From: Clostridiales bacterium
Lineage (GTDB): Bacteria; Bacillota; Clostridia; Oscillospirales; Oscillospiraceae
NCBI GenBank assembly: GCA_012718935.1
Contig: JAAYBH010000018.1
Location: 1 to 39,042, forward strand
Direction of reading: 5' to 3'
Length of the DNA stretch: 39,042 nt
Numbering within the stretch: the first letter of the stretch is position 1; each line of letters begins with the position of its first letter. The notes under the pieces were generated by a model. That model was not told the origin of the DNA. It ran no database searches and saw only the letters and a program-made list of their open reading frames with translations. Of the stretch, positions 1 to 39,042 are shown in pieces. The position numbers were made by a program, and so were the translations under genes.

Positions 1-2
1 AG

Positions 3-419
3 TACTGCCACGATAACGGCGTGGAGCTTGTGATCCACCATGGCGACAGCTACGCCGCCACGCTGGTACCGTATATGATCGAAATGGGCATCGACATCTG
101 GCAGGGCTGCCTGGAATCGAACAACGTCCCTGAGCTTATTAAAAAGTACGGCGGCAAAATTTCATTTATGGGCGATATCGACAATAAGTCCGTGGATTTC
201 ACCGGCTGGACACGGGAAAACTGCGCGAAAGTCGCTCGCAGAGCCATTGACAGATGCGGCAGCAAGTACTTTATCCCCTGCATCGTACAGGGTGGTCCTG
301 GCTCCGTATATCCGGGCGTCTATGAGACTCTGACAGAAGAAATTGACAAGTACAGTGCTGAGGTCTTCGGCATCAACGTCAACGACATCAAGCGCCTGCC
401 GCTGCAGCTTATCTTCTAA
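3..419 (+). CDS. URO-D / corrinoid methyltransferase family protein, C-terminal part (5' end outside window)
   Basis: The open frame runs in from the window edge, so only the last 138 codons are visible. The text VELVIHHGDSYAATLVPYMIEMGIDIWQG, read in pieces (HHGDS, MGIDIWQG), followed by KYGGKISFMGDID and a late PCIVQGGPG segment, resembles the C-terminal half of the uroporphyrinogen decarboxylase superfamily, TIM-barrel proteins that include haem-pathway UroD and the MtaA/MtbA-type cobamide methyltransferases. Clostridial copies standing alone are usually the methyltransferase-like type rather than HemE. The next gene, 13 nt downstream on the same strand, is a Cys-rich C_GCAxxG_C_C protein, a frequent companion of such genes. 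Exact substrate cannot be assigned; the N-terminal half is missing from view. Confidence 0.72.
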   Translation, partial: YCHDNGVELVIHHGDSYAATLVPYMIEMGIDIWQGCLESNNVPELIKKYGGKISFMGDIDNKSVDFTGWTRENCAKVARRAIDRCGSKYFIPCIVQGGPGSVYPGVYETLTEEIDKYSAEVFGINVNDIKRLPLQLIF

Positions 420-432
420 GCTCTCAAAGAAC

Positions 433-870
433 ATGAATAAACAGGAAACTGCATTAGACCTGGTAAAGAGCAATTATTTCAACTGTGCCCAATCCGTCTT
501 TTCCGCTTTCAGCGAGGATTACGCTCTTCCCAAGGAGCTGGCTCTGAAAATTTCCAGCGGCCTTGGCGGCGGCGTCCGATGCGGAGAGGTCTGCGGGGCT
601 GCCACAGGCGCCGTGCTTGTCATCGGACTCAGCTGCGGTTTTTATATACTCGGTGACCTTGAAGCCAAGGAGCATGTGGGCAGGGAAACCGCCGAATTCA
701 TGAAGCGCTTTAAAGAGAAAAGCGGCGGCTGTGTCTGCCGCGAGCTCCTGGGGATTGATATTTCAACCCCGGAAAACAGGATGAAGGCAAAAGAAATGGG
801 TCTTTTCACCACCGTGTGCCACAGCTTGGTGGAAAACGCAGTAGCAATCTTGGAGGACATGGGCTATTAA
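433..870 (+). CDS. C_GCAxxG_C_C family protein (putative redox / metal-binding protein)
   Basis: A 145-residue protein with the spaced cysteines of the C-GCAxxG-C-C family: Cys18 (NCAQSVF), Cys50 and Cys54 in a Gly-rich stretch (GGGVRCGEVCGAATGA), Cys68, then Cys100 and Cys102 (GGCVCRELLG) and a late VCHSLV cysteine. The family has no firmly established function; conserved cysteines suggest binding of a metal or Fe-S centre or a redox role. It starts at the ATG 13 nt after the upstream URO-D-like gene, with only a weak AAAGA ribosome site, so it is probably translated from the same message. A longer reading starting inside the upstream gene is possible but would overlap it. A strong hairpin terminator follows 17 nt after the stop. 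Confidence 0.85.
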   Translation: MNKQETALDLVKSNYFNCAQSVFSAFSEDYALPKELALKISSGLGGGVRCGEVCGAATGAVLVIGLSCGFYILGDLEAKEHVGRETAEFMKRFKEKSGGCVCRELLGIDISTPENRMKAKEMGLFTTVCHSLVENAVAILEDMGY

Positions 871-887
871 CGATTAATACTACTAAA

Positions 888-915
888 AACCAACCCGGAA
901 CCGGGTTGGTTTTTT
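888..915 (+). terminator. Strong bidirectional rho-independent terminator
   Basis: An 11-bp perfect stem, AACCAACCCGG pairing with CCGGGTTGGTT, has a 2-base AA between the arms (so the innermost pairs must open) and is followed by a T run. On the minus strand it is also followed by TTTTT, so it can end both the 433-870 gene and the convergent gdhA gene. Confidence 0.92.
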
Positions 916-939
916 GCATATTTCATCCAGCGTTATTGA

Positions 940-2295
<1,356 letters not shown>

Positions 2296-2352
2296 TCAAT
2301 CCTCACACCTTTTGTGCGCCCGAACACGACAAGCGACATATAAGTCTTTTTT

Positions 2353-2381
2353 ATTATAAACCGGCACGTAAATGAAGTAAA
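2353..2381 (-). promoter_or_regulatory. Probable sigma-A promoter of gdhA
   Basis: Read on the minus strand, TTTACT (-35, 4 of 6 consensus bases) and TATAAT (-10, perfect) are separated by exactly 17 nt. The -10 lies about 72 nt before the gdhA start, leaving a short leader. Confidence 0.6.
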
Positions 2382-2456
2382 GTAATTTTTTATTGCAATA
2401 TTTATCGTTATTTGCAGCATTTACTATATATAATATACAAATACTGCAATTTTGGT

Positions 2457-3392
2457 TCACACAACCTTCATAATTGCAGTTATAATGGGTAAAGTTACCA
2501 GTGATAGCAGCGTCGAAACAAATATAAGCTTTGAGGCGAAGGCCGAATCCCCTCCGTATTTATGAGACAGCATGGCCGTCACTGTCGCCGCGGGCATCGC
2601 CGAGGAAAGGACGGATACGCCCGTGACGACAGGATCCACACCGATGATTCTCAATACCATAAATATCAACGCCGGAATTGCCAGGAGCCGTATGAAGGAA
2701 TAGAAATAATAAGCCTTATCTAAGATTGTCCTGAAATCAACATCGCTTAAGATCGACCCGACAACGATCATGGACATTGCCGTTGTGCAGCTGCCGATGA
2801 CATTGATGGCGTCGCTCAAAACCGCGGGCAGTCTGACCGGCGAAAACAGATAAGCGAACCCCAGAATCACTGCCCAGATGCAGGGGTGCGTCGCCAGGTT
2901 CTTGAATTGCTGCTTTTTATCAGTTTTAGTGAACAGAGAAAGACCTGCCGTCCACATAAAAAGACGGATGGGGATCAGCACGATGGAACCGTATAAAATT
3001 CCCGCCGACCCATAGACCGAAGCAATAACAGGCAGTCCCATGAATCCGGCGTTATTGCAGATGGTGGCGTACTGCAAAATGACACGCCTCCCGGGCGAAT
3101 AGCGGTTGTAAAGAAATTTGTTCAAAACCATATAAAGCAGCTGCGCTCCCATCGCGATCGCAAAAACGACCGCACATTCACGCAGCATGCCTGCCGTGAG
3201 CTGTGTTTCGAAGGAATGGAATATACTGCACGGAAGGATGACGTAGATCACAACATTTGTCATGTCCCGCCGTGCTTCCTGGCCGAATAGCCCTTTTTTG
3301 CCGATTAAAAATCCGACGGCAACAAGAAGGAATATTTGTATCTGTATCTGAATAATCGTCATCACCGGCTTTAAAGTCGTTATTTCAGCCAT
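2457..3392 (-). CDS. AEC-family auxin-efflux-carrier-like permease
   Basis: About 311 residues with two blocks of five hydrophobic helices around a central soluble stretch, the pattern of the AEC (auxin efflux carrier / MleP) family of secondary transporters for organic acids or amino acids. Recognisable pieces are VGFLIGKKG near the N terminus, the CNNAGFMGLPV motif in the middle of the first half and SAMPAATVTAMLS near the end. No good ribosome site is visible. An apparent upstream extension (MCCFFVSYI) would be encoded inside the folC terminator, so I chose ATG 3392; ATG 3362 (MTIIQIQ), just before the first helix, is equally possible. It follows folC on the same strand but behind that terminator. 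Substrate unknown. Confidence 0.85.
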   Translation of the reverse strand: MAEITTLKPVMTIIQIQIQIFLLVAVGFLIGKKGLFGQEARRDMTNVVIYVILPCSIFHSFETQLTAGMLRECAVVFAIAMGAQLLYMVLNKFLYNRYSPGRRVILQYATICNNAGFMGLPVIASVYGSAGILYGSIVLIPIRLFMWTAGLSLFTKTDKKQQFKNLATHPCIWAVILGFAYLFSPVRLPAVLSDAINVIGSCTTAMSMIVVGSILSDVDFRTILDKAYYFYSFIRLLAIPALIFMVLRIIGVDPVVTGVSVLSSAMPAATVTAMLSHKYGGDSAFASKLIFVSTLLSLVTLPIITAIMKVV

Positions 3393-3403
3393 TATATAGG
3401 AAA

Positions 3404-3434
3404 CAAAAAAACAGCACAAGGTTGATTGTGCTGT
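3404..3434 (-). terminator. Terminator downstream of folC
   Basis: On the minus strand AACAGCACAA and TTGTGCTGTT form a 10-bp perfect stem with a 6-nt loop, then a run of seven T. It begins 19 nt after the folC stop. On the plus strand it is also followed by T residues. Confidence 0.9.
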
Positions 3435-3452
3435 TTTTTATATATCCGTCGT

Positions 3453-4745
3453 CTAATTTTTCAGCGCATTTACCGCCTTTCGGACGTCGCCCGAAAAGTA
3501 GAGCGAGCCCAAAGCAACGACAATACCGTCCTCCTCCGCCTGCCGGATCGCCGCGGCAACGCCTTCCGGGATCTCGGCGCAGGCGGTGACGGGCAAGCCG
3601 TAAACGGAAAGAATATCCTTGAGCCGTTCCGCCTTCATCGCGCGGGGATTTGGCGGTTCGACCGCTACAAAGGCTTTTGCCAGCGGCGCGATGTAACCCA
3701 TCATCGCACCGACATCCTTATCTGCCATGACACCGGTTAAAAAAACGATTTTTCTTTCTTCGAAGTGACGTCTCAGGCTGTCCACCGTCGCTGCGATACC
3801 ATGGGGATTGTGAGCGCCGTCCAGGATGAATATTGGGCGTTTCATAAGCACTTCAAACCTGCCCGGCCAACAGACGCAGGACAGGCCGGTGATGATGTCA
3901 TCATCGCTGATCCTCCAGTTTTTAGTTCTCAAAACCTCAAGCGCCGTAATCGCCAACGCCGCGTTTTTCGGCTGGTAAGCGCCCACGAGGGGCAGTCTGA
4001 TGTTCTTAAGTGACCCAAAATCAAAAAGGACAGCGTCAAGATCGAGTGAAAGGATATTCAGCTTTGAAAAATCGGTACGGTGCAGAACGGCATTTTTTTC
4101 ACGGCACGTCTGTTCAAAGACTTCCTCGACTTCCCTGTAGTCACTGCAAGTGACGTTGCCGCCGTAAATGACGACGTCGCCGCCGTTTTTGATAATGCCC
4201 GCTTTTGCCGCAGCAACGTCACGAAGCGTCGGGCCGAGCTCTGCCGTATGATCCAGACCGATTGCCGTGATAACCGCCGCTTCCGGTACGTCAATGACAT
4301 TTGTTGAATCCAGCTCGCCGCCCATCCCGACTTCCAGCACGACAATATCGCACTTCTTAAACAGGAAATACTTCATCGCCAGCGCAGTGATCAGCTCAAA
4401 CTCCGTCGGCGCGTCCGTCATGGCATCGGCAAACGGTCGGATCTGGTCCGTCATGTCCTCGAGCTCGGCGTCTGTAATATGCGCTCCGTTTACCTGCATG
4501 CGCTCATTGAACCGGAGAATATACGGGGAGGTGTATAACCCGGTCCGGTAACCCGCCGTCTGCAGGACGGACGCAATGCAGGCCGCCGTGGAGCCCTTGC
4601 CGTTTGTTCCGGCGACATGGACAAATTTCAGCGATTTCTCAGGGTTCCCCAGCGCCCTCAGGAGCTCTCTTGTCCTCGAAAGCCCTGGTTTTGCACCCTG
4701 CCACTTAACGTTGTGGATGTATCGCAGCGTTTCCTCGTAACTCAT
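3453..4745 (-). CDS. folC: Folylpolyglutamate synthase / dihydrofolate synthase
   Basis: The 430-residue Mur-ligase-type enzyme adds glutamate to folates (and to dihydropteroate) using ATP in the cytoplasm, which traps folates in the cell. The P-loop GTNGKGST is at residues 46-53; the family segments YTSPYILRFNERM, LEVGMGGELDSTN and LDGAHNPHG follow in the expected order. The start is supported by GGAGG 8 nt upstream. It overlaps the end of folT by 41 nt, so the two genes are translated from one message and both fall under the THF riboswitch upstream of folT. A terminator lies immediately downstream at 3404-3434. Confidence 0.97.
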   Translation of the reverse strand: MSYEETLRYIHNVKWQGAKPGLSRTRELLRALGNPEKSLKFVHVAGTNGKGSTAACIASVLQTAGYRTGLYTSPYILRFNERMQVNGAHITDAELEDMTDQIRPFADAMTDAPTEFELITALAMKYFLFKKCDIVVLEVGMGGELDSTNVIDVPEAAVITAIGLDHTAELGPTLRDVAAAKAGIIKNGGDVVIYGGNVTCSDYREVEEVFEQTCREKNAVLHRTDFSKLNILSLDLDAVLFDFGSLKNIRLPLVGAYQPKNAALAITALEVLRTKNWRISDDDIITGLSCVCWPGRFEVLMKRPIFILDGAHNPHGIAATVDSLRRHFEERKIVFLTGVMADKDVGAMMGYIAPLAKAFVAVEPPNPRAMKAERLKDILSVYGLPVTACAEIPEGVAAAIRQAEEDGIVVALGSLYFSGDVRKAVNALKN

Positions 4746-5286
4746 CTTTCTTGCCTCCGTATCTGTCCAACCCGAGCGCTCTGAACAAGCCGCTCTTATA
4801 AAGCATGAAAATCAGCAGGATGTCGACAACGGCGATCGCCACCTTGAAGGGCGCCCGAAACAGAAGATTGGGAAGAAACGGGGATCCGTAGAGCCAGTTC
4901 AAACTCACGTTGCTCCAGAGCATTGGGCCGAGGATTTCAGCCGGCAGGATCATGGCAATGAACGTTACGAGATGCGTGCGTTTTTTCAGAAGCATACCGA
5001 TAAGGGGCGGAACGACGCCCATAATCACAGGTGTCAGCGCCATCGGTACAAACCAAGCGAAGGGTGAAAAGAGTGTTGTCCCGAGAAAATCAGCGAACAG
5101 TCCTACAATGCCGCCCGCAATCGGCCCGAACAGCAGTCCGGCGATAATGATCGGCAGGCTGCCGAATGTGATACGGATGTTTTCCGTCGGCATAAAGCTG
5201 AGAAATCTTTCGAGGATGATACTCATTGCAATCAGGAGCGCCATTGTGACGATCATTTTGGTGGAGAAGAGCTTCTTTTTGGGCAT
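4705..5286 (-). CDS. folT: ECF transporter S component, folate-specific
   Basis: A 193-residue integral membrane protein with about six hydrophobic segments and the S-component pattern of energy-coupling-factor transporters, including FGPIAGGIVGLFADFLG. It would capture folate outside the membrane and share an energising EcfAAT module encoded elsewhere. Folate specificity rests on three things seen here: the THF riboswitch directly upstream, the overlap with folC, and the family resemblance. A strong AAGGAGG ribosome site precedes the ATG. The hydrophilic tail after about residue 170 (DRYGGKKDELRGN) is coded by the stretch that carries the folC ribosome site and start. Confidence 0.92.
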   Translation of the reverse strand: MPKKKLFSTKMIVTMALLIAMSIILERFLSFMPTENIRITFGSLPIIIAGLLFGPIAGGIVGLFADFLGTTLFSPFAWFVPMALTPVIMGVVPPLIGMLLKKRTHLVTFIAMILPAEILGPMLWSNVSLNWLYGSPFLPNLLFRAPFKVAIAVVDILLIFMLYKSGLFRALGLDRYGGKKDELRGNAAIHPQR

Positions 5287-5292
5287 AACAAT

Positions 5293-5390
5293 ACCTCCTT
5301 AAAATGTGTACACAAGCCGTACGGTGCGGAAACCGTACAACAAGCACGTTAATGTGCGCCACATATAGGAGGTTAAATCTCCGGTATGTA
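5293..5390 (-). promoter_or_regulatory. Expression platform of the THF riboswitch (anti-SD cascade before folT)
   Basis: Read on the minus strand, the folT Shine-Dalgarno AGGAGGT (plus 5293-5299) is perfectly complementary to ACCTCCT (plus 5367-5373). That anti-SD can instead pair with GGAG (plus 5379-5382) in a hairpin reinforced by flanking ACATA/TATGT pairs, directly after the riboswitch P1 stem. A further hairpin, GTACGGT/ACCGTAC with a 6-nt loop, lies between. No U-rich terminator is present, so control is probably at translation initiation. Which state holds when ligand is bound is inference. Confidence 0.6.
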
Positions 5391-5487
5391 GCAGCGGGAT
5401 GCGGACACCGAACCGTGGAATGCTTCCTTCGTCCAACTGACAACTCCCCGTCCAGTCGGCACTTTACGCAGGGCGTCCTACTCTGCT
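5391..5487 (-). promoter_or_regulatory. THF (tetrahydrofolate) riboswitch
   Basis: The minus-strand transcript carries the conserved THF aptamer blocks in order: GCAGAGTAGG, GCGTAAAGTGCC, GGACGGGGAGTTGTC, GGACGAA, CACGGTTCGGTG and GCATCCCGCTGC, with the ends pairing as P1 (GCAG/CTGC). This Firmicutes aptamer class normally stands before folT or folate-synthesis genes, exactly as here before folT-folC. Confidence 0.93.
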
Positions 5488-5528
5488 TAGACTGCGATTG
5501 TTATCGCAGCCAAGTATTTTATGTATCC

Positions 5529-5557
5529 ATATTATCACGGTGTTATTTGCTTGTCCA
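5529..5557 (-). promoter_or_regulatory. Promoter of the folT-folC operon
   Basis: On the minus strand TGGACA (-35, 5 of 6) and TAATAT (-10) are 17 nt apart, and transcription would begin about 35 nt before the THF aptamer. Between it and the aptamer is a small CTGCGAT/ATCGCAG hairpin at 5492-5509. Confidence 0.65.
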
Positions 5558-5625
5558 GACCTTGTTTTGCACATTCTTACGACATATTTGTATATTATCC
5601 CTGTCCTATGTGCTGATCCAATGGG

Positions 5626-6012
5626 TCAGGTAAGCATCCTGTCATGGTCGTCATATAGCAATATGCTTGTGTTAAACGTATTGTTATGCATATAGCGCAG
5701 AAATTCGTCCAGCTCGACAACATCTGCATTTGTCAATTCAACAAAATGAATACTGTACCTAAATAATGCTGCTTTAAGGCGCTTTTTCATGACCACCTCG
5801 CCTTTGAGCTGCCTTTCACGGGGCAACGGCAATCCCGTCAAACTAATAGACATCGAAAGGAGGCTTGCTTGATCAAAATCAAGGTCCGTTGTGATGCTCA
5901 TACCGACCGCGGAGATATTATTGATCTGAAACTCGTATTTGCGTAATTTACCTTTACATAAATGACCGACGCAATTCACAGTGTATCTCCTATACCGCCG
6001 CCTGTCTGTCAT
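5626..6012 (-). CDS. PilZ domain protein (probable cyclic-di-GMP receptor)
   Basis: A 128-residue single-domain protein. The N terminus carries the arginine-rich RxxxR-type motif (DRRRYRRY, residues 3-10) and, after about 25 residues, the second PilZ element NNISAVGMSI, matching [D/N]xSxxG. In known PilZ proteins these bind cyclic di-GMP. The rest predicts beta strands and a C-terminal amphipathic tail; no partner domain is present, so it would act by protein contact. AAAGGAAA lies 10 nt before the ATG. It has its own promoter at 6075-6102 and no functional link to folT or tsf beside it. The process it controls is not revealed by context. Confidence 0.85.
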   Translation of the reverse strand: MTDRRRYRRYTVNCVGHLCKGKLRKYEFQINNISAVGMSITTDLDFDQASLLSMSISLTGLPLPRERQLKGEVVMKKRLKAALFRYSIHFVELTNADVVELDEFLRYMHNNTFNTSILLYDDHDRMLT

Positions 6013-6074
6013 TAGTCGAAATTTCCTTTCTTTAAGCTTTAAAGCATTCTAAAGGTATTTTCGTCATTAATTCC

Positions 6075-6102
6075 ATTCTATTTATATAAAATCCATTGTC
6101 AA
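6075..6102 (-). promoter_or_regulatory. Promoter of the PilZ gene
   Basis: On the minus strand a perfect TTGACA -35 is followed after 16 nt by TAGAAT. A TATAAA lies inside the spacer and could act as an alternative -10. Confidence 0.65.
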
Positions 6103-6121
6103 CATGAAAAGTTTTTAACAT

Positions 6122-6156
6122 ATAAAATTTGACGGCGCAGTTTTTTGCTGCGCCGT
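6122..6156 (-). terminator. Terminator downstream of tsf
   Basis: On the minus strand ACGGCGCAG and CTGCGCCGT form a 9-bp GC-rich stem with a 7-nt A-rich loop, followed by CAAATTTTATA. The T run is imperfect, but its place 16 nt after the tsf stop fits a terminator. Confidence 0.75.
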
Positions 6157-6172
6157 TTGTTCGTTCGGTTTT

Positions 6173-7090
6173 CTATTGTACCAGCTTTGAAATTTCTTCG
6201 GCAAAATTTTCCTGCTTCTTCTCAATGCCCTCGCCTTTTTCAAAGCGGGTGAAGGCCTTGACAACGATTGTACCGCCGAGTCCTTTCGCCACTTCCGCCA
6301 CGTGCTTCTCAACAGATATCTTGTCTCCCTTGACGAAAGCCTGCTGTAAGAGGCAATTTTCCTCGTAGAACTTGCTGATGCGGCCAAGGACCATCTTTTC
6401 GATGATATTCTCGGGCTTTCCGGCGTTTTTCGGGTCTTCCTTCGCCTGGACGGTGAGAATTTCCTTCTCCTTTTCGATGACGGACTGATCCACGTCGGAC
6501 TTATCAAGATACGTTGGACGCATCGCAGCGATCTGCATTGCGATATCCTTGCCCAGCGTTGTGACAGCATCCATATCGGTAACATTCGCGGTTTCCAAAT
6601 TCACCATGACGCCGATTTTGCCGCCCGCATGAACGTATGGAACGTTCACGCCTGTTGTATACCGCACAAAACGACGGGTTGTGATGTTCTCTCCGATGAC
6701 GAGGACCATCTCCTGCTGCATCTCCTGAACGGTTTTGCCGTTGCCGTAGTCGCTCGCCAGCAAAGCATTGAGATCATCAGGCGCGTTTTTGGCGGCAGCA
6801 GCAGCCACGCCTTTGACGAAATCCACGAACTTTTCGTTCTGGGCTACGAAGTCCGTTTCGGCGTTGACCTCAACGACGACGCCGATATTATCGATAACGG
6901 CAGCATACGCGATTCCTTCGGCAGCTACGCGTCCGGCCTTCTTCTGTGCGGCTGCCAAGCCCTTTTCGCGGAGCCAGTCAACGGCTTTCTGCATGTCTCC
7001 GTCGACCTCGACGAGCGCTTTCTTGCAGTCCATCATACCGACGCCTGTCATCTCGCGGAGATCCTTAACATCCTGCGCTGTAAATGCCAT
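6173..7090 (-). CDS. tsf: Elongation factor Ts
   Basis: The 305-residue protein is the guanine-nucleotide exchange factor that recycles EF-Tu. The N-terminal UBA-like module is clear, with VKDLREMTGVGMMDCKKAL at residues 8-26, and the family signature VVEVNAETDFVA falls near residues 72-83. It starts 2 nt after the rpsB stop behind a GGGAGG site, the standard rpsB-tsf arrangement, and ends at a hairpin terminator. Length and motifs are normal. Confidence 0.98.
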   Translation of the reverse strand: MAFTAQDVKDLREMTGVGMMDCKKALVEVDGDMQKAVDWLREKGLAAAQKKAGRVAAEGIAYAAVIDNIGVVVEVNAETDFVAQNEKFVDFVKGVAAAAAKNAPDDLNALLASDYGNGKTVQEMQQEMVLVIGENITTRRFVRYTTGVNVPYVHAGGKIGVMVNLETANVTDMDAVTTLGKDIAMQIAAMRPTYLDKSDVDQSVIEKEKEILTVQAKEDPKNAGKPENIIEKMVLGRISKFYEENCLLQQAFVKGDKISVEKHVAEVAKGLGGTIVVKAFTRFEKGEGIEKKQENFAEEISKLVQ

Positions 7091-7092
7091 AA

Positions 7093-7857
7093 TTATTCCG
7101 CCTCCCCACTCGCCGCTGTCTCTGCTGCCGGCTCAGCTGCCAGCGCGGCGGTCTCATCCTTGTTTTCAGAATCCGCCCCCTGGCGACCTTCCTGAACGGC
7201 GCTGGCCATCGCCGCTGAAATCAGGCGGATGGCACGAATGGCGTCGTCGTTGCCGGGGATGATGTAATCAATTTCATCGGGATCACAGTTTGTATCGACA
7301 ATAGCTACGATCGGAATCTTGAGCTTGCGGGCTTCCGCGATGGCGTTCCTCTCTTTGCGGGGGTCGACGATAAAGAGTGCCGCGGGAAGCTTTTTCATAT
7401 CCTTGACGCCGCCGAGATATTTTTCGAGCTTGTCAATCTCGTTCGTCAGCCTGATGACTTCCTTTTTGGGAAGCATATCAAACGTACCGTCCTCCTGCAT
7501 CTTGCGCAGCTGAGCCAGACGGTCGATGCGCGTGCGCATCGTCTTAAAGTTTGTCAGCATGCCGCCGAGCCAGCGGGCGTTGACGAAAAACATGCCGACG
7601 CGTTCAGCTTCTTCCTTCACGGAATCCTGGGCCTGCTTCTTCGTGCCGACGAAGAGGATGGAGCCGCCGTTTTCACTGAGGTTTCTGACAAAGTTATATG
7701 CTTCCTCAAGCTTTTTAACGGTTTTCTGAAGATCGATAATGTAGATGCCGTTGCGCTCCATATAAATATAAGGAGCCATTTTGGGATTCCAGCGTCGTGT
7801 CTGATGCCCGAAGTGCACGCCGGCCTCCAGAAGCTGCTTCATTGAAATAACTGACAT
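7093..7857 (-). CDS. rpsB: 30S ribosomal protein S2
   Basis: The start is [19 protein letters not shown], giving 254 residues; a longer frame upstream ([10 protein letters not shown]...) lies in the leader and has no family similarity. AGGAGG lies 8 nt before the chosen ATG. S2 landmarks are [15 protein letters not shown] near residues 12-26, FVGTKKQAQ, and the [19 protein letters not shown] segment. The C-terminal 30 residues are an acidic, Ala-rich tail, common in clostridial S2. It forms the rpsB-tsf operon with a promoter at 7992-8020 and a leader of roughly 125 nt. Confidence 0.98.
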
Positions 7858-7919
7858 TTGTTTTCCTCCTGTTTTTGTTTTTCCTCCAGCCCCGTCCCCT
7901 TTTACGCCGACCCACAGAC

Positions 7920-7936
7920 CAGCGCCGCAGGCGCTG
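7920..7936 (-). promoter_or_regulatory. Hairpin in the rpsB leader
   Basis: CAGCGCC and GGCGCTG form a 7-bp perfect stem with a 3-nt loop in the untranslated leader of rpsB. Leaders of rpsB are autoregulated by S2 in several bacteria, but I cannot match this one to a described leader. Confidence 0.4.
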
Positions 7937-7991
7937 CCGTAAAGCACACCGTCATAAAATCAGGAGCTGTGCGTATTTCAAAGCAAAAAGC

Positions 7992-8020
7992 ATTTTATCA
8001 AATATATTCACTTAATGCAA
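7992..8020 (-). promoter_or_regulatory. Promoter of the rpsB-tsf operon
   Basis: On the minus strand TTGCAT (-35) and TAAAAT (-10) are 17 nt apart, placed between the ylmC terminator and the rpsB leader. Confidence 0.65.
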
Positions 8021-8063
8021 GTACAAATATTATATGCAATCTGAGGATTTTGAGTACAAAACA

Positions 8064-8095
8064 CGAAAAAAGTGCCGGGAACGTTATCCCGGCAC
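8064..8095 (-). terminator. Terminator downstream of ylmC
   Basis: On the minus strand GTGCCGGGA pairs with TCCCGGCAC (9 bp, 6-nt loop) and is followed at once by TTTTTTC. It separates ylmC from the rpsB promoter. Confidence 0.93.
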
Positions 8096-8115
8096 CGCGC
8101 TTTATTATATCCGAA

Positions 8116-8394
8116 TCACACCCAGATGATTTTGCGTCTTTTCTCCCGCCTGAATTCACCGTCGACATCAATGAGAATAATATCGTCGCCGATACGGCGG
8201 ATACATTCCCATGGAATGATAAAGTCATCCTCTCTCCAGAAAAGTCCGAAAAAACGGCACGGACCCGGCACAATAATCGCCAATACACAGCCTGTCAGCG
8301 TGTCGACGAGCACGTCACAGACAAAACCCATGCGCAAGCCGTTATGTATGTTAATGACCTCCTTGCACCGGAGATCGGCAATCCTGCACTGCAC
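8116..8394 (-). CDS. YlmC/YmxH-family PRC-barrel sporulation protein
   Basis: A 92-residue protein matching the YlmC/YmxH family: CRIADLRCKEVINIHNGLRMG at the N terminus (read CRIADLRCKEV and NGLRMGFVCD), then VPGPCRFFGLFWREDDFIIPW and the RRIGDDIILID strand typical of PRC barrels. Members are found in endospore-forming Firmicutes, often with sporulation-stage expression; the molecular function is unknown. A GGAGGGAG ribosome site precedes the ATG by about 8 nt. It stands alone, read away from corA, and has its own terminator at 8064-8095. I could not find a convincing sporulation-sigma promoter upstream. Confidence 0.85.
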   Translation of the reverse strand: MQCRIADLRCKEVINIHNGLRMGFVCDVLVDTLTGCVLAIIVPGPCRFFGLFWREDDFIIPWECIRRIGDDIILIDVDGEFRREKRRKIIWV

Positions 8395-8502
8395 AGCTCT
8401 CCCTCCATCCGTCTCAACACTTCCTGAATCATTGTATTCCGTTCAGCGTATATACATGACTGCTGCGGCTGTCACAGTTTATTAAAAATACAATATAATA
8501 TC

Positions 8503-8531
8503 TTGTAATTTCTTTATCTGTATACTATAAT
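8503..8531 (+). promoter_or_regulatory. Promoter of the corA leader
   Basis: TTGTAA (-35) and a perfect TATAAT (-10) are separated by 17 nt. Transcription would start about 12-15 nt before the M-box aptamer. Confidence 0.75.
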
Positions 8532-8551
8532 CTAAGTACAACTAAATCATC

Positions 8552-8690
8552 GTTAGGTGAGGCTACTATACGGATATACGCTTCTGCCCGGAAACATCGA
8601 GAGATGCCAATGGGTCAACAGGTATTATCGAATTAAGGTACTACTTAATGGGGCTGCAAGAGCTTTTTGCTGTTGTAACGCCGTATAGAG
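8552..8690 (+). promoter_or_regulatory. M-box (ykoK) magnesium riboswitch
   Basis: The conserved M-box blocks appear in order: GTTAGGTGAGGCTACTATA, GATATACGCTTCTGCCCGGA, AACATCGAGAGATGCCAATG, GGGTCAACAGGTATTATCGA, AATTAAGGTA, ACTTAATGGGGCTGCAAGAG and a closing CCGTATAG. P1 is formed by CTATACGG (8566-8573) with CCGTATAG (8681-8688), 8 bp. M-box RNAs sense Mg2+ and in Gram-positive bacteria usually cause termination when Mg2+ is high. The gene it controls here is a CorA-type transporter, which is a consistent target. Confidence 0.94.
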
Positions 8691-8699
8691 TTAAAACTC

Positions 8700-8747
8700 A
8701 ACGAATGATGGAGCAGCTTTTGCCGTCATTCGTTTTGACGGTTTTTT
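8700..8747 (+). terminator. Riboswitch-controlled terminator and overlapping antiterminator
   Basis: CCGTCA (8723-8728) and TGACGG (8736-8741) with a 7-nt loop form a hairpin followed directly by TTTTTTG, a good intrinsic terminator. The same left arm lies inside CCGTCATTCGTT (8723-8734), which pairs with AACGAATGATGG (8700-8711) over 12 bp (one G-U). The two hairpins exclude each other, giving the ON/OFF choice downstream of the M-box. Confidence 0.85.
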
Positions 8748-8778
8748 GTTTTCCCGGGTCAATAGTTAACGGAGGTGA

Positions 8779-8911
8779 ACGGCATGGACGGTGACTCAGG
8801 CAGCATACGAAGTAAGCATTTCCACCTGTTTTGGGTTTATTTGCCATGCCGTCCGTAGGTCATCTCAGACCTGGCATATAAACCCTCAATAAAGACAATA
8901 TTAAGAGGGTG
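8779..8911 (+). promoter_or_regulatory. Competing hairpins between the M-box terminator and corA
   Basis: Three mutually exclusive pairings can be drawn. (i) ACGGCATGG (8779-8787), which holds the upstream-ORF start codon, pairs perfectly with CCATGCCGT (8844-8852). (ii) GGGTTTATTTGCCA (8833-8846) pairs with TGGCATATAAACCC (8872-8885) over 14 positions with one mismatch, with an inner AGGTC/GACCT helix. (iii) CCCTC (8883-8887) pairs with GAGGG (8905-8909), the corA Shine-Dalgarno. Pairing (i) blocks (ii), and (ii) blocks (iii). This is directly visible complementarity; its use is inference. Confidence 0.6.
8784..8858 (+). CDS. Putative 24-residue leader peptide upstream of corA
   Basis: A short frame with ATG at 8784 has a near-ideal GGAGGTG site 6 nt upstream and ends with TAG, encoding MDGDSGSIRSKHFHLF followed by WVYLPCRP. 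It lies wholly in the corA leader, after the M-box terminator, and its start codon and last codons fall inside alternative hairpins. Mg2+-transporter genes of enteric bacteria (mgtA, corA) have regulatory leader peptides, but this peptide shows no sequence likeness that I can recognise. It is not Pro-rich; the aromatic, basic stretch HFHLFWVY is its only distinctive piece. Translation is predicted only from the ribosome site and context. Confidence 0.5.
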   Translation: MDGDSGSIRSKHFHLFWVYLPCRP

Positions 8912-8916
8912 ATGTT

Positions 8917-9849
8917 ATGGTTAAATTTTTTAAGTCCGTCAATGACGAGCTTGTACAGTTCGAAGCGTTCGAAGACGGCGTTTGGGTTCATATGATTAAC
9001 CCTACGGAAGATGAAATCTTACAGGTATCAAAAGCTACCGGTATCGAAGGCGAATTCATACGCCCCGCGCTGGACGAAGAGGAACGGCCCCGTATTGAGA
9101 CTGATAACGGGCAGACGCTGATTCTTGTCGATATACCGATTGTGGAAGACGACGGCACAACGAACGTTTTCTCCACCATACCTCTCGGTATCGCCTTCGC
9201 AAGAGAAGCCATCATTACCGTCTGCCTTAAGGAGACGCCGATCCTGAATGACTTTATAACGAAGCGTGTCAAATCCTTTTATACATTTTTTAAAAGCCGC
9301 TTCATACTGCAGATTCTTTTCAAAAATGCGACGCTGTACCTACATTATCTGCGGAGCATTGAAAAAATCAGCAACAAAATTGAAAGCGACCTTCAAAAAT
9401 CCATGAAGAACAAGGAACTGGCACAGCTTCTGAAGCTTGAAAAAAGCCTTGTCTACTTCTCCACATCGTTAAAATCCAACGAGTCCGTGCTTGAAAAGAT
9501 GCTCAAACTTGAAGCGATCAAAAAGTTTGAAGAGGACCAGGATCTCCTCGAGGATGTCATCATCGAAAACAAACAGGCTATTGATATGACAAACATTTAC
9601 TCAAGCATTCTTACCGGAACGATGAATTCGTTAGCCTCCATCATATCCAACAATCTGAACATCGTTATGAAATCACTGACAATCGTCACAATTGCGCTGT
9701 CGGTACCGACGGCCATTTCCGGCTTCTTCGGCATGAATGTTCCGAACTTTTTTGAAAACAACCCGCTGGCCTTCCCCATCATCATCATCGGCTCGGTCGT
9801 TTTGTCAGCGCTGACCTCCATCCTGCTGTTCAGGAGACGTCTGTTCTAG
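8917..9849 (+). CDS. corA: CorA-family magnesium (divalent cation) transporter
   Basis: The 310-residue protein has the CorA plan: a large cytoplasmic N-terminal domain, a long charged helix (about residues 130-240, rich in Lys/Glu) and two C-terminal membrane helices. The diagnostic GMN motif is present as FFGMNVP after the first helix (near residue 270), and the protein ends in FRRRLF. CorA pentamers let Mg2+ enter the cell. Expression is controlled by the M-box and the unusual downstream leader at 8552-8911; GAGGGTG lies 5 nt before the ATG. A terminator follows at 9870-9901. The subfamily lacks obvious N-terminal changes; transport of Co2+/Ni2+ cannot be excluded. Confidence 0.95.
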   Translation: MVKFFKSVNDELVQFEAFEDGVWVHMINPTEDEILQVSKATGIEGEFIRPALDEEERPRIETDNGQTLILVDIPIVEDDGTTNVFSTIPLGIAFAREAIITVCLKETPILNDFITKRVKSFYTFFKSRFILQILFKNATLYLHYLRSIEKISNKIESDLQKSMKNKELAQLLKLEKSLVYFSTSLKSNESVLEKMLKLEAIKKFEEDQDLLEDVIIENKQAIDMTNIYSSILTGTMNSLASIISNNLNIVMKSLTIVTIALSVPTAISGFFGMNVPNFFENNPLAFPIIIIGSVVLSALTSILLFRRRLF

Positions 9850-9869
9850 TGGATGACTGTAATACTTAA

Positions 9870-9901
9870 AGCGCCCGCCGTTTAACGGCAGACGCTTTTT
9901 T
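9870..9901 (+). terminator. Terminator downstream of corA
   Basis: AGCG/CGCT outer and GCCG/CGGC inner helices with small internal mismatches and a 5-nt TTTAA loop are followed by TTTTTT. It lies 20 nt after the corA stop. Confidence 0.85.
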
Positions 9902-9915
9902 CATGCTTATTCTGC

Positions 9916-10140
9916 TCAGTCTTGTCTTAAAATCCCTTCACCGTCGTAAAAGGACTCCCCGGCTTCCCTCAGCATTCCCTTGCTGTCGATAAAATTGTCA
10001 CCGTCAGCCCTCAGATTGCCGGCGTAATCATAGTAATTCTCGCCGATCTGCCTGACGTTTCCCTGGTAATCGATAAAAGCTTCTCCCGGTTCTCGTAATC
10101 GTCCTTCCCCGTCGTAATAGCTTTCCGATCTAGAATACAT
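9916..10140 (-). CDS. Small protein of five tandem 14-residue repeats
   Basis: A 74-residue protein built almost wholly of repeats with period 14: Asp at 10, 24, 38, 52, 66; Gly at 13, 27, 41, 55, 69; Arg at 16, 30, 44, 58, 72; and Glu/Asp-turn positions at 6, 20, 34, 48, 62. The core is [ED]-x-[YF]-[YI]-D-x-x-G-x-[LV]-R-x-x-G. Units 1, 3 and 5 have YYD or FYD and units 2 and 4 FID, so a 28-residue double unit is likely. It looks like a chain of beta hairpins; I do not recognise a named family. GGGAGG lies 5 nt before ATG 10140, which rules out the upstream ATG 10155. No signal peptide or membrane segment. It has its own promoter at 10195-10223. Function unknown. Confidence 0.78.
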   Translation of the reverse strand: MYSRSESYYDGEGRLREPGEAFIDYQGNVRQIGENYYDYAGNLRADGDNFIDSKGMLREAGESFYDGEGILRQD

Positions 10141-10194
10141 CTCTTCCTCCCGCATCGTATGGAAAATATGCCGCCAGCATTACCTATACATGGA

Positions 10195-10223
10195 ATTCTA
10201 ACCTCGGGCGCGAATGTTGTCAA
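10195..10223 (-). promoter_or_regulatory. Promoter of the 14-residue-repeat gene with tandem 11-bp repeats at the -35
   Basis: On the minus strand a perfect TTGACA is followed after 17 nt by TAGAAT. The -35 overlaps two exact head-to-tail copies of an 11-bp unit (plus strand TTGTCAATATA at 10217-10227 and 10228-10238), one helical turn apart, so a second TTGACA stands 11 bp upstream. Confidence 0.7.
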
Positions 10224-10279
10224 TATATTGTCAATATAAAGGTATTAGAAACCCATTGTCTTTATACTCGTTATTTTGC

Positions 10280-10308
10280 TTGACTTTGTTTTCGTAATCA
10301 TGTAGAAT
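10280..10308 (+). promoter_or_regulatory. Promoter of the ylxM-ffh-rpsP-trmD operon
   Basis: TTGACT (-35, 5 of 6) and TAGAAT (-10, 5 of 6) are separated by 17 nt, about 48 nt before the ylxM start. Confidence 0.75.
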
Positions 10309-10356
10309 TGGCGTCAAGTAATTTTACTTAACAGCGCTCAACGTGAGGTGAAATCC

Positions 10357-10710
10357 ATGTCGGTCGATACGCTGCAGAAGACAATGCTCTATGATTTTTA
10401 CGGCGACCTGCTCACCCAAAAGCAGCGCGAGTATTATGATCTTTATCATAACGAGGACCTCTCGTTATCTGAGATCGCAGAAAGCGTCGGCATCACGCGT
10501 CAGGGCGTTTATGATATCATCACCCGGGCTGAGAGCACGCTGATGGAAATGGAAGAAAAGACGGGCATCATCCGTCGCTTCAGCGAAATGCAGACAGAAA
10601 TCACGAAAGCCGTCAATCTGGCGGAGGATATAGTAAAGCAGGCGCAGGACGAAGCTACCGCCGTCAAGGCGGGTCAGCTCGCCGAATTGCTTTTATCACT
10701 GAAAGGTTAG
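10357..10710 (+). CDS. ylxM: YlxM-family helix-turn-helix protein, SRP partner
   Basis: A 117-residue sigma-70 region-4-like protein. LLTQKQREYYDLYHNEDLSL and EIAESVGITRQGVYDIITRAE form the helix-turn-helix typical of YlxM/p13, which is always encoded beside ffh; Streptococcal YlxM has been reported to bind the SRP RNA/Ffh complex. I chose ATG 10357 because GAGGTG lies 6 nt upstream; the GTG nine bases earlier overlaps that site. It begins the operon and ends 7 nt before ffh. Confidence 0.93.
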   Translation: MSVDTLQKTMLYDFYGDLLTQKQREYYDLYHNEDLSLSEIAESVGITRQGVYDIITRAESTLMEMEEKTGIIRRFSEMQTEITKAVNLAEDIVKQAQDEATAVKAGQLAELLLSLKG

Positions 10711-10717
10711 GTATCCG

Positions 10718-12091
10718 ATGGCATTTGAGAGCTTATCCGAAAAACTGAATGCCGCCTTTAAAAAACTGCGCGGCAAAGGCCGGCTCCACGAAGCCGATAT
10801 CAAGGAAGCCATGCGCGAAGTCCGTCTGGCGCTTCTGGAAGCGGACGTCAGCTTTAAGGTCGTTAAGGACTTTATCAATACCGTTAGCGCGCGCGCCGTC
10901 GGCAAAGACGTTCTTGAGAGCCTGACGCCGGCTCAGATGGTCATAAAAATCGTCAATGAGGAACTCTGCGCCCTCATGGGCAGCACGAACGCCAAGATCA
11001 AAATATCATCGAAACCGCCGACTGTGGTCATGCTCGTCGGGCTTCAGGGCGCCGGTAAAACGACGAACGGCGCGAAGCTGGCAGCTCTGATGCGCAAGCA
11101 GCAAAGCAAGCGCCCGCTGCTTGTGGCGTGCGATATTTACCGCCCTGCTGCAATCAAACAGCTTGAAACCGTCGGCGCGCAGCTTGATATCCCCGTTTTT
11201 CAAATGGGGACAGCAAATCCCGTTGATATTGCCAAGGCTTCCATCGTCCACGCCCACAAGCACGGAAACGACATCGTTTTCCTCGACACAGCCGGTCGCC
11301 TCCACATTGACGAGGCACTGATGGATGAGCTTAAAAACATCAAGGCTGCTGTTGAGCCGACTGAGATCCTGCTCGTCGTCGACGCCATGACAGGCCAGGA
11401 TGCCGTGAACGCCGCCACAGCTTTTAACGATGCTCTCGGCATCGACGGCATTATGCTGACGAAGCTGGACGGCGACGCCCGGGGCGGCGCCGCCCTTTCC
11501 GTCAAAGCCATCACCGGCAAGCCTGTAAAATTCGCGGGTATCGGCGAAAAGCTTGACCAAATCGAGGTCTTTCACCCCGACCGGATGGCATCGCGAATTC
11601 TCGGTATGGGCGATGTGCTGACGCTGATTGAAAAGGCAGAGCTGAACTTCGACGAGAAGAAAGCCCGGGAAATGGCTGAAAAGCTCTCTAAGAATAAATT
11701 CACGCTGACCGATTACTACGAACAGATCAGCCAGCTCAAGTCGATGGGCGGTCTGTCCGAAATTGCCGGGATGCTTCCCGGCGTCGACGCCAAGGCGCTG
11801 GCCGGCGCGTCTGTTGACGAAAAGGCGATTTCTAAAACCGAGGCAATCATTCTATCCATGACTCCGAAGGAACGGGAAAATCCCGATATACTGAACTCCA
11901 GCCGGAAAAAACGAATTGCAGCCGGCTGCGGACTGCAGGTTGTCGATATTAATCGTCTGCTCAAGCAATTTGATATGATGCAGACGATGACGAAACAGAT
12001 GTCCAGGGGCAAAATGCCGGCCATGCTCGGAGGCGGCAAGATGGCTGGAATGAAGAACATGAAGGGCAAAAAAGGCATGTTCGGGTTTTAG
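10718..12091 (+). CDS. ffh: Signal recognition particle protein Ffh
   Basis: The 457-residue SRP54 GTPase binds signal sequences on ribosomes and delivers them to FtsY at the membrane. The N domain is followed by the G domain with P-loop GLQGAGKTT at residues 108-116, [17 protein letters not shown] and [10 protein letters not shown]. The C-terminal M domain has [10 protein letters not shown] and ends in a Met-, Gly- and Lys-rich tail ([23 protein letters not shown]) that binds SRP RNA and signal peptides. The ribosome site is modest (AAAGG). It lies 7 nt after ylxM and upstream of rpsP, the usual Firmicutes order. Confidence 0.98.
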
Positions 12092-12162
12092 GCATACACA
12101 CAGACCAATACTTGAAGAGTATTACTGATATATATTTCTTAAATAATACGGAGGAATTCAGA

Positions 12163-12402
12163 ATGGTAAAAATCAGACTTCGCAGAATGGGCGCAAAGAA
12201 AAATCCCTATTACAGGATCATTGTCGCCGACTCCCTGTCCCCTCGCGACGGCAGATGCATCGAGGAAATCGGAGCTTACGATCCGTTGACCGAACCGGTG
12301 ACGCTCAAGGTCAATTCCGAGCGTGCGCAATACTGGATAAAGAACGGAGCACAGCCGACCGACACAGTGAAGGCTCTTTTGAAAAAAGCCGGCGCGTTAT
12401 GA
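12163..12402 (+). CDS. rpsP: 30S ribosomal protein S16
   Basis: A 79-residue S16 starting [19 protein letters not shown], with the conserved [17 protein letters not shown] following. GGAGG 8 nt upstream fixes the start; the longer frame from 12112 has no ribosome site. It helps assemble the 5' domain of the small subunit. Its stop overlaps an ATG (ATGA) in the next frame, so khpA is closely coupled. Confidence 0.98.
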
Positions 12403-12416
12403 GTGGGGTTGTGCCG

Positions 12417-12647
12417 ATGAAAGAATTATTGCTTTATATCGCGCAAAATCTTGTTGAGAACCCTGACGATGTCACGGTGACGGAGAAAGAAGCAGAGGCA
12501 GAAACGGTCTATGAACTCCGTGTTGCCCAAAGCGATATGGGTAAAATCATCGGACGTCAGGGTAAGGTCGCCAAAGAAATCCGGATCCTCATGCGTTCCG
12601 TTGCCCAGCGGCAGGGCAAGCGCATCCGGATCGATATCGTCGACTGA
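12417..12647 (+). CDS. khpA: KhpA-type KH-domain RNA-binding protein
   Basis: The 76-residue single KH domain contains the RNA-binding GxxG loop as IIGRQGKVAKEIR in its middle and ends at RIRIDIVD, the normal length for KhpA (YlqC). KhpA works with KhpB/Jag in RNA binding and affects cell elongation in streptococci. I chose ATG 12417, with GGGG 8 nt upstream; ATG 12399, overlapping the rpsP stop as ATGA, would add six residues and cannot be excluded. Position between rpsP and rimM is the usual one. Confidence 0.93.
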   Translation: MKELLLYIAQNLVENPDDVTVTEKEAEAETVYELRVAQSDMGKIIGRQGKVAKEIRILMRSVAQRQGKRIRIDIVD

Positions 12648-12660
12648 ATAGCATTGAGTC

Positions 12661-12688
12661 AAAGGGCGGACACGAGGTCCGCCCCTAC
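12661..12688 (-). repeat. REP-like palindromic repeat, copy 1
   Basis: GGGCGGAC (12664-12671) and GTCCGCCC (12677-12684) make an 8-bp stem with a 5-nt loop. On the minus strand it reads GTAGGGGCGGACCTCGTGTC and continues CGCCCTTT. It matches the copy at 18207-18233 except for paired changes in the stem. It lies between khpA and rimM. Confidence 0.75.
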
Positions 12689-12720
12689 TGGCATTCCCGC
12701 ACATTTTCGGAGGTCCTATT

Positions 12721-13209
12721 ATGCTAAAACAGTATCTCGAAGCCGGTAAAATCACGTCCACCCACGGTGTGCGCGGCGAGGTCCGGATTGAACCGTGGAC
12801 GAATTCACCAGAGTTTTTATGCGGCTTCAACACCCTTTATATCGACGGCATTCCGATGAAAGTTCTGTCAATGAGGCCACACAAAACATCCGTCATTGCT
12901 TTGTTTGACGGCATCGATCATATAGACAGCGCCGTACGACTGAAAAACAAGATAGTTTTTATCGACAGAAATGATGCCGGCCTTGAGTCCGGCGAGCATT
13001 TTATATCCGACCTGATCGGCCTCACAGCTGTAGATGATGCGACCGGCGAAGAACTCGGTAAAATAACAGAGATCATACAGCTTCAGCCAAATAATGTCTA
13101 TGTCATTACGGGGCAGCGGGAAATCCTGATCCCCTCCGTACCCGAATTTGTCAGGGACATCAATATCGAAGCAGGACGGATCACGTTCAAATTGTTAGAG
13201 GGCATGTAA
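12721..13209 (+). CDS. rimM: 16S rRNA processing protein RimM
   Basis: A 162-residue protein with the two expected parts: an N-terminal beta-barrel domain (AGKITSTHGVRGEVRIEPWT near residues 8-27) and a C-terminal PRC barrel (DLIGLTAVDDATGEELGKI and the closing PSVPEFVRDINIEAGRI). RimM assists maturation of the 30S 3' domain and binds S19. GGAGG lies 8 nt before the ATG. Its stop overlaps the trmD start (TAATG), so translation is coupled. Confidence 0.97.
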   Translation: MLKQYLEAGKITSTHGVRGEVRIEPWTNSPEFLCGFNTLYIDGIPMKVLSMRPHKTSVIALFDGIDHIDSAVRLKNKIVFIDRNDAGLESGEHFISDLIGLTAVDDATGEELGKITEIIQLQPNNVYVITGQREILIPSVPEFVRDINIEAGRITFKLLEGM

Positions 13210-13964
13210 TGAGAATCGATATCATGACGCTTTTCCCCGACACCGTCGGGGATATCCTTTCGGAGAGCATCCTCGGCCGCGGACAGGAACGCGGCTTTAT
13301 CCGCATCGAATGCCATCAGATACGTGATTATACGACGAACCGGCAAAATCAGGTGGATGATTATCCTTACGGAGGCGGCCGCGGCTGCGTGATGCAGGTG
13401 CAGCCGCTTTACGACTGCTGGAAGCACATCTGTGATGAAGCCGGATTCCGCGTGCATACTATCTACATGTCGCCATGCGGCAAGGTTTTCCGTCAGGAAG
13501 ACGCCATACGCTTAAAGACGGATTACGAACGGCTGATTCTCGTCTGCGGCCATTATGAAGGAATTGACGAACGTTTTATCGAATTATGCGTCGACGAGGA
13601 AATATCCCTCGGCGATTTTGTCATGACCGGCGGTGAGATCCCCGCCCTCGCTGTCGCGGACGCCGTATGCCGTCTTGTGCCTGGTGTTCTGCCCGACGAG
13701 GAATGCTTCCAAAACGAGAGCCATTGGAACGGTTTGCTGGAATACCCGCAGTATTCGCGCCCTGAAACCTTCAACGGACTCCGCGTTCCCGAGGTCCTCT
13801 TATCCGGTCACCATGTCAACATTTCCAAATGGCGGCGTAAGCAATCCATTCTCAGAACGCGCATTCGGCGGCCGGACATGTTCTCCAGGCTGGAGTTCAC
13901 GGAAAAAGAGGACTTAAAGATCATAAAGGAAATTAATACAGAAGATATTACAAAATTTAGCTGA
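13209..13964 (+). CDS. trmD: tRNA (guanine-N1)-methyltransferase
   Basis: The 251-residue SPOUT-class enzyme methylates G37 of tRNAs, using S-adenosylmethionine, to prevent frameshifting. It begins MRIDIMTLFPD and has QVDDYPYGGGRGCVMQ, VCGHYEGIDERF, and the knot region EISLGDFVMTGGE, followed by the YSRPETFNG segment near residue 180. All are in normal order. The C terminus ends in an unusually AT-rich stretch that forms the first of three 20-nt-spaced repeats running into the nfnA leader. The usual next gene, rplS (L19), is not here. Confidence 0.98.
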   Translation: MRIDIMTLFPDTVGDILSESILGRGQERGFIRIECHQIRDYTTNRQNQVDDYPYGGGRGCVMQVQPLYDCWKHICDEAGFRVHTIYMSPCGKVFRQEDAIRLKTDYERLILVCGHYEGIDERFIELCVDEEISLGDFVMTGGEIPALAVADAVCRLVPGVLPDEECFQNESHWNGLLEYPQYSRPETFNGLRVPEVLLSGHHVNISKWRRKQSILRTRIRRPDMFSRLEFTEKEDLKIIKEINTEDITKFS

Positions 13965-13998
13965 ATATTACAAGATTTCAATGCATTATACAAGAATT
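13945..13998 (+). repeat. Three 20-nt-spaced direct repeats upstream of nfnA
   Basis: ATATTACAAAATTT (13945), ATATTACAAGATTT (13965) and ATTATACAAGAATT (13985) start exactly 20 nt apart. The first covers the last codons of trmD. Equal spacing near two helical turns suggests stacked protein-binding sites. Confidence 0.65.
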
Positions 13999-14039
13999 AC
14001 AGTATATCAACTGTTATAATATATCAGTTGATATACTGT
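13999..14039 (+). promoter_or_regulatory. 15-bp perfect inverted repeat upstream of nfnA
   Basis: ACAGTATATCAACTG (13999-14013) and CAGTTGATATACTGT (14025-14039) are perfect inverted copies around an 11-nt AT spacer that contains TATAAT. The right arm ends 37 nt before the nfnA start. No T run follows, so it is not a plain terminator. It may be an operator over the promoter; no good -35 was found. Confidence 0.65.
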
Positions 14040-14076
14040 TTGAAGAAATCAAAAAACAATGGGGGTAATTGATGTT

Positions 14077-14922
14077 ATGTTTCGTATAGCCAACAAGCAA
14101 AAACTAAACGACTCCGTAACCCTGATGGATATCGAGGCACCCGATATCGCAAGGAAAGCTCTCGCAGGCCAATTCATCATTTTCAGGATCGACGAATGCG
14201 GCGAACGCGTCCCTCTCACCATCGCGGATACAGATCCGGCCCGCGGCACGGTGACGATCATATTCCAGATCGTCGGCCGGTCGACCATGTTGTTAAACCA
14301 ACTGAACGCGGGAGATTACCTGCTTGACTTTGTCGGGCCTCTCGGTATTCCGACCCATCTCGACGGCCTCAAAAAGGTTGCCGTTGTCGGCGGCGGCGTC
14401 GGCTGTGCTATTGCCTATCCTTCGGCAAAGGCCCTTTTCAATAAAGGTGTCCATGTTGATATGATCGCGGGCTTCCGCTCCAAGGATATCGTCATTCTCG
14501 AAGATCAGATGCGGGCCGTCTGCAACAACTTTTATCTGATGACGGACGACGGTACGGCAGGCGAAAAAGGCTTTACGACAACAAAACTCCAGCAGCTCCT
14601 TGAAAAGAATAACGATTATGATCTCGTCGTCGCCATCGGCCCCATCATTATGATGAAGCTGATTGTCAATACGGCGAAGCCCTTCGGTGTCCCCTGCACG
14701 GTCAGCCTCAACCCGATAATGATTGACGGCACGGGCATGTGCGGCTGCTGCCGCGTCACTGTGGACGGCAAAATGCGCTTCGCCTGCGTCGAGGGACCGG
14801 ACTTTGACGGTTACAAGGTGGATTTTGACGAGCTCATCAAGAGAAATTCACTCTATAAAGAACGCGAGACCCATGATCGCGAGCACGTTTGTAATTTGAC
14901 GGGGGGTGTCAGACATGCCTAA
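14077..14922 (+). CDS. nfnA: NfnA: FAD/[2Fe-2S] subunit of NADH-dependent ferredoxin:NADP+ oxidoreductase
   Basis: A 281-residue protein of the ferredoxin-NADP-reductase / dihydroorotate dehydrogenase K-type family. The FAD-binding half has EAPDIARKALAGQFIIFRI; the NAD-binding half has KKVAVVGGGVGCAIAYP. Near the C terminus GTGMCGCCRVTV plus a later FACVEGP cysteine fit the [2Fe-2S] site of this family. With NfnB it forms the electron-bifurcating transhydrogenase, in which reduced ferredoxin and NADH together reduce NADP+. Related SudB subunits look alike, so the exact reaction is inferred. I prefer ATG 14077, since GGGGGT lies 10 nt upstream; ATG 14059 has no ribosome site. Confidence 0.85.
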   Translation: MFRIANKQKLNDSVTLMDIEAPDIARKALAGQFIIFRIDECGERVPLTIADTDPARGTVTIIFQIVGRSTMLLNQLNAGDYLLDFVGPLGIPTHLDGLKKVAVVGGGVGCAIAYPSAKALFNKGVHVDMIAGFRSKDIVILEDQMRAVCNNFYLMTDDGTAGEKGFTTTKLQQLLEKNNDYDLVVAIGPIIMMKLIVNTAKPFGVPCTVSLNPIMIDGTGMCGCCRVTVDGKMRFACVEGPDFDGYKVDFDELIKRNSLYKERETHDREHVCNLTGGVRHA

Positions 14923-16306
14923 TATGGACAAGAACAAAACGGCGATGCCCGAGCAGGAGCCGATGATCCGCAACAAAAACTTCCAGGAGGTCGCGCTCGG
15001 ATACACCGAGGAAAACGCCAGGATCGAAGCGCAGCGCTGCCTGAACTGCAAGCACAAGCCATGTGTTGCCGGCTGCCCTGTCAAAGTCCGTATCCCTGAG
15101 TTTATCAAAAAGATTGATGAGGGTGATTACGAAGGCGCGTACGAAATTCTCACATCGACCAACAGCCTCCCGGCCGTCTGCGGCCGCGTCTGCCCGCAGG
15201 AGTCCCAGTGCGAGGCCGTATGCGTCCGCGGCATCAAGGGTGAACCCGTCGGCATCGGCCGTCTCGAGCGATTTACCGCCGACTGGCATATGGCGCACCA
15301 GACCGCTCCGAAAAAGGAGAGCATCGTTAAAAATGGGCACAAAGTCGCCGTTGTCGGCTCCGGCCCTGCCGGTCTCACATGTGCCGGAGATTTGGCGCTT
15401 GCCGGTTATGACGTGACAATATACGAGTCTCTTCATGAGGCCGGCGGCGTTCTCATCTACGGGATTCCCCAGTTCCGTCTGCCGAAGGAGATTGTCAAAA
15501 AGGAAGTCGAGCGCCTTGAGAATATGGGCATCACCATCAACAAGGACTATGTCATCGGCCGGACCATCACCGTCGACGAGCTGTTTGAGAACGGCTTCGA
15601 GGCTGTATTTATCGGCAGCGGCGCCGGTCTTCCCGAATTTCTCGGGATTCCCGGCGAATCTCTCCTCGGTGTATATTCCGCCAACGAGTACCTGACCCGC
15701 ATCAATCTGATGAAATCCTATAAAGAAGGCTACGACACGCCTCCCGTCGTCAGCAAGGTCGTCGCCGTCGTCGGCGGCGGCAACGTGGCAATGGACGCCG
15801 CCCGCTGCGCCCAGCGCATGGGCGCCGAGAAGGTGTACATCATTTATCGCCGCTCCATGGAGGAGCTTCCCGCACGTAAAGAGGAAGTTCATCACGCCAT
15901 CGAGGAAGGCATCGAGTTCAAGCTTCTGAACAACCCTGTGGCAATCCTCGGGGACGAGAACGGCCGTGTCAAAGCCATCGAGTGCGTCCGTATGGAGCTC
16001 GGCGAGCCCGATGCCTCCGGACGCCGCCGGCCTGTACCTGTTGAGGGCTCGAACTTTACCCTGGATGTGGATACCGTTGTCATCTCCGTCGGTACGAGCC
16101 CGAATCCCCTCATCAAGTCCACAACGAAAGGTCTCGAAACGAACAAGCATGGCTGCCTCATCGCTGACGACGCCGGCGCCACGACCCGCGAAGGCGTTTT
16201 TGCCGGCGGTGACGCCGTCACCGGCGCCGCCACCGTCATCCTCGCTATGGGCGCAGGCAAGACGGCCGCCGCGTCGATCATGAAGTATATCGAAGCCAAA
16301 AAATAG
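14915..16306 (+). CDS. nfnB: NfnB: large subunit of NADH-dependent ferredoxin:NADP+ oxidoreductase (GltD-like)
   Basis: A 463-residue GltD-like flavoprotein, often annotated as glutamate synthase small subunit. The N-terminal domain holds two four-cysteine groups, CLNCKHKPCVAGCP and CGRVCPQESQCEAVC, for [4Fe-4S] clusters. Then come an FAD-binding Rossmann motif (VVGSGPAGLTCAGDLALAG) and a second nucleotide-binding motif for NADPH (VVGGGNVAMDAARCAQRMG). It overlaps nfnA by 8 nt, with GGGGGGTG 6 nt before ATG 14915. The pairing with nfnA and lack of a GltB large subunit argue for NfnAB rather than glutamate synthase. Confidence 0.88.
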   Translation: MPNMDKNKTAMPEQEPMIRNKNFQEVALGYTEENARIEAQRCLNCKHKPCVAGCPVKVRIPEFIKKIDEGDYEGAYEILTSTNSLPAVCGRVCPQESQCEAVCVRGIKGEPVGIGRLERFTADWHMAHQTAPKKESIVKNGHKVAVVGSGPAGLTCAGDLALAGYDVTIYESLHEAGGVLIYGIPQFRLPKEIVKKEVERLENMGITINKDYVIGRTITVDELFENGFEAVFIGSGAGLPEFLGIPGESLLGVYSANEYLTRINLMKSYKEGYDTPPVVSKVVAVVGGGNVAMDAARCAQRMGAEKVYIIYRRSMEELPARKEEVHHAIEEGIEFKLLNNPVAILGDENGRVKAIECVRMELGEPDASGRRRPVPVEGSNFTLDVDTVVISVGTSPNPLIKSTTKGLETNKHGCLIADDAGATTREGVFAGGDAVTGAATVILAMGAGKTAAASIMKYIEAKK

Positions 16307-16322
16307 ACAAAAAAAGCGCATT

Positions 16323-16355
16323 AAAAACGGCTGCGGAGCTTGACTCCGCAGCCGT
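16323..16355 (-). terminator. Terminator between nfnB and the HPr-like gene
   Basis: ACGGCTGCGGAG (16327-16338) and CTCCGCAGCCGT (16344-16355) form a perfect 12-bp stem with a 5-nt loop. On the minus strand T residues follow, so it ends the HPr-like gene, 13 nt after its stop. On the plus strand the following sequence is AT-rich but not a T run; it may also stop nfnAB. Confidence 0.88.
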
Positions 16356-16368
16356 AATAATTATAGTC

Positions 16369-16599
16369 CTATTTTACAAGGAAGCAATCGATATCCTTTT
16401 CAAGTTGTCTGATGTCGACATCGTCTTCGACAACAAGCTTCAGCTCTGTCTCGATGGTGCAGAGCATTAGACCGAGAAGCGATTTTGCGTCGGCATAGCC
16501 GGTTTTTCCGTGTACCCAGATATCAAAGGGGTATTTCTCAGCAATCTTGTTCAGCTTCTGGGCCTCTTCAGATGTTGGAATCCTGATATTAAAAGTCAT
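16369..16599 (-). CDS. HPr-fold protein lacking the catalytic histidine
   Basis: A 76-residue protein with HPr-like length and layout: an N-terminal strand, a first helix (SEEAQKLNKIAEKY), a strand pair (FDIWVHGKTGYADAKSLLGL, matching the HPr segment around regulatory Ser46) and a C-terminal helix (DIRQLEKDIDCFLV). The active-site loop GLHxRPA that carries phosphorylated His15 is absent; that region reads RIPTSEEAQ, with no His. It therefore cannot be a normal PTS phosphocarrier, though the Ser-like site is kept. It may be a regulatory or binding relative. AAAGGGG lies 7 nt before the ATG; promoter at 16657-16685. It is not next to PTS genes. Confidence 0.75.
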   Translation of the reverse strand: MTFNIRIPTSEEAQKLNKIAEKYPFDIWVHGKTGYADAKSLLGLMLCTIETELKLVVEDDVDIRQLEKDIDCFLVK

Positions 16600-16656
16600 T
16601 TAATATCCCCTTTCTTAATAATAATCGAATGTTGTTGATATCAAAATGATGTGTTC

Positions 16657-16685
16657 ATCATACAGCATAATCAGGCCTTCGTCAA
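16657..16685 (-). promoter_or_regulatory. Promoter of the HPr-like gene
   Basis: On the minus strand TTGACG (-35, 5 of 6) and TATGAT (-10, 5 of 6) are separated by 17 nt. Confidence 0.65.
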
Positions 16686-16726
16686 GCGTTTTGCTTCCAT
16701 GTTATGGCTGTTGTAAATCAGTATAA

Positions 16727-18163
16727 TCATACTTTCAGGTTTGCTTCAACACCTCCTCCAAGGTCTGTTTCCCCTGCCAGCAACGGCCTGACATACTCCT
16801 CGAGAAAAGCCGTCACCTGCTCCGATGAACGGCCGATATATCTCACCGGGTCAAGCTCCGCTGTAATCTCCGCCTCAGCAAGTCCAAACAGCGGATCTCC
16901 CACAATACGCGCAACGAGATCGTTGGGTTTTCCCTGTTCCTTGACGATATTCCCCGCCTCTACCGAGTGGACGCGGATGGCCTCGTGCAGCTCCTGTCGG
17001 TTGCCGCCTTTTTTTACGGCTCTCATCATGATGTTCTCCGTTGCCATGAACGGCAGCTCTTCCCGAATATGTTTCTCAATGACCTTCGGGTATACCTTTA
17101 TTCCCGAGGCGACATTTAGATAAATATTAAGTATGGCATCGGCAGCCAAAAACGCCTCGGGTATGGAGATACGCTTATTTGCGGAATCGTCCAGCGTCCT
17201 CTCGAGCCACTGGTTATATGAGGTCATGGCGCCGTTGAGCGAATCATTAATGACGTACCGAGCCAAAGCACATATACGCTCGCACCGCATGGGGTTTCTC
17301 TTGTACGGCATGGCCGAAGAGCCGATCTGCTTCCCTTCAAACGGCTCCTCGCATTCCTTGAGATGACTTAACAGCCGCATATCTGTTGCGAATTTTCCGG
17401 CACTCTGCGCGATGCCGGAGAGCGTTGCCAGTATACCCGCATCTATTTTTCTGGAATACGTCTGCCCGGATACCGGGACGACACCGTCAAAGCCCATTTC
17501 TCCGGCGATGAGCTCCTCCATTTTTTTTATTTTTTCATGATCTCCGTCAAAAAGCTCCAGGAAGCTCGCCTGTGTACCCGTCGTCCCCTTTGAGCCCAGC
17601 AGCTTTAAATTGGAGAGCCTGTATTGCACCTCGTCCAGATCGTACATCAGCTCATTTATCCAAAGCGTAGCGCGCTTTCCGACCGTCGTGAGCTGGGCAG
17701 GCTGAAAATGCGTAAATCCAAGCGTCGGCATGGCCTTGTAGCGCTCTGAAAACTCCGCCAGCCGCGCAATGACGCGCAGGAGCTTGCTCCGGATGAGCCC
17801 AAGCCCCTCCCGCATGAGAATGATATCCGTATTGTCGCCGACATAGCAGCTTGTCGCCCCCAGATGAATGATCGGAAATGCCTTCGGGCAGGCTTTCCCG
17901 AAGGTGTGGACATGGGCCATCACATCGTGCCGCAGCTCCCGTTCCATCTTTCCGGCATAGTCGTAGTCGATGTCCGTGATGTGCGCTTCCATCTCGGCAA
18001 TCTGCTCGTCGGTAATATCAAGTCCGAGCGTTTTTTCCGCTCTGGCCAGCGCCACCCACAGCCTGCGCCAGGTCGTAAACTTTTTGTCGGATGAGAACAG
18101 ATACAGCATCTCGTCACTGGCATAGCGGGAGGACAGCGGAGACTCATATGTGTTTGTGGGCAT
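16727..18163 (-). CDS. purB: Adenylosuccinate lyase
   Basis: The 478-residue enzyme of the fumarase/aspartase superfamily cleaves SAICAR and adenylosuccinate in purine synthesis. Conserved elements are HDVMAHVHTFGKACP and HLGATSCYVGDN, GFTHFQPAQLTTVGKR, and the signature loop GSSAMPYKRNPMRCE near residues 285-299. Length suits the longer adenylosuccinate lyases seen in many Clostridia and eukaryotes rather than the 430-residue B. subtilis type. AAAGGA lies about 10 nt before the ATG. It is not joined to other pur genes; a REP-like element (18207-18233) lies in its leader. Confidence 0.96.
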   Translation of the reverse strand: MPTNTYESPLSSRYASDEMLYLFSSDKKFTTWRRLWVALARAEKTLGLDITDEQIAEMEAHITDIDYDYAGKMERELRHDVMAHVHTFGKACPKAFPIIHLGATSCYVGDNTDIILMREGLGLIRSKLLRVIARLAEFSERYKAMPTLGFTHFQPAQLTTVGKRATLWINELMYDLDEVQYRLSNLKLLGSKGTTGTQASFLELFDGDHEKIKKMEELIAGEMGFDGVVPVSGQTYSRKIDAGILATLSGIAQSAGKFATDMRLLSHLKECEEPFEGKQIGSSAMPYKRNPMRCERICALARYVINDSLNGAMTSYNQWLERTLDDSANKRISIPEAFLAADAILNIYLNVASGIKVYPKVIEKHIREELPFMATENIMMRAVKKGGNRQELHEAIRVHSVEAGNIVKEQGKPNDLVARIVGDPLFGLAEAEITAELDPVRYIGRSSEQVTAFLEEYVRPLLAGETDLGGGVEANLKV

Positions 18164-18206
18164 ATGTCACGGTCCTTTCAATGGAGTTTACGGTATTTTC
18201 TTACGC

Positions 18207-18233
18207 GTAGGGGCAGACCTCGTGTCTGCCCTT
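18207..18233 (+). repeat. REP-like palindromic repeat, copy 2
   Basis: GGGCAGAC (18211-18218) and GTCTGCCC (18224-18231) form an 8-bp stem around a 5-nt loop, preceded by GTAG. Compared with copy 1, a G-C pair has become A-T on both arms, a compensatory change. It lies between purB and the aminotransferase terminator. Confidence 0.75.
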
Positions 18234-18263
18234 ATTCGGTATGTAATGCGAACATGATAACGG

Positions 18264-18298
18264 AAAAACTCAAGGCTGCCTCATCGCGAGACAGCCTT
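18264..18298 (-). terminator. Terminator downstream of the aminotransferase gene
   Basis: On the minus strand AAGGCTGTCTC and GAGGCAGCCTT form a stem with one T-G position and a 5-nt loop, followed by GAGTTTTT. Confidence 0.75.
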
Positions 18299-18324
18299 AT
18301 TATAGAACATTTTACCGGTTTTAT

Positions 18325-19515
18325 CTATCCCCTGAGGAATATTTCGAGCCTGTCTAGACCTTCTTTGATATTTTCCATAGATGCCGCATACGTCCATCTT
18401 ACGAAGTTCGGCGCGCCGAAGCCGCTGCACGGGACGACAGCGACGAGACCCTTCTCCAGAAACGCCAGCGCGAAGTCGTCGCCGTTATTGATGACGCGGC
18501 CTCCAAGCGTTTTGCCGAGCAGCTGCTCAAGGTTCATCATGATATAGAACGCGCCGTCCGGCTTGATGCAGCTGACGCCGTCGATGGCGTTCACGCGCTT
18601 CACGATATAGTTCCGGCGCTCCTCAAAGACATCGCGCATCCTTAAAATGCCTTCCTGGGGGCCGGTTAATCCCTCGACGGCTGCCAACTGGGAAATCGTG
18701 CTCGGCGCGCTCGTGGCGTGACTGAGATAGTTCTCCATAACCTTGGCAATCCTGCTGCCCGATGCCGAGTAACCGATGCGCCAGCCGGTCATCGCATAGG
18801 ATTTCGAAACGCCGTTAATGAGGATCGTGCGCTCCTTGACGTCCTCTCCAAGCGAAGCGATACTGACAAACTCCTTACCATCATAAACCAGCCCGTAGTA
18901 TATCTCGTCGGACAGTATATAGATATCGTGTTTGACGCAAACATTGGTCAAAGCGATCAGCTCTTCCCTGCTGTACAGCATACCCGTCGGATTAGACGGA
19001 TTGTTGATTATCATCAGCTTTGTTTTAGCCGTGACTGCCGCTTCCAGCTGTTCCGCCGTGATCTTAAAGTTGGCCCCTTCCGTGGCAGTGACCACAACCG
19101 GCACACCGCCGGCCATCTGCACGGCTTCCTTGTATGTGACCCAGTACGGCGCCGGCAAGATTACCTCGTCGCCGGGATTCAGGAGCGCCATCAGGGCAAC
19201 GAATATATTATGCTTGGCGCCGCTGGCGATGACAATTTGTGTATAATCGTAATAAATTCCGCAATCCGCCTTCAGCCTGGCCGCCGCAGCTTTGCGCAGC
19301 GGGATAATGCCGCCGGCCGGCGTATATTTTGTCTGGCCGTCCCGAATGGCCTTATAAGCCGCTTCCTTGATATTTTCGGGTGTGTCGAAATCAGGTTCTC
19401 CGGTACCGAAGCCAATGACATCAAGTCCGTCCGCTTTCATCTGTTTTGCAAGTGAATCAACGGCCAGTGTCGTAGAGGCCTGCACCTCGGCTGCAATTCT
19501 TGATAGTTCCTTCAT
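18325..19515 (-). CDS. aspB: Aspartate-type pyridoxal-phosphate aminotransferase (class I, subgroup I-beta/gamma)
   Basis: The 396-residue fold-type I enzyme has GFGTGEPDFDTP near residue 36, NNPSNPTGMLYSREEL around 170, the SDEIYYGLVYDG segment and the PLP-lysine motif INGVSKSYAMTGWRIGY near 233-249, with RWTYAAS providing the carboxylate-binding Arg near the C terminus. It resembles AspB-type aspartate aminotransferases; such enzymes often accept aromatic amino acids too, so it could supply aryl-pyruvates to the nearby iorAB system. That role is inference. It has its own promoter (19583-19611) and terminator (18264-18298). Ribosome site is weak (GGAGA just before ATG). Confidence 0.9.
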   Translation of the reverse strand: MKELSRIAAEVQASTTLAVDSLAKQMKADGLDVIGFGTGEPDFDTPENIKEAAYKAIRDGQTKYTPAGGIIPLRKAAAARLKADCGIYYDYTQIVIASGAKHNIFVALMALLNPGDEVILPAPYWVTYKEAVQMAGGVPVVVTATEGANFKITAEQLEAAVTAKTKLMIINNPSNPTGMLYSREELIALTNVCVKHDIYILSDEIYYGLVYDGKEFVSIASLGEDVKERTILINGVSKSYAMTGWRIGYSASGSRIAKVMENYLSHATSAPSTISQLAAVEGLTGPQEGILRMRDVFEERRNYIVKRVNAIDGVSCIKPDGAFYIMMNLEQLLGKTLGGRVINNGDDFALAFLEKGLVAVVPCSGFGAPNFVRWTYAASMENIKEGLDRLEIFLRG

Positions 19516-19582
19516 TCTCCATACCCCACATTTATCATTGATTGAATTGATGGATTTTAATTATCATAACATGATTTAAATT

Positions 19583-19611
19583 ATTATATTCGTATTCCTG
19601 CAGATTTGCAA
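19583..19611 (-). promoter_or_regulatory. Promoter of the aminotransferase gene
   Basis: On the minus strand TTGCAA (-35) and a perfect TATAAT (-10) are separated by 17 nt, about 70 nt before the gene start. The rest of 19516-19754 holds only this and the hairpin at 19701-19730. Confidence 0.65.
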
Positions 19612-19700
19612 GCATAAAGCCTATAAAAAAGAGATAATTTGCATCATTTGATTAACCATATTTCATATACTTTAGACATACAAAGCTTTATGGCAAACGA

Positions 19701-19730
19701 ATGACAGCACCGGACTGCCGATGCTGTCAT
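19701..19730 (-). terminator. Hairpin after the ACT-domain gene, possible terminator
   Basis: ATGACAGCA and TGCTGTCAT form a 9-bp stem, continued after one mismatch by CGG/CCG around an ACTG loop. On the minus strand only TTCGTTTG follows, so the T run is poor. It sits 24 nt after the ACT gene stop. Confidence 0.5.
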
Positions 19731-19754
19731 GATACATTCTCCGGATTTGACCGT

Positions 19755-20186
19755 TTATATGTCGTAAAGCTCCTTGCTGGTGGCAAGCTTTACACCTTTT
19801 GATGTGAGAACACGGATGGCCTTGTCATTATCCTCTACGCGGATGATGACGAACGCCTGTCCGGGCTCATGCGTAATAAAGGCATAGACATATTCGATGC
19901 TGATGCCTTCGTCTGAAAGAAGCCGCAGGATTTTTGCCAGACTTCCGGGCGTATCGTCAACAGAAACGGCAATGACCTTGTTGACCGATGTCACACAGTC
20001 GGCTTCCCGCAGTACCTCCAGGGCTTTGGCAGGCTTATCGACGATAATCCTCAGGATTCCGAAATCGGATGTATCAGCGATGGACAGCGCGCGTAAATCA
20101 ATGCCCTTAGCCCCGAGCGTTTCAATCACCTCTACCAGCTTGCCGGGTTTGTTCTCCACAAATACAGAAATCTGATCAATCGTCAT
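19755..20186 (-). CDS. Tandem ACT-domain protein linked to paaK/ior
   Basis: A 143-residue protein consisting of two ACT domains: the first from ISVFVENKPGKLVEVIETLG (residues 5-24), the second from AVSVDDTPGSLAKILRLLSD (about 73-92). ACT domains bind amino acids or similar small ligands; stand-alone double-ACT proteins beside paaK and iorAB are common in anaerobes and archaea and probably sense an amino acid or aryl compound. GGAGG lies 7 nt before ATG 20186; the upstream ATG 20192 is almost on top of that site. It ends the iorA-iorB-paaK-ACT unit, 57 nt after paaK. No DNA-binding or catalytic domain is attached. Confidence 0.88.
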   Translation of the reverse strand: MTIDQISVFVENKPGKLVEVIETLGAKGIDLRALSIADTSDFGILRIIVDKPAKALEVLREADCVTSVNKVIAVSVDDTPGSLAKILRLLSDEGISIEYVYAFITHEPGQAFVIIRVEDNDKAIRVLTSKGVKLATSKELYDI

Positions 20187-20243
20187 AACCATTCCTCCGA
20201 TCAATTATGGACTGAATGAACATTCCAAAGTCTTCTTCAATCT

Positions 20244-21542
20244 TCATATCTTGCGCTTGTCAATGACGCGGACGGCCTTGCCTTCGCTGCGCGTCATGCT
20301 TTTTGGCGCTCTCAGCGTCACCTTGGCCGCGATGCCGAGCATGTTTTTCAGTTTCTCCATCAGTATCTTTTCCCTGTTCTCGATTTCCTTCACCGTATCG
20401 GAGAACATTTCGGGGTTCATCTCAACTGCCACTTCCAGCGTATCTGAATGATTGACGCGGTCGACGATGATCTGGTAATTGGCCGACAAGCCGTAGCCCA
20501 GCAGCACAGTCTCGATCTGCGACGGGAAGACGTTGACGCCCCTGATGATGAGCATATCGTCGCTCCGGCCCATGGGTTTCGCCATTTTGATGAGCGTCCG
20601 GCCGCAGGAGCACTTTTCGCGGCTGAGAACGCATATGTCGCGCGTTCTATACCGCAAAAGCGGAAATGCTTCCTTGTCGATGCACGAAAATACGAGCTCG
20701 CCCTTTGAGCCTTCCGGCAGCACCTCGCCGGTATCAGGATTGATGATTTCGGCGATAAAGTGGTCTTCATTGATGTGCATACCCGTCTGCTCTGAGCAGT
20801 CGAAGGATACGCCGGGGCCGATGATTTCCGTCAGGCCGTAGATGTCATAGGCTTTGATGCCGAGACTTTCTTCGAGATGCTGGCGCATTTCCTCGCTCCA
20901 GGCCTCCGCGCCGAAAATGCCGGCCTTGAGCTTGATCTGGTCCTTAATGCCCATCTCATTGATTGTTTCAGCCAGATATTCGGCGTAGGATGGCGTACAG
21001 CAGAGAATCGTCGAGCCCAGGTCTGTCATGAACTGGATCTGCCGTTCCGTATTGCCGGAGGATACTGGCAGGGTCAGGCAGCCGACCCTGTGAGAGCCGC
21101 CGTTTATACCCATACCTCCCGTGAACAGACCGTAACCGTAGCCGACGTGGATAACGTCGTCCTTCGTGCCGCCGGCGGCAACGATGGAGCGCGCGCAGCA
21201 GTCGCTCCAGAGGTCCAGATCGTGCTGCGTATAAAAGGCGATGACGCGCTTCCCTGTCGTTCCGCTTGTGGAATGGATGCGGACACAGTCATGGAGCGGT
21301 ACGGCCAGCAGACCGTAAGGATAGGCATCCCGAAGATCCGCTTTCGTTATAAAGGGCAGTTTTTTAAGATCGTTAATCGATTTGATGTCAGCGGGCGCAA
21401 CGCCCTTATCATCCATTTTCTTTTTATAATAGGGAACGTTGTCGTAGAGACGTTTGACTGTTTTGACAAGGCGTTCATCCTGAATTTTTCTTATTGCTTC
21501 CGGAGACGCGCATTCGATCTCAGGCTGGAAGTAATTTTGCAA
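20244..21542 (-). CDS. paaK: Phenylacetate-CoA ligase family protein
   Basis: A roughly 432-residue ANL-superfamily enzyme of the PaaK type, which activates aryl-acetates with ATP and CoA, releasing AMP. The P-loop HSTSGTTGKRVIAFY, the YDIYGLTEIIGPG segment and FPLLRYRTRDICVL are present; the C-terminal hinge and lid follow (GRSDDMLIIRGVNVFPSQIE). Start is uncertain: TTG 21542 has AAAGGA 9 nt upstream and gives the usual family length, whereas ATG 21551 and ATG 21560 have badly placed or no ribosome site. It stands between iorB and the ACT gene, so it may interconvert aryl-acetyl-CoA from IorAB with the free acid. Direction of flux is inference. Confidence 0.92.
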   Translation of the reverse strand: MQNYFQPEIECASPEAIRKIQDERLVKTVKRLYDNVPYYKKKMDDKGVAPADIKSINDLKKLPFITKADLRDAYPYGLLAVPLHDCVRIHSTSGTTGKRVIAFYTQHDLDLWSDCCARSIVAAGGTKDDVIHVGYGYGLFTGGMGINGGSHRVGCLTLPVSSGNTERQIQFMTDLGSTILCCTPSYAEYLAETINEMGIKDQIKLKAGIFGAEAWSEEMRQHLEESLGIKAYDIYGLTEIIGPGVSFDCSEQTGMHINEDHFIAEIINPDTGEVLPEGSKGELVFSCIDKEAFPLLRYRTRDICVLSREKCSCGRTLIKMAKPMGRSDDMLIIRGVNVFPSQIETVLLGYGLSANYQIIVDRVNHSDTLEVAVEMNPEMFSDTVKEIENREKILMEKLKNMLGIAAKVTLRAPKSMTRSEGKAVRVIDKRKI

Positions 21543-21574
21543 GTGAACCATTCCTTTCATCAAGATTATTGTTT

Positions 21575-22150
21575 TTAGCCGGCATCCCTTCCCAGCTCAA
21601 AGGCTTTTTTGTTGAGCTCAAGGAATTTTGCCGGCACGCTTTCCTCGATGGCTTTCATCCAGGCCGATTCGGGGAGATGGAAATATTTCGAAAGCTTGCC
21701 CATCAGCACGATATTGACAGCCTTTGAGGATCCGGCGTTATTGGCGAGCTTAAGCGCGTCAAACGCGTCCACCCTCGCGCCGGCGGCCTTCATTTTGTCA
21801 ACCAGGTTCTCAGGATAGGACGATGCGCCCGTAATGACAGGCATCGGGTCTATCTGTTGGGTATTTGCGATAATCTGCCCTTCCGGGGCGAGATAGCTGA
21901 GCCACCGCGCCGCTTCAAGCAGCTCAAAAGAGACGATATAATCAGCCTCGCCGGTATCTATGACAGGAGACGCGACCTTGTCGCCGCAACGGACATAGGT
22001 GACGACGGAGCCGCCGCGCTGGGACATGCCGTGAACCTCCGAAACCTTGACGTCATAACCCTCATTCATTAAAAGGCGCCCAAGGAGCTTGCTGGCGAGG
22101 AGCGAGCCCTGTCCCCCGACCCCGACGATCATAATGTTCTTTGTTTTCAT
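21575..22150 (-). CDS. iorB: Indolepyruvate:ferredoxin oxidoreductase, beta subunit
   Basis: A 191-residue gamma-type 2-oxo-acid oxidoreductase subunit beginning KTKNIMIVGVGGQGSLLASK, with VSEVHGMSQRGGSVVTYVR near residues 37-55. It pairs with IorA in oxidative decarboxylation of aryl-pyruvates to aryl-acetyl-CoA. GGAGG lies 7 nt before ATG 22150, which overlaps the iorA stop as TGATG; ATG 22153 one codon earlier is also possible. Close packing supports joint translation with iorA. Confidence 0.95.
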   Translation of the reverse strand: MKTKNIMIVGVGGQGSLLASKLLGRLLMNEGYDVKVSEVHGMSQRGGSVVTYVRCGDKVASPVIDTGEADYIVSFELLEAARWLSYLAPEGQIIANTQQIDPMPVITGASSYPENLVDKMKAAGARVDAFDALKLANNAGSSKAVNIVLMGKLSKYFHLPESAWMKAIEESVPAKFLELNKKAFELGRDAG

Positions 22151-23898
22151 CATTCTGCCTCCTTGCCTGCCGTTTCTTCAAACGCGTCGAAAGTGCACAG
22201 CTGCGTACAAACGCCGCAGCCCACGCAGAGCGTCGGGTCGATTTTCGCCTTCCCGTCCTTCATGCTGATAGCCGGGCAGCCGATTTTCATGCAGGATCGG
22301 CAGCCCTTACACTTGTCTATATTGACTCGGAGGGGCGGCTTTGCTTTGACGGTTTTTAACAGAGCGCACGGACGGCGCGAAATAATGACGGACGGTTCCT
22401 CCGCTTTCAGCTCTTCCTTGAGGGCTTCGTCACATTCCTTGATATTGTAAGGGTCGACGACGCGAACACGATGAATGCCGATTGCCCTGCAGAGTGCCTC
22501 CAGGTCAATCTTCCCCGCGGGGTCGCCCTTGATATTGTAGCCTGTCGTCGGATTCTGCTGATGACCTGTCATACCGGTAGTGGAGTTGTCAAGAATACAG
22601 ACGGTGGAATTGGAGCCGTTATAAGCAATATTAATGAGGCCCGTCACGCCGGAATGCATAAAGGTCGAATCGCCGATGACGCCGACCGTACGTTTTTCCC
22701 CCTCTTCACCCAGCGCTTTGTTAAAGCCATGGAGACCGGAAACGGAAGCGCCCATGCAGATGGTGGAATCAATGGCGTTTAATGGCGCCATTGCACCCAG
22801 CGTATAGCACCCGATATCGCCGATCACGTTGGCTTTGTATTTGGCCAGCGCGTAGAACAGGCCGCGGTGAGGACAGCCGGCGCACATGACGGGCGGACGC
22901 GGCGGAATCTCTATATCAAGAGCTTTCCTGGCCGGGACAGGCATGCCCAGCTTTTCGCGAACAAGATTCTGCGAAAATTCATCCAAAAGCGGGAACACGT
23001 CCTTGCCGGAGACATTCAGTCCGATTTTCCGGCAGTGGTCTTCAATAAAGCTGTCCAGCTCTTCGACGACGACAAGCCTTTTCACTTTCGAAGCAAAGTC
23101 CTTCAGGAGCTTTTCCGGAAGGGGCCAGATAAGTCCGAGCTTCAGTATACTGACACTGTCGCCGAAAACCTCCTTGACATACTGATACGATGTACCGGAT
23201 GTAATAATGCCAAGGTCGGTCCCGCCCATCTCAGCGCGGTTTAAGTAAACAGACTCACCCAACAGCACAAGGTTCCTGAGCTTCTCCTCCACAACAGGGT
23301 GCCGGCGTTTGGCGTTGCCGGGCATCATGATATACTTCGCGCCGTTCTTTATGTAGGGGACAGCCGGCGGTACAACGCGCTCCCCAGTCTCGACGATGCT
23401 CTGGGAATGGGCGATCCTCGTGCACATGCGGAGCAGCACCGGCGTGTCATACTTCTCGGAGAGCTCAAAGGCATACCTGGTAAAATCCAGACTTTCCGCC
23501 GAATCGGCCGGCTCCAGCATCGGCAGCTTTGCCGCCTTTGCGTAATGACGTGAATCCTGCTCGTTCTGGGACGAGTGCATGCCGGGGTCGTCCGCGACGG
23601 CAATGACCATGCCCCCGTTGACTCCTGTGTACGAAATGGTAAACAGCGGGTCGGCCGCCACATTCAGGCCGACGTGCTTCATACCGCAGAAGCTCCGTTT
23701 CCCCCCGAACGCGGCGCCAAAGGCTACCTCCATAGCCACCTTCTCGTTGGGCGCCCATTCGGTATATATCCCGTCGAATTCAGACGCATACTCCGTAATT
23801 TCTGTGCTGGGCGTACCCGGGTAACTGGAAACAACGCTGCAGCCGGCTTCATACAGGCCTCTGGCAACAGCCTCATTTCCAAGCATCAATGTTTTCAA
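22150..23898 (-). CDS. iorA: Indolepyruvate:ferredoxin oxidoreductase, alpha subunit
   Basis: The 582-residue subunit combines the pyruvate-binding alpha domain (YPGTPSTEITEYAS near residues 24-37), the middle domain, the thiamine-diphosphate domain (MCAGCPHRG; GDIGCYTLGAMAPL; GDSTFMHSGVTGLINIAYNG) and a C-terminal ferredoxin module with two clusters (CKGCRSCMKIGCP and CVGCGVCTQLC). It oxidises indolepyruvate, phenylpyruvate and similar acids to the CoA esters, reducing ferredoxin. It starts with TTG 23898: GGGGG lies 8 nt upstream, while the first ATG is 12 nt further in and has no site. Promoter at 23969-23997. Confidence 0.97.
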   Translation of the reverse strand: MKTLMLGNEAVARGLYEAGCSVVSSYPGTPSTEITEYASEFDGIYTEWAPNEKVAMEVAFGAAFGGKRSFCGMKHVGLNVAADPLFTISYTGVNGGMVIAVADDPGMHSSQNEQDSRHYAKAAKLPMLEPADSAESLDFTRYAFELSEKYDTPVLLRMCTRIAHSQSIVETGERVVPPAVPYIKNGAKYIMMPGNAKRRHPVVEEKLRNLVLLGESVYLNRAEMGGTDLGIITSGTSYQYVKEVFGDSVSILKLGLIWPLPEKLLKDFASKVKRLVVVEELDSFIEDHCRKIGLNVSGKDVFPLLDEFSQNLVREKLGMPVPARKALDIEIPPRPPVMCAGCPHRGLFYALAKYKANVIGDIGCYTLGAMAPLNAIDSTICMGASVSGLHGFNKALGEEGEKRTVGVIGDSTFMHSGVTGLINIAYNGSNSTVCILDNSTTGMTGHQQNPTTGYNIKGDPAGKIDLEALCRAIGIHRVRVVDPYNIKECDEALKEELKAEEPSVIISRRPCALLKTVKAKPPLRVNIDKCKGCRSCMKIGCPAISMKDGKAKIDPTLCVGCGVCTQLCTFDAFEETAGKEAE

Positions 23899-23968
23899 AA
23901 TAGATCCCCCTTGCTGTATGACGGAAACAGGAGGCGCGGTAAGGCAATTTTCCTGTTTTGTAACTAGG

Positions 23969-23997
23969 ATTATAACACGCTAAAGCGTTGTTGTCCA
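23969..23997 (-). promoter_or_regulatory. Promoter of iorA-iorB-paaK-ACT with palindromic spacer
   Basis: On the minus strand TGGACA (-35, 5 of 6) and a perfect TATAAT (-10) are separated by 17 nt. The spacer contains ACGC-TTTA-GCGT, a small palindrome that shares the 9-mer TAAAGCGTT (plus 23981-23989) with the promoter region of the acyl-CoA synthetase gene. Confidence 0.7.
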
Positions 23998-24019
23998 AGC
24001 AAATATAGTGGACGCCAAC

Positions 24020-24062
24020 CTGCAGAACACAATCCACTTTATGGGCGGATTGTGTTCTGCAG
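24020..24062 (-). promoter_or_regulatory. 16-bp perfect inverted repeat between the MFS gene and the ior promoter
   Basis: CTGCAGAACACAATCC (24020-24035) and GGATTGTGTTCTGCAG (24047-24062) are exact inverted copies with an 11-nt spacer. It begins 28 nt after the MFS stop and ends about 23 nt before the iorA -35. No T run follows on either strand. It could stop transcription, protect the 3' end of the MFS message, or bind a regulator. Confidence 0.65.
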
Positions 24063-24089
24063 AAGATATTGGAAAGGAAGCAGGCAAAT

Positions 24090-25313
24090 TTACTTTTTTT
24101 TGATGAAGATGTTGACGACAAGGCCGATGACAGACAACCCCGCCAGGATGAGGAACGTTGTCTCAAAGCTCCCCGTCAAAACCTTGATCTTCCCCGCCAG
24201 CGTTGCGGCAAAGGGAGCGATGATCAGATGAAGATTCAGAATACTGAGATTGAGAGCGAAATTCTTCGGCCCGAATAATGCGCGGCTGAAGGCCGTCGTG
24301 CCCGTGGGTGAAAACCCGTAGGAGACATAGCAAAGGCACAGGCCGATGACGCCGAGGGCGAGAGAATGCGTTCTGAACGCCAGAAAGACAGCCAGCGGAC
24401 CAAGGATGGCAATAGCGCTCGTGATAAACTGTGTTTTTCTGATGCCCAACCCGTCAAAAAGAGCGCCTGACGAGAAGCGGCCCACTGCATTGAAAATCGA
24501 AGCAATACCGACGAAGGCGACGGCAAATACATCTGTTGCCTGCGTATCCTTGAGAATGTCCTTGGCAAAGCTGATCGCCGCGCTGCCAACAGACGATAAG
24601 AGCATAAAGAAGACAAACAGAAGCCAGAAGGAAACGCGTGAGAGCACCTGGCCGATGGAATAATCCTTCGTTTCAATGATATCCTGCGTCTTACGCACTT
24701 TGACTTTATCTGCCGGCAGCACCGTACTCGCCGACGGCATTTTAAGCAGGAATGCGGCGGCGATGACGACGGCGGCGGTCACGATGCCCAGAACGAGATA
24801 CGTCGTTCTCCAGGTATCCACCCCGAGATAATTATTTGCAATGTTGCCGATCGTTAGAGAATTGAGCGCAAAGCCGGTCAAAATAACACCGGAAGCAAGC
24901 CCTTTCTTGTCAGGGAACCAGGCTATGACCAGAGAAACAAGGGCGTTATAGACGACGCCGATACCGAAACCGCTGAGTATGCCGTATGAGATAAACAGGG
25001 TGAACACGCTTTTTCCGGAAATCTGTGACGTGATGATAAATCCTGCCAGGACAAGCAGCCCGGCAACGAGCATGCGGAGCATGTACGACGTTTTCTTGGA
25101 GAAGAGTCCGGATACAAAGCCGCCGATACAGAAGGCCATGATTGTTATCGTATAGTTGAGGCCGAGCTGGCCGGCATTCCAGGCAAAGTCCCTGGCAAAC
25201 GGCGCCTTTATGATGGACCAGGCGTAAACGATGCCTGCGAACAGCAGGACGACCGTGCCGACAGCGAGATAGACCCATCTGATGCCGATTCGTGTTTCCG
25301 CTTTATTTCCCAT
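24090..25313 (-). CDS. MFS transporter of the oxalate/formate antiporter (OFA) family
   Basis: A 407-residue protein with about 12 hydrophobic helices. The N terminus GIRWVYLAVGTVVLLFAGIVYAWS, read as WVYLAVGT and LFAGIVYAWSI, followed by an FARDFAWNAGQLGLNYT loop, is typical of OFA-type carriers, which exchange monocarboxylates or dicarboxylates. RYSSGALFDGLGIRKTQF-like text (FSSGALFDGLGIRKTQ) in the second half is the repeated MFS loop. GGGGAG lies 6 nt before the ATG. It lies 27 nt after the SSS symporter gene and is probably the last gene of the acyl-CoA synthetase operon. Substrate unknown; organic acid export or exchange is plausible from context. Confidence 0.88.
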   Translation of the reverse strand: MGNKAETRIGIRWVYLAVGTVVLLFAGIVYAWSIIKAPFARDFAWNAGQLGLNYTITIMAFCIGGFVSGLFSKKTSYMLRMLVAGLLVLAGFIITSQISGKSVFTLFISYGILSGFGIGVVYNALVSLVIAWFPDKKGLASGVILTGFALNSLTIGNIANNYLGVDTWRTTYLVLGIVTAAVVIAAAFLLKMPSASTVLPADKVKVRKTQDIIETKDYSIGQVLSRVSFWLLFVFFMLLSSVGSAAISFAKDILKDTQATDVFAVAFVGIASIFNAVGRFSSGALFDGLGIRKTQFITSAIAILGPLAVFLAFRTHSLALGVIGLCLCYVSYGFSPTGTTAFSRALFGPKNFALNLSILNLHLIIAPFAATLAGKIKVLTGSFETTFLILAGLSVIGLVVNIFIKKK

Positions 25314-25340
25314 ATTGAACTCCCCTGATTATATAAGATT

Positions 25341-26855
25341 TTAATCCTTTTCCTGCACCGCTGCGGTTTTCTTGTAACAGCTGAATATTTTCTCGTTCTC
25401 TTCCGGATCGGGGCGTTTTGTCAATAAGGAAACAAGCGGTACGATCACGATACTGACCAGCATGGCAAGGACGCCCGCATTAATAGGTGAGCTGATGTAG
25501 CCGATGAGCATATTCGATACCGTTATTCCCACACCGGTGATAAAGCTGACCCATACGGCCGCTTTTGTGGTGCGTTTCCAATAGAGCCCGAACAAGAACG
25601 GGCCGAGGAACGACCCCGCAAGAGCGCCCCATGAGATGCCCATCAGCTGCGCGATAAAGGTAACGGACGATGTATACTGAATCAATGCGAGCACAACTGA
25701 AATCAGTATAAAGACGGCTAACAGAATCCGTATCGTCAGCACCTGTTTCTTTTCGGTCATCTTTTTTACAATATTCCCCTTGATGAAATCAAGGGTCAGC
25801 GATGAGCTGGAGGTCAGAACAAGAGAGGACAGGGTGGACATGGAGGCCGCCAGAACAAGAATGACGGCGATGCCGATCAGTATATCGGGCAACGTTCCCA
25901 CAATGGAAGGAACGATACCGTCGTACATGATTTTACCCGCCTCGTTATACAGAGCCGGCGAATCAAACAGCCTGCCGAAGCCTCCGAGGAAATAGCAGCC
26001 GCCGGCAATGATTAGCGCAAAAACCGTCGTGACGACCGTCCCCTTCACGACCGCTTTTTCGTCTCTGATGGCATAAAACTTATGTACCATCTGGGGTAAA
26101 CCCCATGTGCCGAGTGAGGTGAGGATCACAACCCCCATGAGCCCCCAGGGGTCCGGTCCGAGAATTGACGCAAAAGCCCCCGTGTTACCGGAAGCGTCCG
26201 GTATGCCTGAAAGGCCGCTCAGCGCTTCCGCAAACCCACCCTGTCCGTTTAGTACCGTTACTATGATCAAAACAATACCTGCCAGCATGACGATCCCCTG
26301 TATCAAGTCGTTGATCGCAGTGGCAAAATATCCACCAGCTATAACATAAATTGCCGTGAGAACAGCCATTGCCACGATGCAGACGGAGTAGTCAATATTA
26401 AAAGCCATGCCGAAGATCCTCGACAGTCCGTTGTAAAGAGACGCCGTATACGGAATCATAAAGATGAATAAAATTGCCGAGGCTGCGATTTTGAGATTTT
26501 TACTGCCGAAGCGCTTTTCAAAGAAGTCGGGCATTGTGGCGCTGCCGAGATGCTGCGTCATCAGCCGCGTCCGGCGCGCCAGGATAAGCCAGGCCATCGT
26601 ACCGCCGATCAACGCGTTTCCAATACCTATAAGCGTCGCTGAAATACCGTACTTCCAGCCGAACTGTCCCGCATAACCCACGAAAATGACGGCTGAAAAA
26701 TAACTGGTTCCGTACGCAAATGCGCTCATCCAGGGCCCGATATTGCGGCCGCCGAGGACAAATTGGTTGACGTCTGCGGTCCTTTTTCGGGCGAAAATGC
26801 CGACGCCGACTGTAACGGCAACGAACGCCAGGAGCAGTATGATCTTTACCACCAT
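25341..26855 (-). CDS. Sodium:solute symporter family (SSS) transporter
   Basis: About 504 residues with 12-13 hydrophobic helices. Family text includes RTADVNQFVLGGRNIGPWMSA near residues 27-47 (pieces DVNQFVLGGR, GPWMSAFAYGTSYFS), GGYFATAINDLIQGIVML, and WGLPQMVHKFYAIRD, as in the PutP/PanF group. ATG 26855 is chosen because GAGGTG lies 6 nt upstream; the GTG nine bases earlier is part of that site. It lies 34 nt after the acyl-CoA synthetase gene. Substrate not determined; it would couple uptake of an organic solute to the sodium gradient. Confidence 0.92.
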   Translation of the reverse strand: MVVKIILLLAFVAVTVGVGIFARKRTADVNQFVLGGRNIGPWMSAFAYGTSYFSAVIFVGYAGQFGWKYGISATLIGIGNALIGGTMAWLILARRTRLMTQHLGSATMPDFFEKRFGSKNLKIAASAILFIFMIPYTASLYNGLSRIFGMAFNIDYSVCIVAMAVLTAIYVIAGGYFATAINDLIQGIVMLAGIVLIIVTVLNGQGGFAEALSGLSGIPDASGNTGAFASILGPDPWGLMGVVILTSLGTWGLPQMVHKFYAIRDEKAVVKGTVVTTVFALIIAGGCYFLGGFGRLFDSPALYNEAGKIMYDGIVPSIVGTLPDILIGIAVILVLAASMSTLSSLVLTSSSSLTLDFIKGNIVKKMTEKKQVLTIRILLAVFILISVVLALIQYTSSVTFIAQLMGISWGALAGSFLGPFLFGLYWKRTTKAAVWVSFITGVGITVSNMLIGYISSPINAGVLAMLVSIVIVPLVSLLTKRPDPEENEKIFSCYKKTAAVQEKD

Positions 26856-26889
26856 AAAAGACACCTCAAATCATTAAGTTATGTTACCT

Positions 26890-28527
26890 TTACGATTTGT
26901 TCTGTGCTGCGACGAGGCTTTCCCCGCCGTAAATCGTCCTCAGCTTCGGCTTTTCTATCTTCCCTGTCGGATTTCTCGGGACTTTCGCAAAAATGATTTT
27001 ATGCGGACGCTTGTAGCGCGGCAGCTCATGGCAAAATTCGATTATGCTTTCCTCAGTACAGGTATGGTCCTGCTTGATCTCAATAATAGCCGCCGAGATC
27101 TCGCCCAGGCGCTTGTCGGGAAGTCCAATGACAGCCACATCCCTGATATCCGGATGCGCGCTTAAAAAATTCTCCACCTGCACGGGGTAGATATTTTCGC
27201 CGCCCGTAATAATGACATCTTTTTTCCGGTCGACCAGGAAAATATAGCCATCCTCGTCTTCCTGCGCCATATCCCCCGTAAAGAGCCAGCCGTCCTTTAG
27301 GGTATCTGCCGTTGCCTTTGGGTCATTATAGTAACAGGTCATCAGGCCTGGACCTCTGACACAAAGCTCACCCACATCGCCCCTCTGAACGACCCGGCCG
27401 TTTTCATCAACGATTTTGGTCTCCCAGCCGTAGCCCGCAATGCCGATGGCGCCTACCTTATGGATGTTTTCAATCCCCAGATGGACACAGCCGGGTCCGA
27501 TCGATTCGGACAGACCGTAGTTCGTGTCATAATCATGCCTTGGGAAATACTGCTTCCAGCGCTTGACAAGGCTCTGGGGAACAGGCTGGGCGCCGATGTG
27601 CATCAGCCGCCACTGCTCCAGCGAGTAATCGGAGATTTTCAGATCCCCGCGGTCGAGTGCATTGAGAATGTCCTGAGCCCATGGCACAAGGAGCCAGACA
27701 ATCGTGCATTTTTCATTGGATACGGCTTCAAAGATGTAGTTCGGGTCCGTCCCCTTCAGCAGGACTCCCTTCCCGCCGACGAGAAAGCTGCCGAACCAGT
27801 GCATTTTAGCGCCTGTATGGTAAAGAGGCGGGATACAGAGGAAAACATCTTCCTTCGTCTGCCCGTGGTGCGCCCGTTCCGTTTCACAGGCATGCATCAG
27901 ACTGCGGTGCTTATGTAAAATCGCCTTGGGAAAGCCCGTTGTGCCCGAGGAAAAGTATATGGCGGCGAAATCATCATCGGTGAGCCTGACATCAGGTGAT
28001 GCGCTGGAGCAGTCGGCCGTGAGCTCTCTGTAATCCTCGGCAAAGGGCGGGCACTCACCCATTCCAGCAAATATGAGCATGCGCTTTTGATTGATTTCCT
28101 CGGCAATCTCTTCAATACGCCCGATAAACTCGGGGCCAAAGACAAGAACATCCGTTTCGGCCAGATTCAGGCAGTATTTGATTTCCTCCGAGGTATACCT
28201 GAAATTCATCGGAACAGCCAGAGCCCCCGTTTTCAGGACGCCGAAATAGATCGGAAGCCATTCGAGGCCGTTCATCATCAGGATGGCGACTTTGTTACCC
28301 TTCTTAATGCCGCTGTTGATAAGAAAATTTGCAAAACGGTTGGCCTTTTCGTTAAAAATATTCCAAGTGATTTCCCGTCTGTAATAGGGTGCATGAGTGG
28401 GCTCAATCAGCTCGTATTCCTTCCATGTGACGCGCTTGCGGTCCTTCCTCTCGGGATTGATCTCGACGAGGCAAACATCGTTGCCAAACAGTGAACAGTT
28501 CCTCTCCAAAATTTCTGTAATCGGCAT
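26890..28527 (-). CDS. AMP-forming acyl-CoA synthetase (ANL superfamily)
   Basis: A 545-residue ligase that forms an acyl-adenylate and then the CoA thioester. The P-loop YFSSGTTGFPKAILHKH, the NYGLSESIGPG adenylate-binding segment, DGWLFTGDMAQEDEDGYIF, DRKKDVIITGGENIYPVQVE and the C-terminal lysine in PTGKIEKPK are all present. Acid specificity cannot be read, but the length suits medium/long-chain or aryl acids rather than acetate. ATG 28527 has GGGAG 8 nt upstream; the frame could also start at 28542 without a site. It heads an operon with the SSS and MFS transporters behind a strong promoter and two palindromes, suggesting regulated uptake and activation of an organic acid. Confidence 0.92.
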   Translation of the reverse strand: MPITEILERNCSLFGNDVCLVEINPERKDRKRVTWKEYELIEPTHAPYYRREITWNIFNEKANRFANFLINSGIKKGNKVAILMMNGLEWLPIYFGVLKTGALAVPMNFRYTSEEIKYCLNLAETDVLVFGPEFIGRIEEIAEEINQKRMLIFAGMGECPPFAEDYRELTADCSSASPDVRLTDDDFAAIYFSSGTTGFPKAILHKHRSLMHACETERAHHGQTKEDVFLCIPPLYHTGAKMHWFGSFLVGGKGVLLKGTDPNYIFEAVSNEKCTIVWLLVPWAQDILNALDRGDLKISDYSLEQWRLMHIGAQPVPQSLVKRWKQYFPRHDYDTNYGLSESIGPGCVHLGIENIHKVGAIGIAGYGWETKIVDENGRVVQRGDVGELCVRGPGLMTCYYNDPKATADTLKDGWLFTGDMAQEDEDGYIFLVDRKKDVIITGGENIYPVQVENFLSAHPDIRDVAVIGLPDKRLGEISAAIIEIKQDHTCTEESIIEFCHELPRYKRPHKIIFAKVPRNPTGKIEKPKLRTIYGGESLVAAQNKS

Positions 28528-28575
28528 ATCATCTACTCCCATTATCTATCTATAATTTTTATTTTGCTCTTTAGT

Positions 28576-28624
28576 GATTTAAATTCACGGGGGTTTAAAT
28601 CGTTTGGTCTTTAAAGCGTTAAAG
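28576..28624 (-). promoter_or_regulatory. Two inverted repeats downstream of the acyl-CoA synthetase promoter
   Basis: CTTTAA-AGCG-TTAAAG (28609-28624) lies just downstream of the -10, at the likely transcription start, and GATTTAAA / TTTAAATC (28576-28583 and 28594-28601, 10-nt spacer) lies in the leader. Both contain a TTTAA core. They are likely operators for a dimeric repressor; no regulator gene is beside them. Confidence 0.55.
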
Positions 28625-28626
28625 TG

Positions 28627-28655
28627 AATATAACAAAATCCGGTCTGTTTGTCAA
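28627..28655 (-). promoter_or_regulatory. Promoter of the acyl-CoA synthetase-SSS-MFS operon
   Basis: On the minus strand a perfect TTGACA (-35) and TATATT (-10, 5 of 6) are separated by 17 nt. Confidence 0.78.
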
Positions 28656-28732
28656 GAGCCAACCCGCACTTTTTTTCAATCCTTCATTTTCCATTTCCCG
28701 TCGAATTTCCGCAGGTTTCAGGCAGGAATGAC

Positions 28733-28761
28733 TTTACAATAAATTGCCATAATGGTAACAT
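28733..28761 (+). promoter_or_regulatory. Possible promoter of comEC-holA-rnmV
   Basis: TTTACA (-35, 5 of 6) and TAACAT (-10, 4 of 6) are 17 nt apart, about 47 nt before the comEC start. The -10 is weak. Confidence 0.45.
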
Positions 28762-28808
28762 TCAGATAGCCTGGCAGCGGGAGTCTGACGAAAGAGGGGG
28801 CGTTAAAA

Positions 28809-31082
28809 ATTAGAAAGCTGGCGACAGCGGCCCTTTCGTTTTCGGCGGCGGTTTTTTTGGCGCAATACCTTGTGCCTGCGTCATGTCTCGTCTTCTGCTG
28901 CGTCGTTTTCGCAGCTCTGGCGCTTATCGGCCTGTTTTTCAATGGCTGTACGCGGCTGAGAATTCTGCTGATTTGCCTTGGCCTATCCGCCGGCTTTATC
29001 TGGTCTTTTACATATGCGACAGTCTTCTATAAACCGGCGGAAAAGCTGAACGGCAAGACAGAAACTGTATTTGCCGTCGTCTGCGGTGAACCCGTCTCGA
29101 CTGATTACGGTTCAAAAGCACTCGTCAGCGTCAGAATTGACGGCGCGTTCCCGGTCAAAACGCAGATATATATCTTCGGCGGTGTGCCTTACATGACGCC
29201 GGGCAACACTGTCCGGTTTACCGCTGCCTTCAGAATCGCCGATACGATGTACGGCGAACAGACCGACACGTTTGTCTCAAGGGGCATCTATCTGCTTGCC
29301 AGCGTCAAGGGTGAACTTGAAGTGACGGACGCTTCCGAGCCGGCAGCATATTTCCCGATCCGTCTGTCGTCTGCGCTGGCGCGTATGATCGACACGATTT
29401 TTCCGGAAAATACGGCCGTGCTGATACGGGCGCTTCTCCTGGGTGATACAGCCAGCATTTCGAAGGACCCTGCCCTGTCATCCTCGCTGCAGACGACGGG
29501 CACATCCCATATTGTCGCTGTCTCGGGCATGAATATTGCATTTTTGATGGGCTTCCTCGGTCTTTTTATCAAGAAGAAACGTGTGCTGACTGCTGTGGGC
29601 ATTCCTGTCATTGTTCTCTTCATGGCTGTCGTCGGCTTCATGCCGCCGGTCGTCCGGGCCGGGATCATGCAGATTTTCCTGCTGATCGCACCGGTTTTCA
29701 AACGTGAAAGCGATCCCGTCACTTCGCTTTCGGCGTCGCTGGTGCTCATACTGTTATTCAACCCTTTCGCCGCCGTCAGCGCCGGTCTGCATCTGTCGTT
29801 TGCCGCAACTCTCGGTATCCTGTTGTTTTCGGAAAAGATATTCACCGCCCTGGACGAGCCTCTTCGGGAAAGACGAATCTATCATTATACCCTGCTCAGA
29901 AAACCGCTTCGTCTCATCATCGGTAGCTTTTCCACAACAATCGGTGCCCTCGCTCTGACCGTCCCGCTGACTGCTCTGCATTTCGGCGCCGTCTCGCTGA
30001 TAACGCCGCTGACGAACCTTATTATTCTGTGGGCGGTCACACTCGCTTTCTGCGGCGGAATCGTCGCCGTCGTTTGCGGTTTTATTTACGCGCCTGCCGG
30101 TGCCGTACTGGCTTTTGCCGTCGGCCTGCCGGTGGATTTCATTTTGAAAACAATAGAGGCATTTTCCCAGGTACCTTTTGCCTCAGTTTATACTGAAAAT
30201 CCAGCGGTTGTTATATGGCTTGTCTACATTTATCTGCTGCTCGTCGCCCTTGTGATATGGCACATCGGCCGCAGGCAGCTGCTTTATCCGGTGTGCCTGT
30301 CTGTCGTTTCCCTGTGCTTTATTCTGGTGATGACTTCCCTATTCTCCTGCAGCCATCATCTTTCGCTGACAGCCCTTGATGTGGGTCAGGGACAGGCTCT
30401 CGTTGTGACGTCCGGAAAGTGCACAGCCGTCGTTGACTGCGGCAGCTCCAGCGGGAAGGATTCGGCCGATATTGCAGTGAAATACCTGCAGAGCCGCGGA
30501 CGGACCGGCATTAACCTCTTGATTTTAACGCACTATCACTCGGACCACACCAATGGCGTCATTGAGCTTTTGGAACAGGTCAACGTCTCTGCCATCGCTC
30601 TCCCGGCTCCTGACCAAAGCGACGGAACGCTTCCGGAAGAAATTTTCGGGCTCGCGCGGGAAAAAGGAATTTCAGTTATACAGGTGACTGAAAATATGAC
30701 CGTATCGTTTAACAATGCCGTGCTCACATTATATGCTCCGCCGGAAGGCGTCGGCGAAAATGAGCGCGGCCTCTCGGTTCTCTGCTCCGAGAACGGATTT
30801 GACGCTCTGATCACAGGCGATATGAGCGCGGAGGGTGAGCGCAGGCTCATCGCTGCAGAGCAGCTGCCGGATATCGAGCTCCTTGTGACGGGCCATCACG
30901 GATCAGGGAATTCAACGTCGCCTGAACTGCTCCTTACTGTCAAACCCGAGACAGCCCTTGTGTCCGTCGGGTATAATAAATACGGCCACCCGTCCCGGGA
31001 GACACTGGAAAGACTTGCCCTCGATGGTATAATGGTTTATAGGACGGATCAGGCCGGCAGCATAACAATAAACGGCTGGTAA
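28809..31082 (+). CDS. comEC: ComEC/Rec2-family DNA-uptake channel protein, probable ATT start
   Basis: About 757 residues. It has an N-terminal membrane/OB region, a central competence domain with many helices (LLLGDTASISKDPALSSSLQ, GTSHIVAVSGMNIAFLMG) and a C-terminal metallo-beta-lactamase-like domain (LDVGQGQALVV, LILTHYHSDHTNG, TGHHGSGNST). ComEC carries single-stranded DNA across the membrane. The N terminus is unusual: similarity to ComEC proteins begins at RKLATAALSFSAAVFLAQYL, but the codon before it is ATT (28809), 8 nt after GAGGGGG. The first usual start is TTG 28857, which would cut into the first helix and has no ribosome site. I therefore place the start at ATT. A start here gives the normal family length. 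Confidence 0.88.
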   Translation: MRKLATAALSFSAAVFLAQYLVPASCLVFCCVVFAALALIGLFFNGCTRLRILLICLGLSAGFIWSFTYATVFYKPAEKLNGKTETVFAVVCGEPVSTDYGSKALVSVRIDGAFPVKTQIYIFGGVPYMTPGNTVRFTAAFRIADTMYGEQTDTFVSRGIYLLASVKGELEVTDASEPAAYFPIRLSSALARMIDTIFPENTAVLIRALLLGDTASISKDPALSSSLQTTGTSHIVAVSGMNIAFLMGFLGLFIKKKRVLTAVGIPVIVLFMAVVGFMPPVVRAGIMQIFLLIAPVFKRESDPVTSLSASLVLILLFNPFAAVSAGLHLSFAATLGILLFSEKIFTALDEPLRERRIYHYTLLRKPLRLIIGSFSTTIGALALTVPLTALHFGAVSLITPLTNLIILWAVTLAFCGGIVAVVCGFIYAPAGAVLAFAVGLPVDFILKTIEAFSQVPFASVYTENPAVVIWLVYIYLLLVALVIWHIGRRQLLYPVCLSVVSLCFILVMTSLFSCSHHLSLTALDVGQGQALVVTSGKCTAVVDCGSSSGKDSADIAVKYLQSRGRTGINLLILTHYHSDHTNGVIELLEQVNVSAIALPAPDQSDGTLPEEIFGLAREKGISVIQVTENMTVSFNNAVLTLYAPPEGVGENERGLSVLCSENGFDALITGDMSAEGERRLIAAEQLPDIELLVTGHHGSGNSTSPELLLTVKPETALVSVGYNKYGHPSRETLERLALDGIMVYRTDQAGSITINGW

Positions 31083-31104
31083 GATCAACGAAAGGTGTTC
31101 ACAC

Positions 31105-32154
31105 ATGGCGAACGAAAAAATTGATACTTCTGATTTTGATGCTCTGAAATTATCGGTCAGCAGCGGGAAGCTCGGCCGATTGTACGTTTTCCACGGTGAA
31201 GAAAAATATCTGCTGGAGCACTATCTGACTCAGATTCGAAAGATTCTTGTGGGAGATGATTTTGCGGAATTTAATTATAAACGCTTCGAGGGCAACATCA
31301 GCGTTGACGAGCTATCCGCCGCCTGCGATATGTTGCCGGCATTTGCCGAGCGCACCTTAGTTGAAGTCCGTGACTTCGATATTTTCAAGGCCAATGAGGA
31401 GACAAAGCAGAAGCTCCTGGACGTCCTGGCCGATCTGCCCGACTATATCTGTCTGATCTTTGTTTATGATATCTTAGAGTATCACCCGGATGGACGCCAA
31501 AAGCTCGCGGGATTTCTCAAAAAAGAAGCAAGTGTCGTTGAATTCAGCGTTCAGGATCCTTCCAGGCTGATTAAATGGATCAAGACGCATTTTTCCGAGG
31601 CCGGGAAAAGCATCGACACGCCGACGTCGGAATATCTCGCGTTTATCACCGGCGGACTGATGACGCGGCTGAACATCGAGATTGAAAAAGTGTGCTCCTA
31701 TACAAAAGAAACCGCTGTCACACGCGCGCATATTGACGCGCTGGTGACACCGGTGCTTGACGCTGTTTCCTGGAAACTGACGGATCATATCGCCGACAGC
31801 GACTGGAACGCAGCGTCAGCGGTATTGTTTGACCTTCTGAGCATGCGCGAACCGCCGCACAAGCTGATTTACGCCATATCGTTAAAGCTCAGGCAGCTGA
31901 TGGCGGCCCGGCTGATATATGAAAGCGGCCTCGGTGATAAGTCTCTGATGGCTTTGTGCGGTATACGTTTTGATTTTCAAGCGCGCCGCCTGATGGCAAG
32001 CGCCAGAAAAACGACGCTTGAGGACTGCCGCCGATCTGTTATCTTAAGCGCGGAGGCGGCATGCCGCATGAATCAAGGCAGCGACGCGGAAAATCTGCTC
32101 ACCGAGCTCCTTCTGCGTCTTGCAGGAAGCAAACGGAGGGCGGATTCATGTTGA
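31105..32154 (+). CDS. holA: DNA polymerase III delta subunit
   Basis: The 349-residue clamp-loader subunit opens the beta clamp. LGRLYVFHGEEKYLLEHYL near residues 22-40 corresponds to the usual YLLxGxExxLi start, followed by the low-similarity AAA+ folds and a C-terminal collar with SDWNAASAVLFDLLSM and RQLMAARLIYESG. AAAGGTG lies 8 nt before ATG 31105. It begins 22 nt after comEC and overlaps rnmV by 7 nt. The comEC-holA order is common in Firmicutes. Confidence 0.93.
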   Translation: MANEKIDTSDFDALKLSVSSGKLGRLYVFHGEEKYLLEHYLTQIRKILVGDDFAEFNYKRFEGNISVDELSAACDMLPAFAERTLVEVRDFDIFKANEETKQKLLDVLADLPDYICLIFVYDILEYHPDGRQKLAGFLKKEASVVEFSVQDPSRLIKWIKTHFSEAGKSIDTPTSEYLAFITGGLMTRLNIEIEKVCSYTKETAVTRAHIDALVTPVLDAVSWKLTDHIADSDWNAASAVLFDLLSMREPPHKLIYAISLKLRQLMAARLIYESGLGDKSLMALCGIRFDFQARRLMASARKTTLEDCRRSVILSAEAACRMNQGSDAENLLTELLLRLAGSKRRADSC

Positions 32155-32759
32155 AGGTTAAGGAGGTCATCGTCGTCGAAGGGCGATATGATAAAAATAC
32201 AGTCAGCCAGGCTGTAGACGCCCTCGTCATTGAAACCTCGGGTTTCGGTATTTACAATGACTCGGAAAAAGCAGACCTGCTGAAAAGGCTGGCAGAAAAA
32301 CGCGGACTGATCATTCTGACCGATAACGACGGCGCAGGCTTTATGATCCGCGGCTATTTGAAGGGTTTGCTGGATAACAAATTTGTAAAGCACGCATATA
32401 TTCCCGATATTAAGGGTCGCGAAAAACGCAAGCGGACGCCGTCGAAGGAGGGCAAGCTCGGTGTGGAGGGCATGGACCGCGATGTGATTATTGGCGCTCT
32501 GTCGCGGGCCGGCGCCACCTTCGAGGAGGAGAGCAGTTTCGTTCAGGCCACGGATCCAATCACAAAATCGGATATGTATACCCTTGGTCTCTCCGGTACG
32601 GCGGGCAGCGCCGAACGCCGGCTGAAGCTGCTCAGACATATGGAACTGCCGGAACGCCTTTCTGCAAACGGTCTGCTCGATGTTCTGAACGTCCTGTATA
32701 CCCGGACCGCTTTCCGCGAGCTTTGCTTTATGCTTTTCAGCAATATTCCAGAAGATTAA
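32148..32759 (+). CDS. rnmV: Ribonuclease M5
   Basis: A 203-residue Toprim-domain nuclease that matures the 5' and 3' ends of 5S rRNA precursors. It starts MLKVKEVIVVEGRYDKNTV with the catalytic Glu in VVEGRYD and the Asp motif ILTDNDGAGFMIRGYL. A C-terminal helical domain follows. GGAGGG lies 7 nt before ATG 32148, inside holA; a longer frame from 32061 overlaps holA further and has no similarity. In Bacillus rnmV sits beside rsmA; here it is joined to holA instead. Confidence 0.93.
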   Translation: MLKVKEVIVVEGRYDKNTVSQAVDALVIETSGFGIYNDSEKADLLKRLAEKRGLIILTDNDGAGFMIRGYLKGLLDNKFVKHAYIPDIKGREKRKRTPSKEGKLGVEGMDRDVIIGALSRAGATFEEESSFVQATDPITKSDMYTLGLSGTAGSAERRLKLLRHMELPERLSANGLLDVLNVLYTRTAFRELCFMLFSNIPED

Positions 32760-32818
32760 TACCTGTTTTTGCTAACCATCCAGTAATAGAATGTCCTTGA
32801 AGTTTTTCTTACTATATG

Positions 32819-32848
32819 TTGTACGTTTGTCGAATCGTGTCATATAAT
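32819..32848 (+). promoter_or_regulatory. Promoter of the DUF6514-like gene
   Basis: TTGTAC (-35) and a perfect TATAAT (-10) are separated by 18 nt, giving a leader of about 75 nt. Confidence 0.6.
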
Positions 32849-32930
32849 GCGAAATATTCCTGTGGTATTGCCTGAATTATTATGTAATAATTCCCATGGA
32901 CCCAGCTATAAAATGACAGGAGAGGTACGA

Positions 32931-33218
32931 ATGCGACAAATGGAAATATGCAGAAAAGGTTTTTGTCCGGGAGAGGCCCAGGAGCAAACACTCGTATTTT
33001 ATATCACAATAGACGATCTTACCGATGACGCCGCCGGTATCCTCCTGGAATCATACGGCGTCGGCGTCACAATCATCGAAAGCGGAGAAACCTCTGTTAT
33101 TTCCAACGTGACATTCAGCAGATCACGCATTCTCGAGCTCGTCAATAAGCTTGCCGACCATCTTGTCACACCGGTCACCGTATCAGATGTCGTGGACGAC
33201 TGGCTGTGTGCCGACTAA
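32931..33218 (+). CDS. Small conserved protein, probably DUF6514 family
   Basis: A 95-residue protein. The second half, VISNVTFSRSRILELVNKLA followed by HLVTPVTVSDVVDDWL, resembles the short clostridial DUF6514 proteins, which end with a conserved xPVxLxDVVxDWL motif. The first part holds two cysteines (EICRKGFCPG) and a YITIDDLTDDAAG segment. GGAGAGG lies 5-6 nt before ATG 32931; the frame could run up to 32847 but that part is inside the promoter/leader. No signal peptide or membrane helix. Own promoter (32819-32848) and a strong terminator after it, so it is a single-gene unit. Function unknown; the family assignment is from memory of its C-terminal motif. Confidence 0.75.
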   Translation: MRQMEICRKGFCPGEAQEQTLVFYITIDDLTDDAAGILLESYGVGVTIIESGETSVISNVTFSRSRILELVNKLADHLVTPVTVSDVVDDWLCAD

Positions 33219-33240
33219 CTAATTACTGACAAAATAAATA

Positions 33241-33290
33241 AAAAAAGGTATGGATTGCATCGTAATTTTTGCATCCCCATACTTTTTTTT
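33241..33290 (+). terminator. Terminator downstream of the DUF6514-like gene
   Basis: GTATGG (33248-33253) pairs with CCATAC (33277-33282), with an inner TGCA/TGCA helix, preceded by an A run and followed by eight T. Confidence 0.85.
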
Positions 33291-33291
33291 A

Positions 33292-33320
33292 TACACAATA
33301 TCTTGTGTATATGATATAAT
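33292..33320 (+). promoter_or_regulatory. nrdR promoter with an overlapping NrdR-box-like palindrome
   Basis: A perfect TATAAT (33315-33320) stands 17 nt after TACACA (33292-33297, 4 of 6). Over the -35 lies the 16-mer ACACAATATCTTGTGT (33293-33308), which extends to an 8-bp inverted repeat ATACACAA/TTGTGTAT. It agrees closely with the described NrdR box (acaCwAtATaTwGtgt). Only one box is seen; paired boxes are usual. Confidence 0.72.
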
Positions 33321-33379
33321 AGTAATCATTTTATTGTCAGGTCAATTCGGAATACGACAGAAAGATCGGAGGCTTCGTT

Positions 33380-33835
33380 ATGAAATGCCCATATTGCGGT
33401 TATTCTGAAAGCCGGGTTATCGATTCAAGACCAGCCGAGGAGGGTGCGACAATCCGCCGCCGCCGCGAGTGCCTATCCTGCCAGAAGAGATTTACAACTT
33501 ACGAAATCATGGAGCGCGTACCGTTGATTGTGATTAAGAAAGACGGCAGCCGCCAGACCTTTGATAAAATGAAGGTTTTAAACGGCATGCTCCGGGCTTG
33601 TGAAAAGCGCCCTGTCGCATTGGCCGACCTGCAGAAGGCCGTCGACGAGATCGAGCAGGAGCTTCAGAATTCACTGGAACGCGAGGTTGATTCATCGTCC
33701 ATCGGCGAGCTCGTCATGAGGAAACTCAAGCCGCTTGACGAAGTCGCCTATGTCCGATTTGCATCGGTGTACAGGCAATTCAAAGACCTCAATACCTTTA
33801 TGGAGGAATTGAACAAGCTGCTGATCGACAAATAA
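33380..33835 (+). CDS. nrdR: Transcriptional repressor NrdR
   Basis: A 151-residue protein with an N-terminal zinc ribbon ([18 protein letters not shown], then [12 protein letters not shown]: cysteines 3, 6, 31 and 34) and an ATP-cone domain from about residue 49 ([19 protein letters not shown]). NrdR binds ATP/dATP and represses ribonucleotide reductase genes. A site resembling its own operator covers its promoter, suggesting self-control. GGAGG lies 7-8 nt before the ATG. It converges with the DUF4363 gene with only 4 nt between stops. No ribonucleotide reductase gene is in the window. Confidence 0.97.
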
Positions 33836-33839
33836 TCAA

Positions 33840-34220
33840 TCAGAATATACTCCCCGGCTTGATCTTTTCAATCGAAGAGATGCTCTTCAATCTGGATATG
33901 GCAGCCTGAGCTGCGCCTTTGGCGCTCTCTTTCTCCCTTGCGTAAATCCGCTCCATATAACCATAAATAGCGTCTGTGGTCGATTCAAGCTCCGAGTGAC
34001 GGAGTACCAAATGTGTGTAGGACTCGCTGTCTGACCATCGCTTCGCCGCTTCCTCCGCCTTTTGTTCCGCCTGGACCCAATCGCTCTTTTCAGCATATGC
34101 TCCGGATTCTTCAATGAGATGTGTGATATCATCCGTCAGCTTATTCAGATAATGGATATTAACAAACGCCGCCGCCAGCATGATGACGAGAAGACAACCG
34201 ATAATAATCTCCTTTTTCAT
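33840..34220 (-). CDS. DUF4363 family protein (membrane-anchored helical protein)
   Basis: A 126-residue protein with one N-terminal hydrophobic segment (IIIGCLLVIMLAAAFVNI, residues 5-22) acting as a signal anchor, followed by a mostly helical, charged domain (DWVQAEQKAEEAAKRWSDSE; HSELESTTDAIYGYMERI). This is the layout of DUF4363 proteins, which in Clostridia are regularly encoded right after a DUF421 protein. It overlaps the DUF421 gene by 4 nt (ATGA-type), indicating coupled translation and a likely joint function at the membrane or in spore formation. Function not established. Confidence 0.88.
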   Translation of the reverse strand: MKKEIIIGCLLVIMLAAAFVNIHYLNKLTDDITHLIEESGAYAEKSDWVQAEQKAEEAAKRWSDSESYTHLVLRHSELESTTDAIYGYMERIYAREKESAKGAAQAAISRLKSISSIEKIKPGSIF

Positions 34221-34897
34221 GCATTCCGGTCCTTTGGCAAAAAATAAATACTGCCGCTCTCATCGGCCGTCATCAGATAAACGTCGCTGACATCGCTCAC
34301 GTTTCTTTGGGAAAGCTGCCTTTTGAGCCAGATATCGTTAAACCCCATTAAATTCAGGTTATCCGAGAGAACTCTTCCTTCATTGACGATGATGACGGGA
34401 TAACCGGCATTATCCACCTGAATATTCATTTGTTTCGGTGTCAGCGGCAGCTGATCCGTGTACAGAAGCGTAGAGAGGGAGCCGTCTGTCTCAAGAATGG
34501 CAAACTTGACGGTGCTGATATCGTATATATCCTTTTTTCTCAGCTGTTCCGAGAGCTCATCCAGGGTAAATCTGTTAATTTTCATCTCCCTCTGGATAAT
34601 TTTTCCTCCATGGATGATCAAGCTCGGTTTCCCGCATATAAATTTCCTGAACTTTATGCTTTTTACAATAAATCCTGACATGAGCACCTCGCAGCACAGG
34701 AGTGTCAAAACAGGGATCAGCCCGTACAGCAATGGGGTTCCGATATCCTGCAGGGGGTGCGCCGCCAGGTCTGAAATGAGTACGGCAACAACGAGTTCGG
34801 CCGGCTCCAGCTCTCCGATCTGCCGTTTCCCCATGATTCTCAGCGATATGATGATGACCACATATAAAATAAGGGTCCGGAATATGGCAATCGCCAT
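34217..34897 (-). CDS. DUF421 / YetF-like membrane protein
   Basis: A 226-residue protein with three N-terminal hydrophobic helices, RIMGKRQIGELEPAELVVAVLISDLAA between helices one and two (residues 20-46, read as MGKRQIGELEPAELV), and a C-terminal soluble domain (KPSLIIHGGKIIQREMKINRF; DIYDISTVKFAILETDGSLS) as in YetF. Members of this family occur in spore formers, often with DUF4363, as here. The start has only a weak site (GGCGTGA). It is divergent from dapF, with 98 nt between. Role unknown. Confidence 0.9.
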   Translation of the reverse strand: MAIAIFRTLILYVVIIISLRIMGKRQIGELEPAELVVAVLISDLAAHPLQDIGTPLLYGLIPVLTLLCCEVLMSGFIVKSIKFRKFICGKPSLIIHGGKIIQREMKINRFTLDELSEQLRKKDIYDISTVKFAILETDGSLSTLLYTDQLPLTPKQMNIQVDNAGYPVIIVNEGRVLSDNLNLMGFNDIWLKRQLSQRNVSDVSDVYLMTADESGSIYFLPKDRNA

Positions 34898-34995
34898 TTT
34901 ATCACGCCAATCGTCGTTTTTGAATAGTATTGCCTGTGTGGCTCTTGTTATAACAGTCTTTCAGAGCAAGGTTTTTGAGAAGAGGAGATATTAAA

Positions 34996-35823
34996 ATGAA
35001 ATTCACAAAAATGCATGGAACAGGGAACGACTATATCTACATCAACTGCTTTGAGGAAACGATTGTGGAGCCCGTGCCCCTCGCTGTCGAATTGTCCGAC
35101 CGGCATTTCGGCGTCGGAGCCGACGGTATCATATTGATCTGCCCCTCCGATGAGGCTGACTTTAAAATGCGGATGTTCAATGCCGACGGTTCGGAAGGCA
35201 AAATGTGCGGCAACGGCATCCGCTGTATCGGAAAATATGTCTACGAACGGCACCTGACGGACAAGACGGAGATTATGGTTGAAACGCTGTCCGGTATTAA
35301 AAAACTGCAGCTTCAAATTGAAAATGGCGTCGTAAAAACTATCCGTGTCGACATGGGTGAGCCGGTCATTCACGCCGCCGATATTCCCGTCCTGTCAGAG
35401 TCACCCGAATTTATCAACCAGCCGGTGACGGCCGGCGATCTTACATACATGATGACCTGCGTCTCTATGGGAAATCCCCACGGTGTCATATTTGTCGACG
35501 ACACAGCCGCTCTCGATCTGCCGCGGATCGGTCCCCCACTTGAAAACCATCCGATATTCCCGGAACGTGCCAATATTGAATTCGTGCAGCGCATCGATGA
35601 TAAAACACTGAAAATGCGTGTCTGGGAACGCGGCAGCGGCGAAACCCTGGCCTGCGGCACCGGCGCATGCGCCGCACTCGTGGCCTCTGTCCTCAACAAC
35701 AAATCCCGCCGCCGCGCCAAGCTCCTCCTCTCCGGCGGCGAGCTCCATATCGACTGGAACGAGATCAATAATCACGTCTACCTCTCAGGCTCCGCCGAAT
35801 TCGTCTTCGACGGCGAGATATAG
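34996..35823 (+). CDS. dapF: Diaminopimelate epimerase
   Basis: The 275-residue enzyme converts LL- to meso-diaminopimelate for lysine and peptidoglycan. MKFTKMHGTGNDYIYI starts the protein; the first catalytic cysteine is Cys71 in MCGNGIRC and the second lies in ETLACGTGACA. Both halves of the pseudo-symmetric fold are complete. GAGGAG lies 8 nt before ATG 34996; an upstream in-frame start at 34975 lies before that site and is not used. It begins a dapF-dapL-glmS cluster. A TGTTATAAC extended -10-like site lies at 34946-34954, but no -35 is clear. Confidence 0.97.
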   Translation: MKFTKMHGTGNDYIYINCFEETIVEPVPLAVELSDRHFGVGADGIILICPSDEADFKMRMFNADGSEGKMCGNGIRCIGKYVYERHLTDKTEIMVETLSGIKKLQLQIENGVVKTIRVDMGEPVIHAADIPVLSESPEFINQPVTAGDLTYMMTCVSMGNPHGVIFVDDTAALDLPRIGPPLENHPIFPERANIEFVQRIDDKTLKMRVWERGSGETLACGTGACAALVASVLNNKSRRRAKLLLSGGELHIDWNEINNHVYLSGSAEFVFDGEI

Positions 35824-35828
35824 AATAT

Positions 35829-35854
35829 CGTAGGGGCCGCCGAGGGCGGCGACC
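35829..35854 (+). repeat. REP-like palindromic repeat, copy 3
   Basis: CGTAGGGGCCGCCGAGGGCG followed by GCGACC contains a GCCGCC/GGCGGC stem with a GAG loop. It shares the GTAGGGGC head with copies 1 and 2 but has a different stem. It lies between dapF and dapL, outside coding sequence. Confidence 0.65.
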
Positions 35855-35909
35855 ACTATGAAAATTTCCTGCATTTCATTATGAGCGAATAAAACAAAGG
35901 AGCACGAGC

Positions 35910-37127
35910 ATGGTCAAAGTAAACGAAAACTATCTGAAGCTTCCCGGAGGATATCTTTTTCCCGAGATATCACGGCGTGTCAAGGCATTTGCCGCCGAAA
36001 ACCCGCCGAGGCCCCTCATCCGTCTCGGTATCGGGGACGTGACACAGCCGCTGTGTCCCGCCGTCATTGAAGCAATGCATAAGGCGACTGAGGAAATGGC
36101 TGACAAAAAGACCTTCAGAGGCTATATGGACGATTCCGCCGGCTATGATTTCCTCAGAAACGCCATCTCGGAGCACGATTATAAAGCCCGCGGCATCAAT
36201 ATCACTCCAGGAGAGATCTGCGTCTCCGACGGTGCAAAGAGCGACTGCGGCAACATCGGTGATATCTTCTCCGCCGATAATGTCGTGGCCGTCTGTGATC
36301 CCGTCTACCCCGTCTATGTGGACACAAACGTTATGTTCGGCAGGGCCGGCGAGCTCTGCAGCGACGGTAAATGGTCCGACCTTGTCTATCTCCCCTGCAC
36401 CGAAGCCAACGGCTTCTTCCCGGAGCTGCCAAACAAGGTCCCGGATATCATCTATATCTGCTCTCCCAACAACCCTACAGGCGCGGCAGCCACAAGGGAG
36501 CAGCTGAAGGTTTGGGTTGATTACGCCAACAGTCACGGCTCCGTCATCCTGTTTGACTCCGCATACGAAGCTTATGTCACCGATCCTTCGCTCCCCCGCA
36601 GCATCTACGAGATACCGGGCGCCGATACGTGTGCCATCGAGTTCCGCAGTTTTTCAAAGACAGCGGGCTTCACCGGCACACGCTGCGCCTACACTGTCTT
36701 TCCGAATGCCCTTGTCCGCGGAGGTGTTTCGCTTAAGTCGCTCTGGATGCGCCGCCAGAACACAAAATACAACGGGACGGCTTACGTCATCCAGCGCGCG
36801 GCCGAGGCCATCTATACCGAAGACGGCCGGAAGCAGACAAAAGCGACGATCGCTTATTACCTTAATAACGCGACGATTATCCGGGAAGGTTTTGCCAGAG
36901 CCGGCATTACTGCTTACGGAGGCGTGAACGCGCCGTACATCTGGGCGAAGACGCCGAATGGTACGCCGTCCTGGGACTTTTTTGACCTCCTTCTTAAAAA
37001 AGCCTGCGTCGTCACGACGCCGGGCGCCGGTTTCGGCCCCTCCGGCGAGGGCTTCATCCGCGTTACGGCGTTCGGTGATGTCGAGGCGACCAAGGAAGCC
37101 GTTTCAAGGATTGTTGAGCTTATCTAA
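35910..37127 (+). CDS. dapL: LL-diaminopimelate aminotransferase
   Basis: The 405-residue fold-type I PLP enzyme transfers an amino group from glutamate to tetrahydrodipicolinate, making LL-diaminopimelate in one step and bypassing the succinylase/acetylase branches. It starts [17 protein letters not shown], has the [15 protein letters not shown] motif near residue 190, FDSAYEAYV, and the PLP-lysine in [17 protein letters not shown]. The N-terminal LKLPGGYLF and length match DapL rather than general aspartate aminotransferases. GGAG lies 8 nt before ATG. It follows dapF, whose substrate is the DapL product. Confidence 0.97.
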
Positions 37128-37180
37128 AGGAGCCGATGCGCGGGAGCACGCGCTCATGCTTTACTCATGGAGGTATTTCT

Positions 37181-39010
37181 ATGTGCGGAATTGTCGGATA
37201 TACGGGAAAGCAGGAAGCCGCGCCCATCATGCTGGAAGGGCTCAAACGCCTTGAGTACAGAGGTTATGACTCGGCCGGCATAGTGATCAACCGGGACGGC
37301 GAACTCTCTTTATGCAAAGCCAAAGGCTACGTGGACGCTCTGAGCGAAAAAATCGGCGGCGGAAGTCTGATGAAAGGACATACCGGCGTCGGCCATACGC
37401 GCTGGGCCACCCACGGAAAGCCGTCAGACGAAAACGCGCACCCGCACGTCAGCAGCACCGGCAAGATTGCTCTCGTACATAACGGTATCATTGAGAACTA
37501 CCAGAAGCTCAGGGAAATGCTGATAGCCAAAGGCTTCGATTTCAAATCAGAGACCGATACGGAGGTTGCCGTCAACCTCATTCAATTTTATTATAAAGGC
37601 GATATCCTGAAAGCCGTCTCGGAAGCGGCGCGGCGAATGGAGGGCTCCTATGCGCTGGGTATCGTTTGCGAGGACTATCCCGACCTGCTGCTGGCCACAA
37701 GAAAGGAAAGCCCGCTGATCCTCGGTATCGGTAAGGACGGGAACTTCCTTGCTTCCGACGTGGCAGCCATCCTCACGCATACCCGGGACGTCTGTTATCT
37801 GGCTGACGATGAGATAGCCATGATAACGCCGACAGACATCAAAATATTCAATTGCGAGCTTGATGAAATAATCAGGGAACCGGCACGTATCGACTGGGAT
37901 ATTTCTGCTGCCGAAAAAGGCGGATACGAGCATTTCATGTTCAAGGAAATCATGGAACAGCCCGAAGCGGTTCGCAAGACGCTGTCGCCGCGGCTTCAAA
38001 ACGGAAGGGTCGTTCTGGATGACATTATTTTGGAACCGGATTACGTCAACAGTCTGAAAAAAATCTACATCATCGGCTGCGGCTCGGCCTACCACGTGGG
38101 CATCGTCGCCAAATACAATATAGAAAAGCTTGCGCGCATTCCGGTTGAAGCGGTATTGGCATCAGAATTCCGGTATTCTTCACCTCTGGCGGATAAAAAT
38201 ACACTTGTTATCTGCATCAGCCAGTCCGGCACGACGGCGGACACGATCGCCGCGATGCGCGAGGCTAAAAGGCTTGGCGCGCGCGTACTCTCCATTGTCA
38301 ATGTCGTAGGCAGCGTCATCGCCGCCGAATCGGATGATGTCCTTTACACATGGGCGGGTCCGGAGATCGCCGTCGCCACGACAAAGGCCTACAGCACGCA
38401 GCTTGCTGTGACATATCTTATCGCACTTTTCCTGGCCGATTTGCGCGGCACAATTACATGTGAAGACTACACCGCTATTGTCGGCGGACTGTCAGCGCTT
38501 CCTGCCAAGCTTGAAGAAATTCTTCAAAACAAGGAAAATGTCCAATACCTGGCGTCGATCTTCTTCAACAAGGATAATATTTTTTTCATCGGTCGCAACA
38601 TTGACTATGCACTGACTCTTGAAGCGTCACTCAAGCTCAAGGAAATATCGTATATCCATTCCGACGCTTACGCCGCCGGTGAGCTCAAGCACGGCACCAT
38701 CTCGCTGATCGAAGAAGGCACGCTTGTTATTGCCATGGCATCTTATTTCAGGCTGATAGATAAAACCGTCAGCAACATCGTCGAAGTCAAATCCCGCGGC
38801 GCCGAAATTCTAACCCTGACAACAGTGAGCGGAAAAGCGCATGTCGCCCACGCCTCCGACGAAATTGTGCTGATTCCGGATATTCATGAGATTCTGCTCC
38901 CCTCCCTGGCCGTTGTCCCGATGCAGCTTTTCGCCTACTATGTGGCCCTCGCGCGGGGCTGCAGTATCGATAAACCCCGTAATCTCGCAAAATCAGTGAC
39001 AGTAGAATAA
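37181..39010 (+). CDS. glmS: Glutamine:fructose-6-phosphate aminotransferase (isomerising)
   Basis: The 609-residue enzyme makes glucosamine-6-phosphate, the first step to UDP-GlcNAc and the cell wall. The glutaminase domain begins MCGIVGYTGKQEAAPIMLEG, so removing Met exposes the catalytic Cys; this fixes ATG 37181, preceded by GGAGG 7 nt upstream, and rejects the in-frame ATG 37136. Two SIS sugar-isomerase domains follow (CISQSGTTADTIAAMREAK; FIGRNIDYALTLEASLKLKE), and the protein ends KPRNLAKSVTVE as expected. The 53 nt between dapL and glmS is too short for a glmS ribozyme and shows none of its features. Confidence 0.98.
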   Translation: MCGIVGYTGKQEAAPIMLEGLKRLEYRGYDSAGIVINRDGELSLCKAKGYVDALSEKIGGGSLMKGHTGVGHTRWATHGKPSDENAHPHVSSTGKIALVHNGIIENYQKLREMLIAKGFDFKSETDTEVAVNLIQFYYKGDILKAVSEAARRMEGSYALGIVCEDYPDLLLATRKESPLILGIGKDGNFLASDVAAILTHTRDVCYLADDEIAMITPTDIKIFNCELDEIIREPARIDWDISAAEKGGYEHFMFKEIMEQPEAVRKTLSPRLQNGRVVLDDIILEPDYVNSLKKIYIIGCGSAYHVGIVAKYNIEKLARIPVEAVLASEFRYSSPLADKNTLVICISQSGTTADTIAAMREAKRLGARVLSIVNVVGSVIAAESDDVLYTWAGPEIAVATTKAYSTQLAVTYLIALFLADLRGTITCEDYTAIVGGLSALPAKLEEILQNKENVQYLASIFFNKDNIFFIGRNIDYALTLEASLKLKEISYIHSDAYAAGELKHGTISLIEEGTLVIAMASYFRLIDKTVSNIVEVKSRGAEILTLTTVSGKAHVAHASDEIVLIPDIHEILLPSLAVVPMQLFAYYVALARGCSIDKPRNLAKSVTVE

Positions 39011-39042
39011 AACAACACGATGACAAAGACGGACGCCGCAGC

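Follow-up and report, generated by a model that had tools for sequence, protein, structure and literature searches.

Sensing of Mg2+ by the translating ribosome is, to our knowledge, known only from a few enteric leaders, and enteric mgtA is controlled by Rho-dependent termination. MgtL of Escherichia coli K-12 consists of 17 residues and starts MEPDP; the available part of PMC11282234 describes ribosome drop-off at the EPDP of MgtL under low Mg2+, and the capture of a stabilised ribosome whose P site holds Pro3. For mgtQ, an 8-codon ORF between mgtC and mgtB of Salmonella, excerpts of PMC8092293 report three competing stems, 1:2, 2:3 and 3:4, the last of which contains the ribosome site of the downstream gene, a need for the acidic codons 2 and 5, and liberation of the site by an early ribosome. 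Enteric corL is a leader ORF before corA whose translation opposes corA and which holds fewer acidic and proline residues than mgtL (passages of PMC11552253). In Mycobacterium tuberculosis, a conserved short ORF lies behind the M-box of pe20, together with a translational platform, the role of the peptide being unknown there, and the main text of PMC12810186, in the part available, does not use the terms mgtL or leader peptide; an M-box with a conserved ORF downstream is, on that partial text, already in print. The corA motif RNA is a structured RNA before corA that was speculated to respond to Mg2+ or Co2+ and was found in Gammaproteobacteria and metagenomes only, according to the accessible part of PMC6429828. 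Among the matches listed from a literature that was mainly open-access, we found no description of such leader peptides in Clostridia.

The locus described here lies in a 39,042-nucleotide stretch of DNA from a Clostridiales bacterium, hereafter the window, and comprises the following features:

8542..8716, plus strand: M-box (Mg2+ riboswitch) aptamer RF00380, 139.9 bits against a gathering score of 44, model positions 1-169 of 169
8700..8734, plus strand: antiterminator helix, 8700-8711 with 8723-8734, predicted duplex of -17.8 kcal
8722..8747, plus strand: intrinsic terminator, stem 8722-8728/8736-8742 and T run, -10.1 kcal
8771..8777, plus strand: Shine-Dalgarno site of the leader ORF, GGAGGTG, read directly
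8784..8858, plus strand: leader ORF of 24 codons, MDGDSGSIRSKHFHLFWVYLPCRP, ATG at 8784 and stop at 8856-8858; proposed ribosome-based Mg2+ sensor
8779..8852, plus strand: helix P1, closing the leader ORF start, 8779-8787 with 8844-8852, 9/9 pairs
8833..8885, plus strand: helix P2, the anti-sequestor, 8833-8846 with 8872-8885, 13/14 pairs
8882..8910, plus strand: helix P3, sequestering the corA ribosome site, 8882-8887 with 8905-8910, 6 pairs
8917..9849, plus strand: corA, Mg2+ transporter gene, PF01544, E 5.2e-50

The M-box and terminator that the initial annotation had placed before corA are both present, the M-box match starting 10 bases earlier than had been given. In the predicted structures, the 5' arm of the antiterminator is also part of the 3' strand of the aptamer closing helix, and closing helix and antiterminator exclude each other, with the terminator downstream. 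This M-box is the sole RF00380 match in the assembly, which is 93% complete. A scan of the window with 4227 Rfam families at gathering score matched only the M-box and a THF riboswitch (RF01831, 86.7 bits, window 5390-5487, minus strand); the corA motif RNA was not matched, and Rfam may not hold that motif. The window resembles that motif in having structured RNA before corA, but it is not gammaproteobacterial. Convergent with corA on the minus strand (window 9916-10155) lies an ORF of 79 aa with repeats around GE-x-FYD/YYD-x-x-GNLR.

The 24-codon ORF proposed behind the M-box, with its excellent ribosome site, is confirmed by the ATG at 8784 behind GGAGGTG. Its peptide starts Met-Asp-Gly-Asp, with Asp2 and Asp4 present and without proline. 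As with MgtL, a short predicted ORF with a strong ribosome site precedes a Mg2+ transporter gene, here as a member of a family under in-frame codon selection; the M-[DE]-x-D(-P) start and the alternative folds are likewise shared, and ribosome loss at low Mg2+ is proposed for the window as well. A CGA codon is present in E. coli mgtL, too. Unlike MgtL, the window belongs to another phylum and another transporter family, has an M-box in front and a peptide without proline, and its predicted output is the corA ribosome site rather than Rho-dependent termination. Helices P1, P2 and P3 follow, in the models, the same switch logic as mgtQ, although mgtQ is shorter, enteric, located inside an operon and has no riboswitch in front. 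The window shares a leader ORF before corA with enteric corL, which is however Rho-dependent and starts with UUG, and an M-box preceding a conserved short ORF with pe20, where the M-box itself controls the ORF and the gene is not corA. In function, the sensor would be closest to MgtL and the switch closest to mgtQ.

The initial annotation had suggested that the leader ORF adds a second layer of sensing, for instance of an amino acid. The cascade survives our analysis; as its signal, Mg2+ is again more probable than an amino acid. Direct reading of the window peptide revealed no run of codons for one amino acid, and none was noticed by eye in the leader peptides of the corA, mgtE and TrkH-control scans. 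For this reason the signal is probably not an amino acid, and amino-acid attenuation was rejected. What the peptide family conserves is an early acidic(-proline) start resembling the one in MgtL, and on this ground we regard Mg2+ as the probable signal.

The helices proposed earlier are all formed by the sequence, P3, first described as CCCTC with GAGGG, being one pair longer than stated. The exclusion of P2 by P1 also holds, but not through their cores as first given, which overlap by just 3 bases (8844-8846); it is strong because the full predicted P1, which begins at 8772, occupies the whole 5' arm of P2. When the ORF start and the corA ribosome site of the window were fixed and the middle was shuffled (1696 usable of 2000 shuffles), the energy of P1 or P2 was matched by none of the 1696, while P3 alone was matched by 157 and is thus unremarkable by itself.

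Folding of positions 8761-8945 with an imposed ribosome footprint supports the earlier proposal that a ribosome on the leader ORF start would free corA, since in the models P1 is removed, P2 forms and P3 is removed. Without a ribosome, P1 reached 0.98, P2 0.00 and P3 0.99, and 8.7 kcal were needed to open the corA site. A ribosome on the start codon gave P2 0.83 and P3 0.04 with opening at 3.8 kcal, a ribosome on codon 4 gave P2 0.73 and P3 0.17 with opening at 2.7 kcal, and once the stop codon had reached the A site, P3 was back at 0.97 and the cost stood at 9.7 kcal. The corA site was unpaired with a probability of 0.01 in the absence of a ribosome, 0.34 with one on the start codon and 0.28 with one on codon 4; folding of 8740-8930 as a second frame gave 0.32 and 0.17 for the two ribosome positions, the codon-4 state being weaker there (P2 0.26, P3 0.70). 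P3 is lost in the ON models, yet the corA site is paired elsewhere much of the time. With the footprint one codon past the termination state, the corA site of the window reopens by 4 kcal. Folding thus reproduces the mgtQ arrangement of stems 1:2, 2:3 and 3:4 with an early ribosome opening the site, the freed site remaining partly paired.

The ORF and the helices are conserved in close relatives, as the initial annotation had asked to be checked. CorA identity to the window is 85-86% in Sporobacter termitidis (L003/L022), 72% in L004/L023, 71% in L005 and L006 and 62% in L024, and the leader ORF of each starts MDGD or MDSDP. P1, P2 and P3 were recovered as best duplexes with overlapping arms in 6/6 clade leaders, window included, by a search that reports the best duplex per segment, the shuffle test covering the window alone. 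Pairs were counted by script on five P2 arm pairs and five P1 arm pairs. The P2 arms of L005 and L006 have very different sequences and retain pairing at 16/17 and 15/17 positions; P3 in these two is CCCAC/GTGGG. Footprint folding predicted no release in L006 and L024, a weak one in L005, and no re-closure in L004. An Rfam scan of 31 loci found an M-box before corA in L004/L023 (a single locus represented twice), L024, L036 and L038, and such a leader ORF is present in all of them. The same scan gave no M-box match in the corA leader of S. termitidis, whose alignment revealed that the promoter-like sequence, the terminator, the ORF and the helices are kept and the aptamer core is missing. In L022, the S. 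termitidis copy, this M-box leader without aptamer core lies about 225 to 140 bases before corA.

Leader ORFs of this kind, a widespread set that begins M-x-x-[DE]-P or M-D-x-D, were counted by scanning the 330 bases upstream of each gene for an ORF with a ribosome site and, within it, [DE]P in residues 2-6. The discovery set comprised 59 loci, 56 of them scorable, after removal of L022 and L023, which duplicate L003 and L004. For a second set, also from the order, 60 of 84 places were used; the window was omitted, as were 13 places that were weak or partial and 10 in genomes already present in the discovery set; a class-wide set took 70 places, mostly the best scoring among the matches listed, of which 67 were scorable. 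The species within these sets are related to each other. A broad motif was settled on between the discovery set and the second set, whereas the [DE]P measure was chosen only once the second set was known.

An early [DE]P occurs in 22/56 corA leaders of the discovery set (100 shuffles: mean 0.4, maximum 3), in 36/60 of the second set (100 shuffles: mean 0.5, maximum 2) and in 13/67 of the class-wide set, mostly the best scoring among the matches listed (shuffle mean 0.4-0.5, maximum 3), that is, in 71/183 scorable leaders over the three sets. The broad motif was found in 38/60 second-set leaders, against a shuffle mean of 2.4 and a maximum of 6. Reverse complements yielded the motif in 0/56 and 0/60 cases, other ORFs in the same loci yielded [DE]P in 0/189 and the broad motif in 1/189, and a control set of TrkH leaders from the order (30 places) yielded the motif in 0/29 scorable. 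Within the class, [DE]P was absent from the 27 scorable of the 30 top-scoring loci (L151-L180), which apparently represent another CorA subgroup, and present in 13/40 of loci L181-L220. No motif filter was applied to 79 strong-site ORFs in corA leaders, and an acidic residue stands at position 4 in 56 of these and proline at position 5 in 47.

Before mgtE genes of the order (30 of 56 places, 27 scorable), the broad motif occurs in 4/27 leaders, and an ORF starting M-[DE] in 15/27 (shuffle mean 0.8, maximum 4), a measure chosen post hoc, with the mgtE set already known. The corA leaders of the order show no enrichment of an acidic residue 2 (4/60, shuffle mean 2.9). Among 18 M-box places in 295 genomes of the order, an ORF with an acidic second residue follows in 11, does not in 6 and is doubtful in one (L110); among the genes behind these M-boxes are corA, MgtE-family genes and genes for MgtA-like ATPases, the last assigned mostly by resemblance; Pfam was run on L098 and L107. 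One of the M-box loci, L100, has two successive candidate leader ORFs after a single M-box, MDAGSRRKYS and MESGSKRSPEPDGR, before an MgtA-like ATPase, the second read by eye and not scored by the scanner. An M-box as a rule before mgtE was rejected, as none was found in the 20 loci scanned, yet L225, L227, L233 and L240, of the 10 unscanned, stand at M-boxes. The putative device of the window is, judged by these sequences, not peculiar to its leader, since ORFs of this type are also seen where no M-box precedes them and in front of mgtE genes. By eye, the leader peptide MDPERSTPVPLPRFVKFSN before corA in L007 resembles E. coli MgtL along its length.

The likeness of the leader ORFs is limited to roughly the first 11 codons; their tails differ, and the [DE]P peptides range from 13 to 50 aa, 50 being the upper limit of the scan. 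This speaks against the ORF product being a functional small protein with the transporter as its target, as does the folding of P1 and P2 over the coding part. A mycobacterial M-box does control a conserved small ORF for which a regulatory peptide was proposed (available part of PMC12810186), and we nonetheless consider a small protein most improbable for the present family.

A scan blind to the genes, in which a ribosome site had to be followed by M-D-x-D-P codons, does not match the window itself and led to the same gene families. In 323 genomes of the class, the pattern gave 17 matches and its reversed control 4; 13 matches open an ORF of at most 40 aa, a limit set after the matches had been seen, and 12 of these stand before corA (9, five of them from one genus) or an MgtE-family gene (3), L295 being the one short ORF before neither. 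In 149 genomes of the phylum, nearly all from other classes, pattern and reversed control gave 7 matches each, with 4 short ORFs, two before corA and two, from one genus, before an MgtE-family gene. Taken together, the two scans produced 24 matches, and 16 of the 17 short ORFs precede corA (11) or an MgtE-family gene (5); the remaining 7 matches stand at the start of ORFs of 60-442 aa. Pfam searches covered L287, L288, L290, L291, L301, L302 and L303, and the other corA calls are PF01544 places or rest on sequence likeness. L287, L302 and L303 encode proteins with MgtE_N, CBS and PRC domains and no MgtE membrane domain in the stretch read. L098 encodes a similar MgtE_N/CBS protein, likewise without the membrane domain in the stretch read, PRC being present in 3 of the 4; the type may belong to Mg2+ homeostasis.

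The codons of the leader ORFs are constrained beyond their amino acids. Among 88 leader ORFs selected with the broad motif, arginine within codons 2-11 is encoded as CGA in 50/75 cases, against 36/719 in corA genes, and serine as AGT in 75/120, against 116/1293. Throughout codons 2-13 a constraint is visible for Arg CGA, Ser AGT, Asp GAC and Pro CCT, in frame and at drifting positions. In a set of 109 leader ORFs from corA, mgtE and M-box loci, the reading frame is kept by 27/27 occurrences of CGAAGT, at codons 4-13, by 18/18 of AGTCGA and by 62/63 of GACCC, the last partly a result of choosing ORFs for [DE]P; 117 kb of corA coding sequence contain CGAAGT 14 times and never in that frame. The in-frame CGAAGT and AGTCGA therefore indicate that translation of the leader ORFs uses this frame and that conservation reaches beyond the amino acids to the codons themselves. 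An interpretation of CGAAGT as an RNA motif was discarded, as the frame is kept while the position drifts from codon 4 to 13 and the order of Ser and Arg flips. On sequence grounds, the CGA/AGT signature is read as selection on decoding. Ribosome destabilisation as published does not predict this constraint and alone leaves it unexplained; our guess is that slow decoding after the acidic start would prolong the vulnerable state.

The same signature favours a different reading, in which the leader ORF senses another translational stress, such as tRNA charging (Arg-CGA, Ser-AGT, Pro), EF-P/ABC-F status or ribosome drugs: the codons are constrained in frame while positions vary, and Salmonella mgtC leader ORFs respond to ATP and charged tRNA-Pro (available part of PMC8092293). 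Such a sensor would, however, have to be reconciled with the lack of a codon run for one amino acid, with the most constant residues in unfiltered ORFs being the acidic residue at position 4 and proline at position 5, and with the placement of all but one of the 17 short M-D-x-D-P ORFs before Mg2+ transporter-family genes. We regard it as unlikely, and prefer a ribosome-based Mg2+ switch.

Control by RNA alone, with the M-box or the three helices regulating corA and the ORF incidental, would agree with the complete M-box and with a free fold that already closes the corA site. It would not account for the in-frame codon selection and the enrichment of the motif, and S. termitidis keeps ORF and helices without the aptamer core. 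The idea that the Asp-Pro codons are an RNA element pairing with the corA ribosome site was likewise tried and rejected, as codons 2-8 of 87 leaders pair with that site no better than swapped ones do (own 9.80, swapped 10.21, sd 0.17). Control by RNA alone thus appears very unlikely.

The modelled effect of the ribosome extends beyond the window. The gain in opening with a ribosome at the ORF start beat all 12 shuffles in 41 of 74 corA leaders, about 6 being expected. With the ribosome at the last codon instead of the start, the corA site was at least 2 kcal harder to open in 24 of the 74, and in 10 it was easier by 2 kcal or more; on average the difference was 0.8 kcal, compared with -0.5 in shuffles. 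An unselected scan of 87 corA leaders, covering codons 1-16 only, gave a median gain of 2.0-2.4 kcal at codons 1-5, which fell to 1.3 kcal at codon 6, 0.7 at codon 7 and about 0 at codons 9-16; a gain of at least 2 kcal was seen in 47/87 leaders at codons 1-5 and in 3/87 at codons 11-15, the gain staying below 2 kcal in 40/87. As the gain peaks at codons 1-5, the span that would throw the switch is the span holding the acidic-proline motif, and in the models the two sets of positions coincide. Only in part of the family, to which the window belongs, do the models clearly show a finishing ribosome switching corA off. In a set of 34 leaders, many of them picked for strong effects, many reopen with the ribosome near the end of the ORF. 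Before mgtE, no such release was predicted, with a gain in 2/15 leaders only, and release of the ribosome site was dropped as an output there; a loose scan found intrinsic-terminator-like sites after the ORF in 6/15. Intrinsic terminators after the ORF were dropped as a general output before corA (9/87 by a loose scan).

The elements themselves, their conservation, the in-frame selection on the ORFs and the position-dependent opening come from sequence and modelling. Based on these, we propose the following hypothetical mechanism, in which (i) at high Mg2+ the M-box would halt transcription at its terminator; (ii) messages that pass the terminator would have their leader ORF translated; (iii) at low Mg2+ the first codons (Met-Asp-Gly-Asp in the window, Met-x-x-Asp/Glu-Pro in many relatives) would destabilise or hold the ribosome; (iv) ribosomes on, or lost within, about codons 1-7 would block P1 and let P2 form; (v) P2 would strip the anti-Shine-Dalgarno strand from P3, so that corA is translated; and (vi) with enough Mg2+, ribosomes would reach the ORF end and break P2, whereupon P3 closes the corA site and corA is off. 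In this scheme we infer Mg2+ as the second-layer signal, ribosome drop-off at the start and the effect size. We consider it fairly probable that corA is under a ribosome-based Mg2+ switch resembling those of MgtL and mgtQ and acting in series with the M-box, and we put this no higher because the freed site is partly paired and re-closure is clear in 24/74 leaders.

Whether the device extends across the phylum we judge to be evenly balanced. In that case, ribosome-based Mg2+ sensing through leader ORFs starting M-D-x-D-P or M-x-x-[DE]-P, with in-frame CGA/AGT codons pointing to the decoding step, would control CorA, MgtE-family and MgtA-like genes in Bacillota, alone or behind an M-box and with gene-specific outputs. 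It would then be a general device of Bacillota, the anaerobic Clostridia included, and a ribosome sensor and a dedicated Mg2+ riboswitch would coexist in one message. S. termitidis would offer a natural experiment, the riboswitch core being gone and the peptide switch remaining. Two questions would become testable: whether it is the nascent chain or decoding at special codons that reads low Mg2+, and for what reason two Mg2+ sensors would be stacked in one cell. A related start was met inside genes: in L293 and L294, coding sequences of the CNNM/CorC type (CNNM and CorC_HlyC domains by Pfam in L293, likeness in L294) begin MDPDPNG behind a GGAGG site, perhaps as an in-gene version of the same sensor.
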